Notes: generated by a model from the sequence alone, not told the origin. Positions 1 through 64,000 are shown, counted from the stretch's first letter. The stretch: DNA of 64,000 nucleotides from Phycisphaerae bacterium (GCA_018003015.1 JAGNEZ010000030.1:1-64000), one strand, 5' to 3'. Program-made: numbers and translations.

Positions 1-1804
1 CAAACTCCCGCATGGTCGCGTCGCGCCAGCCGTCGGCCCAGCGGACGAACCAGTCGCGGGCCTCGGGGTTGCCGCGCCAAGCCTCCCAGAGGAAATGCTT
101 CATCGTACGCCCGTTATAGCCGCTGTCGCCGCCGCCCAGCGGCGTCCGATCAACCCGGCCCTCGCCATACCATGACGACTGGAAGCGGGGATAACCGCGG
201 GCGTCGATGCCCATGAACTTCTCTTTGATCGTCTTGGATGTCCGGAGATTGCGTTCGACCCACAGCGGGTCGCCGTACCGAACGAATAGAAGACCCGGCA
301 GCACGTCGGCCGACGGTTCGGATGAGTGTTCGACATCGCCCATCCCCGCGTAGCCGTCGTAGATCAACTCGTGATCCCAAATGCCACGGGCTAGATTCTG
401 GATGCCCGTCCGAGCCGTTTCGGCCGCGCTCGAGATCGCGGATACCTGCATCCATGTGCGCATCATCTCGCAATCGTCGCCGTAACCGCCGCCGAAACCG
501 CCCTCACGATCCTGCCGCTCGGTGATGAAATGACGCATGAACTCCACTTGCCGAGCGTAGGCCTCGCGCAGATAAGCCGCCCATGCCGGGTGTTTGGTGG
601 TATCGGCGTTGTACTGCTCGCCCCAGGGGATCCTGTCACCCGTATACTGTCGCAAGATGACGTGGTCAGGCCACATCTGCTTGAGCTCTTCCATCCAGGA
701 CTTCGCCTCGGCCATGACGTTCCGATTTCCAGCTTCAGCACCGTCCCAGTAGCGATACCGGGCCTGATAGAGTCGCGATTTGTAGTAGAACGGGTTGTTC
801 TTCGCGCCCAGCTTGCGGAGCCGGACGGCCGCCACCATCGCCGCGCCGCTGCGCTGCATGTGGAACGACGCAAACCACTTGGCAAGCAAGGCGTATTGGG
901 CCAGCACCTCATCGCCGGGCTGTCTGGCCGAAGCCGCCTCAAAGGCCGTCGCCAGAACCTTGAATTCCGGATGCCTGTATTTCTCCATGTAAGCCAGATC
1001 ACCCCGCACATAGGCTTGGCCAAGCAGCCCGACCAGCGTATCGCCCATGGCCCGGAACTGCATGAGGGCCTCATCCAACCGGCCTGTGTTGAATGTGGTC
1101 ACGGCAGCGTCCACGGCCGGCGAGCCGGAACCGCGGCGGACGACGAGTTGGCGGCCTTCGCGGTACAACGGCCCGTCGGAGATTCCGACCAGTGTCTTGG
1201 GGGCGTCCGGGTGTGGCGTAGTACGCTCGTAAACCTCGACGTTGTCCACTTCCAGGCCTGTCCAGCCCAGCACGCCAGCCACGTCGAACCCTGGCCCTCC
1301 AAGCGGATCGTCGACCCGCACATCGAATAACTTGGTGCCGTTGACCGCGTAGGAAATCCGCCTGCCCTCCTTCTGAGCGATGCAGTGGTACTCTCTTCCT
1401 TGCTCAATCAGGAATGGCGGATGGTGATCTTCAAAGCGAACGCCCGGCCCGACCAGATGATTGGCCGCGTTGTTCTGGGCGCCGAAGCCGAGGAGATACC
1501 CGGTCCCCACCTCGCCGCCGCAGAAGGTCACCGACATGTCGCACGGCGGGATGCCCTCGATCGCCCAACCATCGAACTCCAGGCGGATGTCGGGCTTGAA
1601 GCTATGGTTGATCTGGGCGTTGACGACGCCGATCAGCCGCAGCCTGCCGCTGATGATGGACATGCCCGGGTTCGGCTTCCAGTCGGGCCCGACTTCCGTC
1701 CGGTCGAAATGATCCTGAAAGACCAGCTTCCATTGCGTCTCCTCGGCCGCGGAGAAGATCGACAACAGCAAGTGCAGACAACCGACAAGAGCGAACCGTC
1801 TCAT
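1..1804 (-). CDS. Secreted carbohydrate-active-type protein, 3' end beyond the window
   Basis: An unbroken frame begins with ATG at 1804 and is still open at base 1 (601 full codons), so the C-terminus lies outside. A GAGG Shine-Dalgarno about 7 bases upstream supports the start. Residues 1-20 (MRRFALVGC..., then a hydrophobic run ending near SAAE) form a Sec signal peptide. Residues ~25-200 look like a concanavalin-like beta-sandwich of the LamG/DUF1080 kind (WKLVFQDHFDR, AVNGTKLFDV, LGWTGLEVDN). From ~260 onward the protein is rich in Trp, Tyr and Gly with helical stretches, as in (alpha/alpha)-barrel polysaccharide lyases and glycosidases, but I cannot name a family. The likely role, inferred, is periplasmic or outer-surface glycan degradation. 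It follows kdpE on the same strand after a 390-base gap, so it probably has its own promoter. Confidence 0.8.
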   Translation of the reverse strand, partial: MRRFALVGCLHLLLSIFSAAEETQWKLVFQDHFDRTEVGPDWKPNPGMSIISGRLRLIGVVNAQINHSFKPDIRLEFDGWAIEGIPPCDMSVTFCGGEVGTGYLLGFGAQNNAANHLVGPGVRFEDHHPPFLIEQGREYHCIAQKEGRRISYAVNGTKLFDVRVDDPLGGPGFDVAGVLGWTGLEVDNVEVYERTTPHPDAPKTLVGISDGPLYREGRQLVVRRGSGSPAVDAAVTTFNTGRLDEALMQFRAMGDTLVGLLGQAYVRGDLAYMEKYRHPEFKVLATAFEAASARQPGDEVLAQYALLAKWFASFHMQRSGAAMVAAVRLRKLGAKNNPFYYKSRLYQARYRYWDGAEAGNRNVMAEAKSWMEELKQMWPDHVILRQYTGDRIPWGEQYNADTTKHPAWAAYLREAYARQVEFMRHFITERQDREGGFGGGYGDDCEMMRTWMQVSAISSAAETARTGIQNLARGIWDHELIYDGYAGMGDVEHSSEPSADVLPGLLFVRYGDPLWVERNLRTSKTIKEKFMGIDARGYPRFQSSWYGEGRVDRTPLGGGDSGYNGRTMKHFLWEAWRGNPEARDWFVRWADGWRDATMREF

Positions 1805-2194
1805 CTTTCTGCCTCGTGCTTGGAGGCGTCCAACATGAAAGAACTCCACCGCGCCGATGCGTCCTGCCCCCGTCTACCTTCGTGGGAACACCCGGAGCGG
1901 CCGCGCAGCCGCTCGCCGAGGGCCGGGACGACCACCTGTTCGCAGTAGGAGGTCTCACGTCGAATTCCCGCGTGCCCGGCGTCGGCTGATGCTATGCTAT
2001 CCGAATCGCGCGTTCAACCGGATTCCGGATCGAAATGGAGAACGATATCGAGAGTGGTCATGACACGGCGTTCCTGGCCATTTGGAGGGGCCTTCGGCGA
2101 CGACGCCCAGCTCGAAAAAATGGCGTTCCTGAGAAGAGACGGGCACAGCTTCAGAAGGGGTGACTTCCGCCTGATTTGCCGTGTCGCAACCGTG
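1805..2194. other. Intergenic gap, nothing recognised
   Basis: This stretch between the kdpE stop and the start of the left-edge secreted protein has no credible coding frame on either strand. It must hold the promoter of the left-edge gene, but I could not single out a convincing -35/-10 pair, and no T-rich hairpin marks the end of the kdp operon. Confidence 0.5.
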
Positions 2195-2896
2195 TCAAGC
2201 GTTATCCGCGGTCTGCAGGCGATATCCAACACCAGGCTCCGTGATGATCAAGCACGGTTGGGCAGGGTCGGGCTCAATCTTCTGGCGGAGCTGGCCAACG
2301 TAGACGCGGACGTAATGGGTCTGGTCGACATCGGCCGGCCCCCAGACTTCGCGGAGCAGGTGCTGATGCGTCACGACCTTGCCGGCGTTGAGCACCAGCA
2401 CGCGAAGCAGTTCGTACTCGTTTGGGGTCAGCTTGATTTCGCGACCATCGACGCGGACCTGCCGCCTCGCCAGATCCACACACAGCCCGCCGTTGCGGAA
2501 CACGGGCTCGTCCACCTCATCGGCCAGGCGGTTTCGCAGAGCCGCGCGGATTCTGGCCAATAATTCGCCCATGCCGAACGGTTTGGTCACGTAGTCGTCG
2601 GCACCGGCGTCAAGGGCCGCGATCTTGTCGGATTCACGGCCACGCACCGACAAAACGATAATCGGCACCTGCGACCATTCGCGAACGCGACGAATCACCT
2701 CCATGCCGTCGATGTCGGGAAGGCCCAGGTCCAGGATCATCACCTCCGGCCGATCGTCCGTAGCTTTGAGCAGCGCTTCGTTCCCGTTCGCCGCCTCGGT
2801 GATGGTGTAGCCGTGCGCAATAAGGCTGGTCCGCAGAAACCGTCGTATCTGCGGTTCGTCATCCACTACCAGAACTCGTGCCACCACTTCCGCCAT
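2195..2896 (-). CDS. kdpE: KdpE response regulator
   Basis: A 233-residue OmpR/PhoB-type regulator. Residues ~5-120 form the receiver domain: acidic pocket VDDE, phospho-acceptor Asp in LDLGLPD, switch Thr replaced by the Ser of LSVRG, Lys in VTKPF. Residues ~135-230 form the winged-helix DNA-binding domain (LTPNEYELLRVL, VGYRL). It is the last gene of the kdp operon, 13 bases after kdpD, so the pair is KdpD-KdpE. Once phosphorylated it is expected to activate the kdp promoter; a candidate operator with the right tandem-repeat geometry lies upstream of the operon at 10403-10420. The length matches the family (about 225-235). Confidence 0.96.
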   Translation of the reverse strand: MAEVVARVLVVDDEPQIRRFLRTSLIAHGYTITEAANGNEALLKATDDRPEVMILDLGLPDIDGMEVIRRVREWSQVPIIVLSVRGRESDKIAALDAGADDYVTKPFGMGELLARIRAALRNRLADEVDEPVFRNGGLCVDLARRQVRVDGREIKLTPNEYELLRVLVLNAGKVVTHQHLLREVWGPADVDQTHYVRVYVGQLRQKIEPDPAQPCLIITEPGVGYRLQTADNA

Positions 2897-2909
2897 GACG
2901 CCTCTGACA

Positions 2910-5600
2910 TTACTGCGGTGTTGCGGGCGGGTCTTCGCTCGGCAGCGAGATCGTGATCACAAGCCCCTGACAATCAGCACGCCCGCTGGCCATGATCGCA
3001 CCGCCGTGAGCCTCCACAATACCTCGGCAGATCGACAAGCCCAGGCCCGTGCCGGCCACCTGCCGATCCATCGCTCTTACACGGTAGAACTTGTCGAAGA
3101 TCTGTTCAAGCTGTTCGGCTGGGACTCCGGGGCCTTCGTCCATCACCTCGATCACGTGATGTCGGTCCTGTTGTTTCGCGCGGACATCAATCGTCGTGCC
3201 CGGCGGCGAGTACTTGGCGGCGTTATCCAGGAGATTCACCAATACCTGCTCGATCAGGACGAAGTCTACCCGCACCAGCGGCATGGCCGCGGCCACCTCT
3301 ACCAGCACGCAGTGCTTCGCCAACTGGCGACGAAGCCGGGCGACGGCGGAGCCGATGATGTCGCCGAGCTCAACCCAGTCGCGATTCAGTTGGAGCTTGC
3401 CCGATTCCAGCCGGGTGATGTCGAGGAGATTGCCGACAAAACGGTTGAGCCGCTCCGCTTCTTCCTGGATGGTCGCCAGGAGGTCGGCACGTGTTGGCTC
3501 GTCGTAGTCGCGACCGTACTCGCTCAGGCTGCTGGCCGATCCGACGATGGATGCCAGTGGTGTGCGCAGGTCATGTGAGATGGAAGATAGCAGTGCGGCC
3601 CGGAGTTTCTCGGTCTCGCTGACGACCCGGGCCTGTGCCATCTCCTGCCGTAGCCGCGCCCGCTCGATACCGACGGCAGCCTGGTCCGCCAGCGATTCCA
3701 TCAGCCGGCGGCGCCGCGGAGAGAACTCGCCGGACTCGGACGCGAACTGAACGCCCATCACACCGACGGCTGTCTGGCCTGTCGTCAGCGGCAGAAACGT
3801 CCACGCAACGCCGGGCAGAGTGTCCGAACCGCGCCCGGTGGGCTGGTTGTGCTGCCAGGACCAGGTTGCCGCCGCTCGCTCATGCTCGGTGAGAGTCGTG
3901 GTTTCGGGATCGCTCGCCGCGGGCGAGAGCTTCAACGAGGACGGCAGCAGCACAACGACGCGAGCTTGTAGAATCCCTGCAACCTGACGAACCACGGTGC
4001 GGGCAACGGCATCCGTGTCCGGGGCCGCGGCGATGGCACGGCTGAGTTCAAACAGAGCGTTGGCACGGTCTTCACGACGGCGGGCGGCTTCGGCCTGTTT
4101 ATGCATTCGCGCGGCAATCTGGCTCGTGATGATGGCCACGATGAAATACACGATGAAGGCCAGCGCTTCCTGGGAACTGGCGATGGAGAACGTGTACAGC
4201 GGCCGGATGAAGAAGAAGTTGTAGATCAGGGCGCTGAGCCCACAGGCAAAGATCGACGGCCACAACCCAAGCCGCACGGCCACTGCGAGCACGCCGATCA
4301 GGAACACCATCGACAGATTGGGCAACGACAGGTGCTGCTGGAGAAACTTGGCCACAAACGCGCTCAGCACCACAATCACCGCAGCCCAGCCGAAATTCCG
4401 CACTCGGAACAAGGATTCCCGTGACGGCGTGTGCGAGGGTGTTTCAGGATGCTCGTCCTCGGCATGGATCACGTAGACGTCGATTGGGCCGCTGAGCCGA
4501 ATCAAGTCGTTGACGAGAGCGCCGCGCCAGACCTCCTGCCACCACGAACGGCCGGACTTGCCAATGATGATCTCGGTGACGTTGCGCGAACGGGCGTAGC
4601 GGATCAGGTCTTCCGCCGGCCGGTTGCCGGGAAGATTGACTGCCTGCCCGCCTAATTGCTCCGCCATTCGCAGCGTCCTGGCGACCCGATCGCGATCGGC
4701 CTCTGAAGCACGTTGGTAAGCGGGGGTCTCCACGAAGACCGCCAGCCACTCGGCATTGCGACGGTCGGCTCTCCGTTTGGCGGCTCGTACCAGCCTGGCC
4801 GACGTTGGGCTGGCGCAGACGCAGACCATGATGCGGTCCTTGGCCGCCCATGGCCCCTCGATCGCCTGCGCCTTCATCCAATCCTGCATCTGCACGTCGA
4901 CGCGGTCGGCCGTACGCCGCAAGGCCAGCTCGCGAAGCGCGTTCAGATTGCCGGGGCGGAAGTAGTTGTCGATCGCACGCGCGGCCTGCTCGGGAATGTA
5001 GACCTTGCCGTCCTTGAGGCGTTGAATGAGTTCCTCCGGCGGCAGGTCGATCAGCTGGATCTCGTCCGCCTCGTCGAGAATGCGATCCGGCAGCGTCTCT
5101 CGCACCTGCACGCCGGTGATGCGGACGACGGTGTCATTGAGACTCTCAAGGTGTTGGACGTTGACCGTGGTGTACACATCAATGCCGGCGGTGAGCAGTT
5201 CCTGAACATCCATGTATCGCTTGGGATGCCGGCTGCCGGGTGCGTTGGTGTGGGCCAGTTCATCGACCAGGACAAGCTGCGGCCGACGGGACAGAATCCC
5301 GTCGATGTCCATCTCGGTCAGTTGCGTACCGCGGTACTCGACGCTCGTGCGCGGAACGACCTCCAGCCCTTCGAGTAGGGCTTGGGTTTCGGCTCGACCG
5401 TGGGTCTCGACAATGCCGACCGCCACGTCGATACTCTCCCGCCGGCGTGCTCGCGCCGCCTGCAGCATCGCATAGGTCTTGCCGACTCCCGGAGCCGCGC
5501 CCAGGAACACCTTCAATCGGCCGCGCTGCGACCGCTGGGTCATCGCCAGCAAGGCATCGGCCGACGGGCGTCGTTCCTGATCTGTGTGAGAGTCGCCCAC
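2910..5600 (-). CDS. kdpD: KdpD osmosensitive K+ sensor histidine kinase
   Basis: An 896-residue sensor kinase with the full KdpD architecture. The N-terminal KdpD domain has a Walker A (GAAPGVGKTYAM, ~33-44). A universal-stress-protein-like segment spans ~250-370 and a four-helix DUF4118 membrane region ~400-500. A GAF-like domain follows (~520-660). Then come HisKA with the phospho-acceptor His in SISHDLRTP (~675) and a HATPase_c domain (LLDNAAKYSP, DEGPGVP, GTGLGLSIC). The start is GTG at 5600, chosen because AGGTG sits about 6 bases upstream. The protein senses potassium limitation or ionic strength and phosphorylates KdpE. It lies 27 bases after kdpC. Confidence 0.96.
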   Translation of the reverse strand: MGDSHTDQERRPSADALLAMTQRSQRGRLKVFLGAAPGVGKTYAMLQAARARRRESIDVAVGIVETHGRAETQALLEGLEVVPRTSVEYRGTQLTEMDIDGILSRRPQLVLVDELAHTNAPGSRHPKRYMDVQELLTAGIDVYTTVNVQHLESLNDTVVRITGVQVRETLPDRILDEADEIQLIDLPPEELIQRLKDGKVYIPEQAARAIDNYFRPGNLNALRELALRRTADRVDVQMQDWMKAQAIEGPWAAKDRIMVCVCASPTSARLVRAAKRRADRRNAEWLAVFVETPAYQRASEADRDRVARTLRMAEQLGGQAVNLPGNRPAEDLIRYARSRNVTEIIIGKSGRSWWQEVWRGALVNDLIRLSGPIDVYVIHAEDEHPETPSHTPSRESLFRVRNFGWAAVIVVLSAFVAKFLQQHLSLPNLSMVFLIGVLAVAVRLGLWPSIFACGLSALIYNFFFIRPLYTFSIASSQEALAFIVYFIVAIITSQIAARMHKQAEAARRREDRANALFELSRAIAAAPDTDAVARTVVRQVAGILQARVVVLLPSSLKLSPAASDPETTTLTEHERAAATWSWQHNQPTGRGSDTLPGVAWTFLPLTTGQTAVGVMGVQFASESGEFSPRRRRLMESLADQAAVGIERARLRQEMAQARVVSETEKLRAALLSSISHDLRTPLASIVGSASSLSEYGRDYDEPTRADLLATIQEEAERLNRFVGNLLDITRLESGKLQLNRDWVELGDIIGSAVARLRRQLAKHCVLVEVAAAMPLVRVDFVLIEQVLVNLLDNAAKYSPPGTTIDVRAKQQDRHHVIEVMDEGPGVPAEQLEQIFDKFYRVRAMDRQVAGTGLGLSICRGIVEAHGGAIMASGRADCQGLVITISLPSEDPPATPQ

Positions 5601-5627
5601 GTACGCACCTGGCTTTCCATAGCCATT

Positions 5628-6209
5628 TTACCTCGATTGGCCTGACGGTTGGAGCCTGTCAAGGGCCATGTTCAGTTCGAGTACGTTGATGCGAGGCTCG
5701 CCCAACAGGCCAAGCTGTCGGGGTTCCGTGTATTGCCGCACCAGAGCCTCCAATTGGTCTGTCGGCGTGGAACGGGCCCGGGCAACACGGGGAATCTGAA
5801 AAGCTGCCGCCGCCGGAGAGATGTGCGGGTCCAGCCCACTTCCTGAGGTGGTCACAAGCTCGACCGGCACCGATTGACCGGGGTTTTCGGCCCGCAGCCC
5901 CTCAGCGTATGCCCGCACCCGATCCACCAGAGCCTTGTTGGTCGGCCCTAGATTCGATCCGCCCGACACCATCGCGTCATAACCACTGCCGGCTGCCGAT
6001 GGACGTGGGTGGAAGTACCGCGGAGAACTGAAAGCCTGGCCGATCAGCTCCGAACCGATGATGCGATCGCCGTCCTTGAGCAGGCTTCCGGTGGCCTGGT
6101 GGCGAAACACGGTCTGAGCGATGGCTGTGACCACGAGCGGATACAGGATGCCAGTGATGATGGTCATGATGACGAGCATCACCACTGCCGGTCTGATCTG
6201 ATTGAACAT
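5628..6209 (-). CDS. kdpC: Potassium-transporting ATPase subunit KdpC
   Basis: 193 residues, the usual KdpC size. One N-terminal membrane helix (residues ~8-30, [16 protein letters not shown]) anchors a periplasmic domain. Family landmarks are GSELIGQ (~50), FHPRPSAAG (~66), GSNLGPTN (~82) and the C-terminal [14 protein letters not shown]. KdpC stabilises the KdpFABC complex and helps K+ binding. The ATG at 6209 has GGAG 7 bases upstream. The gene starts 22 bases after the kdpB stop. Confidence 0.97.
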
Positions 6210-6231
6210 GACGGCGCTCCAGCCAAACTGG

Positions 6232-8280
6232 CTATGCCAGGTGCATTGCGGTAATCACGAGGTCGATGATCTTGATGCCGACGAACGGCGCGATCACGCC
6301 TCCAAGTCCATAGATCAGCAGGTTGCGACGCAGCATGGCCGCCGCACTGAGCGGTCGATACGCCACGCCGCGGAGGGCTAGCGGGATCAGTGCTATGATG
6401 ATCAGCGCGTTGAAGATCACCGCCGAGAGAAGCGCGCTTTGCGGCGCGGCCAGATGCATCAGATTCAGCCGGTTCAGCTCCGGGTACGTCGCAGCGAACA
6501 TGGCCGGGATGATCGCGAAGTACTTGGCTACGTCGTTGGCGATGCTGAACGTGGTCAGCGACCCGCGCGTGATGAGCAACTGCTTGCCGATGGCAACGAT
6601 CTCGATCAGCTTGGTCGGATTGCTGTCGAGGTCGACCATGTTGCCGGCCTCCTTGGCAGCCGACGTGCCGGTGTTCATCGCTACGGCCACGTCGGCTTGG
6701 GCTAACGCGGGGGCGTCGTTCGTTCCGTCGCCGCACATCGCGACCATCTTGCCCTTGGCCTGCTCCGCGCGGATCAAGGCCAGCTTGGCTTCAGGCGTGG
6801 CTTGGGCCAGGAAATCGTCCACGCCGGCCTCGGCCGCGATGGCGGCGGCGGTCAGCGGGTTATCGCCGGTGATCATCACGGTACGGATGCCCATGCGGCG
6901 CATTTCGGCAAAGCGTTCCTTCGTGCCGCCTTTGATGACGTCCTTCAGAAAGATGACACCCATCACTTGTGCGTTCGATGCCACCACCAGAGGTGTGCCA
7001 CCCGCACGAGCAACATCATCGACGATCTGGCGCACCTCGGCGGGAAACACCCCGCCTCCGGCCTTCACCCACTCCTCGACCGCCTCGGCAGCCCCTTTTC
7101 GGATCTGGGCCAAGGGCATGTTGATTCCGCTCATCCGGGTCTGGGCGGTGAACGGGACGAATGCCCCCTGGAGTTCCCACAGATCGCGAGCACGAAGCCC
7201 GTATTGCTCTTTGGCATGCACGACGATACTACGGCCCTCCGGCGTCTCGTCAGCGAGTGAGGCGAGTTGAGCCACATCCGCGAGTTGATGGGCGGTGACG
7301 CCCGGGGCCGGAACGAACTCACTCGCCTGTCGGTTCCCCAGCGTGATCGTGCCCGTCTTGTCGAGCAGAAGCGTATCCACGTCGCCCGCGGCCTCGACCG
7401 CCCGGCCCGACATGGCAAGGACGTTATGCTGGACCAGCCGGTCCATGCCCGCGATGCCAATGGCCGAAAGCAATCCACCAATGGTCGTCGGAATGAGTGT
7501 TACCAGCAACGCGATCAGCACCGTGACCGAGACCGTACCACCCGCGTACTTCGCGAACGGCTCGATCGTGCTGGTGGTCATGAGGAACACGATGGTCAGG
7601 CCGACGAGCAGAATCCCCAGGGCGATCTCGTTGGGTGTCTTGGATCGCTTGGCGCCTTCGACCAGGGCGATCATGCGATCCAGAAACGTCTCTCCCGGTT
7701 GTGACGTGATCTTCACGCGAATCCAGTCGGAGAGGACCTTCGTGCCGCCGGTGACCGCGGAACGGTCGCCGCCGCTCTCGCGGATGACCGGGGCCGACTC
7801 ACCGGTAATGGCAGATTCATCGACGAAGGCAATACCCTCGACCACGTCGCCATCACCGGGGATGATGTCCCCGGCCTCAACCAGAACGATGTCACCTCGG
7901 TCCAGTTGCGTGGCCGGTACCGGCTCGTAGAGATGACTACCGGCTCCATCGGGGTCGAGCAGCAGCTTGGCGAGTGTGTCGCCTTTGGTCTGCCGCAGCG
8001 AGTCGGCCTGCGCTTTGCCGCGGCCTTCCGCCATCGCCTCCGCGAAGTTGGCGAAGAGCACCGTGAACCAGAGCCACAGCGCAATCTGGAGCACGAACCT
8101 CCAACCCTGGCCGGTTGGGCACAGGATCTCGCGTACCAGCAGCGCGGTTGTTGCGAGGGCTACCACCTCGACCACGAACATGACCGGGCTACGGATCAAC
8201 GTTCGCGGGTCGAGTTTCCGCAGCGACTCGGCCACTGCCGCTCGTATGATGCGAGGCTCAAACAGCGAATGCTCCTTCAT
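6232..8280 (-). CDS. kdpB: Potassium-transporting P-type ATPase subunit KdpB
   Basis: 682 residues from the ATG at 8280 (MKEHSLFEP). The longer frame up to 8340 has no family support. This is the catalytic P-type ATPase of KdpFABC. It has the phosphorylation motif DKTGTITLG, the actuator motif ITGESAPV, the hinge [24 protein letters not shown], and seven expected membrane helices. The length equals that of the E. coli protein. It hydrolyses ATP to drive K+ through KdpA. It follows kdpA after 92 bases, the widest gap inside the operon; that gap shows no clear regulatory structure. Confidence 0.98.
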
Positions 8281-8372
8281 GTGCAGTGTCCGTCCGATCG
8301 GGCAGCTATAGGCCGATACTCCAGGAAAGCATATGGACATGGGTACGGCCCAAACCTGTCAGCGTATCGTTT

Positions 8373-10100
8373 TCAGAATGCCTTTCCCGCCACCATCGCC
8401 AGGTGTTCGACAATCGGCCCGAGCGCAAGGGCCGGAAAGAACGTCAGCCCGCCCACGATGAGGATGACACCCGTGAGCAGGATCACGAACATCGGCCCGT
8501 GTGTGGGGAAAGTGCCGGTTGAGGCGGGAACTCTGTGCTTGGCGACCAGCGATCCTGCTACGGCTAACATAGGTACGATGTAGACGAACCGGCCGGCGAG
8601 CATCGCCAGGCCGACGGTCAGGTTGTAGAAGAGCGTGTTCGCGCTCAGCCCGGCAAACCCGCTACCGTTGTTGCCAGTGCCGGAGGAAAGCGCGTACAGG
8701 ATCTCGCTGAATCCGTGCGGCCCGGCATTCAGTGGCCCCTTGAGGCCGGCCGGGTAAACACAGGCCAAAGCGGTCAGGCCGAGAATGGACAGCGGCAGCA
8801 CCAGCATGGCCAGGATCGCCATCTTGATTTCCTTGGCTTCAAGCTTCTTGCCGATGTACTCGGGCGTGCGACCTACCATCAAACCGGCAATGAAAACGGT
8901 CAGCACGGCGAAGATCAGCATGCCGTACAGCCCCGAGCCCACGCCGCCGATGACGATCTCACCCAACAGGATGTTGACCAGCGGCACCATGCCGCCCAGC
9001 GGCGTGAAGCTGTCGTGCATACCGTTGACCGCACCGCACGACGCAGCCGTCGTGATCGTCGCGAATACGGCCGAGTTGGTGATGCCGAATCGCGCCTCCT
9101 TGCCCTCCATGTTGCCGCCCGCCTGCAGGTCGCCCGCGCCGACATCAACGCCCGCCGCCACAAACGCGGGATTGCCGGCGCTTTCGGCCCAGTACAACAC
9201 TACGACGCCACCGAGGAACAGCAACACCATGCACGACAAGATAGCCCAGCCCTGCCGCTCGTCGCCGACCATCCGGCCGAACACGTTGGTCAGACCCGCG
9301 CCGATGCCAAAGATGGCAACCACGTTGAAGAAGTTGGCGAGCGGCGTCGGGTTCTCATACGGGTGAGCGCAGTTGGCGTTTAGGAAGCCGCCGCCATTCG
9401 TGCCAAGCTGTTTAATCGCTTCCTGCGAGGCCATCGGCCCCTGCGGGATCATCTGCGTCGCTCCTTCCAGCGTCGTCGCCGATACATAGGCGTTGAAGTT
9501 CTGCGGCACGCCCTGCCAGGCCAGCAGCAGGGCCACCACGAACGACAAGGGCAGCAGCACGTACAGCACGCACCGGGTCAGGTCCACCCAGAAGTTGCCG
9601 AGCGAGTTGGCGGAGTGGTGGGCGAAACCGCGAATCGAGGCCATGGCCAGGACGATGCCCGTGGCGGCCGAGACGAAGTTCTGTACCGTCAAGCCAACCA
9701 TCTGCGTGAGATAGCTCATGGTCGCCTCACCGGGGTATGCCTGCCAGTTGGTGTTGGTTGTGAAGCTCACGGCCGTGTTGAACGCGAGATCAGGCGGCAC
9801 GGCAGCCACATGTTGCGGGTTCAGCCAGAGCAGGCCTTGCAGGCGCAGGATTCCGTAGAGCATCAGGACGCCTGCGAGGTTGAACAACAACATGCCGATC
9901 GCGTAGGCGGTCCAGTGCTGCTCGCGACTCGCGTCCACGCCGCAGACGTGGTAGATGAGTCGTTCCATCGGGTGTAGCAGCCTACTCAGTGGCGTCAATT
10001 CTCCCTTAAACACGCAGGACATGTACCAGCCCAGCGGTTTGACCAGAACGAGTAGCAGGCCCGCGTACAGGCCGATCTGCAGCCATCCGTTGGTGGTCAT
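8373..10100 (-). CDS. kdpA: Potassium-transporting ATPase subunit KdpA
   Basis: 575 residues from the ATG at 10100 ([10 protein letters not shown]), preceded by GGGAGAAG. KdpA is the channel-like subunit of the SKT superfamily, with about ten membrane helices and four selectivity-filter-like loops, visible as [28 protein letters not shown] and [11 protein letters not shown]. It carries K+ selectivity in the KdpFABC pump. An open frame continues upstream to 10220, but that part is kdpF read out of frame and was trimmed. Confidence 0.98.
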
Positions 10101-10117
10101 GCAGCTTCTCCCTTTGT

Positions 10118-10207
10118 TCAAAACCGCTCTGGGCGGGCTAGGGCGTATGCCAGGTACACCAGCAGGCCAAGCGCCACGACAATCCCGATCAGGTAGTCGC
10201 AAAGCAT
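10118..10207 (-). CDS. kdpF: Potassium-transporting ATPase small subunit KdpF
   Basis: A 29-residue single-helix protein: residues 4-22 are hydrophobic ([18 protein letters not shown]) and it ends ARPERF. The LVYLxYALxxPERF ending is the KdpF hallmark. The stop lies 17 bases before the kdpA start. KdpF is a membrane peptide that stabilises the KdpABC complex. It is too short for most gene callers. Confidence 0.93.
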
Positions 10208-10220
10208 CGCCACACCTCAC

Positions 10221-10304
10221 CTACAAGCGTTCGCACAGGATCACGAGGCCGATGCACCCCGCGAAAAACGCAAGCACGACACCCAACAAGGCGATCTCGA
10301 TCAT
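10221..10304 (-). CDS. Small membrane protein leading the kdp operon (27 aa)
   Basis: An ATG at 10304 opens a 27-codon frame that begins MIEIALLGVV, has one hydrophobic helix through residues 3-23, and ends ILCERL. AAGGGG lies about 9 bases upstream; an in-frame ATG at 10313 is possible but sits directly on that site. The stop is 13 bases before kdpF. From memory, short one-helix ORFs ending C(E/D)RL occur upstream of kdpF in several phyla, usually unannotated. The position suggests a further accessory peptide of the KdpFABC pump, but the function is unproven. Confidence 0.6.
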   Translation of the reverse strand: MIEIALLGVVLAFFAGCIGLVILCERL

Positions 10305-10402
10305 GAGTGGCATCCCCTTCCAGCCGGGTCCTCGCCCGACGGGTGACACTGCAAATATGCAACAGCTCAGTTCAGGAGGGCATAAAAACCAGGCCAACCG
10401 GC

Positions 10403-10420
10403 GTAAGGAAGGTGTAAGGA
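10403..10420 (-). promoter_or_regulatory. Candidate KdpE operator (11-bp direct repeat)
   Basis: On the minus strand TCCTTAC occurs twice with an 11-base period (TCCTTACACCT then TCCTTACGCC), about 100 bases upstream of the first kdp-operon start codon. OmpR/PhoB-family regulators such as KdpE typically bind tandem half-sites one helical turn (11 bp) apart. A weak -10-like TTTTTATG lies downstream near 10382-10390. The assignment rests on geometry and position only. Confidence 0.45.
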
Positions 10421-10622
10421 GAGCCGGGTTTCACGCTCGACTCGGTGACCCACGTGACGAAAAGCCTTCGATCCTCGGCTAACCGCTGGTCTGTCTTGGC
10501 AATCCGTTCCGCGTTGGGCTTAAACTGCCTATCACGCAGAAGACATTGCAGTACAACAACTCCCTGCTAGAATGTGACTTGCGAAAAGTGTCTGCCTGCG
10601 TGTAAGGCTGCAGATCTGACGC

Positions 10623-10639
10623 CTGCGAGTTATTCGCAG
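10623..10639 (+). promoter_or_regulatory. Inverted repeat upstream of methyltransferase
   Basis: CTGCGA-GTTAT-TCGCAG is a perfect 6-bp inverted repeat with a 5-bp spacer, ending just before a TATATA element and about 38 bases upstream of the methyltransferase ATG. It could be a dimeric repressor site or a small hairpin. No regulator gene sits next to it. Confidence 0.25.
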
Positions 10640-10676
10640 ACTTCCTATATACACAAGGCAACCGAGGGATCGATTC

Positions 10677-11456
10677 ATGGATACGTGGAAGTTCTACGAC
10701 ATCACTCATCGTCGGCACGTGGTGTGCAATCCCACAAGCGAGGACAAGCTCGCACGCTTGGTGGACCTGGTGCAGCTGCCGACAACCGCACGGGTGGTTG
10801 ACATCGCCTGCGGGAAGGGCGAATTCCTGATACGTCTGGTGGAGGCATACGGAGTGCGCGGCCTAGGCGTGGACCTCTCGCCCTTCTTCATCGCCGACGC
10901 AGAACGAAGGCTCAGAGCGCGTGTGCCACAGGCAGGAATCACCTTCACCCAAATGGATGGCGCTGATTTTAAACCCGATAAGCCAAACAGCCTCACTCTA
11001 GCTTCGTGCATTGGGGCGAGCTGGGTTTTCGGCGGACACGCGCGCACTCTGGACGCGCTCATCGGCATGGCCGAGCCCGACGGCTGGGTGATAGTGGGGG
11101 AGCCGTACTGGTTGCGGGAGCCGTCGGACCAGCACTTGCGGGCGTGTGGGCTGACCAGAGATGCCTTCGGAAGCCACGCGGAAAACGTTGAAGCAGGAGA
11201 ACGGCGAGGGCTCGACCTCGTGCACACTCTGGTCAGCAGCAAGGACGACTGGGACCGATACGAAGGTCTTCAGTGGCATGCGATGGCGGACTACGCGCGC
11301 ACCGACCGAGATGACGCTGATCTTCCAGAACTGCTTGAGCGCGTGGCGAAGGAGAAATCAGTCTACTTGAGGTGGGGTAGAGACGCCTTGGGCTGGGCGA
11401 TCTACGTATTCAGATGTCCACCCGCTCGGAGTACCGAGGCGGTGTCGGGTGCCTGA
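10677..11456 (+). CDS. Class I SAM-dependent methyltransferase
   Basis: A 259-residue protein with a Rossmann methyltransferase core. The SAM-binding motif I is VVDIACGKGEFL (~residues 39-50), the acidic end of strand 2 is GVDLSPFF (~63-70), and motif II is QMDGADF (~92-98). The C-terminal third (Trp- and Asp-rich) probably shapes the substrate pocket. The substrate cannot be told from sequence; related proteins are annotated only as small-molecule methyltransferases. The ATG at 10677 has GAGGGA about 8 bases upstream. It is divergent from kdp, and its only downstream neighbour is convergent. Confidence 0.85.
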   Translation: MDTWKFYDITHRRHVVCNPTSEDKLARLVDLVQLPTTARVVDIACGKGEFLIRLVEAYGVRGLGVDLSPFFIADAERRLRARVPQAGITFTQMDGADFKPDKPNSLTLASCIGASWVFGGHARTLDALIGMAEPDGWVIVGEPYWLREPSDQHLRACGLTRDAFGSHAENVEAGERRGLDLVHTLVSSKDDWDRYEGLQWHAMADYARTDRDDADLPELLERVAKEKSVYLRWGRDALGWAIYVFRCPPARSTEAVSGA

Positions 11457-11720
11457 ATAGCGGTTGCAGCCGACTGTCCCATCAAAGGGCCGTATTCTGG
11501 GAACGTTCAGGGGACGTGTTGGCAACCATGCCCCCCAATGGTCTTGCCCGCCTCGATGACCTTGGTCTCTGCCCAGAACCTCGCGGCCACCTCGGCTGAC
11601 ACCAACCGCCGTGCCCGGGACATGCCAGCGCCGCAGGTATGAGGTGGCAAACCCACCGAAGCCTTCCAGCCCCGTCATTACGAGGCAATGGCGCACCACC
11701 CGGCCGCCGTGCCCCGAACT

Positions 11721-12857
11721 TCAATCGGCCCGCTGGGACGCAAGCGAGAGGGAGATCGTCACCGGCGGCCGCGGACGACGGGCGGTACTCCACTTGCCGA
11801 CCCGCAAACGCAAGCCATTGATGATCAGGAGCAGCAGGGTGACGGCAAACGGCCAGGCAGCAAGGCCGGACTCGTGATGCGAGTGGCGGACAACCGGCGC
11901 CTCCGCCACCGGGGCCCAAGACAGCAGGGCATCGGTGCCCAGGCCGAAGAGAATCGCCACGACCGCAATGCTCGCAATGTAGATCGCCAGACTCCGCCGC
12001 CCGAGCTGCCGTGCGACGATGACCATGGTCGTCATGTTCGTGGCCGGCCCGACGAGAAGAAACACCAGCGCGGCACCCGGACTCAAGCCCTTCGCGATCA
12101 GGGCCGCGGCAATCGGCGTCGAAGAGGTCGCACAGACGTACATGGGCATACCGATAGCCAGCATGATGAGCATCGCGGCCCAACCGCCGCCGACGTACCG
12201 CTCCAGCGAGCCCGGCGGGACAACGGCCGACACCAACCCCGCCAGCACGAAACCAAGTACCAGCCAGTGAGCCAGATCCGCAAACATCTCCACCAAACCG
12301 TAGCGCACAGCAACCCCGGCTCTCCCGAGAAGCCCGACCCGCTTGCCGGCATCAACCGAGGCCTCGGTCGAACAGTGGTGGCAGCACGGTTTGGGGGCAG
12401 CACGACTCGGCGAAACCAGCCGGGCAGGGTCCTCACCCGATCGATGGCCTCTATCGATCAGCCAGCCTGCAAAAACCGCGGTCGCCAGTGCGGCAATTGG
12501 CCGGACAACGGCCATGAACGGGCCAAGCAAAGCATACGAGACCGCGATCGAATCGATACCCGTCTCCGGCGCACTGATCAGGAAACTGGCCGTGGCCCCG
12601 CGGCCAGCCCCTTGCCTGCGGATCGACGATGCAACCGGAATCACGCTGCATGAACACAGCGGCAGCGGTGCCCCAATCAGCGCCGCTTTGATCACGCCGC
12701 CCAGACCCGGCTTGCCCAGATGCCGCGTGACTTGACCAATGGGCACTAGGGCTTGAATCACCCCCGCAGCCAGAAAACCGAAAAACAGCCATGGCCCGGC
12801 TTGCAGAAACACCCCCCAGGTGGCAGTGGCCCATTCGACAACAAAAGCCATGCTCAT
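11721..12857 (-). CDS. DUF318/SO_0444-type metal-efflux permease
   Basis: 378 residues from the ATG at 12857 (MSMAFVVEW; an internal ATG at 12851 is also possible), with AAGGGA just upstream. Two halves of four to five membrane helices each carry the family signatures LPLCSCSVIP (~residues 66-75) and a second copy-like GMPMYVCATSSTPIAAAL. Between them is a hydrophilic loop with a Cys/His cluster, KPCCHHCSTE (~160-169), as expected for a metal-binding segment of SO_0444-type copper/zinc efflux proteins. ArsP-like permeases are the main alternative. No metal-responsive regulator is adjacent. Confidence 0.85.
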   Translation of the reverse strand: MSMAFVVEWATATWGVFLQAGPWLFFGFLAAGVIQALVPIGQVTRHLGKPGLGGVIKAALIGAPLPLCSCSVIPVASSIRRQGAGRGATASFLISAPETGIDSIAVSYALLGPFMAVVRPIAALATAVFAGWLIDRGHRSGEDPARLVSPSRAAPKPCCHHCSTEASVDAGKRVGLLGRAGVAVRYGLVEMFADLAHWLVLGFVLAGLVSAVVPPGSLERYVGGGWAAMLIMLAIGMPMYVCATSSTPIAAALIAKGLSPGAALVFLLVGPATNMTTMVIVARQLGRRSLAIYIASIAVVAILFGLGTDALLSWAPVAEAPVVRHSHHESGLAAWPFAVTLLLLIINGLRLRVGKWSTARRPRPPVTISLSLASQRAD

Positions 12858-12992
12858 GATTCCCTTCGTTCGCCTGGCACATTCTTTTGCCAACTCCGGG
12901 GATTGTAGGCAGCCCCGGCTCCCCCTGCCCAGCTTGACTCCAGGATGATGTCAAGCCGACTACGGCGGTGATCACGCACGCGTCGGCCGCCG

Positions 12993-15900
12993 CTACTCGC
13001 TCCTCAATGCCGCCAGTAGCTGCATTCGTAACGTGGGCACAACCGCGACGGCGCCTGCCATCATCCCAGCCGCCAGAACGCCGACCAGCGTCGAGGCCAG
13101 CGACAACCACGGAATCGTGGCCGGGCTCGCCACCGCATGGGGGGCAATCGCCAGCCCAGCCGCCACTGAGCCGGCCAGCAGACCGCAGACAAGCAGGACG
13201 GCGTTTTCCGCCAGTACCATGACCGCCAGCGTTCCTTGCCGAAACCCGACCGCCTGCAGCAGGGCCAGCTCTCGCCGCCGTTCCCACACGTTCCGAAGCA
13301 TGACCGCGCCCAGTCCGACCGTGCCAAGCATCAGCCCCAAACCGCCCAGCGTCTGGAAGGTCGAAAGATACGTGTTCTCGACCGCCATGTAGTCAGCCAG
13401 TCGGCCGGTCGTGGAGACTGCGTCGAAGCCGTAGTCGCCCAGGTCCCGCTCCAGAGCCTGCTCGATCGCTCCAGCCCTCTCGACCGGAGCCTCGATCAAG
13501 AAGAAGCTATACCCTCCGATCGAGGGCCAAAGACGCACGAACTCCCGCTCCGCGATGATCAGACCGCCCTGCAGAACACTGCCCGAGAGCACACCGACGA
13601 TGCGCAGTTTCGCCGGTCTGCCGCCCTCGTCCTCTACGGTTAATTCGCCGCCCAGCCCGATGTGCAGCATCCACGTAACGGTGCTCGCGTCGCCGATGGC
13701 GGGCACGGCGCTATCGCTGGCCCGGCTCGTCAGGAGCGTCCATGGATTCCCTGGGTCGAAATCGGCGTTACCCTCAAACGACTGGAACGAGAAGCCACCG
13801 CGCCGAACCATCGCATTCGTGGCCCCGAAGATCCGCGGAGAACGGCTGCCATAGAGGTTCAGGCAACTGGCGTCGTCGCCGGGACGAACACGAAAGGGAA
13901 TAACCTCGCTGCCAGCCATCTGCTGCTGCGTCGGCGGCGTGATATTCAGCGCCGATCGGCCGGTGGGCGCATTGAGATCGGGCAGGAGGGGCATGGTCGA
14001 CTCCGCCATCAGCGCGAACCCGCCTGTCCCGCCGTCCTTGGCCCGGTCCTGCGGGCCCGGCTTCCGGTGACTGGCTCCGACCGCCACGATGTTGAAGGCC
14101 GCCGCCGCGATTAACACGGTTGTCATCAGGCTGCGGCGACGATGACGGGTCGCGTTGCGGATGCCTAGCTTCAGCGCCGCTAGCGGACCGGGACCGATCA
14201 CCCCACGCCTGCCGGCCCGGATCCATGCGTCCATGCCCACCATGCAGGCGGTCAGCATCACCACGCCGGCCACAAAGAACGCGATCGTGCGCGGCAGGAC
14301 CACCACGGCTGCCAGGGTCACGATCAGACCAGCCGCTAACGCGACCAGCACCACCACAGAGAGCGATCGCTCAGACCCATGTCTCGCGGCCTGGGACCCC
14401 CACAACACATTGCCCGCCAGCAGCGAGCGAGCCGAGGCCCGGCTGAACCCTCGCAACGACCAGCGAATCGAAGCCCACGCCACTACCAGCCCCGCGATCA
14501 ATCCGATCAGCAGGCTCAGACTCCCAACATGCAGCCGAAGGAACGGCGCATGAACCGCAGCCGACCACCACGAACGCAGCCCGGCCAGCATCAGCCCGGC
14601 ATAGCCGACACCGGCCGCCAAACCGAACAGACAGCCGATGCCCGCCAGTGCCAGCCCTTCTCCGAGCAGGAGCTTCCGAACCGTCCGCGGCCGGAAACCC
14701 AAAGCCAGCAGCAGGCCAAGCTCACCACTCCGCCGATCGAGCCCCAGCCGGAACATCAGCGCGATCAGCAGGGCGGCCGAGAACATGATCAGAAAGCTGA
14801 GACTCAGGAACACCATGGCGAAGTCGGTGTTCCCCTGAGCGGCCGCCAGGGCGTTGGCCCGCACCGGCTCGAAGCGAAGACCGGCTGCGTCCAATACGCT
14901 GGGCAATTGCAGCTCCTTCTCCAACTCGCCGGCCGCGGCGTCGAGGCTTACACCCAACGGTGGATAGATGCGCAGCGACGTGGTAGTGCCAAATCGCTCG
15001 TATTCCTTGCCCCAAAGCCTTAGTCCGGCCATCATCGATAGGAATGCCTTCGGCGTCGGCCCGTGGTCCTCCCAGTACCTCTCGTCCACCGGCCGAATGC
15101 GCTTCAGATCGATCGGGAAGGGGGGGGTCCAGTCGGACAGACGCTTGGCGTCAGTCAAGCCTTCGTACACCGGCGTCAGCGTGCGACTGCCGGCCAGCCC
15201 CTGCATCGTGACGATGCCACGAAGCCGAAACCCCGCCGTCTCGGTCCGCAACTGCCCATACTCGCCGATCAGGTAGTAGCTGAGCACCATGCGGTCGCCG
15301 CATTGGACTCCGAGTTGATTCGCGGTCCATTCGTTCAAGACGATCTCGTCGTCTTTCAGCGTGTCGATGGTCTCGCCGGTCGTCAAAACGAACCGTCCGA
15401 ACGGTCCGCCCAGTCCGACGGCCGCGATAGTTGAGTAGGGAACCTCGACCGGAGACGGAGCAGAGGCCGTCAACCAACCCGGCTGCGCCCAGGCCCGTCG
15501 CTCGACGGTGATCGTGTTGGCCAGGTAACTGAAAACCGGCAGGGCAGAACACTGGGTCCGGGCGCAGGCCTCCTGAAGCTCCTTCAACAACGTCGGAGAC
15601 ACCATCAGACCAGCGCTCTCCGCAACAACGGCCTGGCCCTCCTGATCCTGGCGGAGACTCAGTCCCAAATCCTGCAGGGTAGCGAAACGGGAGAGGGCGC
15701 ACTGGTAGACGACTTGCAGAGCCCGTGTTCGCGCGGCACTGCGGGACGAATCGGAATAGAGGAGCCGGAGAGCCCCCAGCCACGGGGCGTTCTCCGCTCC
15801 ACCCGGACGGCGGGAGACCAGAATGGTGTTGACCTGATCGGGACGCCTGAGCGCCCGCTGGAGCACCGATAGGGGAACGAAGGCGGTACGCGGATGATAC

Positions 15901-16514
15901 TGCGTGGGATGAAGGCTAAACCCTCCCAAACCGTCGTCCGGGATGACCCCTCCAACGGCAAGACGCAGCGTGACCAGTCGGCTGTCTCGCCGCCCAAGAA
16001 GCGTCTCAACAGGTATGCCATCCTGCTTGGACACTCGGATCAGGACCTCGTCACCGATCTTCGCGCCTAGATCGCCCGCCAGCGATTCGTTGAGAACCAC
16101 GGAGCGATCGGCCGAGGAGCCCCGGCCACTCGGCATCGGGTGCGTGGCCAGCGCCCAGAACCGATCGCCGATTCCCGCAATCTGCGTCTGGTTGACCCGA
16201 GCACCGGTGTCGGCGTGGGCCACGTTGCCTCTCAACAGAATCGCCTCGGCGACGGTGATCTCGCCGGGCCACATGTCCGGGTCCGCCCGGAGGGCATCCA
16301 CGGTCCCGGTTCGCAGGAAGTACGGGCTGAACAACGCCATCTCCACCCGCCCCAGCCGCCCGACAGCCAGGTCCGCCAGGCTTCCACGCATCGAGTCGCC
16401 AACCAGCAGGGCGCCGGTGATCACCGCCGTGGCCGCCGCGCAGGCCAGAACCGTGGCCAGATGGGTACGCCAGTGATGCTTCAAAGATCGACGACGGAGA
16501 GTGGAGAAATTCAA
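12993..16514 (-). CDS. Large FtsX/MacB-type ABC transporter permease
   Basis: 1173 residues. The start is TTG at 16514, chosen because GAAGGTG lies about 6 bases upstream. An N-terminal helix (residues ~18-40, LATVLACAAATAVITGALLVGDS) is followed by a long periplasmic MacB-like domain. A first FtsX domain (~560-690) has FLIMFSAALLIALMFRLGL and the RRSGELGLLLALGF motif. After several more helices, a second periplasmic region and a second FtsX domain (C-terminal ~130 residues) follow, with WERRRELALLQAVGF. The two-FtsX layout is known from LolC/E-like and YbbP-like exporters, which move lipoproteins, lipids or peptides. The adjacent upstream ATPase is its partner; the cargo is unknown. Confidence 0.88.
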   Translation of the reverse strand: MNFSTLRRRSLKHHWRTHLATVLACAAATAVITGALLVGDSMRGSLADLAVGRLGRVEMALFSPYFLRTGTVDALRADPDMWPGEITVAEAILLRGNVAHADTGARVNQTQIAGIGDRFWALATHPMPSGRGSSADRSVVLNESLAGDLGAKIGDEVLIRVSKQDGIPVETLLGRRDSRLVTLRLAVGGVIPDDGLGGFSLHPTQYHPRTAFVPLSVLQRALRRPDQVNTILVSRRPGGAENAPWLGALRLLYSDSSRSAARTRALQVVYQCALSRFATLQDLGLSLRQDQEGQAVVAESAGLMVSPTLLKELQEACARTQCSALPVFSYLANTITVERRAWAQPGWLTASAPSPVEVPYSTIAAVGLGGPFGRFVLTTGETIDTLKDDEIVLNEWTANQLGVQCGDRMVLSYYLIGEYGQLRTETAGFRLRGIVTMQGLAGSRTLTPVYEGLTDAKRLSDWTPPFPIDLKRIRPVDERYWEDHGPTPKAFLSMMAGLRLWGKEYERFGTTTSLRIYPPLGVSLDAAAGELEKELQLPSVLDAAGLRFEPVRANALAAAQGNTDFAMVFLSLSFLIMFSAALLIALMFRLGLDRRSGELGLLLALGFRPRTVRKLLLGEGLALAGIGCLFGLAAGVGYAGLMLAGLRSWWSAAVHAPFLRLHVGSLSLLIGLIAGLVVAWASIRWSLRGFSRASARSLLAGNVLWGSQAARHGSERSLSVVVLVALAAGLIVTLAAVVVLPRTIAFFVAGVVMLTACMVGMDAWIRAGRRGVIGPGPLAALKLGIRNATRHRRRSLMTTVLIAAAAFNIVAVGASHRKPGPQDRAKDGGTGGFALMAESTMPLLPDLNAPTGRSALNITPPTQQQMAGSEVIPFRVRPGDDASCLNLYGSRSPRIFGATNAMVRRGGFSFQSFEGNADFDPGNPWTLLTSRASDSAVPAIGDASTVTWMLHIGLGGELTVEDEGGRPAKLRIVGVLSGSVLQGGLIIAEREFVRLWPSIGGYSFFLIEAPVERAGAIEQALERDLGDYGFDAVSTTGRLADYMAVENTYLSTFQTLGGLGLMLGTVGLGAVMLRNVWERRRELALLQAVGFRQGTLAVMVLAENAVLLVCGLLAGSVAAGLAIAPHAVASPATIPWLSLASTLVGVLAAGMMAGAVAVVPTLRMQLLAALRSE

Positions 16515-16549
16515 GTCGGCACCTTCAGCGTTTTAACCAACGACGTCCT

Positions 16550-17257
16550 CTACACCTCCCGCAACACATGCTCCGACAACTCGTACCGCCGGCCGAACCG
16601 CTCGGCGAGAACAGGACTGTGCGTCACCACCACCAGCATGGCGCTCTCCTCCCTGTGCAACTCCTGCAACAAGGCGCCGACGGCGTCGGCCGAGCGATGA
16701 TCCAGGTTGCCGGTCGGTTCGTCCGCCAGCAGCAACAGCGGGCGATTGATCATCGCTCGGGCGATCGCTACCCGCTGCCGCTCGCCGCCGGACAGCTCGG
16801 CCGGCAGATGATCCAGTCGCCCGGCGAGACCCAATCGGTCTAGCAGCTGCCGGGCCCGAACCGTGGCATCGTCCCAAGCCGCGCCGGCCAGGGTCGGTAT
16901 CAACACGTTTTCCAGCACCGTGCATTGCGGCAGTAGGTGATGATCCTGAAAGATGAAGCCGACGCTCCGATTGCGAAACGCCGCTAACTCGTCGGCCGGC
17001 AGCGAGAACGGATCGCAGCCCGCCAGAGTCACTCGTCCGTTGCTCGGCGGCTCCAACGTACCCAGAATATTCAACAGCGTGCTCTTCCCTGAACCAGATG
17101 GCCCCATGATCGCGATGGACTCGCCTGCCCTGAGGCCGAGACTGACGTCGCGAAGGACGACCAGCGGCCCGCAACCACTTGCATAGACCTTGCCCAGCGA
17201 CTCGGCGCACAGGCTCGGCACCACTTCAGCGACGCGATTCGGACTGAATGCGTTCAT
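16550..17257 (-). CDS. LolD/MacB-type ABC transporter ATPase
   Basis: 235 residues from the ATG at 17257 (MNAFSPNRV). Walker A is [11 protein letters not shown] (~45-55), the Q-loop lies in [12 protein letters not shown], the signature is [15 protein letters not shown], Walker B is [12 protein letters not shown], and the H-loop is VVTHSP. Length and motifs are those of the LolD/MacB/FtsE subfamily, whose partners are FtsX-type permeases. The gene overlaps the end of the glycosyltransferase by 32 bases and is followed after 35 bases by the large FtsX permease, so the three are one transcription unit. Confidence 0.93.
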
Positions 17258-18515
17258 ACAAAGCCCACGTCTCCTTGGCCATGATCTCGTCGGTGAACGA
17301 CTGCAGCACAGCCGCACGTCCCTGCTCGCCCAGCCGACGACGCAGCCCCACGTCATCCATCAGCCCGGCTAGCCCTTCGGCAACGGCATGCGGATCGTTC
17401 GGTTCGACCAGCAGACCTCCACCGGTTCGCTCCACCAGTTCGGGAAACGCCCCGTGCCGAGGCAGAACCACAGGTACCCCCTCCGCGAGAGCTTCCAGCA
17501 CGTAGATGCCCTTCGGCTCGCGATAAACGGCCGGAACGCAAAACGCATCACACCCGCGCAGCAGCCCTTGTTTGCCCATACGGTCCACTTCACCCAGATA
17601 CGAGAACGCGCCGACTACTCCACCCGCCGTCAGATCACGACGGACTCGCTCCAGGTACGGCCGATCCCGCTCTCCAAGGTACCCCGCGGCGACCAGTCGA
17701 ACATCCCGCCCGGCTCGAACGAGTTCGGCCATGGCCGCCGCCACAAGGTGCAGTCCCTTGTCTTCGCAAATGCGGGCCATGTAGCCAACCGTGAACGCCT
17801 CGCCTACCGGGTCCGAACGCGGGCCGTCACCGTCAACATGCACGCCTAAACGCACTACATGCATGCGATCGGCCGGAATACCGAACCGCTCCCGGCAGTA
17901 TCCAGCATAGTAATCGCTGACCGACACAAAGCCGGCCACATGCCGGCCCTCGCGGCGAATCAACTCCACCGTCCGGCTTCGCCACGGCTCCGTCAGCCGG
18001 TCGATGAACAGGTCCTCACCAGTCAGTGTGCAGACCGTCGGTATCCCTAACGCTTCGCGAATCGGCCGCGCAACCTGAACAAACAGGGCGTTCGGGATAT
18101 TCACAACGTCCGGTCGTACTTCACCCAGCCAGGCAATCAGCTTGCGGACTTCCCTGCCCGCGGGCCCATCCTCGCCCTCAAGACTCGACACCGTCAGCCG
18201 CCCCAGATCCTCCATCTCCCCGCGAGGCCCGCCTCGGGCTACCCTCTTCAGCAGCCACGGCGAATCAAGAAACCGATCGATAAACCGCGGCATGCGGCGA
18301 AAAACCGGCGAACGATGCTGCAGATAGACATTGACCGCCCCGTATAGCACGCACGACTCGCTCACGTCCGGCTCGTCCGTGCGAATCGGCGTGTACAACG
18401 GCACAAGCAGTATGTCGCGCCCCTCAGCCCGCAGGGCCGCCACCAGCGTGTTGTCACGCATGCAGCTGCCGCAGTACATCCCCGCAGCACCGGCGGTCAG
18501 GTACACGACTCTCAT
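17226..18515 (-). CDS. GT4-family glycosyltransferase
   Basis: 429 residues from the ATG at 18515 (MRVVYLTAGAAGM). It has the two-Rossmann GT-B fold of family 4: an N-terminal acceptor half with a Cys-containing loop (GMYCGSCMRDN, ~13-23) and a C-terminal nucleotide-sugar half. The usual Glu motif region reads REPKGIYVLEALAEGVPVV (~330-348). A retaining glycosyl transfer to a lipid or polysaccharide precursor is likely. It lies between a YbjN-domain gene (11 bases upstream) and an ABC exporter, with which it overlaps. That suggests, by inference, that its product or a glycosylated envelope component is exported by that ABC system. Confidence 0.9.
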   Translation of the reverse strand: MRVVYLTAGAAGMYCGSCMRDNTLVAALRAEGRDILLVPLYTPIRTDEPDVSESCVLYGAVNVYLQHRSPVFRRMPRFIDRFLDSPWLLKRVARGGPRGEMEDLGRLTVSSLEGEDGPAGREVRKLIAWLGEVRPDVVNIPNALFVQVARPIREALGIPTVCTLTGEDLFIDRLTEPWRSRTVELIRREGRHVAGFVSVSDYYAGYCRERFGIPADRMHVVRLGVHVDGDGPRSDPVGEAFTVGYMARICEDKGLHLVAAAMAELVRAGRDVRLVAAGYLGERDRPYLERVRRDLTAGGVVGAFSYLGEVDRMGKQGLLRGCDAFCVPAVYREPKGIYVLEALAEGVPVVLPRHGAFPELVERTGGGLLVEPNDPHAVAEGLAGLMDDVGLRRRLGEQGRAAVLQSFTDEIMAKETWALYERIQSESRR

Positions 18516-18526
18516 CAAAGGGGATT

Positions 18527-19243
18527 CTAACCGTCCGCCATCTCAATTTCAGCGATGACCTCGGCCGGAGATAGATCGTCACCAAACAAAAGTCGACAGA
18601 ACGCCCGGTGATACTTGCCGGCCGTCGTGATCGATGCGCCCAGCAGATCCCGAAATTGACGGTGAGTGAGTGCACCGTCACTCAACGGCATCGCCACTCG
18701 AAAGTGCATGTCACCAGTGGACATGTCGAAGTCAAAACAACCCAGCGTCAGACCGTGGTTGGCTCTTGCTACGGCCTCCGCCATCTGGACCCGTCGAGGC
18801 TCCGGCGTGACCACCGGCACGCCCACCATGACCGCCAGAATGGCCGGATCCTGTCGAGCCGCAATGATGACCGGGAAAACACCACTCTCGCCACGGAAAT
18901 TCGTGTCAATGGCCGGGGAATCGCTGCGAACGTGGCACCGCACGCCGTCCTCGTTCAAAAACACACAGACCTGATCGATGATCTCTCGCGCCTTCTCCAT
19001 GGCCAAGCCCGCTCCGTCCACTCCTCGGGCACCACCCGTCTTCATACCCCGGGAACCGGCTCGCACAGGAGCCGCATGTCTCACAACGGTCCCGGACGCC
19101 GCCCGTGAGGCCGAAACCCGTCTCCCTTGCTCCCTGGCCGCCGAGCCACCTCGCTCCACACCCCTCCGACGCTGCCAAGCCCTCACCAATGCTACGCACC
19201 ACCAGGAGACCAGCCCACCAAGGACGACAAGTACTGTGCTCAT
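18527..19243 (-). CDS. Membrane-anchored YbjN-domain protein
   Basis: 238 residues from the ATG at 19243 (MSTVLVVLGG). Residues ~3-22 form a membrane helix (VLVVLGGLVSWWCVALV). A ~60-residue Arg/Gly-rich linker follows, then a C-terminal domain (~85-238) resembling the YbjN / type III chaperone-like fold (FDFDMSTGDMHFRVAMPL, TAGKYHRAFCRLLFG). No Shine-Dalgarno is visible before this ATG; internal starts exist, such as the one at MKTGGARGV. It is first in the operon with the glycosyltransferase and ABC genes. Its role is unknown; stand-alone YbjN-like domains often act as chaperones or adaptors. Confidence 0.75.
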   Translation of the reverse strand: MSTVLVVLGGLVSWWCVALVRAWQRRRGVERGGSAAREQGRRVSASRAASGTVVRHAAPVRAGSRGMKTGGARGVDGAGLAMEKAREIIDQVCVFLNEDGVRCHVRSDSPAIDTNFRGESGVFPVIIAARQDPAILAVMVGVPVVTPEPRRVQMAEAVARANHGLTLGCFDFDMSTGDMHFRVAMPLSDGALTHRQFRDLLGASITTAGKYHRAFCRLLFGDDLSPAEVIAEIEMADG

Positions 19244-19320
19244 CAACAGTTATCATAACATAAACAGACCCCTGTGCCCACCCGGCACCCCACCGCCCGC
19301 GTTCGGATATCGGGACAGGT

Positions 19321-19370
19321 CCGTTTATTTCGAGCCCGGACAACGGTACACCGTTTATTTCGGCCCGGAC
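19321..19370. repeat. 30-bp-period direct repeat (CCGTTTATTTCG...)
   Basis: CCGTTTATTTCG followed by (A)GCCCGGAC occurs at 19321-19341 and again at 19351-19370, almost identical and 30 bases (about three helical turns) apart. It lies 78-127 bases upstream of the YbjN start codon, a position suited to a regulator binding on one face of the DNA. Confidence 0.6.
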
Positions 19371-19534
19371 TTGCTGATCGCACTGCTTCTCCGGGTCCGG
19401 GACGGGACAAGTGTTATGAGTATCGAGGACGATCCCTGCGGTCCGCCTCCCAGCTCTTTGAAATCCCGATAGCCTCCCCCGCCCGGGAGGGCACGCTCAT
19501 GGTCGCTGACTGCTGTCCGCCGTCCGCCGACCCT

Positions 19535-19694
19535 TCAATTGCCTTCGTTTGGCGCTCTGATATCTTGACTGCCGACCGCCGACCGCTCAATTGGCTTCGT
19601 TTGGCGCTTGAGGTCTCTAGGAATCGAGAGCAGAAACCTCCCTGGCGGTGCCAAAAACGCGGTTCCTGCGTCCGGCCAATGGCTTCGTTTGGCT
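19535..19694. repeat. Imperfect 52-bp repeat with core CTTCGTTTGGC
   Basis: TCAATTGCCTTCGTTTGGCG at 19535 and TCAATTGGCTTCGTTTGGCG at 19587 are 52 bases apart, and each is preceded by a similar GTCCGCCGACC/GACCGCCGACC tract. A partial third copy, CAATGGCTTCGTTTGGCT, lies at 19677-19694. They look like copies of an intergenic repeat family; whether it is dispersed in the genome cannot be told from this window. Confidence 0.55.
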
Positions 19695-19822
19695 GGAGAA
19701 CGTGCGCGATACTTGACCACCGGTCCGGCCCCGCAGACCCGTTCCCAGAGCGAACGACACTCTCCAACAAGCCCCCGCCGCCCGTCTCGGCTCGGACCAA
19801 ACGCCAATCCTCAGGATAGAGA

Positions 19823-21505
19823 TCAGTGTTGACTCAGGGCCGTTCGTGCTCGGGCTGCGTTCTCGCTTTCCGGAGCCTGCTCGCAGATGCGGTGCCACAT
19901 CGCCTTCGCCCGGTCAATCATGCCCATGTTCTCCAGGGCGATGGCCAGGTTCTCGCGGAAATCGAGATTCTGCGGATTGCCGCTCACTGCGTGAGTGAAA
20001 TGCTCCACCGCCAGATCGAATTGCTGACGGCCGGCAAACAGCGTCCCCAGCCGATAGTGCAGGTCCACATAACGCGGATTGAACTCCAGAGCCTGCTGCA
20101 GCGTCTCAATCGCATCATCGGTGCGACCGGTTTCGTGCAGGGCCAGGCCCAACTTGATCAGCGCCTTCGCATAGGACGGATTGATCTCCACCGCATGCTG
20201 GAAGTGGATGATGGCTTCGTCGATCCAGCCACGATGACGAAGCAACAGGCCCAGCCGGTAGTGCACGTCCGGGTGGTTGGGGTGGAGCTCCGCCACTTGA
20301 CGGTGCCGTTCGATCTGCTGGTCGACCAGATCGTCCAGCCGATCGTCGGTGGCTCCGGCGACGTCGGGCGGTGCAGTCTCCAGGTGCCGGCTGGCTTCCT
20401 GCTGAACACCGCACTTGAGCTGGATCCGGGCAATCTCGGTGTAGAGCAGCGTGCTGTTCGGCTCAATGCTCGAGGCCAGATCAATGCTCGCCAGGGCTTC
20501 CGACTCACGCCCCGCCTCAAACTGGGCAACGCCCAAACCGACGTAAGCGGTGAGCAGCCGATCATTGATCTCAATGGCTCGCGCAAACCAGGTGGCCGAC
20601 TCTACATACTGGCCGGCCCGCAGATAGTGCGTGCCGATCTTGACCATCGCCTCGAGATACCCCGGGTGAAGCTGGATCGCCTTCATGTAGTACTGCAGGG
20701 CCGCCTGATCATTGCCCACCCGCGTGTAAAGATCGCCCAGCTTCAGGTACTGGTCCGGCGCCTCCGGGTGCTTGTGAAGCTGCACGTGAAGCTGCTCGAT
20801 GGCCTCGCGGAGCAGGCCGGCTTGCTCGTACGTGTCCGCCAGGTCGGTGCGGGCCTGCCAGTTGTCCGGCTCAATGGTCAGAGCGTTCTCGAAAGCCTGA
20901 ATGGCGGCGTCGGGGTCTTGGTTCCGCAGGTACAGATTGGCCAACGTCAGGTGCAGATCGACGTCGCCGGGATCGTCGGTGAGAAGCTCCTCGTATTGAT
21001 CGATGGCATCATCCATGCGATTCTGCCGCAAGTGGATGGCGGCCAGCCGCTCGCGCGCGTTCCGCAGGCCCGGGCAGGTTCTCAAAGATTCTCGATAGTA
21101 GCTCTCGGCCTGACCAGTGTGGCCCAGCCGCTCGGCACAATACCCAAGGGCGAACTGGATGGCCGGGTCCTTGTCGTCCAGGGCGACCGCGACGCCCAGC
21201 TGCTCGTAGGCCTCGGTCAGCAGCCCGATCGACTCGAGACAGCAGGCCGCCGCGATCCGGGCCAGCGTCGATGTGGGGTCCAGCCGGGCGGCCTCGAGAA
21301 ACGCGTCCCGGGCTCGGCCCAGATCGCCCGTCTGCAGGTAGTGAAATCCTAGCTCGCGATGCAGGTCCGCTCGGCCCGGTTCCGCCGCCACCAGACGGTT
21401 CAGGGTCTCCAAATCCCGCACCTCGGTCTGCTGCATCTGTTCCTGGAAGGCGTCGGATAGGCGGCTGATCCAGCCCCGACCCAGAGTTTCCAGCAAGTAG
21501 GACAT
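19823..21505 (-). CDS. TPR protein (about 13 repeats), last gene of the GTPase array
   Basis: 560 residues from the ATG at 21505 (MSYLLETLG), preceded by GGGGGAAG. After ~35 residues the protein is an almost continuous run of 34-residue tetratricopeptide repeats. Their repeated A/G/Y/F pattern shows in HYLQTGDLGRARDAF, NLYLRNQDPDAAIQAF, HYLRAGQYVESATWF and LALHETGRTDDAI. There is no signal peptide and no catalytic domain, so it is a cytoplasmic scaffold or recruiter. It starts 10 bases after the stop of another TPR gene, showing tight coupling. The sequence gives no hint of its partner, but the genomic partner set is the GTPase/GAP1 array upstream. Confidence 0.88.
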   Translation of the reverse strand: MSYLLETLGRGWISRLSDAFQEQMQQTEVRDLETLNRLVAAEPGRADLHRELGFHYLQTGDLGRARDAFLEAARLDPTSTLARIAAACCLESIGLLTEAYEQLGVAVALDDKDPAIQFALGYCAERLGHTGQAESYYRESLRTCPGLRNARERLAAIHLRQNRMDDAIDQYEELLTDDPGDVDLHLTLANLYLRNQDPDAAIQAFENALTIEPDNWQARTDLADTYEQAGLLREAIEQLHVQLHKHPEAPDQYLKLGDLYTRVGNDQAALQYYMKAIQLHPGYLEAMVKIGTHYLRAGQYVESATWFARAIEINDRLLTAYVGLGVAQFEAGRESEALASIDLASSIEPNSTLLYTEIARIQLKCGVQQEASRHLETAPPDVAGATDDRLDDLVDQQIERHRQVAELHPNHPDVHYRLGLLLRHRGWIDEAIIHFQHAVEINPSYAKALIKLGLALHETGRTDDAIETLQQALEFNPRYVDLHYRLGTLFAGRQQFDLAVEHFTHAVSGNPQNLDFRENLAIALENMGMIDRAKAMWHRICEQAPESENAARARTALSQH

Positions 21506-21515
21506 TCTTCCCCCT

Positions 21516-22763
21516 TTACGCAGGCAGCGAGGCAAGTGCTTCCTTGGCCGTTCGATAGTTCCGATTCAGACTCAACGCCCGCTCAAACGCCAGCCGGGCT
21601 CGCCCCGTCTGGCCGCCGGTCTGGTACAGCCGCCCGATCAGGCAATGGACGTCCGGATAGTCCGCTCCCTTCTCGATCGCCTGCTCGAGCCGCTCGATGC
21701 CCATCGCCCATTGGTCGGTCTGGCTGTAAAGCTCCGCCAGCTGAATGAGGGCGCTGACGTAGCCGGGATTGATCTCGACCGCCTGCTCGGTGTGCTGGAT
21801 GGCGTCCACCCGGCGACCGAGCCGCCGGTACACCGCTCCACAGTGGAAATGGAGGTCAGCGTATTCCGGATGGTTCTCCAGGGCCCGCTCCAACGTCGCC
21901 GCCAACGTCGAAAAGACCTCCTCGTCAACCTCGCTCTCCGGCAGGGCCAGGAACGCGGAGACGAAGTCCGGCTCACTCGCCAGCAGCTCGCTCAGCCGAT
22001 CAATCTCGCCTGGCTCCGCAGCCCCCGGATGGGCAGGCAGCCGCCAGGCGATCCGCTCTCGACGACCGCCGATCACCTCACCCTGCCCCAGCACGCTCAA
22101 CTGGAAAGCAATGCGGGCATTCCACGGATCCAGCGCGTGAGCCTGCTCGAGGTACTCCAGGGCCCGGTCGGACCGACCAGTCACCGCACAGATCTGGGCC
22201 AGACGCTCGTACGCCCCGGCGTGGGTCGGCTCGCAGGCAATGGTCATCTCAAAGCACCGTTCGGCTTCCGCAAACTCGTCCTCCGCAGCAAGCATGATCC
22301 CGAGCTGGTACTGAAGCTCCGCATGGTCCGGCTGCCGGGCAATGCCCTCCCGAATCGTGCTCATGGCTCCGAGTGGACTGCCCTGCTTGTATTGGGCAAG
22401 GGCCAGCCGGATCCGCAACCCGGCATTCCCCCGATCCTGCCCCAGCATCGACTCGAGTTCACGAACCGCCATGTCGTAACGCCCGTCGGCGACGTAGCAG
22501 TTCACCAGGAACCTCGCGATCCCGCCGCCATTGGAGTTGACCCCTGCAGCATTCTGGAAGTGCTTGGTGGCATCCTGGTACTTCTGCGTCTCGAACAGAC
22601 GCACGCCCAGGTGGTAGTGAGCCTGACCCAGGTAGAACCGCGACAACAGACCCTGGGGGCTGCTGTTCATCGTCACCAGCGGCGTCAACAGCTCAATGGC
22701 CTTCTCGTACCGGCCGGCATTGTACGCGGACATGCCCAGCCGATATTGTTCCCGCTTGCTCAT
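21516..22763 (-). CDS. TPR protein (about 9-10 repeats) of the GTPase array
   Basis: 415 residues starting MSKREQYRLG, with GCGAGGAT 4-5 bases upstream. TPR units run from residue ~7 (GMSAYNAGRYEKAIELL) through ~190 and again in the C-terminal third (CGAVYRRLGRRVDAI, LAELYSQTDQWAMGI, GRLYQTGGQTGRARLAF). A non-TPR insert of about 90 residues sits between them (~205-295). No membrane segment or signal is present. It is 162 bases downstream of the GAP1-like gene and 10 bases before the next TPR gene. It probably acts as a protein-interaction scaffold. Confidence 0.87.
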   Translation of the reverse strand: MSKREQYRLGMSAYNAGRYEKAIELLTPLVTMNSSPQGLLSRFYLGQAHYHLGVRLFETQKYQDATKHFQNAAGVNSNGGGIARFLVNCYVADGRYDMAVRELESMLGQDRGNAGLRIRLALAQYKQGSPLGAMSTIREGIARQPDHAELQYQLGIMLAAEDEFAEAERCFEMTIACEPTHAGAYERLAQICAVTGRSDRALEYLEQAHALDPWNARIAFQLSVLGQGEVIGGRRERIAWRLPAHPGAAEPGEIDRLSELLASEPDFVSAFLALPESEVDEEVFSTLAATLERALENHPEYADLHFHCGAVYRRLGRRVDAIQHTEQAVEINPGYVSALIQLAELYSQTDQWAMGIERLEQAIEKGADYPDVHCLIGRLYQTGGQTGRARLAFERALSLNRNYRTAKEALASLPA

Positions 22764-22925
22764 GCGATCCTCGCTTCACCAGACCGGCCCTTCCGTGGAC
22801 CGTCAACCCGGAGGCCCAAGTCGCCTTGCCCACGGCCATGGGTGAACACAGACGGTGACTCCATCGCTTCTATCGGTCAGTGGAAAGCACCTGATAAGGT
22901 CAGGACCAGGCCAGATGCCCGAGAA

Positions 22926-23861
22926 TCACGTGGGACCGATAACCTCGCGCTGGGCATACCAGGCGCGCAGCAGGTTCACCCACGGCAGGAACTCCGGCCG
23001 GGGAGCCGGGGCCGGTTGGTCCACCCGGCGCAACTGAACGTCCTGCCCGGCAATCAGACGCTGGGTCTGGGCATCCTCCCTCGGGAGCAGGACAACCTGC
23101 ATCCTTCGGCCAGGGGCATACTTGAGGCCGGCCGATACGTCGATCCCCCGGCGAACACCAGGCTTCAGACACAGGACCGCCCACTCGAGCAGACGCAACG
23201 GCTCCCGCACGCCCGCCAGAACCAGCCGCCGCCCGGACTGAAGAGCATCCGCCATGCTCCAGATCCACTCCGCCTCCGTCTGCGAGGCGGGCGGGCGGAA
23301 ACCCCCGCAGCCTTTGCCCCAACTGGGCTTCATGACCGGAAGGACAAGTCGCTCCACGCGGGGAATCACCTTGAGGATCGGCCCGTGCCGGGAGATGAGC
23401 TCGGCCAGCAGGGCGTGAATACGCACCGGATTGTGCTGGAAAGCGGTCAAGTCCGCAGCCGTCAGCAGGACCATGTGGGTATAAACCCGCTGGCCACCCC
23501 GTCCCGTATGCTCCCGCCCGGCATGACTGCAGCAAGCCACGCAGTACCGCCCGCTGGCCATCGCGTAAGCCAGCATACCCACAGCGTGGGGACCGGAGTC
23601 GCAGAGACTGTCGTGGGAAGGCGATCGCTGGGTGATCTCGACCCTCTCGTCAGGCCGCAACCCCGGACTGATCGCGATCAGCCGGTATCCCTCACCCATC
23701 TGCGAGTGAACCGACGTGAACACCGCCTGATCGCACTCGATCACGTCCGGAAGCGACCGATCGGCGAGTCCGCCGGTCGGTGCCGGCTCGGCCTGGACCG
23801 CAAGGGTGACCGCGGGACCGGGCAGCGGCGGCTCAGCAACTACAACTGGTCGGTCACCCAT
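22926..23861 (-). CDS. GAP1-N2-like GTPase-associated protein
   Basis: 311 residues from the ATG at 23861 (MGDRPVVVA). This start gives a 22-base overlap with the upstream GTPase gene; the frame continues further upstream only as overlap. Residues ~46-130 carry the pattern I associate with the N-terminal domain type 2 of GTPase-associated protein 1: QAVFTSV, GEGYRL, SPGL, QRSPSHDSL, and GREHTGRGGQRVYTHM. The C-terminal half (~150-311) is less distinctive and does not show the long middle and C-terminal GAP1 domains, so this is a short, stand-alone form. In described systems GAP1 proteins are always linked to a GTPase, as here. The family call is from memory. Confidence 0.68.
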   Translation of the reverse strand: MGDRPVVVAEPPLPGPAVTLAVQAEPAPTGGLADRSLPDVIECDQAVFTSVHSQMGEGYRLIAISPGLRPDERVEITQRSPSHDSLCDSGPHAVGMLAYAMASGRYCVACCSHAGREHTGRGGQRVYTHMVLLTAADLTAFQHNPVRIHALLAELISRHGPILKVIPRVERLVLPVMKPSWGKGCGGFRPPASQTEAEWIWSMADALQSGRRLVLAGVREPLRLLEWAVLCLKPGVRRGIDVSAGLKYAPGRRMQVVLLPREDAQTQRLIAGQDVQLRRVDQPAPAPRPEFLPWVNLLRAWYAQREVIGPT

Positions 23862-24721
23862 TGAAACGGCTCCAGTACACCCTGAAGGGCAGTGTGCAAC
23901 GGGATCGGCGTGACGTAGTCCTCGCCGGGAGCAGTCGCGTAACCCAGCGAACCGACCACGCTGGTGGCGAAGAACTCGACATTCGAGAACCGGTTCTCGC
24001 ACAGGTTCCAGAGCCGATTCAGGTTGGCCTGGGCGAACCGCCTCGGGTGGTCAAAACACTCCGGACAGTGATCCGCCTTGCAGAGCACGATCGCCGTGGG
24101 GGTCTGCACCCGCTCATCGCGCTTGGCCTGGTGCATCGAGTCGATGTAGCTCAGCATCTTGACCGCGAAGAAGTCGGGCTGTGTCGAGCCGTTGGCAGCC
24201 ATGGCCGCGTCCACCAGGAGGAGCGTGCCTGCCGACAGCTTGAGCAGGCTGCGGATGACCTTGAAGGTGTTGGGCGTCGAAACCTCGGCCGCCAGGGACT
24301 CGCCGGCCATGTCCGGCATCAGCAAGTCAATCCACTTGGGGGCCGGCTTCCGCTGATAGATCTGGTAGTACGCCCAATACCAGCTGTTGGCTTCCATCGC
24401 GGTCTTGGGCGGAAAGGTCCGCCGGGCCATGTGGCTGATGACATTCTGCTGCAGGTCCACGGAGTAGGCGCCTTTGGGAATGGCCTCGTAGTCCGCGGCC
24501 CGCTGGGTGAGCATGTCCAGGAGGAACCCAAGGTAGACCGTCTTGCCGACGTTGCTCTCGCCGAGAATGGTGACAATCTGCGGATCACGTTCCTGGGCGG
24601 CCACGTCGTGGACGATGGCCAGCGGAGCCTGGCAGTCACAGCACACCATGGCCCCCACGAGGTTTCGCGCCCCACAGATCAGGCAGCTGCTGTCCACCGC
24701 CGCTTCGGCGTAGGTCGTCAT
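23840..24721 (-). CDS. Zinc-ribbon GTPase (DO-GTPase-like)
   Basis: 293 residues. An N-terminal zinc ribbon (C13-x2-C16 ... C27/C28-x-C30) precedes a P-loop GTPase: G1 GESNVGKT (54-61), G3-like DMAG (137-140) after hydrophobic IDLLMP, G4-like CKAD (214-217) in place of NKxD, and G5-like TSVVG (253-257). This matches small GTPases of the 'double-GTPase' class described with GAP1 proteins, though only one G domain is present. The ATG overlaps the stop of the FGE-like gene as ATGA, and the GAP1-like gene overlaps its own 3' end, so all three are translationally coupled. It probably acts as a nucleotide-dependent switch for the array. Confidence 0.82.
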   Translation of the reverse strand: MTTYAEAAVDSSCLICGARNLVGAMVCCDCQAPLAIVHDVAAQERDPQIVTILGESNVGKTVYLGFLLDMLTQRAADYEAIPKGAYSVDLQQNVISHMARRTFPPKTAMEANSWYWAYYQIYQRKPAPKWIDLLMPDMAGESLAAEVSTPNTFKVIRSLLKLSAGTLLLVDAAMAANGSTQPDFFAVKMLSYIDSMHQAKRDERVQTPTAIVLCKADHCPECFDHPRRFAQANLNRLWNLCENRFSNVEFFATSVVGSLGYATAPGEDYVTPIPLHTALQGVLEPFQWVTDQL

Positions 24722-25755
24722 TGCGGGCTCCTTTCGGCGTCGGCGGCATCGCTCGGGGTGAGATCCAGCACGCAGCGGAAGCCGACGTTATGAGCTCGGG
24801 TCAGACTGGCCAGGCCGGTCCGGAAGGTGCTGGTGGCCTGGGCCGGGAAGTACGTGTCAAATGCTCCACCGCGAACCTCCTTGAGAAGCATGTCTCCGAC
24901 CACTGTCCTGGCGAGTTCGTCGATCGCGGTGAAGTCGAAGGAGGTCCACTCCCACACGTTGCCGATGAGCTGGTGCACGCCGTTGGGGGCGGCGCCGGAC
25001 TCGTATTCGGTCACCGGGACGGTGTGCCCGATGTTCGAGGCCCAGATGTTACATCGGCTGATGTCCAGGGCATCGCCCCACGGATACCGGCGAAGTACGT
25101 GAGCGGAACTGCGGATCCGCCAGCTGGCGGCCATCTGCCATTCTGCCCCTGTGGGCAGGCGGTAACCGGCCCATTTCGCGTAAGCCGCGGCCTCGTAGTA
25201 GGATACCCCCACGACGGGGTGATCGCTGATCAGCTTGTTGTGTCGGCCTTCCCGCCAGAAACGCGGACCCGTATGCCCGGTCTGGTCCTTCAGATCGATC
25301 AGGTGCGGCCAGATGTCCTGGGGCCACAGATCGAGATCCTCATACCCGCCGTTGTCCAGGAACTTCTGGAACTGCCCGTTCGTGACGCAAGTTCGAGCCA
25401 GGAGAAAGGCATCGGTCTCGATGTCCAGCTCGGGCAGACCCGGAGCATCTACGATCGTCTGGCTCAGGGATACAAAACCCTCCGGAACCAGGGCGAAGTG
25501 GGCATCGATCTCCTCGATCGCCGCCTGGAATGCCGACTCGATCAGCGGGTGGTCCACCCACTGCTGACGGTTACGCACAACGTGGCCGTAACGCTCCAGC
25601 TGGATGTGCCGCTGAAGCGGGTCCTTCTCCAGAACCAGCGGCTCGGCAGGTTCGTAGGGTTCGGGTCTCCGGGCCGCCTTCTTGGCGACAGTTCGTGCCC
25701 GCTGGGTGGCGGGGTCCGGCGGTCTACGGCTGAATAGTCTCAGGGCCATGGTCAT
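24718..25755 (-). CDS. FGE/SUMF1-fold protein lacking catalytic cysteines
   Basis: 345 residues from the ATG at 25755 (an ATG at 25749 is equally possible; GAGGGAA precedes). After a ~90-residue basic N-terminal extension the protein is a formylglycine-generating-enzyme-sulfatase (C-type-lectin-like) domain. Landmarks are HFALVPEGFV, LLARTCVTNGQFQKFL, HPVVGVSYYEAAAYAKWAG, RLPTGAEWQMAA, YPWGD, GNVWEWTS, VRGGAF and NVGFRC. The paired active-site cysteines expected between RGG and GFR in true FGE are absent (only the Cys of GFRC remains), so formylglycine formation is unlikely and a binding role is more probable. It lies 33 bases after the coiled-coil gene and its stop overlaps the GTPase start. 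Confidence 0.85.
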   Translation of the reverse strand: MTMALRLFSRRPPDPATQRARTVAKKAARRPEPYEPAEPLVLEKDPLQRHIQLERYGHVVRNRQQWVDHPLIESAFQAAIEEIDAHFALVPEGFVSLSQTIVDAPGLPELDIETDAFLLARTCVTNGQFQKFLDNGGYEDLDLWPQDIWPHLIDLKDQTGHTGPRFWREGRHNKLISDHPVVGVSYYEAAAYAKWAGYRLPTGAEWQMAASWRIRSSAHVLRRYPWGDALDISRCNIWASNIGHTVPVTEYESGAAPNGVHQLIGNVWEWTSFDFTAIDELARTVVGDMLLKEVRGGAFDTYFPAQATSTFRTGLASLTRAHNVGFRCVLDLTPSDAADAERSPQ

Positions 25756-25788
25756 TTCCCTCGGGTCAGTTCCCGGTTTTCCGCATCC

Positions 25789-26736
25789 TCACACCCCGAT
25801 CGCCCGTCGCTTGGCATCCCTGCAGAGTTTCTGGAATCGCTCCAGGGCCGACTGGGCTTTCTGCTCCTCGGTCGGCACGCCCGGCAGGCCGTGATCGGCC
25901 TGCGCCGGAGCGCCTCCGCCTGTATCGGTCACGCCGTAGCGAGGCAGCAGATCGTTCTTCTGCTCGGTCACCTTGGACAACTCGCCCTGAAGGTCACGCT
26001 GCAGAGCCGCTAGGCTTTCCTGGGCAGCGTTGAGTTCCTGCATCCGGGTGTCCCAGTCCTTGCGGATCTGGCTCAGCTCCTCGTGCTGCTTGGAGAGGAA
26101 CGCCTCGCGCTCGTTCAGCGTTGCAGTCAGCTCCTCGAGCGAGGCCTGCCGCTTACGCAGCGATTCCTCGTCCTGAGCCAGCGCCTTTCTCTGGGCTTCC
26201 AGCGAAGCCTGCAGGGCGGCCACTTCGCCACGCTCCTCCTCCAGTTGGGCTTCGCTGGCGGACAACGTCCCCTTCTTGGATTCCCACTCCGACCGCTCCG
26301 CTTCGAGCTGGCTGGCGGCCTTGGCGACGGCTTCCTGGTCGGTCTTGAGTCGAGTCCGCTCCTGCTCGACCGCGGCCAGTTCGCGCTCCAGCGTCTCGCG
26401 AGCGGCCTGCAACTCGGTCTCCTGCCTGGCCAGCGCCGCCTGACGGGCGGTCAGTTCCTGCTCGTTCAATTCGAGTTTCTGTTGCCGCGATTCGAACTGC
26501 TCGCAGAGGAGGGTTTCCTGCTGGCAGAGCGAGTCCCGTTCGGCTATGAGCTTCTCGCGATACTCCTCGAGTGCCGACCGGCAGGACTCCAGGGCATCCG
26601 CCCTGGCGCTCAGCAGTTCGCGCATCGACTGCATCGCCGAGACCACTTCCTGCCCAAGTGACTGGATGTGCTCGATATCCACTGTTGCGGCCGGCACTTC
26701 CTGGACTGACACGGATTCCGTCTTCTTCTGACTCAT
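25789..26736 (-). CDS. Long coiled-coil protein of the GTPase array
   Basis: 315 residues from the ATG at 26736 (MSQKKTESVS), with AGGTAAGG directly upstream. Residues ~30-260 form a nearly uninterrupted coiled coil with Glu/Gln/Leu/Ala-rich heptads (LEQERTRL-like units, EEERGEVAALQASLEAQRKA). A flexible Gly/Pro patch (GVTDTGGGAPAQ) follows, then a short basic C-terminal helix (ALERFQKLCRDAKRRAIG). There is no signal peptide or membrane segment. It probably works as a rod or scaffold. It starts 5 bases after the stop of the Pro/Ala-rich gene. Confidence 0.82.
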   Translation of the reverse strand: MSQKKTESVSVQEVPAATVDIEHIQSLGQEVVSAMQSMRELLSARADALESCRSALEEYREKLIAERDSLCQQETLLCEQFESRQQKLELNEQELTARQAALARQETELQAARETLERELAAVEQERTRLKTDQEAVAKAASQLEAERSEWESKKGTLSASEAQLEEERGEVAALQASLEAQRKALAQDEESLRKRQASLEELTATLNEREAFLSKQHEELSQIRKDWDTRMQELNAAQESLAALQRDLQGELSKVTEQKNDLLPRYGVTDTGGGAPAQADHGLPGVPTEEQKAQSALERFQKLCRDAKRRAIGV

Positions 26737-26741
26737 TTGCC

Positions 26742-27395
26742 TTACCTGCCCCTCGAGAACCACGATTTCCTCTCCTGTGCCGGTGCCTTGGTGCTTGCCT
26801 TGTTGGTCTGGTATTCGGCCAGCAACTCCTTCACGCTCTTCTTGCTGGGTGCGAGCCGCCGCATCACCTTGATCGCCTTAGCCGTTTCCGGATCCAGCGA
26901 TGCCAGCAGTTGCTCATCTTCAGTGGGAGGCGGTGCTGGCGGCGGCGGTTTGACTTCCACGTTGACCGTGCCGGTGAACTTGACCGGCGCGACGTTCGGC
27001 TTGACGACTTCGGGGGACGCCAGCCGATGAATGGTGGATTCACCGGCTTGCGACTTAACGTCTGGCTGGTTGGCTGACGGCTCGACAGCGGCCAGTTTCG
27101 TGGCCGAAAGCCCCTCCGCGGGTGGTTTCGTCTCAGCGGGCACCTTGGCTTCGGTCCCGGGGCTGGCGGTGGTCGGCAGCTCGAGAGTCACCGGCTCTTC
27201 ACCTGCGGGCTCATCCTCGGCAACGGTGGCCGGGGCGAGCACACGGGCCGTGAGCGAGGCCAGCAACCGCTGGGCGTCGAGCATCGCTTCCGTCCAGACG
27301 GCCAGCTTCGCGTCCACATCGGTGAGCGCACGCGTAATCTGACCATCGTCCACTGGCACGGAGATCACATGCATGTCCACTGTCGCCTCGGCCAT
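26742..27395 (-). CDS. Pro/Ala-rich linker protein, first gene of the GTPase array
   Basis: 217 residues, unlike any family I recognise. Residues ~15-55 are predicted helical (ITRALTDVDAKLAVW, LLASLTARVL). Residues ~58-160 are low-complexity Pro/Ala/Thr/Glu with a PPPPAPPP stretch, and residues ~160-205 form a conserved-looking helical segment (DPETAKAIKVMRRLAP, KSVKELLAEYQ). It ends in a short basic tail, KSWFSRGR. It has no signal peptide. It is first in the array, behind a promoter-like element at 27487-27516, and 5 bases ahead of the coiled-coil gene. The layout of two helical ends joined by a flexible linker suggests an adaptor. Confidence 0.72.
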   Translation of the reverse strand: MAEATVDMHVISVPVDDGQITRALTDVDAKLAVWTEAMLDAQRLLASLTARVLAPATVAEDEPAGEEPVTLELPTTASPGTEAKVPAETKPPAEGLSATKLAAVEPSANQPDVKSQAGESTIHRLASPEVVKPNVAPVKFTGTVNVEVKPPPPAPPPTEDEQLLASLDPETAKAIKVMRRLAPSKKSVKELLAEYQTNKASTKAPAQERKSWFSRGR

Positions 27396-27486
27396 CGCGT
27401 TCCACCTGACTCTGGCCTTTCAGTCCCCTCGGGTCGGCGGCGTCAATTCACCGCCGCTCCGTCCTTGCGGACCAGTCAACATGGGT

Positions 27487-27516
27487 AATATACGTTTCAT
27501 CTTCGGCATTTGTCGG
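27487..27516 (-). promoter_or_regulatory. Candidate sigma70-type promoter of the GTPase array
   Basis: On the minus strand CCGACA (27516-27511) and TATATT (27492-27487) are separated by 18 bases, matching TTGACA/TATAAT at 4 of 6 and 5 of 6 positions. Transcription would start near 27480, giving an 85-base leader before the first gene. The leader holds a small GGCGGCG/CCGCCGC hairpin. Confidence 0.45.
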
Positions 27517-27639
27517 GACTTGGTGAGATTGCCTTTAAGGTCCGATAGAAGCCCGTGTTCTCACGCCACCAGGTCGGCATTCGCCCTCGATCGGCGGGAC
27601 AGTGTCTTCCGGCGATCGGGTCAAGCCGGGATTGCCAGC

Positions 27640-28815
27640 CTATACTTCCGGGGTGCGATAGAGGACTTGACCCTTGGCTTTGATCTCGACATCCACCAGG
27701 TACCGGCGGATGGCCGCGGGGTCCGGGGCGATGCCCAGGCCGGGGCTTTGGGGAAGGTGAATCTGCCCATTGTGGTCCGGTAACAGGGCGGCGGCGGTGA
27801 GCTCGCGTGCCAGAGGCTTGGGCTCGACGGGGTACTCGCAGAGCTGATGTCTTTGGAGTCCGGCGAAAGGTTGCAGAGAAGCGGACAGGGCCAGATGGGT
27901 GGTGAAGGTGTGGTTCACGAACACCACGCCGCGGGCGTCGGCGTAGTCGGCCACCAGCTTGGCCGGGGTGATGCCACCGATCCGGCCGGTATCGATCTGG
28001 ACGAAGCCCAGGCCGGCCAGGTCCAGCATGTTCTTAGCCATGTAGTCGTTGTGGGCTCCTTCGCCACCCGCGAGGCGCACAGGATCGCTCTGGCGGGCGA
28101 GGCGTGCATAGGCTCCCAGCGCCCCGCAGACAAAGGGTTCTTCGAGCCAGGTGGCCCGGCATTCACGCAGGGCCGGGAGCCGTAGCAGGGCCTCTTCGAC
28201 TCGATCGATCCAGACCGTGCCTGCGTCCACCAGCAAGATGCGATCTGGTCCCAGCCCCTCCCTGGCCGCATGGAGTTGATCCTCGTCGTCCCTCAGGTTG
28301 CCGGTTCCGAACGGCCCCCAGCCGAACTTGACCGCAGCATAACCTCGGGCGGCGTACTCCCGGGCCTTGTTGAGCGTGGCCTGGGCGTTGTTGGCGAACA
28401 GAGCGGAGGCGTAAGGCGTTTTCGGATAGGCCCGAGGATAGCCCAGCAGCTCGTAGACCGGCCGGCCGGTCTTCTTGCCCAGCAGATCCCACATGGCGAT
28501 ATCGATGCCGGACAGGGTGTGGTCCGCCTGGAGCAGATCGAAGCTGTTTCGCCTGACTCGCTCGCCGATGCGCTGGATGTCGGCGGCGCTTTCCAGCCGC
28601 TGACCGAGCACTGAATCGCACACCGGCTTGCACGCGCTGTGCGACATGGGGCAGATCCAGCTGGCGATCGAGACCAGGGGTGCCGCCTCGCATTCTCCCC
28701 AGCCTTCGAAGCCCCCGGCCCGCAGTCGGACCAGCAGGGCGTCCTGGCTGCCGTCGCCGATGTCCAGGATCTCGGGCATGGACAGGTAGAACCAATCGAC
28801 CGCTTCGATCTTCAT
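27640..28815 (-). CDS. Enolase-superfamily (mandelate racemase / muconate-lactonizing type) enzyme
   Basis: 391 residues with the N-terminal capping domain (to ~125) and the (beta/alpha)7beta barrel. Barrel landmarks are the Lys in AVKFGWG (~165), metal ligands Asp in LLVDAG (~196), Glu in WLEEPF (~224) and Glu in AGGEG (~250), and His in NHTFTTH (~300) near the barrel end. Such enzymes abstract a proton alpha to a carboxylate, mostly as sugar-acid dehydratases, racemases or cycloisomerases; the exact substrate is not readable. The ATG at 28815 has GAGG 8 bases upstream. It lies 24 bases after the asnS stop, so it is probably co-transcribed. Confidence 0.9.
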   Translation of the reverse strand: MKIEAVDWFYLSMPEILDIGDGSQDALLVRLRAGGFEGWGECEAAPLVSIASWICPMSHSACKPVCDSVLGQRLESAADIQRIGERVRRNSFDLLQADHTLSGIDIAMWDLLGKKTGRPVYELLGYPRAYPKTPYASALFANNAQATLNKAREYAARGYAAVKFGWGPFGTGNLRDDEDQLHAAREGLGPDRILLVDAGTVWIDRVEEALLRLPALRECRATWLEEPFVCGALGAYARLARQSDPVRLAGGEGAHNDYMAKNMLDLAGLGFVQIDTGRIGGITPAKLVADYADARGVVFVNHTFTTHLALSASLQPFAGLQRHQLCEYPVEPKPLARELTAAALLPDHNGQIHLPQSPGLGIAPDPAAIRRYLVDVEIKAKGQVLYRTPEV

Positions 28816-28839
28816 CGGGAGATCCTCGCTGCGGCGCGG

Positions 28840-30357
28840 TCAGGGGTAGACTCGTCCCATGAGCCGCGGGAACGCGATCGTCTCGCGGATGTGCTTGAGA
28901 CCGCAGATCCAGGCCACCGTGCGTTCAACGCCCAGGCCGAAGCCGCCGTGCGGCACGCTGCCATAGCGCCGTAAATCCAGATACCACTCGTAGGGTTCGG
29001 TGGCCATCTTCTCCTCGGCCATACGGGCGAGCAGGGCGTCCAGATCATCCTCGCGCTGGGAGCCGCCGATGATCTCGCCGTAGCCGTCCGGGGCGAGGAG
29101 GTCGAAGTTGCGCACCACGCGCGGATCGTCGTGGTCGCGCTTCATGTAGAACGCCTTGCACTCCCGTGGGTAGTGGGTCACGAACACCGGCCGGTCGTGC
29201 AGGCGGGAGATGATGGTCTCATCGCTGCCGCCCAGGTCCTTGCCCCACTCGAAGTTGGCTGCCAGTTCCATGTGATGCGGGATGTTCTTGACCTGCTCTT
29301 CCAGGTCGGCCAGCTCTTCCCGTTGCCCCAGGATCTCCTGGGCCAGCGTTTCCTGGCGGTGCTTCTTGATGCCGGGGCCGGCGCGTTCCTTCTCCTTGTC
29401 TTCGACGGACTTGTGCAGCTCGGTGATGCGGGCCTGACCGGCGGCGAGGTCCCCGTTAAGCAGCTCCCTGGCCTTGGGCCCGCGGAGGATGTCGGCCGCC
29501 TGGCTGTAGGTGAGGCGATAGAACGGCTTGACGATGTGCTCCAGGCCAGCGACATCGCGGCAGAGGAACTCCAGGTCCGGCCGGTTGTCGCGAAGCGTGC
29601 GTTGGACGACGGAGACAATGAAGTCCTCAGCCACATCGAGCAGCTCTTCGAGCCGGGCCCAGGCGATTTCCGGTTCGACCATCCAGAATTCGGTCAGGTG
29701 TCGGCGGGTCTTGGACTTCTCCGCCCGGAAGGTCGGTCCGAAGCAGTACACTTTGCCGTAGGCCAGGGCGGCGCTTTCCAGGTAGAGCTGGCCAGTCTGG
29801 GCGAGGTACATCGGCTCGCCGAAGTAGTCGACCTCGAAGAGTGTTTGGGCACCTTCACCGGCCGATGGCGCGAAGATGGGCGTGTCCACGAGCATGAAGC
29901 CGTGGTCGTTGAAGAATCGCCGTATGGCGTCGATGACAGTATGGCGTATTCTCATGATGGCTGTCGGCCGGCGCGAGCGGAACCACAGATGGCGGTGCTT
30001 GAACAGGAACTCGGGACCGTGCGCCTTGGGTGTGATCGGGTAGTCGACGGTGGCGTGGACGACCTCGATATCGGATACGTGGAGCTCGTAGCCGCCTGGG
30101 GCCCGTTCCTCGCGCTGGACTTGGCCGGTCACTCGCAGGCTCGACTCCTGGGTTAGGCGTGCGGCGCGGTCGAAGACTTCGGGCGGCGCGGCGTCCTTTC
30201 CGACGACGCACTGACAGAGTCCGCTCCCATCGCGAACGACGAGGAACACGACCTTGCTGGTTACCCGGGCGTTGTAGACCCAGCCTGCCAGGGTGGCGGT
30301 TCGGCCCTCATGCTTGCCCAATTCGTTGATTGTCGCGATGGGACTCGTTTGATTCAT
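28840..30357 (-). CDS. asnS: Asparaginyl-tRNA synthetase
   Basis: 505 residues, longer than the ~466 of E. coli AsnRS. An N-terminal OB-fold anticodon-binding domain (~1-110) joins a class II core: motif 2 FGPTFRAEKSKTRRHLTEFWMVEPE and motif 3 GGFGLGVERTVAW. GEIIGGSQRE and DLRRYGSVPHGG are AsnRS-specific. Between the core segment ending near ILRGPKA and ECKAFYMK lies a ~65-residue charged helical insert (LHKSVEDKEKERAG, REELADLEEQVKN), probably a coiled-coil hairpin. The enzyme charges tRNA-Asn with asparagine directly. Confidence 0.96.
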   Translation of the reverse strand: MNQTSPIATINELGKHEGRTATLAGWVYNARVTSKVVFLVVRDGSGLCQCVVGKDAAPPEVFDRAARLTQESSLRVTGQVQREERAPGGYELHVSDIEVVHATVDYPITPKAHGPEFLFKHRHLWFRSRRPTAIMRIRHTVIDAIRRFFNDHGFMLVDTPIFAPSAGEGAQTLFEVDYFGEPMYLAQTGQLYLESAALAYGKVYCFGPTFRAEKSKTRRHLTEFWMVEPEIAWARLEELLDVAEDFIVSVVQRTLRDNRPDLEFLCRDVAGLEHIVKPFYRLTYSQAADILRGPKARELLNGDLAAGQARITELHKSVEDKEKERAGPGIKKHRQETLAQEILGQREELADLEEQVKNIPHHMELAANFEWGKDLGGSDETIISRLHDRPVFVTHYPRECKAFYMKRDHDDPRVVRNFDLLAPDGYGEIIGGSQREDDLDALLARMAEEKMATEPYEWYLDLRRYGSVPHGGFGLGVERTVAWICGLKHIRETIAFPRLMGRVYP

Positions 30358-30638
30358 TTCTGTGACATCCTCGTGAGAAGCCGGATTTCCGTGCCGGGGA
30401 TCATATTCGAGCGGGCGAGCGGGCGAAAGGCCGGCAGGCGGTGCTTGCGTCAGTGGCGCCGTCGGGCTAGAATGCGGGCTGTTTGTGGCCGGAAGGCGCC
30501 TCTCCGGGGCGCAGGGTCTTCAAGGCCATGGATAGCCCTTGCTTGGGTCAGCGGGGTATCTGCGGACGGGGTGTTGGGGTGCGCACTGAGGTGTCGCTGT
30601 CCGGCCGACTCACTGAACCTGCCCCGGTTGGCGTTTGG

Positions 30639-31517
30639 ATGTTTCCCATTTGTGAAGCACGATGGCTTGCTCCCAGCGTACGTTGGCTGAAGGTGGAAGC
30701 TCCGCGAGTGGCGGCGCGTCATAGGCCGGGTCATTTTGTCATTGTCCGGGTGGTCGAGAACGGGGAGCGGATTCCGTTGACGATCGCCGACTCCGATCGC
30801 GGAGCGGGAACGATCACGCTCGTGGTTCAGGTGGTGGGTGCGACCACTGAACGGCTGTCTTCCTTGGAGGCCGGGGAGGCGGTCCTGGACGTCGTCGGAC
30901 CGCTGGGACGGCCCACGGAGATCGAGCGTTTTGGCCATGTGGTTCTGGTCGGCGGGGGGGTGGGGACGGCGGTGATCTACCCGCAGGCCGCCGGTCTGAA
31001 AGCTCACGGCAATCGCGTATCTGCGGTGATCGGCGGGCGGAGCAAGCCCTACGTCATCATGGAAGATGGACTTCGGGCGATCTGTGATGCGGTCTATCCC
31101 TGTACGGACGATGGGAGCTACGGTTTCCACGGATTCGTGACCGTGAAGTTGAAAGAACTGATCGATGATCCGTCGGACCCGGTCGACGCGGTGTTGACCG
31201 CCGGCCCGGTCCCGATGATGAGGGCCGTCGCCAACGTCACCCGGGAGAAGAAGATCCGGACGATCGCATCGCTCAATCCTATCATGGTGGATGGGACGGG
31301 GATGTGCGGCGGGTGCCGGGTGATGGTCGGCGGGCAGATGAAGTTCGCCTGTGTCGACGGGCCCGAGTTCGACGCTCACCGGGTTGATTTCGGGGAGCTG
31401 GCTGACCGGCTGACCGCCTATCGAGGCCATGAGAAGGCCCTGTGGGAGCGGCTCCGAGCCGAGGCGAAAGACCACCCGTGTAATCTGGCCAAGGCGGAGA
31501 AGGCGTTGAAGTCCTGA
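30639..31517 (+). CDS. NfnA/SudB-like ferredoxin-NADP reductase subunit
   Basis: 292 residues from the ATG at 30639 (MFPICEARWL); the frame is open upstream to 30483, but that part lacks family features. A ferredoxin-reductase-type beta barrel binds FAD (RPGHFVIVRV, PLTIADSD), followed by an NAD(P)-binding domain (VLVGGGVGTAVIYP, ~105-118). A C-terminal Cys cluster for a [2Fe-2S] centre is present (MCGGCRV ... FACVDGPEF). This is the layout of NfnA and the SudB/PyrK family. Its partner NfnB-like gene follows after 91 bases. Together they would interconvert NADH, NADPH and reduced ferredoxin (electron bifurcation), or work as a sulfide dehydrogenase. Confidence 0.88.
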   Translation: MFPICEARWLAPSVRWLKVEAPRVAARHRPGHFVIVRVVENGERIPLTIADSDRGAGTITLVVQVVGATTERLSSLEAGEAVLDVVGPLGRPTEIERFGHVVLVGGGVGTAVIYPQAAGLKAHGNRVSAVIGGRSKPYVIMEDGLRAICDAVYPCTDDGSYGFHGFVTVKLKELIDDPSDPVDAVLTAGPVPMMRAVANVTREKKIRTIASLNPIMVDGTGMCGGCRVMVGGQMKFACVDGPEFDAHRVDFGELADRLTAYRGHEKALWERLRAEAKDHPCNLAKAEKALKS

Positions 31518-31608
31518 GAGGGCTGATGGCGGACCATTTCACGAGCATCGCCCAGCGCGGCTGATCGCTCGCCATGTTCCCTTGTCGAGTGCTCCTTGCT
31601 TGAGGCTG

Positions 31609-33024
31609 ATGACAACTACCATGACTCCTGCCGAACGAATGAAGATCCCCCGGCAGTCCATGCCGGAACAGCCCGCGGAAGTTCGAGCCCACAACTTCCA
31701 GGAGGTCAACTGTGGTCTGGCCCTTGAGGTGGCGCGTCTGGAGGCTGAGCGCTGCCTTCGCTGCAAGGACGCCAAATGCGTGACCGGATGCCCGGTGGGC
31801 GTGAACATCCCGGGTTTTCTTGACGCGGTGGGCGAGGGCGACCTGAACAAGGCGGCCGACATCCTCTACTCGGCCAACGTGCTTCCGGGCATCACCGGGC
31901 GGGTCTGTCCGCAGGAGCGGCAGTGCGAATCGCAGTGCATTCGGACTAGAAAAAGCACCTCCGCCGCGGTCGGTTACCTGGAGCGGTTTGTCGCCGACTG
32001 GGCTCGGGAGCACCGGCCGGACCAGTATGTGGCTCCTCCCCCGACGGGCAAGCGGGTGGCGGTGGTGGGCGGCGGGCCCGCAGGGCTGACCTGCGCGGGA
32101 GAGTTGGCCAAGAAGGGCCATGCGGTGACTGTTTTCGAGGCCCTGCACAAGCCGGGCGGGGTTTTGGTATACGGTATTCCCGAGTTCCGGTTGCCCAAGC
32201 GCATTGTCGAGATCGAGATCGACAAGCTCCGCAAGCTTGGTGTCGAGATCGTGTGCAACGTGGTCATCGGCCAGACGTACACGATTCGTGAACTGCTCGA
32301 CGAGGAGGGCTTCGACGCGATCTTCATCGCCAACGGGGCGGGCTTGCCTGTGTTTCAGGGCATCGCCGGGGAGCATCTCAAGGGGGTCTACTCGGCCAAC
32401 GAATACCTGACCCGAGTGAATCTCATGGGAGCGTTTCGTTTCCCCGAGAATGACACCCCGGTGGTTCGTTCGACCCAGGTTGTCGTGGTAGGCGGCGGCA
32501 ACACCGCCATGGACGCGGTTCGCACCGCTCGGAGACTGGGTGCCGATCCGGCCACCCTGGTCTATCGTCGCTCGCGCGAGGAAATGCCGGCGCGGGGGGA
32601 GGAGGTCAAGCACGCGGAGGAGGAGGGCGTCAAGATTGACGTCCTGGTGAATCCCATCCAGATCCTGGGTACGGACGACGGCTGGGTGCGCGGAGTGCGT
32701 TGTGTTCGGATGGCCCTGGGCGAACCGGACTCCTCTGGACGCCGCACGCCGGTGGAGATCCCGGGCTCCGAATTCGAGATTCCCTGTCAAGTGTTTATCG
32801 AGGCGATCGGCACGCGGGCAAACCCGCTGCTGACCCAGACCACACCGGAACTGAAGGTCAACCGCAAGGGCTACCTCGAGACTGACGAGAACAGCATGAC
32901 GAGCATTCCCGGCGTTTTTGCGGGGGGGGACATCGTCCGCGGTTCGGCGACCGTCATCCTGGCCATGGGCGACGGCAAGCGATCGGCGGCGGCCATCGAT
33001 CGATATCTGCAGGCGGGCAAGTGA
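31609..33024 (+). CDS. NfnB/GltA-like NADPH-dependent oxidoreductase
   Basis: 471 residues from the ATG at 31609 (GAGG just upstream; an ATG at 31621 is possible). The N-terminal Cys motifs CLRCKDAKCVTGCPVGVNIP and CPQERQCESQC bind [4Fe-4S] clusters. Two dinucleotide-binding domains follow: FAD at VAVVGGGPAGLTCAGEL and NADP at VVVVGGGNTAMDAVRTARRLGA. The C-terminal FAD contact is IPGVFAGGDIVRGSATVI. This is the GltD-like fold of NfnB/SudA. Its pairing with the NfnA-like gene makes NAD(P)H/ferredoxin transhydrogenation the best reading. A stand-alone glutamate synthase small subunit is less likely, since no large subunit is present. Confidence 0.9.
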   Translation: MTTTMTPAERMKIPRQSMPEQPAEVRAHNFQEVNCGLALEVARLEAERCLRCKDAKCVTGCPVGVNIPGFLDAVGEGDLNKAADILYSANVLPGITGRVCPQERQCESQCIRTRKSTSAAVGYLERFVADWAREHRPDQYVAPPPTGKRVAVVGGGPAGLTCAGELAKKGHAVTVFEALHKPGGVLVYGIPEFRLPKRIVEIEIDKLRKLGVEIVCNVVIGQTYTIRELLDEEGFDAIFIANGAGLPVFQGIAGEHLKGVYSANEYLTRVNLMGAFRFPENDTPVVRSTQVVVVGGGNTAMDAVRTARRLGADPATLVYRRSREEMPARGEEVKHAEEEGVKIDVLVNPIQILGTDDGWVRGVRCVRMALGEPDSSGRRTPVEIPGSEFEIPCQVFIEAIGTRANPLLTQTTPELKVNRKGYLETDENSMTSIPGVFAGGDIVRGSATVILAMGDGKRSAAAIDRYLQAGK

Positions 33025-33327
33025 TCGCGCTTGTCCGAAGCGAGGTTGACCGCGGCCGCGCGATTCACGACCCGGCTGGCGGTTTTGACAACCGCGTGGT
33101 CATCGCCCGGTCATGGGGACTGGCGGTTGGGTCAACGCGGAGAAGCGGATTCAGGTGCATTCGCCGCCGCGGAAGGAATCGCCTCGATCGTGTGACGCAA
33201 TTCCTGGACAGCCCGGAGGGCGTGCTCATTGAAGGGGATGTCGCCTGAGTCGAGAGGGTGGATCTCGACTCAGGAACCCCAGGATACGTTGGGGTATAAC
33301 CGCGAAGCGGACGTCAGGCGCGTGGCC
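33025..33327. other. Intergenic region with two adjacent hairpins
   Basis: A 303-base gap between convergent genes (nfnB-like, plus; lipoprotein, minus). No coding frame is credible. The only structure is the hairpin pair at 33244-33295. Confidence 0.5.
33244..33295. terminator. Two adjacent hairpins between convergent genes
   Basis: CCTGAGTCGAGA (33244-33255) pairs perfectly with TCTCGACTCAGG (33263-33274) around a 7-base loop, a 12-bp stem. Immediately after, ACCCCA and TGGGGT (33276-33295) form a 6-bp stem. There is no T tract, so this is not a classic intrinsic terminator, but the position between two convergent 3' ends fits a transcript-end stabiliser or bidirectional stop. Confidence 0.45.
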
Positions 33328-33810
33328 TCACGGTCTTGGTTGTTGGGCTGACGAATCGACCACGTTCTGATAAGCCGCGATCGTGCGGGTGTACTCGTAC
33401 CGAACCGCAGCCAGGTCTTCCTTCTGGGCCGCGGTTCGCAGCCCCTCAAGCGATTCGCGGAAGTCGCGGATGGCGGCGCGTCTTGGGTCTCTCTGGCTTT
33501 CGGCCACGGACATCAGCCGTGTGTCGCTGTCCCAGTTCCGGGTCTGCTCGGCCAGGTCGGCGGCTTTCTCCGCGAGCATGCGCAGGTGGCGGGCCTGATC
33601 CTCCTGGATCGGCTTGCGGACTGCGCGATAGCGTGGGGCGGTGGCCGCGTGGTAGAAATGGCTCAGTTCCGGCAGCGGGATCGCATTCCCCGCCTCGAAG
33701 GAGGTGGCCACGTTCTTGGTTCCCTGGTCGCCGGTTGACTGGCACCCCGCGAAGAGCGACCCCGCCCCGACGCCAAGGAGAACAACGATGCCCTGCGTCA
33801 TCTTCCTCAT
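33328..33810 (-). CDS. Lipoprotein of unknown function
   Basis: 160 residues. The N-terminus MRKMTQGIVVLLGVG ends in a lipobox, LFAGC (Cys ~22), so it is a predicted lipoprotein. The mature part is helical and charged (LRMLAEKAADLAEQTRNW, FRESLEGLRTAAQKEDL). The HFYHAA segment near residue 52 and the four-helix look recall cytochrome-like bundles, but no CxxCH haem motif is present. GGAG lies 9 bases before the ATG at 33810. It is downstream of a second small lipoprotein and a porin on the same strand. Confidence 0.75.
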   Translation of the reverse strand: MRKMTQGIVVLLGVGAGSLFAGCQSTGDQGTKNVATSFEAGNAIPLPELSHFYHAATAPRYRAVRKPIQEDQARHLRMLAEKAADLAEQTRNWDSDTRLMSVAESQRDPRRAAIRDFRESLEGLRTAAQKEDLAAVRYEYTRTIAAYQNVVDSSAQQPRP

Positions 33811-33988
33811 TTCACGGTTCTCCGCCTGCCGAGCCCGATTATCGGTCGTGTCGAGCAGCCTGGGCAGCCATCGTTCCCTCAGGGTGAACGCTGGGTTCAG
33901 TCAATCGTAGGCCGGTCCCGCGCGCGAGTCAAAAACCGGCTTTGCACGATGATCCTCGGAAGGCGGCGTGTTTACGGCTTACGGGGTC

Positions 33989-34195
33989 TCATTCCCCGAC
34001 CTGCGGGCTATTGAGGAGATCACCGATCCATGTGGGGAAGGGCATGGCCGTCTTCAGAGAATCGCCGACCGAGTAGCTGACGAAGTCCATCATTCCGATG
34101 GTCGCCGCGTCCTTGATGTCGGTCATGCAGGAACTCAAGGTCACCCCAGGTACCAGCATTGCCAGTAGAGGTAGCCACTTGCACCATCTTCGCAT
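33989..34195 (-). CDS. Small lipoprotein (68 aa)
   Basis: 68 residues from the ATG at 34195, chosen for the strong GGGAGGT 5 bases upstream; the longer frame above it is not supported. The signal MRRWCKWLPLLAMLVPG leads to a lipobox-like LSSC (Cys ~23). The short mature part (TDIKDAATIGMMDF, then PFPTWIGDLLNS) is not in a family I know. It lies 56 bases downstream of the porin gene, so it may be co-expressed with it. Confidence 0.65.
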   Translation of the reverse strand: MRRWCKWLPLLAMLVPGVTLSSCMTDIKDAATIGMMDFVSYSVGDSLKTAMPFPTWIGDLLNSPQVGE

Positions 34196-34251
34196 ACGAA
34201 CCTCCCGAGAGTCATCGCGATGAAGACGTGTCTTCATCAGCCATTTGCTGC

Positions 34252-35595
34252 TCAGAACGCTGCCTGGAACCGGACGCCCGCGACGAAAGCATCCCGGGCC
34301 TCGTGCCGGCCACCAGGATTGAGGATCCACTGGAAATCCGGAGAGATCGTGAGCCATCCGGTCACTTTGAGGGCGTAGTAGAGTTCCAGGGCCGTTTCTC
34401 GTCCTGGGTCGTCGCCCTGCAGTTTGAGACGATCGCTGAGAATGCCCTGGGCCACTCCGAATCCGACCACGTCCTCATCACGAGTGGGGATAAGGCCCAA
34501 ATACTGGCTGCCGATGCTCCAGAAGTGGTTAAGCTCGTTGACGTCGCCAGGAGCGTAGCCGTACCGGAAGAACAGGCCAAGGCCCTGGTGATCGTCGTCT
34601 TCTCCAGGTTTCTCCTTGAACACCATTTGGTCGAGGCTGGTATAGAAGCCGGTATCGTCGCTCTTGTGGGGGACGGTCAGCCGCCGGCCGTCAAGATCAT
34701 CGAAGAACTTTGCCTTGGGCTGAGGATCGTACCACAGACCGACGCGATAGCCTCCCGGGAGCACGCCCCAGGGGGTCTTAAAGGTCGGGGTGAAGCCGGC
34801 CTCGAAGAGGCTGGTGAAGTTGTCCTCCTCGTGAAAGGCAGTGTGTAAACCGGTCTCTCGCCAGTCTGCCTGGGCATCTGCGATTCCTGCCCCGAAGTAG
34901 AACCACTCACCGGGTGCCACTATGACTTGCGCGCCCAGGGAGCCGAGGGCCTCGCCCGGGAATGGGAGATTGAACGTGTTGATCAGTCCCCCGTTCAGGA
35001 ACTGGCTCGTCTCGTCGTTGGCGTAGGCGTTGGTGTCGAAGTCGACGGAGAGGTTGATCTTGCCGACTCGGACGCGGACTTGCTTGTCCAGGAGCGACTG
35101 CTCGTACCACATCTCGAGCACGTCGATGGCTTCGTCGCCGGTGGCGTCGCCGTTGACCCCGAAGTAGTCTCCGGGATGACCGTGGCCGCTTACCCCGTCA
35201 TCCCAGCTTCCCTGGGTGTAAATGTACAGCGTGCCGCCCTGGAGGAGTCTCATCGCCTCGAGGTCGAACGTGGTCTCGAGGTCGACACTGCCGCTGAAGC
35301 GGTCGGCGCCGCGGGTGCGAAGGCCGCCGTGGGCATTGCCCTGGTAGATTGAGGTCAGACCCAGGCTGAAAGTCAGCCCGCGTTCCTCCAGCCGCGTTCT
35401 GGCTCCGCCCCAGTTGCCAATCAGACGCTCGGCCGTCAGCAGACTGTACGGTTCATCCTCTCCGGAAGGCTGCGTTTCCGCTGGTTGGGTGGTTGCGGAT
35501 GGCGTGATCCGCGTTGTCGGGGGGATTTCGGTTGTTTCCGCCGCTCCAGGTGTGGCCAGAAGCCAAGGTACCCACCAGTATGTTGACCATCTCAC
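34252..35595 (-). CDS. OprB-family carbohydrate-selective porin
   Basis: 447 residues. The start is GTG at 35595 (then RWSTYWWVPWLL), chosen for AGGGAG 8 bases upstream and because it yields a proper signal peptide ending near PGAAE. The mature protein opens with the OprB hallmark LIGNWGGARTRLEERGLTFSL. It continues as an outer-membrane beta barrel of alternating strands with landmark segments QVRVRVGKINLSVDFD, YFGAGIADAQADW and FFRYGYAPGDVN, ending in aromatic VRFQAAF. It allows sugars or other small solutes through the outer membrane. It confirms a diderm envelope. Confidence 0.9.
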   Translation of the reverse strand: MRWSTYWWVPWLLATPGAAETTEIPPTTRITPSATTQPAETQPSGEDEPYSLLTAERLIGNWGGARTRLEERGLTFSLGLTSIYQGNAHGGLRTRGADRFSGSVDLETTFDLEAMRLLQGGTLYIYTQGSWDDGVSGHGHPGDYFGVNGDATGDEAIDVLEMWYEQSLLDKQVRVRVGKINLSVDFDTNAYANDETSQFLNGGLINTFNLPFPGEALGSLGAQVIVAPGEWFYFGAGIADAQADWRETGLHTAFHEEDNFTSLFEAGFTPTFKTPWGVLPGGYRVGLWYDPQPKAKFFDDLDGRRLTVPHKSDDTGFYTSLDQMVFKEKPGEDDDHQGLGLFFRYGYAPGDVNELNHFWSIGSQYLGLIPTRDEDVVGFGVAQGILSDRLKLQGDDPGRETALELYYALKVTGWLTISPDFQWILNPGGRHEARDAFVAGVRFQAAF

Positions 35596-35852
35596 ACTGC
35601 GTTCTCCCTGGCGAGTCGTGGATACCGCTCGCAGGCCGCGAAGCGTAAGCGTTCGCGGCCACACGATGGCCATGTCTACCATCGCTCACAGAGGATTATC
35701 GGAAGTTGACTCCTGGGCCCGCACAGAAGTTCGGGGGGGGCCGCTGATGCACGCCACTGACGCGTCGGCGGGGATGACGGTTTTACGTCCGAGACAGGTT
35801 TTCGCCTAGTCGTTCCCCGGTGTGGTCAGCTGTTGAGATTCATCGAAACACG

Positions 35853-36339
35853 GACGGAGCGGGCGAATAAGCCGAATTCTGTTGTCCAGCTGCGGTTGCC
35901 CGTGGCCGGACGGCGGTCATTCATCTTGGCGGCCTGTTGCCAGGTCGCTCTTGCGCCCTACCCGCAGCTCAGGCGAGGCGGGCCACCTCTTGCTGCTTAT
36001 TTGGGCTTGCTGGCGGTGGGGTTTGCCCTGCCGTCACCGTCACCGGTGGCGCGGTGCGCTCTTACCGCACCATTTCACCCTTACCGTGGGCATGCCGCGT
36101 GGGGCTTTGGCTGGGGTCACCGCCCGAGGAGCCTGAATGGCCGAATGCATGATCAGGCGTTCCCATGCGTTCACCGAAGCCTTGCGCGGCATGCCGACGG
36201 CGGTGTCGTTTCTGTGGCACTATCCCGCGGATCGCTCCGGGTCGCCGTTAGCGACCACCGTGCCCTGCCCAGTTCGGACTTTCCTCCCGGTCGGCGTTTT
36301 GAACGTCGACCGAGCGACCGCCTCGCCCGCTCCGTCTGC
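35853..36339 (-). ncRNA. rnpB: RNase P RNA (type A)
   Basis: On the minus strand the conserved RNase P RNA blocks appear in order: GAGGAAAGTCCGAACTG, GGGCAGGGCACGGTGG, GTGCCACAGAAACG, GGTAAGGGTGAAATGGTGCG with GGTAAGAGCGCACC, and AACAGAATTCGGCTTAT. The ends close as helix P1: ACGGAGCGGGCGA (36335-36323) pairs perfectly with TCGCCCGCTCCGT (35866-35854). At about 487 bases it is on the long side. It is the catalytic RNA that matures tRNA 5' ends. A TATAAT lies at the right distance from the 5' end. The several frames crossing this interval are therefore not proteins. Confidence 0.97.
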
Positions 36340-36344
36340 TGAGG

Positions 36345-36350
36345 ATTATA
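36345..36350 (-). promoter_or_regulatory. -10 element of rnpB
   Basis: A perfect TATAAT on the minus strand lies 5-6 bases before the predicted 5' end of the RNase P RNA. The sequence 17-18 bases further upstream is G-rich with no good -35; AAGACA occurs with a 23-base spacer, too far to count. Confidence 0.65.
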
Positions 36351-36441
36351 TCCTCGTTGGGGGGGAAGCCCCATGTCTTCGATCGGGTTCGCCGTAGGGT
36401 TTGGGTTATCGCGGGAGCCGGGAGACTTGGGGGGGAAGCCG

Positions 36442-38010
36442 TCAAGCTGGTACGAGGGATCGGGTGGCCATGGTGGCCGCCTGTCGCGAGTCGAGGCAGA
36501 CGACGCGGTTGCGGCCGTGGTTTTTGGCATCGTAGAGGCACTGGTCGGCCCGTTTCAGGATCTCGCGGGGGGTGAGGCCCGGGTCGTCCGGATTCATGTG
36601 GGCGACTCCCAGGCTGGCCGTGATGGGGACGAAATGTCCTTTGCAGGGAATGCGCAGCTTGGCGATGGTCAGGCGGAGATCTTCGGCCAAGGCTCGCAGT
36701 TGACGTGCCGAGAGTCCACGGACGATGAGTACGAACTCTTCGCCGCCGTACCGGCCGGGGTATTGCTGGTCCGTTGCCACCTGTCTGAGCACCCCGCCGA
36801 TCATTGTGAGGGCCTCGTCGCCGGTCTGGTGGCCGAAGGTGTCGTTGAGCTTCTTGAATCGATCGAGATCGAGGATGATCACTCCGATCGATTCCCGAGC
36901 GGTACAGGCCCGCGTGCACTCCTCCTCCAGCCGTTCATCGAGTGCCGCTCGATTGGCGATCCCGGTGAGGACGTCGGTGGAGGCTTTTTCGACCAGCTGG
37001 CGGTTCTGAGCGTTGAGTTCCTTGACCTTTCTCTGGGCCTCCTGCTCGCGGTGGGCCGCTTGCACTCGTTCGAGTTCCGCGGCCATGGACAGTTGGGCCA
37101 GGCGGTTGAGTGCCGCCTTCTGGATCTCCTGGTAGCCTACGCTCCGCTCGATTTCGAGATCGAACAGCTGGGCGGTGGATCGTACGTGCTGGTCGATTTC
37201 GTCGAGGATGGCGTCGAGATCCGGAAGGCTCATCTCGATCCCGTCCGTGACCTGCCTCTTGGCAAGTCTGATCTGGTTGACCGGATTGCTGCTCAGCAGG
37301 GCGTCGGTGAGGATCGAAGCTGCTCGGAGCAGGCGGCTCGAACTGGGGCCACTGTTCGTTTCGGCGGCAGGAGCGTCGACCGGTGAATGGTGGCTGGATA
37401 CGGCGATAGAGAGGCTTTCCGGCAGGCCCCACTGATTGAGCAGGGTGGTGGTCAGTTCCTCGTGCGAGACGCCTAGCACGGCCTTTTCGACATCGGGCAG
37501 TGACTGCCGGGTGTTGCGGTGTCTGCGATCCGCTTCGAGATACAGGTCCGCGGCGCAGTGCACGGCGGCGAGGATGCCGATGTCGGCGAGGAGCCCGCCC
37601 ACGAGGCATTCTTCGGCCATGGAGCGGTCGGTCCGCTCGGCCAGGAGCCGGGCGAGGACAGCCATGGTAAGGGAACGTCGCCAGTAGGTCGCGTAGTCAA
37701 ACGCCTCGCATCGTTCCCGTCTCCAGATGTCCACGAGGGAGAAGCTCAGCACGATGACCTTGACCGACCTCAGGCCCAGGATCACCATTGCTTGCTGGAC
37801 AGAGGCGATCCTGCGAGACATTCCGAAGAGGGAGGAATTGACCACTCGGAGGAGTTTGCTGGTCAGGGCGGGGTCCTGTTGCACGATGCGGGCGAGATCC
37901 AGGATCGAGAAGTCGTCGTTTTGGGTCAACTGCAGGACCTGGAGGGCTACGGTCGGCAGGGAAGGCAGGTTGTCCGCCTGTTGTATTCGTTCTAAGAGGG
38001 TATCCGCCAT
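36442..38010 (-). CDS. HDOD-GGDEF diguanylate cyclase
   Basis: 522 residues from the ATG at 38010 (MADTLLERIQQ). Residues ~12-210 form an HDOD domain (LPSLPTVALQVLQL, IVQQDPALTSKLLRVVNSS, GLLADIGILAAVH). A helical linker with a coiled-coil part follows (~285-340). Residues ~345-510 form a GGDEF domain with an intact active site, YGGEEF, and a substrate motif DLDRFKKLNDTFGH. It should synthesise c-di-GMP from GTP, with HDOD as a sensory or protein-binding input. It is divergent from the response-regulator gene next door, a plausible signalling partner. Confidence 0.93.
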   Translation of the reverse strand: MADTLLERIQQADNLPSLPTVALQVLQLTQNDDFSILDLARIVQQDPALTSKLLRVVNSSLFGMSRRIASVQQAMVILGLRSVKVIVLSFSLVDIWRRERCEAFDYATYWRRSLTMAVLARLLAERTDRSMAEECLVGGLLADIGILAAVHCAADLYLEADRRHRNTRQSLPDVEKAVLGVSHEELTTTLLNQWGLPESLSIAVSSHHSPVDAPAAETNSGPSSSRLLRAASILTDALLSSNPVNQIRLAKRQVTDGIEMSLPDLDAILDEIDQHVRSTAQLFDLEIERSVGYQEIQKAALNRLAQLSMAAELERVQAAHREQEAQRKVKELNAQNRQLVEKASTDVLTGIANRAALDERLEEECTRACTARESIGVIILDLDRFKKLNDTFGHQTGDEALTMIGGVLRQVATDQQYPGRYGGEEFVLIVRGLSARQLRALAEDLRLTIAKLRIPCKGHFVPITASLGVAHMNPDDPGLTPREILKRADQCLYDAKNHGRNRVVCLDSRQAATMATRSLVPA

Positions 38011-38111
38011 CAGCAGACTGTTCCTACGCCGGTTCCTGTCAGGATGTTCCTTCACTCTGGAATCGGCAGGTCAAGGGCTCGGGTTCAGATGCATCTTCGC
38101 TGTATCTTTTG

Positions 38112-38142
38112 CCCGGCGCTGCGTTTTTTTTCGGGCCGGGCA
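38112..38142. repeat. Hairpin with T8 in the loop
   Basis: GCCCGGC (38112-38118) and GCCGGGC (38136-38142) form a 7-bp stem around a 17-base loop with eight T residues. It lies in the 245-base divergent region between the GGDEF gene and the response regulator. The T run is inside the loop, so it is not a standard terminator; it could be an operator or a leader structure. Confidence 0.4.
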
Positions 38143-38255
38143 GGTTATCGGTCGTATGGAGAGCGGCGGGAAGGCCGATATAATGGCCGCGGGCCGAGGC
38201 TCCGGCGGGGTTGCCGGGGTATGGCGGCCGTTGACCCGCGCTCTGGAGGACAGCC

Positions 38256-38684
38256 TTGAGCGAGCAGACCGAACCGACCCTGCCGCCCTCGAAGATTCTG
38301 GTTGTGGACGACAACGCCCAGAATCTCGAGTTGCTGATGGCGTATCTGGAAGGTCTTCCGAACGTGACCGTGATCCCAGCCTCGAATGGGATCGAGGCCA
38401 TGATCAAGGTTGGCCGGGACCTGCCCGACCTGATCTTGCTGGATGTCATGATGCCGAAGATGTCGGGCTTTGAAGTCTGCCGGCAGATCAAGAGCGATCC
38501 GGCGACGCGTGACATGCCGGTGATCATGGTGACCGCCTTGAACGAGATGGGTGACCACGAGCGGGCCAGGGATTGCGGTACCGACGAGTTTCTGACCAAG
38601 CCGGTGGATCGGACCGAGCTGGTGGCCAGGGTTCGCAGCCTTCTGAGCGTGCGGCATTTGAAGCGGCAGATGGAAGGAGACTGA
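38256..38684 (+). CDS. Single-domain response regulator (receiver only)
   Basis: 142 residues. The start is TTG at 38256, supported by GGAGGA 5 bases upstream. It is one CheY-like receiver: acidic VDDNAQN, phospho-acceptor Asp in LLDVMMPKMSG, Thr in MVTALNE and Lys in LTKPVD. A short C-terminal helical tail (SVRHLKRQMEGD) suggests coupling to a partner, as in PleD/Rpf-type receivers. It has no output domain. The neighbours are a divergent HDOD-GGDEF protein and, 12 bases downstream, an M16 protease. Confidence 0.9.
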   Translation: MSEQTEPTLPPSKILVVDDNAQNLELLMAYLEGLPNVTVIPASNGIEAMIKVGRDLPDLILLDVMMPKMSGFEVCRQIKSDPATRDMPVIMVTALNEMGDHERARDCGTDEFLTKPVDRTELVARVRSLLSVRHLKRQMEGD

Positions 38685-38696
38685 GGGCAAATCACC

Positions 38697-41492
38697 ATGG
38701 ATGAGCCCAGAAGGTTGACGTTGGCGCGTGGTGTGCACACTGGCGCGGGCGCGGGACTCATGGTCTTGATGTCCGTTTCTCTTGCGTTTGCCCAAGGCAG
38801 TCAGCCTGGTGTTGGGGCGTCACCCGCTTCCCGGGTGTCGGGCGATCCGGTCGCGGAAGCCAAGCGCCTCGTTGACCGGCCGGATGTCCGGGTCAGCGTT
38901 CTCGAGAACGGGCTCACCGTTATTCTGAGAATCCATCGTTGTGCCCCGGTGGTTTCCGTCCGCATGTGTTGCAGAACCGGCAGCCTTTACGAACAGGAAT
39001 ACCTGGGCAGCGGGATGAGTCATCTGTTTGAGCACCTGTTACACGGGGCGGCGACCGCCACTCGAGGCGAGGCGGACTGCGCCCGGATTCTCAACGAGAT
39101 CGGCGGTAACAGCAACGCTTACACCAGCCTGCAGGAAACGGCCTACTTCATCAACGCCGGAAGGCAGCATCTGCCGGCGGCGATCGAGCTGCTGGCCGAC
39201 TGGATTACCCGGCCGACCTTTCCACAGGCGTCGTTCGAGCGGGAGTGGGGTGTTGTCCAGCGAGAGCTGGATCGCGACACGGACGATGTCGAGACTCAGC
39301 TCCACTACATGACCATGGAGACACTCTACCCCGGGCATCCGGCCCGCTATCCGGTGATCGGGTATCGGCCGGTCGTTCGGTTGCTGAAGAAGGAGGACAT
39401 CATCGGCTACTACCGCCGGATGTACGTTCCGGACCACATTGTGGTCTGTATCGCCGGCGATCTCGATCTGGACGTGGCTTTGGCGATAGTTCAGCGGCAG
39501 TTCGCCGACTTCGCTCGGAGGCGCGTGCCGAGCATCGTGCTCCCAGACGTACCCCCGATGACCTCGCCGAGGAGTGCCGCCAAGCGGATGAAGGTTCAGG
39601 CGGCCATGGTTCGGTTCGCGTGGCCTTCAATCTCGCTTCTTCAGCCTGATCTGCACGCCCTGGATGTGCTGAGCTTCGTGCTGGCCGAAGGGGAGAGCTC
39701 CCGGCTGTTGCGAGCGATTCGCGATCGCGGACTGGCCTACACCATCGAGAGCGACAGCTGGACGCCGAGCTGGGGCAGGGGGGTATTCGCGATAACTCTG
39801 CGCCTTGATCCGTCGAGGATCGAGGAAGCCAGCGCGGCTCTGATGGAGCAGCTCGAGGCGATTCGCCGCGACCTGATCACCCCGGACGAACTGAACCAGG
39901 CCAAGAGGCAGAAAGCCGCCGAGCATGTTCTGGGCAGCCAGACGGCTGAGGATGTTGGCGCCATGATAGCCCAGGACTACATGGCGACCGGCGACATTGA
40001 CTTCAGCAGTTCCTACGTCATCCAGATCCAGAAGGTCACAGCCGAGGAGATTCGCGAGGTGGCCCGCAGGTACCTCGTGCCTCGGCGGCAGGCGACGATC
40101 AGCATTTTGCCGGAGGGTTTCCAGCCCAGGACGAAGGAGGTCGCCGCGGTCCCCGGTCCCGAGCCGGTTCGGAAGGTGATCCTGCCCAACGGCCTGCGTT
40201 GTCTGATCCGGCGTGATCCGACCACCCCCCTGGTGGCGATCCAGTCGTTTTCGCTGGGCGGCGTGCTCTTCGAGGACGCCAGCACCAACGGGCTGAGCCA
40301 GTTGGCCGCTCAGCTCGCTCTACGTGGCACGGAGAAGCGGACTGCCGAGGAGATTGCCCGGTTTTTCGACGCCCGGGGCGGTGCGATCGCCACCGTTTCG
40401 GGCAGCAACACGATTTCCTTCATGGCCCAGGTGCTCAAGCAGGATTTTCCGGAGGCGATCGAAGTGTTCGCGGATGTGGTCTGCCGCCCGAGCTACCCCG
40501 CCCAGGAGCTGGGGGTGCTGCGCCCTCGTCTGCTAGACCAGATTGCCCGGGTCAATGAAGACTGGCGATCGGAGCTGATGGCCTATTTCGACGGGCGGAT
40601 GTTCAAGAACAGCCCGTATCGGCTCCATCCTTTGGGCTCGATGCCGGTGGTGACCAAGGTCACGCGGGAGGACGTGGCCGCCTTCCACCGCAGCCATGTG
40701 ATCGGGCCGAACACGGTGGTGGCGGTTTTCGGCGACGTGGATGTTGGGCAGGCGGAGGCTCTTCTGCAGACGCATTTCGCCGGGCTGCCTTCGGGTCAGC
40801 AGCCGATCCCGGCGGTCCCCGAGGAACCGCGGCTGGACAAGCCCGCTCTGTACATCAAGCAGAAGCCGGCGACGCGTGATGCGGCCGGCATTCAGATCGG
40901 TTACCCGGGCGTGAGACTCACGGATGTCGACGATGCGGTATCGATGACGGTGCTGGACACCATTGTGAGCGGCTACAGCTTTCCGAGCGGGTGGTTGTTC
41001 GATTCGCTTCGCGGGGGGGACCGCAGCCTGGTGTACGAAGTGCATGCGATGAACCGGCCGGGTTTGCTGCCCGGCGTATTCCTGGTCTATGCGGCCTGTC
41101 AGCCGACGCGGGTCACTGAGGTGTACCGGATCGTCAGCCAGCAATTGGATCGCGCTCGGGCGGGCGAGTTCACCGCCGAGGAGCTCAGCCGGGCCAAGGC
41201 GGTCATGACCACGACCGAGATGATGGAGACTCAGACCAGCAGTGCCCGGGCGACGCAGGCGGCGCTGGATGAGTTGTACGGCCTGGGTTTCGACTATCAC
41301 GACCACTTAGCCGAACGGCTCGGGAAGGTCACCCTGGACGACGTCAAGGCGGCGGCCCGGAATTACCTTTCCTCGCCGCCGGTGATCGTAGTCGTCACCC
41401 CGGCTCCGGAGGAGGTTCGCCTGGGCTTCGAGCCGCAGGCCGTCGATCGCGATCAGGCGGTGGAGCAGCCGGGCGGGAAGGGTGCCGAATGA
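38697..41492 (+). CDS. Double-domain M16 zinc metalloprotease
   Basis: 931 residues, with a signal peptide or anchor at residues ~15-33 (GAGLMVLMSVSLAFA). Two consecutive M16 units (~60-480 and ~490-920) are present, so one chain holds both halves of the clam-shell chamber. The first has the inverted zinc motif HLFEH (~108-112) with the distal Glu in VVQRELDRD. The second lacks an HxxEH, as in inactive partner halves of this family. It is probably a periplasmic peptidase for small peptides. GAGGG lies 8 bases before the ATG. Its stop overlaps the next start as ATGA. Confidence 0.92.
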   Translation: MDEPRRLTLARGVHTGAGAGLMVLMSVSLAFAQGSQPGVGASPASRVSGDPVAEAKRLVDRPDVRVSVLENGLTVILRIHRCAPVVSVRMCCRTGSLYEQEYLGSGMSHLFEHLLHGAATATRGEADCARILNEIGGNSNAYTSLQETAYFINAGRQHLPAAIELLADWITRPTFPQASFEREWGVVQRELDRDTDDVETQLHYMTMETLYPGHPARYPVIGYRPVVRLLKKEDIIGYYRRMYVPDHIVVCIAGDLDLDVALAIVQRQFADFARRRVPSIVLPDVPPMTSPRSAAKRMKVQAAMVRFAWPSISLLQPDLHALDVLSFVLAEGESSRLLRAIRDRGLAYTIESDSWTPSWGRGVFAITLRLDPSRIEEASAALMEQLEAIRRDLITPDELNQAKRQKAAEHVLGSQTAEDVGAMIAQDYMATGDIDFSSSYVIQIQKVTAEEIREVARRYLVPRRQATISILPEGFQPRTKEVAAVPGPEPVRKVILPNGLRCLIRRDPTTPLVAIQSFSLGGVLFEDASTNGLSQLAAQLALRGTEKRTAEEIARFFDARGGAIATVSGSNTISFMAQVLKQDFPEAIEVFADVVCRPSYPAQELGVLRPRLLDQIARVNEDWRSELMAYFDGRMFKNSPYRLHPLGSMPVVTKVTREDVAAFHRSHVIGPNTVVAVFGDVDVGQAEALLQTHFAGLPSGQQPIPAVPEEPRLDKPALYIKQKPATRDAAGIQIGYPGVRLTDVDDAVSMTVLDTIVSGYSFPSGWLFDSLRGGDRSLVYEVHAMNRPGLLPGVFLVYAACQPTRVTEVYRIVSQQLDRARAGEFTAEELSRAKAVMTTTEMMETQTSSARATQAALDELYGLGFDYHDHLAERLGKVTLDDVKAAARNYLSSPPVIVVVTPAPEEVRLGFEPQAVDRDQAVEQPGGKGAE

Positions 41493-42091
41493 GCAAGGAC
41501 TACCAGGCGCTGCCGCTGGCCGAGTTCATCGCCGACACGGCGCTGAAGTCGCCGACGCCGGGGGGTGGCAGCGTTGCAGCCGTCGTGGGGGCGATGGCGG
41601 CCGCGCTGGGGCACATGGCCTTGGTTTACACGGCGGGGAAGCCCGCCTACGCCGCCCACGAGGAATGTCTTCGGCGGACCTTGGCCGAGCTCCACCGGTC
41701 GTCCGGGGATTTCATGCGGCTGATGCAGGAGGACATGGCGGCCTACGAGGAGTACGCTGCGGCGCGGAAGTCCGGCGACCCGGATCGGCAGAGAGTCGCG
41801 CTGGATCGAGCCACCGCCGTACCCATGGAGATGATCACTCTGGCCGACGCCGTGGGGGCCAACCTGGACGAGGTAAAGGCTTGTACGAACCCGCAGCTCT
41901 TCAGTGACCTTCAGGCCGCGGCCATCCTGATCGCGGCGGCGGCGCGGGCGGCGGCCACGAGTGCAGTGGTCAATCTGAAGATGCTCCCCGATCGCAAGGA
42001 GGCCGAGCGACTGGACGATCGGCTGAGCCTCATGCTCGCACGGCTGAGCCGGCATTGCGACGCGGTGACACACTATCAGGCCGCGCCCTAG
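41489..42091 (+). CDS. Cyclodeaminase / methenyl-THF cyclohydrolase-family protein (FtcD C-terminal type)
   Basis: 200 residues, all-helical. It matches the formiminotetrahydrofolate cyclodeaminase fold: LPLAEFIADTALKSPTPGGGSVAAVVGAMAAAL at the N-terminus (best-known segment SPTPGGGS), a middle VPMEMITLAD, and SDLQAAAILIAAAARAA. Stand-alone members act on folate one-carbon units or serve serine-cycle/glycine-cleavage pathways. Its translational coupling (ATGA) to a secreted M16 protease has no clear metabolic sense. Confidence 0.88.
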   Translation: MSKDYQALPLAEFIADTALKSPTPGGGSVAAVVGAMAAALGHMALVYTAGKPAYAAHEECLRRTLAELHRSSGDFMRLMQEDMAAYEEYAAARKSGDPDRQRVALDRATAVPMEMITLADAVGANLDEVKACTNPQLFSDLQAAAILIAAAARAAATSAVVNLKMLPDRKEAERLDDRLSLMLARLSRHCDAVTHYQAAP

Positions 42092-42098
42092 CAGGCGA

Positions 42099-42374
42099 TC
42101 ACGTTGCCCGGAACATGCGCTGATTGATGCCGCCCGGTCCGATGCCGACCTCGACCGGCCGCAGGCATCTCGGGCAGCGACCTTCGTAGGCGGTGCCGTC
42201 GCGATTCCGGTAGATCCTCGCGTAGGTGCCGCAGCAGTCGAACTTGATGCCGATCCATCTGCGCGGGCTTGGCTCCGAACCCGCGTTCACGTCGACGGTG
42301 TGAGCCGAGGCCGGATCCTCGATTCCCGGGATATCCACGATGTAGTCCGGACCGTGCGGCATTTGCTCTATCAT
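42099..42374 (-). CDS. Small zinc-ribbon protein (91 aa)
   Basis: 91 residues with a probable zinc site: FDCCGTYARIYRN and EGRCPRCLRPV (~46-75). It ends GINQRMFRAT. Similar short proteins with the YEGRCPRCLR pattern are, from memory, common in planctomycetes and have no known function. It lies 89 bases downstream of scpB on the same strand and ends 7 bases from the convergent cyclodeaminase gene. The start codon is uncertain (no good Shine-Dalgarno). Confidence 0.7.
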   Translation of the reverse strand: MIEQMPHGPDYIVDIPGIEDPASAHTVDVNAGSEPSPRRWIGIKFDCCGTYARIYRNRDGTAYEGRCPRCLRPVEVGIGPGGINQRMFRAT

Positions 42375-42463
42375 CGGCAGCGTGCGACGAGAAAATCAAA
42401 CGAGATGGCGCGGGCCGGGTTGCAGGGACTGGAGGCGGGTGGTCACGCAACCGGTCTGGTGTC

Positions 42464-43414
42464 TCACTTTGGGGCTTGCAGCTCCTCGACGGCCGGGAGG
42501 TCCTCCAGGCTGGAGAGGCCGAAGACCTCGAGGAAGTGTTTGGTCGTGCCATAGAGCATAGGGCGGCCCACGTCCTCGGCCCGGCCGACGATCTTCACCA
42601 ATCCCAGTTCACGCAGCCGGTTCAGCGTTTCACCTGCCGACACGCCACGGATGGACTCGACCTCTGCTCGGACGACCGGCTGCTTGTAGGCGACGACGGC
42701 CAGCGTCTCCATGGCCGCGGGAGACAGCTTGGAGTCCTGGCGGCTCTGCCGCAGTCGCCGGAGCCAGGTGTTGTATACCGGAATGGTCAGCATCTGGAAG
42801 CCGCCGGCGATCTCCTCGATGCGGAAGGAGTTGCCCGTCTTGTCATACTCCTTGTTGAGCTCTTGGATGATCTTGCGGACCTCGCGGGCCGAACCGGTGC
42901 CGATGATGGATACGATCTTGGCCAGGGTCAGCGGTGCATCGGACGTGAACAGGATGGCCTCGATTACGCGTTCGGTGCTCAGCTCGCCGAGACCGGCGCC
43001 GAAGTCCGGCGGGGCTTCGGTGAGGTTCTCGTCATCGAGTGGTTGATCGTCGGGCACGGTAAGGCGAAGCGGCTCGACGGGGGCGGGGGCGTCAGCCGCT
43101 TCATTGGGGAGCTCTCCCGGCAGTGCAGTGCCGGTCTCCGCTAATGGGGCGTCGATGTCTTCCAGCTCGGCATTGGCCTCGGCGGCAGCGAGATTGAGTG
43201 CCGCGGCTTCTCCCTCGCCACCTGTCGCGCCAAGGTCGGCGTCGCCCGCGCCGTCGACGATCGACAGGCCGACTTCGCGGTTGGCTGTGGCTGTGTCGCC
43301 CGTGGTTGCGCCGAGGCTGGCGCCGGTGTTGTGTGCCCGGGGCCGTGTTGCAGGGCTCTCCGGTTCAAGCGGTTCGGCCTGGCCGGCTCTGTTCTTCTGC
43401 TTCTTCTTGCTCAT
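42464..43414 (-). CDS. scpB: Segregation and condensation protein B
   Basis: 316 residues from the ATG at 43414 (MSKKKQKNRAG). The C-terminal ~185 residues are the ScpB double winged-helix: STERVIEAILFTSDAPLTLAKI, LSPAAMETLAVVAYKQPVVRAEVE, IRGVSAGETLNRLRELGLV, YGTTKHFLEVFGL. The N-terminal ~125 residues are an Ala/Glu/Pro-rich, acidic low-complexity extension not found in typical ScpB (~190 aa). The protein works with SMC and ScpA in chromosome condensation; neither gene is in the window. Confidence 0.92.
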   Translation of the reverse strand: MSKKKQKNRAGQAEPLEPESPATRPRAHNTGASLGATTGDTATANREVGLSIVDGAGDADLGATGGEGEAAALNLAAAEANAELEDIDAPLAETGTALPGELPNEAADAPAPVEPLRLTVPDDQPLDDENLTEAPPDFGAGLGELSTERVIEAILFTSDAPLTLAKIVSIIGTGSAREVRKIIQELNKEYDKTGNSFRIEEIAGGFQMLTIPVYNTWLRRLRQSRQDSKLSPAAMETLAVVAYKQPVVRAEVESIRGVSAGETLNRLRELGLVKIVGRAEDVGRPMLYGTTKHFLEVFGLSSLEDLPAVEELQAPK

Positions 43415-43486
43415 GGCAATCCTGGTACAACTGGTCAGAGCAGGTGGCATAGTATACCGAGTTGTGGGAGGATCGTCCATGAGGCT

Positions 43487-44821
43487 ATGATACGCGCCAT
43501 GCGTTGGCTGGTAGATGCGATTTACCTGTGTGCGGCGGTGGCCCTGGCTCCGCTGGTGGTCTACCGGGCGTATGCAACCGGGAAGTACCGCTGCGACTGG
43601 GATCAGAGGCGCGGGCATCTTCCCGATCTGCCGGCGGGCAGGACCAGGGTCTGGATCCATGCCGTTTCGGTGGGGGAGGTGAACGCGGTTCGCGGTCTGG
43701 TCCAGTCATGGCAGGCACGAAGTCCGGAAACGGAGATCATTCTCTCGACGACCACGGACACGGGGGTTGCCCGGGCTCGGCAGCTGTTCCCTGACCTGCT
43801 GGTGATTCGTTATCCGCTGGACCTGAGTTGGTGTGTGAGCCGGGCGTTGGACCGCGTCAAGCCGAGTCTGGTGGTGCTCGTGGAGCTGGAGGTATGGTAC
43901 CAGTTTGCGACGTTGGCCGCCGGTCGGGGGATTCCGGTCTGCGTGGTGAATGGGCGGTTGAGCGAGCGGAGCTGCCGGCGTTTCGCGTGGGTCGGGCCGG
44001 TCGTTCGGCAGATGTTCGGATCGCTGGCCTGGGTGGGGGCCCAGGATGAGGTTTATGCTGCTCGATTTCGCCGCATGGGTGTGCCCAGCGATCGCGTGGC
44101 GGTGACCTCCTCGATGAAGTGGGACACGGCCGACCTGGCGGACACCATCGCGGGCAGTGAGGTCGCGGCCGCGGCCCTGGGGCTGGACCGTGGCCGGCCG
44201 ATCTGGGTCTGCGGCAGTACGGGGCCCGGCGAGGAAGAGGTTGTTCTGGCGGCGCTGGAGCGACTCTGGGCCGCTCATCCGGGGCTTCAGGTGATCCTCG
44301 TGCCGCGTAAGCCGGAGCGCTTCGACGAAGTGGCGGACCTGATTGTCAAGAAGGGCTTTACTTGCGTTCGCAGGAGCGAATCGCCGGACGGAACCACTCG
44401 TTCGGCCGGCGAGGGAGCCGTGTTTCTGGGCGACACCATGGGCGAGCTCCGCAAGTTCTACAGTATCGCGGATGTCGTCTTTGTCGGGCGGACGCTGGCC
44501 AAGATGGGCGGGTCGGACATGATGGAGGTGGCGGCCCTGGCTCGGCCGGTTGTGGTGGGGCCGCACACCGAGAATTTCGCGGACACGATGCGGCAGTTCC
44601 AGGCTGGCGGAGGCGTGCGGGTGCTGCGTTCCGATCTGGAAGTCGGTGAACCGGCCCTGGAACTAGCGGGCGTGATCGATGCCTTGTTCGCGGATCCTGA
44701 GGCCGCGAAGGCTCTGGGTGCCGCTGGCCGCGAGGTGGTCAAGCGCAATCGCGGAGCGATTGACCGGACGTTGAATGCCCTGATGGAGAGGATGCCGCAT
44801 GCCAAGCAGCACACTGCGTAA
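43487..44821 (+). CDS. waaA: 3-deoxy-D-manno-octulosonic acid (Kdo) transferase
   Basis: 444 residues from the ATG at 43487 (MIRAMRWLVD; ATG at 43499 also possible). An N-terminal membrane anchor (~5-25) leads into a GT30 GT-B fold: VWIHAVSVGEV (~48-58), STTTDTG, a VELEVW motif (~130) and VPRKPERFDEV, then a donor-binding EVAALARPVVVGPHTENF. It transfers Kdo from CMP-Kdo to lipid A precursor at the inner membrane, so the organism makes LPS. proB overlaps its 3' end by 23 bases. Confidence 0.94.
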   Translation: MIRAMRWLVDAIYLCAAVALAPLVVYRAYATGKYRCDWDQRRGHLPDLPAGRTRVWIHAVSVGEVNAVRGLVQSWQARSPETEIILSTTTDTGVARARQLFPDLLVIRYPLDLSWCVSRALDRVKPSLVVLVELEVWYQFATLAAGRGIPVCVVNGRLSERSCRRFAWVGPVVRQMFGSLAWVGAQDEVYAARFRRMGVPSDRVAVTSSMKWDTADLADTIAGSEVAAAALGLDRGRPIWVCGSTGPGEEEVVLAALERLWAAHPGLQVILVPRKPERFDEVADLIVKKGFTCVRRSESPDGTTRSAGEGAVFLGDTMGELRKFYSIADVVFVGRTLAKMGGSDMMEVAALARPVVVGPHTENFADTMRQFQAGGGVRVLRSDLEVGEPALELAGVIDALFADPEAAKALGAAGREVVKRNRGAIDRTLNALMERMPHAKQHTA

Positions 44822-45938
44822 GCAGCTGATGAAGAACGTTCGCAGCCTGGTGGTTAAGGTAGGGACCGGGGTGCTGACCGGCAACACCGGTCAGCTGGAC
44901 AAGCCGCTGATTGCCCGCCTGGGGCGGCAGCTGGCTCAGATCCAGGGTCGGGGCATCGCCGTCACTCTGGTGACCAGTGGGGCGGTGGGGGCGGGGATGG
45001 GGGTTGTGGGCCTGGCCAGTCGCCCGCGGACCCTGCCCGCCCTGCAGGCTGCCGCGGCCGTCGGGCAGCCGACCCTGATGGGCTTCTACGCCAAGGTTCT
45101 CGAGCGGTGCGGCCTGCACGCCGGTCAGCTTCTCCTGACCCGGGCCGACTTCGAGGATCGAGCCAGGTATGTCCACATTCGGAATACGATCGAGGCGCTG
45201 CAGCATCTGCGGGCCATCCCGATCATCAATGAGAACGACACCGTGGCGGTGGATGAGCTCGATCGCTTCGCCGACAATGACACCATCGCCGCGTTGCTCA
45301 CCAACCTGCTCCGGGCTGACCTGCTGGTGATTCTGAGCGTAGTTGACGGCCTTCTGGATGCGGAAGGGCAACGTGTGGATCTCGTGCCTCGTGTGGACGA
45401 AGGGGCCTTGGGGCTCGTTCGTACCGATCGTTCCAAGCTAGGCAGCGGAGGCATGGGCGGGAAGCTCACGGCCGCACGGATGGTGACCGAGGCCGGAGAA
45501 GCCGTCGTGGTGGCAAGCGGTCGCGAGCGTGACGTGCTTGTGCGATTGCTGGACGGCGAGCGGCTGGGGACGATCTTCGCGCCCGCGAAACGCAAGATCT
45601 CTGCTCGGCACCGCTGGATCCGCAACGCGGTTCGGCCGGCGGGCAAGGTCGTGCTTGATGACGGAGCCGTCTTGGCGGTCGTCCGCAACGGCAAGAGTCT
45701 TCTCCCGCGCGGCATTACCCGGGTAACCGGTGCGTTTGACCGCGGGGCGATCATTGCCCTGGTGAACGCTCAGGGCGAGACCATCGCCCGCGGCAAGAGC
45801 AACTTCAGCAGCCAGGAGCTCGACAAGGTCAAGGGCCGGAAGTCCTCGGAGATCGCGGCCATCTTGGGCCACAAGACCTTCGACGAGGCCGTGCATCGGG
45901 ATCATCTCGTCCTCATCGGGGCGAAGGGGGAACAGTAG
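44799..45938 (+). CDS. proB: Glutamate 5-kinase
   Basis: 379 residues. The amino acid kinase domain (~12-265) has LVVKVGTGVLT, VTSGAVGAGM, IINENDTVAVDEL, DNDTIAALL and SGGMGGKLTAA, and is followed by a C-terminal PUA domain (~285-370). It phosphorylates glutamate as the first step of proline synthesis. GAGAGG lies 8 bases before the ATG. proA is not adjacent. The PUA domain makes it the longer, regulated form. Confidence 0.96.
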   Translation: MPSSTLRKQLMKNVRSLVVKVGTGVLTGNTGQLDKPLIARLGRQLAQIQGRGIAVTLVTSGAVGAGMGVVGLASRPRTLPALQAAAAVGQPTLMGFYAKVLERCGLHAGQLLLTRADFEDRARYVHIRNTIEALQHLRAIPIINENDTVAVDELDRFADNDTIAALLTNLLRADLLVILSVVDGLLDAEGQRVDLVPRVDEGALGLVRTDRSKLGSGGMGGKLTAARMVTEAGEAVVVASGRERDVLVRLLDGERLGTIFAPAKRKISARHRWIRNAVRPAGKVVLDDGAVLAVVRNGKSLLPRGITRVTGAFDRGAIIALVNAQGETIARGKSNFSSQELDKVKGRKSSEIAAILGHKTFDEAVHRDHLVLIGAKGEQ

Positions 45939-46059
45939 GGGCGGGAGGCCAAGACGCGGAATGCCGGAAGCCGGGAGGTGCGGCACCGGGTTCTCAAGAA
46001 ACCAAGGCGTCGAAATCCACCGATGGAAACGCTGAACGGCTCACGCGGCAGAACCTGAA

Positions 46060-46416
46060 CTACCAACCTTCGTCATAGCAGTAGCCGTCGTAGCAGTAAT
46101 CGTCGTAGTAGGCGTCCTCATAGTAGTAGTCGTCATAGTAGTAATAGTCGTCGTAGTAGTAGTCATCGTAGTAATAGTCATCGTAGTAGTACCACGCGTC
46201 GTCGTAGCCCGAGTCGTAGTAGCCGTCGAACCACACCTCATCGTAGTAGTACTCGTCGTCGTATTCGTAGTCGCCGTAGATCGGCACGACAGGAATGAAG
46301 CTGCCCTCGAAGTCGCATCCTCCCATGTTGAGGGCGGCCAGAGCAGTCAAAGTGAGAACTGGAAAGGCGAAGGTCATCGCACGATCGCACGCCGTCTGCA
46401 TGGTTCGGGGACTCAT
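46060..46416 (-). CDS. Asp/Tyr-repeat secreted protein
   Basis: 118 residues from the ATG at 46416, chosen because AAGGA lies 6 bases upstream (ATG at 46422 sits on it). A hydrophobic signal (~12-32, FAFPVLTLTALAALN) ends at a weak lipobox MGGC (Cys ~34). From ~50 to the end the sequence is a run of Asp/Tyr units such as DDYYYDDYYYDDYYYY, with almost no other residue types. The DNA is a degenerate GTA/GTC triplet repeat. Function is unknown; an acidic, aromatic low-complexity tail could bind cations or surfaces, or crosslink. Confidence 0.72.
   Translation of the reverse strand: MSPRTMQTACDRAMTFAFPVLTLTALAALNMGGCDFEGSFIPVVPIYGDYEYDDEYYYDEVWFDGYYDSGYDDAWYYYDDYYYDDYYYDDYYYYDDYYYEDAYYDDYCYDGYCYDEGW
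46070..46281 (-). repeat. Triplet-based tandem repeat inside the Asp/Tyr gene
   Basis: On the minus strand TAC/TAT and GAC/GAT codons alternate through about 200 bases, with repeated 18-21-base units (GACGACTACTACTA...). This makes the segment prone to slippage in steps of whole codons, so length variation between strains is expected without frameshift. Confidence 0.7.
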
Positions 46417-47172
46417 AGCCATTCCTTTCCGCGGTCCGGTCAATCTCGTCCGGGCGTCGCAAGGCTTGCCGGCGGAGACAGCACAGGAAAGCGAAGTCTA
46501 CACCCCAATAGACACGACCACAGGCACCAAGTTGGCTGGAAACGCCGAGGTCGCATCGTTCATGCCCCCGGGCTCGTTGACCGATGACCCTGACGGCGCG
46601 AGTTCGGCTTCAAAGGACCTGGCCCCACAGACCGGAAACCTCCTCTGCAATCAAGACAAGTCCTTGTTTTGTCAGGATTTGTGTCAGTCGTTCGGTTTGT
46701 CTTGGGGCAAGGTTGCCCAAGCCCGGGAGGCGGGTCCGGACCGGGTGCGAGCGAGTTGACGGCTTTGGAGCGTCAGGTGCTGGTGGCCGCTTGTCTGGCT
46801 CCCGGCGGATTCGGGCAGGCGACCGATGTCACCCGCCGTGCCACCCGTCTTCACAGTGACGCTGTCACAATTCACCGAGTGGGGCGTCATGTTATGCGGC
46901 ATCAAGCCCTCTGCGGGAACGGGTCGCCCGGGCTCACTCGTTTTCCCCATCGTTGCACCGGTCTTTCCTTGGCTCGACGAGCGGTTTCCTCGCATCCGGT
47001 CATAGCGGTTGCCATTGAGGGCGGCTCAAGCCGGCGACACTCCAGGATTCCTGTGTCGTTCCTACAACCGGCTGGAAACGGGACGCGGGTTCCCCTATTG
47101 TTCTGTGTGACGGGCAGGGATGGCCGTCGGCCATTCGATGGGGTATCTTCGCAGTTCGATGGAGAACACAGC
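46417..47172. other. Long intergenic gap, no gene recognised
   Basis: 756 bases between the divergent Asp/Tyr gene and the first PQQ-like propeller gene. A frame in register with the propeller gene stays open back to 46669, but that part lacks family similarity, and a signal peptide with a Shine-Dalgarno begins at 47173. I found no tRNA, riboswitch or strong hairpin. The length leaves room for a small RNA or a complex promoter. Confidence 0.45.
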
Positions 47173-48459
47173 ATGAGGCCTTTGTTTGCGATCGCCTTGG
47201 TTTTCGGAGTCCTCGCCCTTGTGTCCCTCGTATCTGCCGCGGACGCGGCCAAAGTCGTCAGGGACTGGCCGCAATGGCGAGGACCGTTACGGGATGGCAG
47301 GTCGATCGAGACCCGGCTGCTCAGGAAATGGCCAGAGGAGGGCCCGCCGCTGGCGTGGAAGGCGGAGGGGCTGGGCATGGGTTACTCGAGCGTGTCGATC
47401 GTCGGAAACAGGATCTTCACCATGGGCGACAAGGGCAAGGACCAACTCGTCATTGCCCTCGATCTTGCCACGCGCGAGCCAGTCTGGACGGCACGCGTGG
47501 GAGAGCCATGGGGCGACGGCGGGCCGAGAGGCACGCCGACGGTGGACGGCGAGCGGGTTTACGCGCTCGGTGCTCATGGGGATTTGGTCTGCTTGGCGAT
47601 GGTCGATGGCAAGGAGATCTGGCGCAAAAGCCTGAAGAAGGACTTCGGCGGGAAGATGATGTCGGGGTGGGGCTACAGCGAGTCGCCGCTGGTGGATGGT
47701 GACAAGCTGGTGTGCACGCCCGGCGGTGACGATGCCGCGATCGCGGCCCTGGACAAGAAGACCGGCGAGACCATCTGGACGAGCAAGTTGCCGTCGCTGG
47801 GTCCCAAGGGCAACGACGGGGCGGGCTACTCTTCGCTGGTCGTTTCCCAGGGGGCCGGCGTCCGGCAATACGTGCAGCTCATGGGTCGTGGGGCGGTCAG
47901 TGTTGCGGCCGATGACGGGCGGTTCCTGTGGTGCTATAACCGCATCGCCAGCGACGTGGCCAACGTGCCGACCTGCATTGTGGATGGGGACTTCGTCTTC
48001 GCCACCGCCAGCTACGAGAACGGCAGCGGTCTGTTGAAGCTGAGTAGAGCTCCGAACAAAGGAGTCCAGGCGACCGAGGTATACTACCTCGGCCCGGACA
48101 AGTTCGAGAATCATCACGGGGGCGTCATACTGGTGAAGGGATTCGTCTACGGCGGCCACGGGCGCAACAACGGCTCGCCCACCTGCATCGATTTCAAGAC
48201 CGGCAAGATCATGTGGCAGGCCAAGGGCATCGGACGGCGGTCTGCCGCGATCACCTACGCTGACGGCCATCTCTACTTTCGTTACGAGGATGGCCTCATG
48301 GCTCTGATCGAGGCCAATCCCAGGGAGCTGAGGGTTGCAGGCACGTTCAAGATTCCGACCCGCGGCGGCCCGAGCTGGCCTCATCCGGTCGTGGCGGACG
48401 GCAAGCTTTACATCCGGCATGAGGGCACTCTGCTCTGTTACGATATCAAGGCGAAGTGA
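47173..48459 (+). CDS. Secreted PQQ-like beta-propeller protein
   Basis: 428 residues from the ATG at 47173 (GGAG 8 bases upstream). The signal peptide ([25 protein letters not shown]) is followed by the start [12 protein letters not shown], common in secreted planctomycete propellers. Repeats of the PQQ/BamB type follow ([49 protein letters not shown]). These are eight-bladed propeller proteins, usually without bound PQQ, and their role in the cell envelope is unclear. It is related to the gene at 50098, and the two flank a glycosidase-like gene. Confidence 0.85.
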
Positions 48460-48490
48460 CCTGACGCGTAGGTCATGGTGGGATCCGCAG

Positions 48491-49912
48491 ATGAATACAC
48501 AAGCTGGTCTCGCTCTTCTGGTCGTGGTGTTCGCGGCCGGTTCTGCTCCGACTCGAGCCGAGGATTCTCCGGTGGTCTGGAGCCGGGGGCCTCATCTCCT
48601 GCTGGACGAGACGTTGATCGCCGAGGAAAAGGGCTTGCGACGTGAGGTTCAGCATCCGTCGCGATTGCCTGATCCTGTGGTGACCAGTTTCGAGGATGGC
48701 TGCTTTCAGCCTTGGGTGACGGTGGTTCGGGATCCCCAGACGAAGCGGTTCCGGATGTGGTACAACGTGCCCGCCAGCCCCGGAAACGCCATCGAATCGA
48801 GTTTGGCGTACATCGAGTCTGAGGATGGAATTCACTGGATCAGGCCGCATCGAATCCTGAAGACTCCGCCGATCCAGTTTGGCGTAAGTGTCATCGATGA
48901 AGGCTTGCGCTGCTCGGATCCGTCCCGCCGCTTCAAGCTCGCGTGGTGGAAAGGCGGCGGTTTGCGGGTTGCGGCGTCGCCGGACGGTATTGCCTGGGCG
49001 CCCCTAGCTGAAGGTGTGGTTCTGCCCACGAACCACGACATCACCGCCATCGACTGGGATCCGGTCCGTGGCCGCTACATGGCCCTCCTGTCGATCCAGC
49101 CGGACGGCGGTCCATTCAAAGGGCTCCGGATGCCGCATCAGAGCGTCAGCACCGACCTGGTGAACTGGCGGCGGCCGCCGTGGCAGATCGTGGCACCGGA
49201 TGCGAAAGCGGCCATCGAGAAGGGGGAGACTCAGTTCTACGGGATGAGCGCGGTTGTGGCTCGCGGTGATTTGTTGGTCGGCATGGTCAAGGTGCTGCGC
49301 GATGACTTGAATTGCGAACCTGGCAAGAAGGCCGCCGAACTTCACGATCCGCAACGTCCCTTTGCCGGTTTGGGCTATACGGTCCTGGCGTGGAGCCGTG
49401 ACGGTGAGCACTGGAAGCGGGAGACTGAGCCGTTTCTCGATCGCAATCCACAGCCCGGCACGTGGGACCGGGCCATGGCTTGGGGTGACGATCAGATCAT
49501 CGTGGGTGATTTCACATACGTCTACTATGGCGGCTACCGGTGGGGCCACAAGGCGGAGCGGTTCACCGAGCGTCAAATCGGCTTCGCGCAAATGCCTCGT
49601 GACCGGTACGTCGGCTTCACCGCTGGGGAGAAAGCGGGTCGGCTGCGCACCCGAGCCGCGGCGCTGCAATCGTCGGAGATGACCGTCAACGCCCGAGTGA
49701 AGGCCGATTCCGGCGAATTGAAGGTTCGTGTCCTTGACCAGGCCGGCCGGCCGCTCGCTGGCTTCGACTGGGACGATTGCCTTCCGATCCGGGGCGATCG
49801 AGTTGACCACCCGGTTGTGTGGAAGAGCAGGGCTCGGCTTCCCGGGGACAAGCCCGTGCATGTCGACTTTGAGCTCAAAGAGGCGACGCTCTACAGCTTC
49901 GACCTCAAGTAA
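48491..49912 (+). CDS. Secreted five-bladed propeller glycosidase-like protein
   Basis: 473 residues. A signal peptide (~1-23, LALLVVVFAAGSAPTRA) precedes repeats typical of GH32/GH43/GH130-like five-bladed propellers: FQPWVTVVRDPQTKRFRMWYN, AYIESEDGIHW, AASPDGIAW, YTVLAWSRDGEHW. It ends in a beta-sandwich-like domain (~395-473). Catalytic acids cannot be assigned with certainty. It probably acts on sugars outside the cytoplasm. It starts 31 bases after the first PQQ-like gene, so they are likely one operon. Confidence 0.78.
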   Translation: MNTQAGLALLVVVFAAGSAPTRAEDSPVVWSRGPHLLLDETLIAEEKGLRREVQHPSRLPDPVVTSFEDGCFQPWVTVVRDPQTKRFRMWYNVPASPGNAIESSLAYIESEDGIHWIRPHRILKTPPIQFGVSVIDEGLRCSDPSRRFKLAWWKGGGLRVAASPDGIAWAPLAEGVVLPTNHDITAIDWDPVRGRYMALLSIQPDGGPFKGLRMPHQSVSTDLVNWRRPPWQIVAPDAKAAIEKGETQFYGMSAVVARGDLLVGMVKVLRDDLNCEPGKKAAELHDPQRPFAGLGYTVLAWSRDGEHWKRETEPFLDRNPQPGTWDRAMAWGDDQIIVGDFTYVYYGGYRWGHKAERFTERQIGFAQMPRDRYVGFTAGEKAGRLRTRAAALQSSEMTVNARVKADSGELKVRVLDQAGRPLAGFDWDDCLPIRGDRVDHPVVWKSRARLPGDKPVHVDFELKEATLYSFDLK

Positions 49913-50097
49913 CACGCCCGTCGGGATGTTGGAACCAGGCGATCATGCCCATCCTCGGTCAAGGGGATGTGCCGGGAGTCTCCGTGAATCCGGAGAAGCC
50001 GCCTGGAGCCGGTGGCCGGCCGGTGCTACAATCCCCTGGCTTGGATTGGAGCTGATACGAGACCGCGTCGCGGTTGTTCGGGGAGATCCTTGGAGCT

Positions 50098-51354
50098 GTG
50101 CGAGTTATCACTCTCAGCCTGATATCGGTATGGATGATGGTCTGGATTGCCGGCTCGACTTCGGCAGGAGACTGGCCCCAGTTCCGCGGGCCGGCACGGG
50201 ACGGCATATCGACGGAGACCGGCCTTCTTCGTCAGTGGCCCGAGGGCGGGCCGAAGGTGCTCTGGAGCGTGGACGTGTGTCAGGGCTATGCGGGTCCCGC
50301 CATCGTCGGCGAGCGGGTGTTCTTCAACGATTACGACGAGAAGAGCAAGGAGTGGCTGGCCCGCTGCCTGGACTTCAAGACTGGCACAGAGATCTGGCGT
50401 CACAAGGAAGCCAAACTCATCCGCGCGAACCACGGTATCACCCGTACCGTGCCGGCGGCGGACGACAAGCATGTCTTCTCGTTCGATCCCAAGTGCGTGT
50501 TTCACTGTCTCGATGCGGAGGCCGGAAAGGAGATATGGCGTAAGGAACTGGTCCAGGAATACAAGGCCACCATTCCCGCGTGGTACAACGGCCAGTGCCC
50601 GTTGCTGGACGGCGATCGGGTGATCATCGCCACCGGTGGAACTGCGTTGTTGGTGGCCCTGGAGAAGGCCTCGGGCAAGGTGATCTGGGAGACGCCCAAT
50701 CCCGACAAGATCCCGATGTCACATTCCTCGGTCATGCCCGCCGAGATCGAGGGTGTGAAGCAGTACCTGTACATGACCCTGGGGGGGTGTTTCGGCATTT
50801 CCGCCCAAGATGGCAGGCGACTCTGGTTCTTCCCGTGGAAGTTCAACATCGCGGTGCCCACCTCGGCGCTTCATGTCGGCGATGGGAAGATCTTCCTGAC
50901 CAGCTGCTACGAGGCTGACGGGGCGATGATCCAGGTCAAGAGGGATGGTGACAAGTTCGCCGTCGAGCAGCTTTTCAAGATGGCCGCCAATGACTGGAAC
51001 TCCGAGGTTCACACGCCGATTCTCTTCCAGAACCACATATTTGCGGTTGGCAAGAAGCAGCGAGGCCTGTTTACCTGCCTTGACATGGATGGCAAGCAGG
51101 TTTGGACCAGCGAGGCCAAAGCGAGCTTCGGGCTGGGCGGCTATCTGCTGGCGGACGGCATGTTCTTCGTCCTTGAAGGCGACACCGGCATGCTCCGTGT
51201 GCTGGAGGCCAATACCAAGGAATACAGGGAACTGGCCAAGATCCAGGTGCTCAGTGGGCATGATGTCTGGGCGCCGATGGCCCTGTCCGACGGCAAGCTG
51301 GTGCTCAGAGACATGGCTAAAATGGTGTGCATTGACGTGAAGGGGTCGAAGTGA
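50098..51354 (+). CDS. Secreted PQQ-like beta-propeller protein (second copy)
   Basis: 418 residues from the GTG at 50098 (then RVITLSLISVWMM); a TTG at 50074 in frame is an alternative. The signal peptide ends near GSTSAGD and the mature part opens DWPQFRGPARDG. Propeller repeats include CLDFKTGTEIWRHKE, CLDAEAGKEIWRKE, ALEKASGKVIWET and CLDMDGKQVWTSE. It is similar in plan to the gene at 47173, so the two probably arose by duplication. It lies 69 bases upstream of the NHL-propeller gene that begins the redox operon. Confidence 0.85.
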   Translation: MRVITLSLISVWMMVWIAGSTSAGDWPQFRGPARDGISTETGLLRQWPEGGPKVLWSVDVCQGYAGPAIVGERVFFNDYDEKSKEWLARCLDFKTGTEIWRHKEAKLIRANHGITRTVPAADDKHVFSFDPKCVFHCLDAEAGKEIWRKELVQEYKATIPAWYNGQCPLLDGDRVIIATGGTALLVALEKASGKVIWETPNPDKIPMSHSSVMPAEIEGVKQYLYMTLGGCFGISAQDGRRLWFFPWKFNIAVPTSALHVGDGKIFLTSCYEADGAMIQVKRDGDKFAVEQLFKMAANDWNSEVHTPILFQNHIFAVGKKQRGLFTCLDMDGKQVWTSEAKASFGLGGYLLADGMFFVLEGDTGMLRVLEANTKEYRELAKIQVLSGHDVWAPMALSDGKLVLRDMAKMVCIDVKGSK

Positions 51355-51423
51355 GACCGGCGGGATGGCGTTGATCGCCATTTGGCGCGGCTCCGCTTCG
51401 ACGGCTTGTGTTCGAGGAGCAGC

Positions 51424-52299
51424 ATGACCTACCGGCAGGTTCGGATCATCGGCGGTCGCGGTCCGGGACCGGACCAGTTCGAGACGCTCCTGAGTGGTCT
51501 GGCCGTCGGACCGAAGGATGAGCTCCATGTCGCGGCCGATGGGCAGGTGAAGGTCTTTGACCCGGCCGGACGTCTGCTGCGACAATGGAAGACTGAGAAG
51601 CTCGGCTATTGCGTGGCGGTCCAATCGGACGGGACGGTATGGGTTGGGCAGGTGGGACAGATCGAGAAGTTCGACTCGAGCGGAAAGAGGATCGACACCT
51701 GGAAGGACGCGGCGCGTCTGGGGCTGGTGACGTCGATTGGGTTTATCGACCACTCCGTTCTGGTGGCCGACTGCGCCGACCGCTGCATTCGCTGCTACAC
51801 GAGCGGGGGCGTGTGGCAGAATGACATTGGCAAGAAAAACAACACTCGCGGCTTCATCCTGCCCAACGGCCATCTCGACTTCGCGATTGACGCAAGCGGT
51901 GTGATTCATGCCTGTCATCCGGGCAAACACCGGGTTGAGCGCTACGCGCGGGATGGCCTGCTGCTGGGACATTTCGGTCGATTCGGGATGGCGAAGCCGG
52001 AGGATTTCCCGGGTTGCTGCAATCCTACCAACCTGGCGCTGTCGCCGCAGGGCGATGTCATTGTGACCGAGAAGGCGCCGCCGCGGATGAAAGTGTATAA
52101 TGGCCGAGGTGAATTGCAGGCTTGGGTCGGGCCCGAGGGCTTCGATCCCAACGGCAAGAACAACGATGTGGTGGTGGACTCGAGCCGGAGGATTTACGTG
52201 GCGGACACGCCACGGTTGCGGGTGGTCATGTTTGAGCCGGAAGGGGCTGCACCGGCGGGCAACCGGCCGGCGACGACGCGGGAATCCGTTGGACGATGA
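51424..52299 (+). CDS. NHL-repeat propeller protein leading the redox operon
   Basis: 291 residues from the ATG at 51424 (GAGGAG just upstream). About six NHL/SMP-30-like blades are visible (SGLAVGPKDELHVAA, YCVAVQSDGTVWVG, DFAIDASGVIHACHPGKHRVERY, NLALSPQGDVIVTEK, DVVVDSSRRIYVAD). No signal peptide is visible, so it may be cytoplasmic unless exported with its Tat partner. Its stop overlaps the ferredoxin start as ATGA, so it is part of the same unit. It may sense or scaffold the complex. Confidence 0.83.
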   Translation: MTYRQVRIIGGRGPGPDQFETLLSGLAVGPKDELHVAADGQVKVFDPAGRLLRQWKTEKLGYCVAVQSDGTVWVGQVGQIEKFDSSGKRIDTWKDAARLGLVTSIGFIDHSVLVADCADRCIRCYTSGGVWQNDIGKKNNTRGFILPNGHLDFAIDASGVIHACHPGKHRVERYARDGLLLGHFGRFGMAKPEDFPGCCNPTNLALSPQGDVIVTEKAPPRMKVYNGRGELQAWVGPEGFDPNGKNNDVVVDSSRRIYVADTPRLRVVMFEPEGAAPAGNRPATTRESVGR

Positions 52300-52883
52300 G
52301 TGACAGACCTACAAGACGTGAACTGTTGGGTCACTGCGCACGGGGGGTCGGGCTGGTCGCGATCGGTGGGACGGGCGTCTATCTTGGCCGTCGTGCGGCC
52401 GCAGAGGGGCTCTGGCAGATTGACCCTGAGCGGTGCATCAATATCCGGCTCGGGGCCACCGGCATCGAAGCCTGCGACAAGTGTGCAACCACATGCGTGC
52501 TGGCCCTATCGGCCGTGCGGGCGGTGAACGAGTTTTCGCGGTGCGGGCGATGCTGCATCTGCCCGGCCTACTTTGATGTGACCAGCGAGGTTGGATCCGA
52601 TGGCTTGCCCACGGGCAAGCTCTGTCCCCGGGATGCGATCGAGCGAAAGCCCATCGGTCTGGTCGACCCCAGCGATCCGCTGAACAACTTCTACGAGTAT
52701 GTCATCGATGAGGCGAAATGCAACGGGTGCGGCAAGTGCGTGCTGGCCTGCAAGGAGCCGGCTGGTTTGGGTTCGATTCGCCTTGAAGTTCGGCATGATC
52801 TCTGCCTGAACTGTAACCGCTGCTCGATCGCCATGGCCTGTCCTGAGGAGGCCTTCGCCCAGCGTGAGATCCGGACCACGTGA
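52296..52883 (+). CDS. Tat-signal multi-cluster ferredoxin (NapG-like)
   Basis: 195 residues. The N-terminus TRRELLGHCARGVGLVAIGG is a twin-arginine-type signal, so the folded protein is probably exported or anchored outside. Cys motifs: CDKCATTC (~49-56), CGRCCICP (~74-81), CNGCGKCVLACKEP (~144-157) and CLNCNRCSIAMACPE (~171-185), enough for about four [4Fe-4S] clusters. The combination of Tat ferredoxin plus a following NapH-like membrane protein resembles the NapG-NapH quinol-oxidising module. It is coupled by ATGA overlap to the NHL gene. Confidence 0.85.
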   Translation: MSDRPTRRELLGHCARGVGLVAIGGTGVYLGRRAAAEGLWQIDPERCINIRLGATGIEACDKCATTCVLALSAVRAVNEFSRCGRCCICPAYFDVTSEVGSDGLPTGKLCPRDAIERKPIGLVDPSDPLNNFYEYVIDEAKCNGCGKCVLACKEPAGLGSIRLEVRHDLCLNCNRCSIAMACPEEAFAQREIRTT

Positions 52884-52922
52884 TGTGTTCTTACCTTGGG
52901 TCGTATCCCCCTTCGAGTCACG

Positions 52923-53996
52923 ATGACTGACAGACCCGGTGACAGAACGACGCGGAGACCTGGGCCGAGGGGTGCGTCATGGCTGGTGACAGGCCTCACG
53001 TTCTGCGGCCTGATGGTGGTCGTGCTCACGGTCACATCGATGCTCCACGCGGCGCCCCTGGAATACCATCGCCCGGTGAACGCCGCTCCCAAGCCTGAGG
53101 ACATTGGGGATGCCTACGTCATCCCCGTCGTCCAGCGGTCGGTGTCCAGGCCAGCGTGGTGGGGGGCGGTCGATGTGGCGATGCTGAGCGTGGCCCTGGC
53201 CGCGTCCGCTTGGCTGGCCCTGCGTCGTCGAAGCCGTCGCGGACTGGTGGTTCTGGCCATCGGATCGCTGGCATACTTTGGTTTCTATCGCGACGGGTGT
53301 GTGTGCCCGATCGGGGCGATCCAGAATGTGGCTGTCGCGCTGGTGGATCACAGCTACGCGGTTCCCCTGGTGGTGGTGATCTTCTTCTTTCTGCCACTGG
53401 TCGCGGCGCTGCTGTTCGGACGCGTGTTTTGCGGCGGGGTCTGTCCGCTGGGAGCGATCGCGGATCTGGTCGTGATCCGGCCGGTGGAGGTCCCCCGGCG
53501 GTTGGACAGGGTCCTGGGGGCCATCAAGTACCTGTATCTGCTTGTGGCCGTGTGGCTGGCAATTCGCCCGGCCGAGAGTCGGGATTTCGTCATCTGTCGG
53601 TTCGATCCGTTCGTCGGCTTCTTCCGTCTTACCGGCCCGGGGCACATGCTGATCATCGGTGGCATTCTGTTGCTGGTGGGCATGTTCATTGCCCGGCCGT
53701 ACTGCCGATACCTGTGCCCCTATGGGGCGATCCTGGCAGTTCTCTCACGGTTCTCGTGGCGGGGTGTGACCATCACGCCAGACAGGGAACTGGACTGCGG
53801 TCTGTGCGTTGGCTCCTGCCCGTTCGGCGCGATCGAGAAGATGCGGGCTGTCCGAGCGTCCTGCCTGTCCTGCGGGCGATGCTACCGGGCCTGCCCGGTG
53901 GGCAATCCGCGGTCCGCTGACGAATCGAGCGTCGAGGTTGGTGCGAAGCTCGCGCTGCCTGTGGCCATGACCGGAGAGGGGGACGCCGCGACATGA
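52923..53996 (+). CDS. NapH-like membrane 4Fe-4S protein
   Basis: 357 residues from the ATG at 52923 (MTDRPGDRTTR; upstream TTG possible, Shine-Dalgarno weak either way). About five or six membrane helices alternate with Cys motifs: CVCPIGAIQN, FCGGVCPLGAIADL and CRYLCPYGAIL (the twin CxxxCP loops of NapH/MauN/NosR-type proteins). A C-terminal ferredoxin part has CGLCVGSCPFGAIE and CLSCGRCYRACPVG. Such proteins pass electrons between quinones and Fe-S partners across the inner membrane. Its stop overlaps the NuoEF-fusion start as ATGA. Confidence 0.88.
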   Translation: MTDRPGDRTTRRPGPRGASWLVTGLTFCGLMVVVLTVTSMLHAAPLEYHRPVNAAPKPEDIGDAYVIPVVQRSVSRPAWWGAVDVAMLSVALAASAWLALRRRSRRGLVVLAIGSLAYFGFYRDGCVCPIGAIQNVAVALVDHSYAVPLVVVIFFFLPLVAALLFGRVFCGGVCPLGAIADLVVIRPVEVPRRLDRVLGAIKYLYLLVAVWLAIRPAESRDFVICRFDPFVGFFRLTGPGHMLIIGGILLLVGMFIARPYCRYLCPYGAILAVLSRFSWRGVTITPDRELDCGLCVGSCPFGAIEKMRAVRASCLSCGRCYRACPVGNPRSADESSVEVGAKLALPVAMTGEGDAAT

Positions 53997-56872
53997 GACC
54001 CATGCCTCTTCGCGTGAGACGTGGCCTGCTTTTGGTGGTCAGCATGCTGGCCGGTCTGGCCGCCGTGACCGCGATTGCCGTGCTTGTCGGCGGGTATGTG
54101 GCGACGGTGCGGACAGCCCCGGTGGACAAGCAGACGCTCGCGGTTTTGGAGAAGGCCGTCAAGACCGACGAGTCCCGGATGCCCGTCCTCATGGCCGAGC
54201 GTGATCGGCAGACCCGCGCGTCGCTCGAGCGCGAGGCTCACAAGCAGATCGCAGGTCACGGGCTCATGCTGGCCGCGGCCGCGTTCCTCCTCTCGTTCAA
54301 GGGCTTCCTCTCGCTTGGGGAGCGGCGGGTACCCACTGCCGACCAGATTGCCCTGGAACGTGCTGGCGGGCGACACCCCGGGCGGAAGGGCACGTCTGGG
54401 GGCGGCGAGGATGCCTGCGGCAAAAAAAGTGGCGAGGCCCGTTGTCAGGGCGAGGGGCGGTTCGAGGTCGACCCGGACTTCATCGATGAGGCGATTGCCA
54501 AGACTGGGCGCGGTCCGGAAGCCGCCATCCCGCTGCTGCAGGCCATCCAGGCTCGGTACCGCTACCTGCCCAGGGAAGCGCTGGAGCTCGTGTGCGAGCG
54601 GACGGCAATCACCCCCGCCCAGATTGAGGGCGTGGCTTCGTTTTACACCCAGTTCCGCCGGACCCCGGTCGGCGAGCACCTGGTCAAGGTTTGCCACGGG
54701 ACCGCCTGTCATGTGGCCGGTGCCCAGGCGGTGAGCGACGAGATCCGCCGGCACCTCGGCATCAGGCCGGGTGAGGACACCGATGCGGCTCGGCGTTTCA
54801 CGATCGAGCCGGTGGCCTGCATGGGCTGCTGCACGCTTGCTCCGGTCATTCAGGTGGATGATGTCGTGCACGGCCACGTGGGTTCCGACGATGCTCTGGG
54901 CTGGCTCGACGAGTGCCTGACCTCGTCGCCCGGCGGGAGGCGCCCTTCGAGACACGCGATGATCACCGCCGCGCCGCATTCCGGCCGCGATCGCGAACCG
55001 CGGGGCGAGGTTCGAGTCGGCCTGGGTTCCTGCTGCGTGGCAGGGGGGAGCGGCAAGGTGTACGAAGCCTTCGCTCGCGAGCTGGCGGAGACGGGTGTGA
55101 CGGTGAGTGTGAAGCGCGTCGGTTGTGTCGGCATGTGCCATCGGACACCGCTGGTCGAGGCGATTCTGCCCGGTCGGGAGCCGGCCGTGTATGCCAACGT
55201 TCAGCATGAGGACGTTCGAACGATCGTGGAGCGACATTTCCGCCCGGCTGGCATGGCCCGCAAGGTGCGGCGTCTGGCCTCGTCGCTGGTTTCGCAGTGG
55301 CGGGGGAACGGCTCGGCGCGTTCGGCACGGGAGATGGCCATCAGTCTGCGCGACCCCCAGGTGGCCGCCTTTCTCGGGCGGCAAGTCCGAATCGCGACTG
55401 AGCACAATGGCCAGATCGACCCGACAGACCTGGACGAATACCGGCGGCACGACGGCTTCAGGGCTCTGGAGCGTTGCCTCAAGGAGCTCACTGTCCCGCA
55501 GATCATCGATGAGGTTACGCGCAGTGGGCTCCGCGGGCGGGGCGGGGCCGGCTTCCCCACGGGGCGCAAGTGGAACGCCGTCCGCAACGCCAGTGGTTGC
55601 GAGAAGTACGTGATCTGCAACGGGGACGAGGGCGATCCCGGTGCATTCATGGACCGGATGCTCATGGAGTCGTTCCCATTTCGGATCATCGAGGGCCTGG
55701 CCATTGCGGCGATCGCGGTTGGCGCGGAGCAGGGTTACTTCTATATCCGGGCCGAGTATCCCCTGGCTGTCCAGCGGATCCGCGAGGCGATCCGCCTCTG
55801 CGAGGGGCGGGGCCTTCTCGGCGACGACATCCTCGGCGGCGGCCATCGGCTTCACCTGCGAATCATGGAAGGGGCCGGGGCGTTCGTTTGCGGCGAGGAG
55901 ACGGCCCTGATCGCCTCGATCGAGGGGCGCCGGGGCATGCCCAGTCTTCGCCCACCGTTTCCCGCGGAGAGCGGTCTGTGGGGCAAGCCGACGCTGGTCA
56001 GCAACGTTGAAACCTACGCGAACGTTCCGTGGATCATCCGTCACGGCGCCGACGAGTTCACGGTCATGGGCACCGCGACCAGCAAGGGTACCAAGGTGTT
56101 CGCCTTGGCCGGCAAGGTTAATCGCGGCGGACTGATCGAGGTGCCGATGGGCGTGACCATCCGGCAGATCGTCGAGGAAATCGGCGGGGGCATTCGTCAC
56201 GGTCGGCGGTTCAAGGCGGTGCAGATCGGTGGTCCGTCCGGCGGGTGCATCCCCGCCGAACTGGCGGATACGCCTGTCGATTACGAGGCCCTTCGCGAAG
56301 TCGGGGCGATCATGGGTTCGGGCGGGCTCGTGGTCATGGATGAATCCGACTGCATGGTGGACATCGCCCGCTACTTCCTTGCGTTCACCCAGGATCAGTC
56401 GTGCGGCAAGTGCACGTTCTGCCGGGTTGGCACCCGGCGAATGCTCGACATTCTCGATCGGCTGTGTGCCGGGCAGGGAGTTGAAGCCGATCTTGACTCG
56501 CTGGAAGAACTCGCCCGCATGGTGTGTGCGGGCAGCCTCTGCGGCCTGGGCAAGACTGCGCCGAATCCGGTACTGACCACACTCCGCTACTTCCGCCGCG
56601 AGTATGAGGCTCATCTGGAGGGGCGCTGCCCGGCCGGCAAGTGCAAGGCGCTGATCCGGTATGCGGTGAGCGACGACTGTATCGGATGCACTCTTTGCGC
56701 CCAGGCCTGCCCGGTGGATGCGATTCCGTTTGCACCATACCGCAGGCACGAGATCAATGACTCGCGCTGTACGCGCTGCGATGCGTGCCGCCAGAAGTGC
56801 CCGGAGAATGCCATTGTGATCGAGACCGGTCCGCGCCCGAAGGCCGTGGCCATGAAAACGGGGGCCGCGTAA
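53993..56872 (+). CDS. Membrane-anchored NuoE-NuoF fusion with extra Fe-S domains
   Basis: 959 residues. Two membrane helices (~11-35 and ~88-106) precede a NuoE-like [2Fe-2S] thioredoxin domain (~158-305; CHGTAC near 234, CMGCC near 268). A second thioredoxin-like [2Fe-2S] domain has GSCCVAGG and GCVGMC (~343-382). NuoF follows (~460-870): FMN/NADH site GRGGAGFPTGRKW and CNGDEGDPGAFMDR, then GAFVCGEETALI, an SLBB part, and the N3 cluster SCGKCTFCRVGTRR (~802-815). The C-terminus holds two [4Fe-4S] motifs (CIGCTLCAQACP, CTRCDACRQKCP). It should oxidise NADH or reduce NAD+ at FMN. NuoE, HydB-type NuoF and an anchor in one chain is unusual. The helices suggest membrane attachment to the NapH-like neighbour. 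Confidence 0.92.
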   Translation: MRPMPLRVRRGLLLVVSMLAGLAAVTAIAVLVGGYVATVRTAPVDKQTLAVLEKAVKTDESRMPVLMAERDRQTRASLEREAHKQIAGHGLMLAAAAFLLSFKGFLSLGERRVPTADQIALERAGGRHPGRKGTSGGGEDACGKKSGEARCQGEGRFEVDPDFIDEAIAKTGRGPEAAIPLLQAIQARYRYLPREALELVCERTAITPAQIEGVASFYTQFRRTPVGEHLVKVCHGTACHVAGAQAVSDEIRRHLGIRPGEDTDAARRFTIEPVACMGCCTLAPVIQVDDVVHGHVGSDDALGWLDECLTSSPGGRRPSRHAMITAAPHSGRDREPRGEVRVGLGSCCVAGGSGKVYEAFARELAETGVTVSVKRVGCVGMCHRTPLVEAILPGREPAVYANVQHEDVRTIVERHFRPAGMARKVRRLASSLVSQWRGNGSARSAREMAISLRDPQVAAFLGRQVRIATEHNGQIDPTDLDEYRRHDGFRALERCLKELTVPQIIDEVTRSGLRGRGGAGFPTGRKWNAVRNASGCEKYVICNGDEGDPGAFMDRMLMESFPFRIIEGLAIAAIAVGAEQGYFYIRAEYPLAVQRIREAIRLCEGRGLLGDDILGGGHRLHLRIMEGAGAFVCGEETALIASIEGRRGMPSLRPPFPAESGLWGKPTLVSNVETYANVPWIIRHGADEFTVMGTATSKGTKVFALAGKVNRGGLIEVPMGVTIRQIVEEIGGGIRHGRRFKAVQIGGPSGGCIPAELADTPVDYEALREVGAIMGSGGLVVMDESDCMVDIARYFLAFTQDQSCGKCTFCRVGTRRMLDILDRLCAGQGVEADLDSLEELARMVCAGSLCGLGKTAPNPVLTTLRYFRREYEAHLEGRCPAGKCKALIRYAVSDDCIGCTLCAQACPVDAIPFAPYRRHEINDSRCTRCDACRQKCPENAIVIETGPRPKAVAMKTGAA

Positions 56873-58480
56873 ATGCCGCGCATCTCGATTGACGGCCGCG
56901 AGATCGAGGTGTCCCCCGGCACATCGATTCTGGCCGCAGCCCGCGAGTTGGGGATCGACATTCCGACGCTGTGCCATTTCGAGGGCTGCGCGGTTCAGAC
57001 GACCTGTATGGTGTGCCTGGTCAAGCTGCAGCCCTCGGGCAGGGCGGTGCCCTCGTGCGCGACCGTGGTGCAGGACGGCATGCGGATCGACAGTGAGACG
57101 CCCGAGGTTCGGGCCCTCCGCCGGACCAGCCTGGAGCTGCTCCTGAGCCATCACCTCGGCGATTGTGCCGCTCCGTGCGAGTCGGCCAGTCCGGCCCACC
57201 TGGATATCCCGTTGATGCTTCGGCAGGTGACCGATGGGCGGCTCAGGGACGCGATCGCGACCATTCGGCGAGAGATGGCCCTGCCGGCGAGCTTGACGAG
57301 CATCTCGGCCGATGGTGGCGAGAAGGCCTGCCGCCGCGGTCTGATCGACGCCCCTGTCGGGATCAACGCGATTCTGCGGTTTGTGGCGGAGTCGGACCTG
57401 GCCTCAGATGATCCCTACGTGCCCACTTGCGGCCAGCAGACCGGCAAGAAGGTGGCCATCATCGGGGCGGGTGCTGCGGGCTTGACCGCCGCTTATCATC
57501 TGCTCCGCATGGGCCACGCTTGCACGCTGTTCGAAAGGCGGAGCATGCCCGGCGGTCTCTTGCGGGATGCGCTGGACGCGGCTTGCCCGCCTCGCGACTT
57601 CCTCGGCGCCGAAGTCGCCATCATCGTCCGCATGGGTGCAGCGATGGTGATGAACGCGACGATCGGAACGCCGCAGAGGCTGGATGAGCTTCGGGGTCGA
57701 TTCGACGCAGTCCTGGTGGCAATCGGTTCCATTGCGGATGGTACCGCGGATCCGCTGGGCTTGCCCTCGATGTGCGACCGGCTCAAAGTGGACCTGACAA
57801 CCCACGAGACAAGTCTGCCGGGCGTGTTCGCCGCCGGCGATATTATACGGCCGGGCAAGGTCCTTGCCCGTTCCGCCGCCGATGGCAAGGCTGCTGCCCT
57901 GTGTATTGACCAGTATCTGTCGGGCAGAACTGTGTCGGGGACTGAACGCGCGGTCAACGTTCGGATGGGCAAGCTGACCGAGTCAGAACTGTCGCTCCTC
58001 GTGACTCAGGTCAGTTCCTCCGCCTCATCCGAGCCGGGCGGTTCGGGCCGGCGGCTCACCCTGGATGAAGCCCGGGCTGGAGCCAAGCGGTGTCTCCAGT
58101 GTGACTGTGGCAAGAAAGACGGGTGCAAGCTGCGCGAGTACGCCGACCGGCTGGGTGCTGATCCCGGCCGCTACAAAGCCGAGCGGAGGAAGCTGGAGCG
58201 GGTCGTCCAGCAGGGTGGCGTGGTCTTCGAGCCGGGCAAGTGTATCCTCTGCGGCCTCTGCGTTGACATTGCCACCCGAGTCCGGGAGCCGTTGGGGCTG
58301 ACGTTCATCGGACGCGGCTTTGACGTTCGGGTCGGTGCGCCGTTCGACCGGACGTTGTCCGAGGCGCTTCAGCGAGTCGCCGCCCGATGCGCCGAAGCGT
58401 GCCCGACGGGGGCCCTTGCCATTCGCTTGGAGTTGTGCGCCGACGGCACGTGCGACCGTTGCCGGTCACGTGGCGGCTGA
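56873..58480 (+). CDS. NuoG/GltD-hybrid Fe-S flavoprotein
   Basis: 535 residues, with the ATG directly after the upstream TAA. Residues ~1-75 form a NuoG-type [2Fe-2S] domain (C34, C45, C48, C62). Residues ~95-115 read HHLGDCAAPCESASPAHLDIP, the GltD/DPYD-like cluster segment, but with Ser where the family has the Cys of ACP. An FAD domain follows (AIIGAGAAGLTAAYHL ... SLPGVFAAGDIIRPGK). The second, NAD(P)H-binding Rossmann domain of GltD/NfnB is missing: the chain runs from FDAVLVAIGS almost straight to the FAD closing motif. The C-terminus has KCILCGLCV and CAEACPTGAL for a further cluster. It probably shuttles electrons between the NuoEF fusion and another carrier through FAD. Confidence 0.85.
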   Translation: MPRISIDGREIEVSPGTSILAAARELGIDIPTLCHFEGCAVQTTCMVCLVKLQPSGRAVPSCATVVQDGMRIDSETPEVRALRRTSLELLLSHHLGDCAAPCESASPAHLDIPLMLRQVTDGRLRDAIATIRREMALPASLTSISADGGEKACRRGLIDAPVGINAILRFVAESDLASDDPYVPTCGQQTGKKVAIIGAGAAGLTAAYHLLRMGHACTLFERRSMPGGLLRDALDAACPPRDFLGAEVAIIVRMGAAMVMNATIGTPQRLDELRGRFDAVLVAIGSIADGTADPLGLPSMCDRLKVDLTTHETSLPGVFAAGDIIRPGKVLARSAADGKAAALCIDQYLSGRTVSGTERAVNVRMGKLTESELSLLVTQVSSSASSEPGGSGRRLTLDEARAGAKRCLQCDCGKKDGCKLREYADRLGADPGRYKAERRKLERVVQQGGVVFEPGKCILCGLCVDIATRVREPLGLTFIGRGFDVRVGAPFDRTLSEALQRVAARCAEACPTGALAIRLELCADGTCDRCRSRGG

Positions 58481-58498
58481 ACTGGCTGGAATCACCCG

Positions 58499-59410
58499 TC
58501 AATCCACGTTGATTTGGAGCATTTCCGCGTATTCCCGAAGCCGCCGCTGCACATCGGTCAGGGTGGTCTTCTCGATCACTTCCTTGCTGAAACCCTCGAT
58601 CGTGAATGACGCGGTGATGGTTCCCCGGGCGAGGGCGTTGCGCAGGGCTGCGACGCCGAGGTCCCTGCACCTGGTCAGGTATCCCATCATGCCACCGGCA
58701 AAACTGTCCCCCGCACCGGTCGGATCGACCACCTTGGTGGTCGGGTAGGCGGGCAGCGAGACAACATGCTCGGTCGTCACCAGCATCACGCCGTGCTGAC
58801 CCCTCTTGATGACCACGAACTTGGGGCCCACGGTCAGGATCTTGCGGCCGGCCAGAATGACGTTTGACTCGCCCGTGAACAGCAGGGCCTCCGCGTCGTT
58901 CAGAATCGCCCCGGTGACCATGCCCAGCGTCCTGATCAGCGGCTCACGTTGCGTGTTGATCCACAGGTCGCGGGTGTCAGCGACGATGAGCTTCGGCGAC
59001 CGGACCTGGCGGATCATGTCGGCTTGCAGTGCCGGGTGGGTGGCCGCCAGGAACAGGCAGTCGCTGTCGGCGAAAGATGCGGGCACTTTCGGACCGGCCT
59101 CGGCCAGAACGTTGACCTCGACGGCCAGCGTTTGGGCATCGCTGGTGACGTCGCTGTAGGCTCCGGACCATCGGAACGTCTTGCTGCCCTTGCGGACCTC
59201 CAGACCAGCCAAATCGAACCCCTGCTTCTCCAAGAAGGCGCGGAACTCGCCCGGAAAATCCTCTCCGACAACTCCCACGAGGCGGACCGGCGTGAACAGC
59301 CTGGCGGCGAGGGAGAAGTGGATGGCCGATCCGCCGAACACCCCCTTCACCTCGCCGAACGGCGTCTTCAGATCATCGATGCCGATGCTGCCGGTCACGA
59401 GTAACGACAT
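58499..59410 (-). CDS. PfkB-family sugar/nucleoside kinase
   Basis: 303 residues from the ATG at 59410, with GGAAGGAG upstream; the longer frame to 59470 is not needed. It has the ribokinase fold: N-terminal GGSAIHFSLAARLF, and the C-terminal signature VVDPTGAGDSFAGG with the catalytic Asp. Adenosine kinase or fructokinase-like roles are possible; the substrate is not clear. It is convergent with the redox operon, 18 bases from its end. Confidence 0.88.
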   Translation of the reverse strand: MSLLVTGSIGIDDLKTPFGEVKGVFGGSAIHFSLAARLFTPVRLVGVVGEDFPGEFRAFLEKQGFDLAGLEVRKGSKTFRWSGAYSDVTSDAQTLAVEVNVLAEAGPKVPASFADSDCLFLAATHPALQADMIRQVRSPKLIVADTRDLWINTQREPLIRTLGMVTGAILNDAEALLFTGESNVILAGRKILTVGPKFVVIKRGQHGVMLVTTEHVVSLPAYPTTKVVDPTGAGDSFAGGMMGYLTRCRDLGVAALRNALARGTITASFTIEGFSKEVIEKTTLTDVQRRLREYAEMLQINVD

Positions 59411-59522
59411 AGAAACTCCTTCCTGTGAGAGCACGGCGAGCACTGTAAACGTGGCCACCGAAAGGGGCAAGTGACCCGAGTTTCTGGAGGCCCGCGTCCG
59501 AAGGGCCTATAATCGCGACGTC

Positions 59523-60068
59523 ATGCACCGATACATGGTCATGGATGTCCCCGTGGGAGCCGTGGTTCTGGCGGCCGGGCCCAAAGGCCTGACGAACGTC
59601 GTCGTGACTAGTAGAAGGGGACGTGAAGCCGAGAGAATGGCGAAGGCTCGATTCGTTGACGCGACCTCCGACGGTAGCCTCCTGCCCGACCTGCAAGCCC
59701 AAGTGGAGGCCTATTTCGCCGGACAGGAAGTGAGTTTCGACACGCCTGTGGATCTGACCAGCGTGACCGACTTTCAGCGTCAGGTGCTCCTGGCGTGTCG
59801 CCGCATCGCCTACGGGCGGGTCGCGACTTACGGTGAACTGGCCCGCTGCGTGGGGCGACCGAAGGCGGCCCGGGCGGTCGGCCAGGCCATGGCCGCCAAT
59901 CCCGTTCCGATCGTCATTCCGTGTCATCGCGTCGTGGGGGCGAGCGGAGAACTGACCGGTTTCTCCGCCGAGCAGGGCGTGAGTCTCAAGCGATGGCTGC
60001 TGGAACTGGAGTTCGGGGCGCGTTCCCTCGGCTGCCGGAGCGGCGGAGGGCCGGTCCGGGGTCGATAG
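59523..60068 (+). CDS. ogt: Methylated-DNA-protein cysteine S-methyltransferase
   Basis: 181 residues. The C-terminal half is the O6-alkylguanine-DNA alkyltransferase domain: DFQRQVLLACRRIAYGRVATYGELA, a helix-turn-helix GRPKAARAVGQAMAANP, and the active-site PCHRVV (~132-137), with the Cys accepting the alkyl group. The N-terminal half is the usual poorly conserved domain. It is a suicide repair protein for O6-methylguanine. Confidence 0.93.
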   Translation: MHRYMVMDVPVGAVVLAAGPKGLTNVVVTSRRGREAERMAKARFVDATSDGSLLPDLQAQVEAYFAGQEVSFDTPVDLTSVTDFQRQVLLACRRIAYGRVATYGELARCVGRPKAARAVGQAMAANPVPIVIPCHRVVGASGELTGFSAEQGVSLKRWLLELEFGARSLGCRSGGGPVRGR

Positions 60069-60105
60069 CTGGGCGGTGTTCGGCCGACGAGAGGCTCCAA
60101 TCGCC

Positions 60106-61305
60106 TCATGCAGGTGCCTTGGCCGGCCTCCTCCAAAGCCTGCTCAGCAGGCCTGATGAGGCCGTCTTCTCGGCTTCCCCGGCATCGGCTTGGCTCGTGA
60201 GTTTCTTGGCCAGTTGTTCAATGGCCAGTCGAGCCGGGCTGCTTGGGGCGTCCGCGACGATCGGGTGCCCAAGATCCAGAGCCGACTGAACGCGCTTATA
60301 GTCGTTGGGGATCATGGCGAAGATGGGCTGACCGAAGTGGGCTTCGACCTCTTCCGGCTTGATGCGATCGTTGTCTGCGTTGCAGCGGTTAAGCACGATC
60401 TGCACTCGATCCTCCGGCATGCCGGTGCGGATCAGACCGTCGAACATCCGGGTCGCGTTGCGGATAAACGGTACGCCAAGCTGGGTAACGATCAAGGTGT
60501 AATCGGCGTTCTTGACTGCCGCCGCGTTGAGCGCGTCCAGGGTGCGGGGCATATCGACGACGACATAGGAGAACATGGTCGAGAGGGTGCGCAACGCTCC
60601 CTCCACCCCTTCCGGTGTCACGTCATAGGCTCTCTCCAACTCCCCCGGGCGGGCCAGGATGGAGACGTTGCACGGCAGGTTGTACAGGGCCTTGGTCATG
60701 ACTGTCCGATCGATTTCAGCGCCCTGTCCACACACATCCGCGATACTGTAGTTGGGTGAGCAGTCGAGCACAGTGCACACATCGCCAAACTCGAGGTTGA
60801 GATCAACCAGCGCGCACCGGCGGTTGGTCGTATGCACCAGTTCCATGGCCAGGTTGCACGCCACCGTCGTCGCTCCCGAACCCCCGGCGGAGCCCACCAC
60901 ACAAATGAGCTTCGAGGTCTTGACCTCAGCCACTCGGGTCGTACGAATCCGCTCCATGGCACTGTTCAGGTCGGTGGCGTCGATCGGCCAGGTGACAAAC
61001 TGGCTGCATCCGGCCCGCATGGCGGCGATGATCGACTCCGGGTCGGTCCACCGGCCGACGCCAAGGATGCTGCATGTCGGCGTCGTCTCCGCGATGCGCT
61101 GGACGATGCTCAGCCCCTGACCTTGTTTGTCGCCCAGATTGACCGCCGCGACATCGGTTTCCCCTGTCAGCAATTCCCTGAGTTCGTCCCAGGAGGAGGT
61201 CTGGTCGACGATTTGTACGTGCCTGAGCTGCTGGAAGGCGAGTCGGAACGTCTCTTCCGCCAACCCCTCCCCATCAAACAGGACGATCTTCAACGGTTCC
61301 GGCAT
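60106..61305 (-). CDS. CpaE/TadZ-like MinD-type ATPase
   Basis: 399 residues. Residues ~5-120 form a receiver-like domain without a clear phospho-acceptor cluster (the usual state in CpaE/TadZ). Residues ~130-375 form a MinD/ParA ATPase with a deviant P-loop VVGSAGGSGATTVACNLA, where the usual Lys is replaced. Further motifs are LVDLNLEFGDV and VVVDMPRTLDALNAAA. A C-terminal basic tail follows (SRLWRRPAKAPA). CpaE/TadZ proteins place Flp/Tad pilus machinery at the cell pole. No other tad/cpa gene is in the window. AAGGGGAA lies 8 bases before the ATG. Confidence 0.88.
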   Translation of the reverse strand: MPEPLKIVLFDGEGLAEETFRLAFQQLRHVQIVDQTSSWDELRELLTGETDVAAVNLGDKQGQGLSIVQRIAETTPTCSILGVGRWTDPESIIAAMRAGCSQFVTWPIDATDLNSAMERIRTTRVAEVKTSKLICVVGSAGGSGATTVACNLAMELVHTTNRRCALVDLNLEFGDVCTVLDCSPNYSIADVCGQGAEIDRTVMTKALYNLPCNVSILARPGELERAYDVTPEGVEGALRTLSTMFSYVVVDMPRTLDALNAAAVKNADYTLIVTQLGVPFIRNATRMFDGLIRTGMPEDRVQIVLNRCNADNDRIKPEEVEAHFGQPIFAMIPNDYKRVQSALDLGHPIVADAPSSPARLAIEQLAKKLTSQADAGEAEKTASSGLLSRLWRRPAKAPA

Positions 61306-61506
61306 GGTGTAGTTCCCCTTGGCATCGATGCTCCACGCTCCACGGCGCAGCCTGCCTGCTATGCATCATATCGGTCATCAGACCGATCTCTTTGGCTAAA
61401 AGGACCATCACGGGCGTGCGCCACGCCAAGCCAGGTTACCGGACCCTGCATGGCCCCGACGTCGTCCATCGCCGAGACACGGGAGCCTAGAGAATACAGC
61501 GGCAAC

Positions 61507-61545
61507 AAAAAGAGGGCCGCCTCGCCCCGGGGGGAGGTGGCCCTC
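61507..61545 (-). terminator. Intrinsic terminator of the PEP-CTERM gene
   Basis: GAGGGCCGCCTC (61512-61523) and GAGGTGGCCCTC (61534-61545) form a 12-bp stem with one G:T pair and a 10-base loop. On the minus strand the stem is followed directly by TTTTT (61511-61507). It lies about 125 bases past the PEP-CTERM stop codon, oriented to stop that transcript before the CpaE-like gene. Confidence 0.88.
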
Positions 61546-61669
61546 TCACGATCAACGGAGGGACTGTAGTTCGCTCCCGTACCTGCTACGCCTCGCGGCA
61601 TTCACAGGCACGCAGATTGCGGGAGGTCGGGGGATGATGCCGCCCGGCCCTCCCAACGGTCGGACTGGG

Positions 61670-62794
61670 TCAGCGCCGGCGGCCGGCGAAGAGGCCGAGA
61701 CCAGCCACGGCCAGCAGAGCCAGTGTCGCCGGTTCGGGCAGAACGCTGCCGAACAACTGGATCTCGGATACCTGCATCGAGTTGGCGCCGCCAGCATTCC
61801 GCACGCTCGTAAACACGATCCGGTAGGAGTTGTACCCGAAGGCGTTGTCGAAGGTGGTCAGCGGACCCGTCTCGAATCGGGTCTCGGTCAGACCGGTGTC
61901 ACCGGCCGCGATCAGTCTCCAGCTCTCGGCAGAGCCCCAGCTATTGGGTTCGCTGGTGATGCCATCGTTGGTTCCATAGAGGGCCCAGGTCATCGGGTCA
62001 CGCTCAGGGGCATCGTTGGCCGAGCTGAACTGCACGCCGGTGACGAGGGTCTTGTGGGCCTGGGTGGGCGTCACGATGAGACCGCTGTTAGTCTCGCCGA
62101 AGTTGAGGTACTTACTCGAGGTCGAACCGTCGATTGCCATGGCCGGAGCCTCGCCACCGGGGTGATTGCTGGTGTACACATGATCGAGGTCGATGGCTGC
62201 GACCGTGCCGCCGGCGAGGACGTTCGCGCCCGTGCCGTCGGTGCTCTCGAAGAGACCCACCTCGGCGATCTGCATCGAGTTGGTGGCGCCTGCGTTCTTG
62301 AGTGTCGGGAACACGACTCGGTAGGACGTGTAGGCGTTGGAGTTGGCGAAGTTGACCGGAGCCATCGCAGTGAAGCGGTCGTCAGGAAGGGCGAGAGCGC
62401 CTTCGCTGATCAACGTCCAGGCCTCCAGGTCGCCGTTGCTGTTGTCGGTGCTGACGATCGGGACATTGGTGCCGAAGATCTGGTACGAGGCGGGGTCGCG
62501 CTCGGCCCAGTCGTTGGCGGTGGTCAGTCCCAGGCTCCGGACAACCGTCGGGGCGGCCGACGACACGATGAAGCCCGAGTTCTCCTTCGAGAAGTTGAGA
62601 TACTTGGTATTCGCATCACTATCGAAAGCCTTGCCGGGAGCCTCAGCCCCAGGATAGCTGCTGCCGCTGGAGTCGCGGTCGATGGCTACAACGGGATCGC
62701 CCGGCTTCAACAGAGGATCCGCAGCCCAACTACTTGTGCCAATCGCCAACACCGTGGCCGCGCACAACAGGAGCAAAAGTGTGTACCGTGGCAT
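61670..62794 (-). CDS. PEP-CTERM secreted protein with duplicated discoidin-like domain
   Basis: 374 residues from the ATG at 62794 (GGAGGGGC upstream). The signal peptide is MPRYTLLLLLCAATVLAIG... ending near SSWA. Two similar ~150-residue units (~28-190 and ~193-345) each have a jelly-roll, F5/8-type look, with matching landmarks: GAEAPGKAFD/GGEAPAMAID, TKYLNF/SKYLNF, ANDWAERDP/ANDAPERDP, SYRVVF/SYRIVF, NSMQIAEVGLF/NSMQVSEIQLF. The C-terminus is a PEP-CTERM sorting signal: LPEPATLALL, a hydrophobic helix, then GRRR. It is probably processed by exosortase and anchored at or beyond the outer membrane. A strong terminator follows. Confidence 0.92.
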   Translation of the reverse strand: MPRYTLLLLLCAATVLAIGTSSWAADPLLKPGDPVVAIDRDSSGSSYPGAEAPGKAFDSDANTKYLNFSKENSGFIVSSAAPTVVRSLGLTTANDWAERDPASYQIFGTNVPIVSTDNSNGDLEAWTLISEGALALPDDRFTAMAPVNFANSNAYTSYRVVFPTLKNAGATNSMQIAEVGLFESTDGTGANVLAGGTVAAIDLDHVYTSNHPGGEAPAMAIDGSTSSKYLNFGETNSGLIVTPTQAHKTLVTGVQFSSANDAPERDPMTWALYGTNDGITSEPNSWGSAESWRLIAAGDTGLTETRFETGPLTTFDNAFGYNSYRIVFTSVRNAGGANSMQVSEIQLFGSVLPEPATLALLAVAGLGLFAGRRR

Positions 62795-63305
62795 CGAGTG
62801 CCCCTCCGAATTAGAGATACGTACCCGTCGCACGCAGCATTCCACGCGAACGCTGCGACCGCGAGCTTGCTTCCATCTGTATGCCCGCTATTGGAGAGGT
62901 GTACGGTCTTCTTTTCCTCCTAGCGAGCCAACTTCATGTTAAGGAAATCACCCCTTGCCTGTCAAGACCCTTGTCGCCAAAAACGAGGGCTGGACGGGGG
63001 TGGCGGCCGGGCAGTCCTTGGCGGGTCCTGGGGACGGTTTCGGCTGTAGAGGCCTCCCTGAACGGCCATCTCGCCGGTTCGTGTGCCGAACAGGCGGATT
63101 AAAGTTTCACTGTTTTTACCTACGCCTGCGGCTTCGGCTTTCCGAACGCCGTTTTCGGGGGATGGAAGGCCCCTGCCCGGCTGCCGAAGCCTGTTGCGGA
63201 GGTCGGTTCTGGGGTAACGTGTGTTCGGATGAGTTTGGGTGGCCGGCTTCGACAAGGCGACCCGTTCCGATCGTAGTGCGGCAGGTGCCAGAGAAGGCTG
63301 CTCCG
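62795..63305. other. Divergent promoter region, no gene
   Basis: 511 bases between the PEP-CTERM gene (minus) and the hydrolase (plus). No convincing coding frame. The only AT-rich island is around 63102-63120 (GGATTAAAGTTTCACTGTTT), 185-200 bases before the hydrolase start, which could be a promoter; I could not fix its -10. The PEP-CTERM side has AT-rich sequence near 62928-62948. Confidence 0.4.
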
Positions 63306-64000
63306 ATGACCGATTCAGTTTCGCCGGCTTCGAAGGGGGGATGTGCTGCCGAGACCTGCGAGGGGCGAAGGCCCTTGGGCTGGCGGTCTCGGGCGGGGTG
63401 GCGTTTCGCCGGGTATCTCGTTTTGGCCTACGTGGCCTGGTGCGCCCTTCTGTACTTCATGCAGGATGGGATCGTATTCCCGCGGGAGCTGGCGGGTACG
63501 GGAAACTCGACTCCGCCGGCGGGCACCATTGTGATGACCGAGCAGATCGAGGGTGGGGGGCAGGTTCTGGCCTGGTTCGTGGCCGCGCCGGGATTGAGCC
63601 CCGAACGGCCCGGGCCACTGGTGATGTTCTTCCATGGGAATGCGGAGTTGATCGATGGTCAGGGCGACCTTGTTCGCGCCTACGGTCGCCTGGGGTGCTC
63701 GGTTCTGCTGCCCGAATATCGCGGCTATGGTCGGTGCGGAGGCGTGCCTTCGGAGAGCGGCCTCGTCCAGGACGCGGTGCGGTTTCTTGACCGGGCAGCC
63801 AAGCTGCCCGGCGTGGATCCCTCGCGCATCGTGCTGCACGGCAGGTCACTCGGCGGCGGGGTCTCGGCCCAGGTCGCAGCCCATCGCCCTCCGGCAGCTC
63901 TCGTTCTCCAATCGACGTTCATGAGCACGATTCCTCTGGCCCATCGCTACGGCGTGCCCGGCTTCCTCTCCAAACACACCTTTCGGACCGATCGGGTTGT
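63306..64000 (+). CDS. Alpha/beta hydrolase, membrane-anchored, 3' end beyond the window
   Basis: The frame opens with ATG at 63306 (MTDSVSPASK) and is still open at base 64000 (231 codons). Residues ~34-52 form a membrane anchor (AGYLVLAYVAWCALLYFMQ). Then comes an alpha/beta hydrolase core: oxyanion-loop FFHGNAEL (~110), YRGYGRCGG (~138), and nucleophile elbow LHGRSLGGG (~178-186) with Ser as expected. This matches the YfhR/BEM46/ABHD13-like subfamily. The acid and His of the triad lie outside. AGAAGG lies upstream of the start. Confidence 0.85.
   Translation, partial: MTDSVSPASKGGCAAETCEGRRPLGWRSRAGWRFAGYLVLAYVAWCALLYFMQDGIVFPRELAGTGNSTPPAGTIVMTEQIEGGGQVLAWFVAAPGLSPERPGPLVMFFHGNAELIDGQGDLVRAYGRLGCSVLLPEYRGYGRCGGVPSESGLVQDAVRFLDRAAKLPGVDPSRIVLHGRSLGGGVSAQVAAHRPPAALVLQSTFMSTIPLAHRYGVPGFLSKHTFRTDRV

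Follow-up and report, generated by a model that had tools for sequence, protein, structure and literature searches.

GAP1-N2 systems, the closest described relatives of the locus, are filed under conflict systems. In the account by Kaur et al. 2020 (PMC7159879), a DO-GTPase with one to two zinc ribbons and a conserved Walker B glutamate is accompanied by a GAP1 protein of N2 and M domains, within systems that are variable and feature an FNIII-repeat protein, an effector and a tubulin/HSP70/kinase theme. A single clause of that account names FGS (FGE) domains in GAP1-N2 systems of planctomycetes, and longin and DENN domains go unmentioned in it. Ras-like GTPases are also partnered by dedicated regulators elsewhere: bacterial MglA by MglB, a roadblock-domain GAP (PMC9481161), and eukaryotic Ras-like GTPases by the longin-DENN GAPs, among them Avl9, DENND6A, C9orf72-SMCR8, FLCN-FNIP and GATOR1. 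According to a preprint on Avl9 (PMC12803157), the DENN GAPs carry an arginine finger in the beta4–beta5 loop of the longin domain, and Arg147 of SMCR8 has been seen inside the ARF1 active site (PMC8213707). In the description by Zhang et al. (2012; PMC3521125), the DENN module is the sole known setting of DENN and d-DENN.

In the window, by which we mean the whole stretch of 64,000 nucleotides that was analysed, all seven genes that a sequence-only reading had placed in a minus-strand run at 19823-27395 are present. With refined starts they are as follows.

26742..27395, minus strand: ADAP, with a short N-terminal helix region, a Pro/Ala-rich spacer and a conserved C-terminal tail
25789..26736, minus strand: CC, a coiled-coil protein of 315 aa from the refined start ATG 26736 (the ORF opens at GTG 26763)
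24718..25755, minus strand: FGE-fold protein (C-type-lectin-like fold), without the formylglycine-generating Cys pair
23840..24721, minus strand: DO-GTPase, Ras-like, with an N-terminal Cys4 zinc ribbon; G1 GESNVGKT, G3 DMAGE, G4 CKAD
22926..23861, minus strand: GAP1 (refined start ATG 23861), GAP1-N2 plus a divergent GAP1-M, with a predicted longin and DENN-like fold
21516..22763, minus strand: TPR1, outside the conserved module, which it adjoins only in this genus
19823..21505, minus strand: TPR2 (refined start ATG 21505; the ORF opens at TTG 21535), likewise outside the conserved module and adjoining it only in this genus

The six spacings between these genes are 5, 33, -4, -22, 162 and 10, all of which the sequence-only reading had right in a list that held one 5 too many, and the motifs that it named (GESNVGKT, DMAG, CKAD and GREHTGRGGQRVYTH) were all found. 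The anticipated Pfam families were matched as well, namely FGE-sulfatase (E 4e-39), DO-GTPase1 (7e-11), DO-GTPase2 (1e-9) and GAP1-N2 (2e-11), all above cut-off, with many TPR matches in TPR1 and TPR2; ADAP matched no Pfam family, and CC gave generic coiled-coil matches only. Purifying selection acts on all seven genes, as judged by dN/dS against a genome of the same genus (GTPase 0.026, FGE 0.08, CC 0.09, TPRs 0.07, GAP1 0.31, ADAP 0.35), with faster evolution in GAP1 and ADAP than in the other array genes.

By its core pair, the module belongs to the GAP1-N2 DO-GTPase kind. As in the systems of Kaur et al., the GTPase bears a zinc ribbon (one, where one to two have been described) and the Walker B glutamate, the GAP1 N2+M gene lies directly downstream of it, and an FGE domain is present. 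Unlike those systems, the array lacks an FNIII-repeat protein, an effector and the tubulin/HSP70/kinase theme. CC and a tail-bearing spacer protein are constant additions to it, and it is conserved and mainly vertically inherited rather than variable. The claim that the system was undescribed holds only in part, planctomycete GAP1-N2 systems with an FGE domain having already been named in the clause of PMC7159879.

A conserved unit of five genes

The conserved unit is ADAP–CC–FGE–GTPase–GAP1, five genes rather than seven, and relatives keep this gene order. In a survey of 90 distinct loci, FGE lies upstream of the GTPase in 84/84 and GAP1 downstream in 82/82 of those in which the contig reaches that far, with CC upstream of FGE in 72 of 78, which bears out the proposed linkage of a DO-GTPase/GAP1-N2 pair to an FGE-fold protein and to coiled-coil partners. 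The recurrent genes around the GTPase are CC, FGE, the GTPase itself, GAP1 and the tail-bearing spacer protein, and any other neighbour family occurs at no more than 12 of the 90 loci. For TPR1, single orthologues were found in 28 of 41 relatives, and in the relatives compared they are placed apart from the module, either on a different contig or at another position; genomes without the GTPase have them too. Because of this, the TPR genes are regarded as neighbours found beside the module in this genus alone, the seven-gene unit was rejected, and the idea that the TPR scaffolds are members of a common platform is not supported. The sequence-only reading had held that scattered homologues in related genomes would speak against the array; scattering is what we see for the TPR genes, whereas the five-gene core stays linked. 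The largest extra neighbour family (12 loci) resembles a metabolic enzyme by sequence. At five Planctomycetia loci, a FliM/FliN-like gene, recognised by eye, lies downstream on the opposite strand.

Within the order, the module is near all-or-none and nearly always single-copy. The GTPase–GAP1 pair is complete in 74 of 114 genomes, and the two exceptions, one with the GTPase alone and one with GAP1 alone, are a genome in which the GTPase match is cut by a contig end (G012) and one that is 72% complete (G006). No GTPase is detectable in 39 of the 114, and the module is therefore dispensable. Among 291 genomes sampled from the phylum outside the order, the GTPase profile matches 7, which come from two families and stand at the distant Planctomycetia-type level. 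The genome that carries the array is itself of a Phycisphaerae-type planctomycete. The closest named contig by GTPase is RA.bin145 (Planctomycetota), at 99% identity; most other named relatives are Phycisphaerae or Phycisphaerales, and those at 39–40% identity belong to Pirellulales or Planctomycetales. Set against taxonomy, the GTPase tree requires 10 family label changes, compared with a minimum possible of 6 and 28 when shuffled, and inheritance of the module has been mostly vertical.

The GTPase and the predicted fold of GAP1

The nucleotide-binding motifs of the GTPase (G1 GxxxxGKT, G3 DxxGE, G4 KxD) are invariant and intact, and the glutamate of DMAGE, together with two CxxC motifs that make up a single N-terminal Cys4 ribbon, is found in 76/76 homologues. 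A Glu occupies the position of Ras Gln61. Searches against PDB sequences gave no match at 0.01 for the GTPase profile and only designed or helical proteins, with E up to 1, for the GAP1 profile; being uninformative for both proteins, they made a comparison of folds necessary. The GTPase model (pLDDT 92) is Ras-like, scoring a Z of about 15 against structures that include Ras, Arl and Rag, and its Foldseek matches also include MglA and YcjX.

The GAP1 model (pLDDT 89, pTM 0.85) stops at residue 311, C-termini being longer in relatives, and runs b1-b2-a1-b3-b4-b5-a2, the longin order, followed by an alpha/beta domain, giving a predicted longin domain at about 40-159 and a DENN-like domain at about 194-308. 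Its best Foldseek matches are TagF, C9orf72-SMCR8, FLCN-FNIP2, GATOR1/KICSTOR and DENND10. With VIA-align, the closest solved structure is TagF of type VI secretion (9t0n, 6iz8; Z 8.4 over 232 residues), alongside a Lokiarchaeal longin (8.4), DENND1A (8.3 over 241), DENND1B (8.0 over 242) and GATOR1 (7.6), with unrelated folds below 5; a Z of about 8 by itself can also be reached by unmatched models. The case for the fold consequently depends on one superfamily filling the match list, the top rows being longin, DENN or TagF-type proteins (including, at rank 25, PA0076, which we take to be TagF), and on the position of the conserved loop. TagF is described in PMC5995506 as a T6SS repressor that binds Fha; unlike the setting of TagF, the array locus has no T6SS.

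The best conserved element of GAP1 is the loop between beta4 and beta5 (117–123, mean 0.86), in which E117 and R121 are each present in 75/75 homologues, all 75 of them with a detectable GAP1-N2 domain. Canonical GAP1-N2 proteins have the loop arginine too, in the form [DE]-x-x-x-R or a closely similar pattern, and profiles of the window-type and canonical proteins are homologous over 234 residues with loop aligned on loop; a plasmid search for canonical GAP1 gave no match. Both the invariance of this arginine and its predicted position, where DENN GAPs place their arginine finger, liken GAP1 to the eukaryotic longin-DENN GAPs, as does its Ras-like GTPase partner. GAP1 differs from them in being bacterial and shorter and in having no Pfam DENN-family sequence match, and the predicted longin-DENN-like fold is accordingly a relation at the level of the fold, not a family assignment by sequence. 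A literature search on bacterial longin/DENN or GAP1 proteins, in which subscription journals were poorly covered, returned only Kaur et al. 2020 and papers on eukaryotes, Asgard archaea and MglA/MglB, and we regard the prediction of such a fold, with the beta4–beta5 loop as its most conserved segment, as new. On this model, GAP1 would stimulate GTP hydrolysis by its GTPase. The pair would then resemble MglA/MglB, in which a bacterial Ras-like GTPase likewise has a GAP of its own, but unlike MglB, GAP1 matches longin-DENN structures and no roadblock family, and no roadblock domain was found in the Pfam scan.

A putative membrane-proximal switch and its alternatives

The assignment of the third protein to the FGE fold family is certain, and it shares the FGE-sulfatase fold with the FGE, EgtB and SenA enzymes. 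It differs from them in a feature that is new: the motif RGGxFDTYFxxQ, which has no Cys pair, is present in 122 of 128 sequences by strict pattern, and the other six are motif variants or pattern artefacts. A role as a formylglycine-generating enzyme was rejected, as the catalytic Cys pair is absent, and no EgtB-type DinB domain was matched. The N-terminus, MALRLFSRR here, is a short MALxLFxRK-type motif in Phycisphaerae and is strongly hydrophobic and transmembrane hairpin-like in eight Planctomycetia-type relatives, which suggests that the protein may attach to the membrane.

The two scaffold candidates are marked by their C-termini. CC ends in a conserved peptide, ERFQKLCRDAKRRAIG, of the QKLCRDAKR type, and Planctomycetia CC proteins end similarly by eye. 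The ADAP tail reads EDEQLLASLDPETAKAIKVMRRL...KSVKELL...RKSWFSRGR, that is, an acidic–LD–RRL–ELL region and then a basic/aromatic tail, both conserved. Most family-f8 loci have no short ADAP; the same tail is borne there by a coiled coil 545–1,632 residues long, in most cases encoded in divergent orientation. The 91 tail proteins fall into 50 short ones, P/A/S/T-rich and with a median length of 217 aa, and 41 long ones, whose median is 1260 aa. The spacer spans overall about 200 to >1,600 residues, and W/F plus at least three K/R occur in the tails of 80. ADAP, also a new element, is a spacer protein whose basic/aromatic tail is conserved; it is short here and a giant coiled coil in relatives. 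Homology between the N-termini of ADAP and the giant coils is weak (best E 0.0013) and is not claimed.

Constant parts, a housekeeping context, vertical descent and the strong purifying selection seen in GTPase and FGE point to a core cellular switch. We give a probability of roughly 0.5 to a membrane-proximal GTPase–GAP switch that acts on a coiled-coil scaffold, a core module in Phycisphaerae that has a distant counterpart in Planctomycetia, and the earlier suggestion of a GTPase switch with scaffolds is retained as the best reading. The DO-GTPase would cycle between GTP and GDP, and GAP1 would bind it through the longin and DENN-like domains and insert Arg121 of the beta4–beta5 loop into its active site, and would so be a genuine GAP. 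The constant partner of the GTPase would be the FGE-fold protein, catalytically dead and kept at the membrane through its N-terminus, and CC and the tail-bearing spacer protein would form a scaffold whose assembly, positioning or release at the inner membrane is under control of the switch. Within this scheme the analysis shows the linkage, co-occurrence and conservation of the genes, their sequence families, the shared tail and the lost FGE cysteines; the folds and the place of the arginine are predictions from structure models, and GAP activity, membrane contact and scaffold output are inferred. The module is likelier to organise cell structure than to kill phage.

Most DENN proteins of eukaryotes act as GEFs, and GAP1 might instead be an exchange factor or an effector/adaptor whose invariant loop binds the GTPase without catalysis. 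The Rab GEFs DENND1A and DENND1B among its structural neighbours and the Glu at the Ras Gln61 position would fit such a role, which we nevertheless hold to be rather unlikely, given that the most conserved element of GAP1 is the very loop whose arginine marks the DENN GAPs (PMC12803157). A relay to a motility or surface apparatus, as an MglA/MglB-like polarity module with a longin-type regulator, draws on the resemblance of the GTPase model to MglA and on standalone tail-bearing coiled coils near type IV pilus genes in family f2 (L186, L188); those two genomes have no GTPase module, no motility gene recurs beside the module in Phycisphaerae, and a roadblock domain is missing from the Pfam scan; we hold this reading to be unlikely.

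The conflict or immunity role that had been claimed, in the manner of Kaur et al. 2020, would make the FGE-fold protein a sensor or effector and let the GTPase/GAP1 pair set a threshold. The naming of the core pair and an FGE domain for planctomycetes in PMC7159879 speaks for it, as does profile homology to canonical GAP1-N2+M proteins. However, PADLOC returned only generic coiled-coil and TPR matches for the array proteins and none for ten further genes of the window, the neighbours of the array are housekeeping genes, and a defence island was rejected on these grounds. The five-gene core is without an FNIII protein (no match in nine scanned window proteins) or a variable effector, and no effector gene, recurrent or variable, was found linked to the module across the 90 distinct loci. 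FGE is highly conserved rather than diversified, purifying selection on it and the GTPase is strong, and the module is nearly always present in one copy per genome and mostly of vertical descent. With no variable effector or defence context found, a conflict system is unlikely.

Under the preferred switch, a single arginine offers a testable catalytic mechanism for a widespread, uncharacterised family of bacterial GTPases, and a core cellular version is set apart from the conflict systems. If the longin-DENN relation holds, GAP1 proteins would be bacterial relatives of GTPase regulators important in lysosomal signalling, cancer and ALS, with a bearing on the origin of eukaryotic membrane-traffic control. 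A further step, tentative and on balance doubtful, would make them bacterial longin-DENN GAPs kin to FLCN, SMCR8, NPRL2 and Avl9 that in Planctomycetota gate a membrane tether of exchangeable length, either disordered spacer or coiled coil, in the manner of a Rab/Arf-golgin tether; if true, a module described as eukaryote-only has bacterial kin. It is also architecturally unusual for a spacer protein to retain its tail when a giant coiled coil takes the place of a short disordered linker. Tail-bearing coiled coils also occur in genomes without the GTPase, and the spacer protein may have a job of its own; in two family-f2 genomes (L186, L188), such coiled coils have type IV pilus-like genes nearby.

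GAP1 fold and other GAP1-N2 proteins

Because the closest solved fold to the predicted GAP1 model (ma3aed9efe453, compared with 9t0n and 6iz8) is that of TagF, a type VI secretion system regulator, TagF may likewise be a longin-DENN-like protein. The window's genome encodes a second GAP1-N2 protein elsewhere, a weaker match in which the loop arginine is retained (DDQGR):

L071 (G000:C43:1-15000), about 5033-6667: second GAP1-N2 protein, 544 aa

The module of the window contrasts with the canonical planctomycete GAP1-N2 systems at L066 and L067, both of which include GAP1-M; the former encodes a GYF_2 protein as well as an FHA protein that matches DO-GTPase2 weakly, and the latter a DO-GTPase.

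Tail-bearing coiled coils in genomes without the GTPase

Two family-f2 genomes that have no GTPase each encode a coiled coil of 735-786 aa with an ADAP-like tail, as well as a coiled coil of 1,543-1,605 aa with a variant basic/aromatic tail, the longer pair being mutually syntenic:

L186:7241-9448: coiled coil with ADAP-like tail
L188:1922-4282: coiled coil with ADAP-like tail
L187:4767-9584: syntenic long coiled coil, variant tail
L189:5094-9725: syntenic long coiled coil, variant tail

The two shorter coiled coils have as near neighbours either PilB/PilT/PilC-like genes of a type IV pilus or a fragment resembling PilB together with a SurE-like gene.

Flanking genes and distribution of the module

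A FliM/FliN-like gene, called from N-terminal sequence only, adjoins GAP1 at five Planctomycetia loci, and in the window the TPR pair is followed downstream by a gene of the YbjN family, whose orthologue occupies the same place in a same-genus genome (L032):

L160, L161, L163, L164 and L165, about 2.2 kb downstream of GTPase start, opposite strand: FliM/FliN-like gene
Window 18527-19246, minus strand: YbjN-family gene

One genome (G010, 7% contamination) holds two module copies with divergent GTPases (L040, L041). The module also occurs at L095, L105 and L147, whose contigs bear the titles Alphaproteobacteria, Binatota and Deltaproteobacteria and are probably from misnamed planctomycete MAGs.
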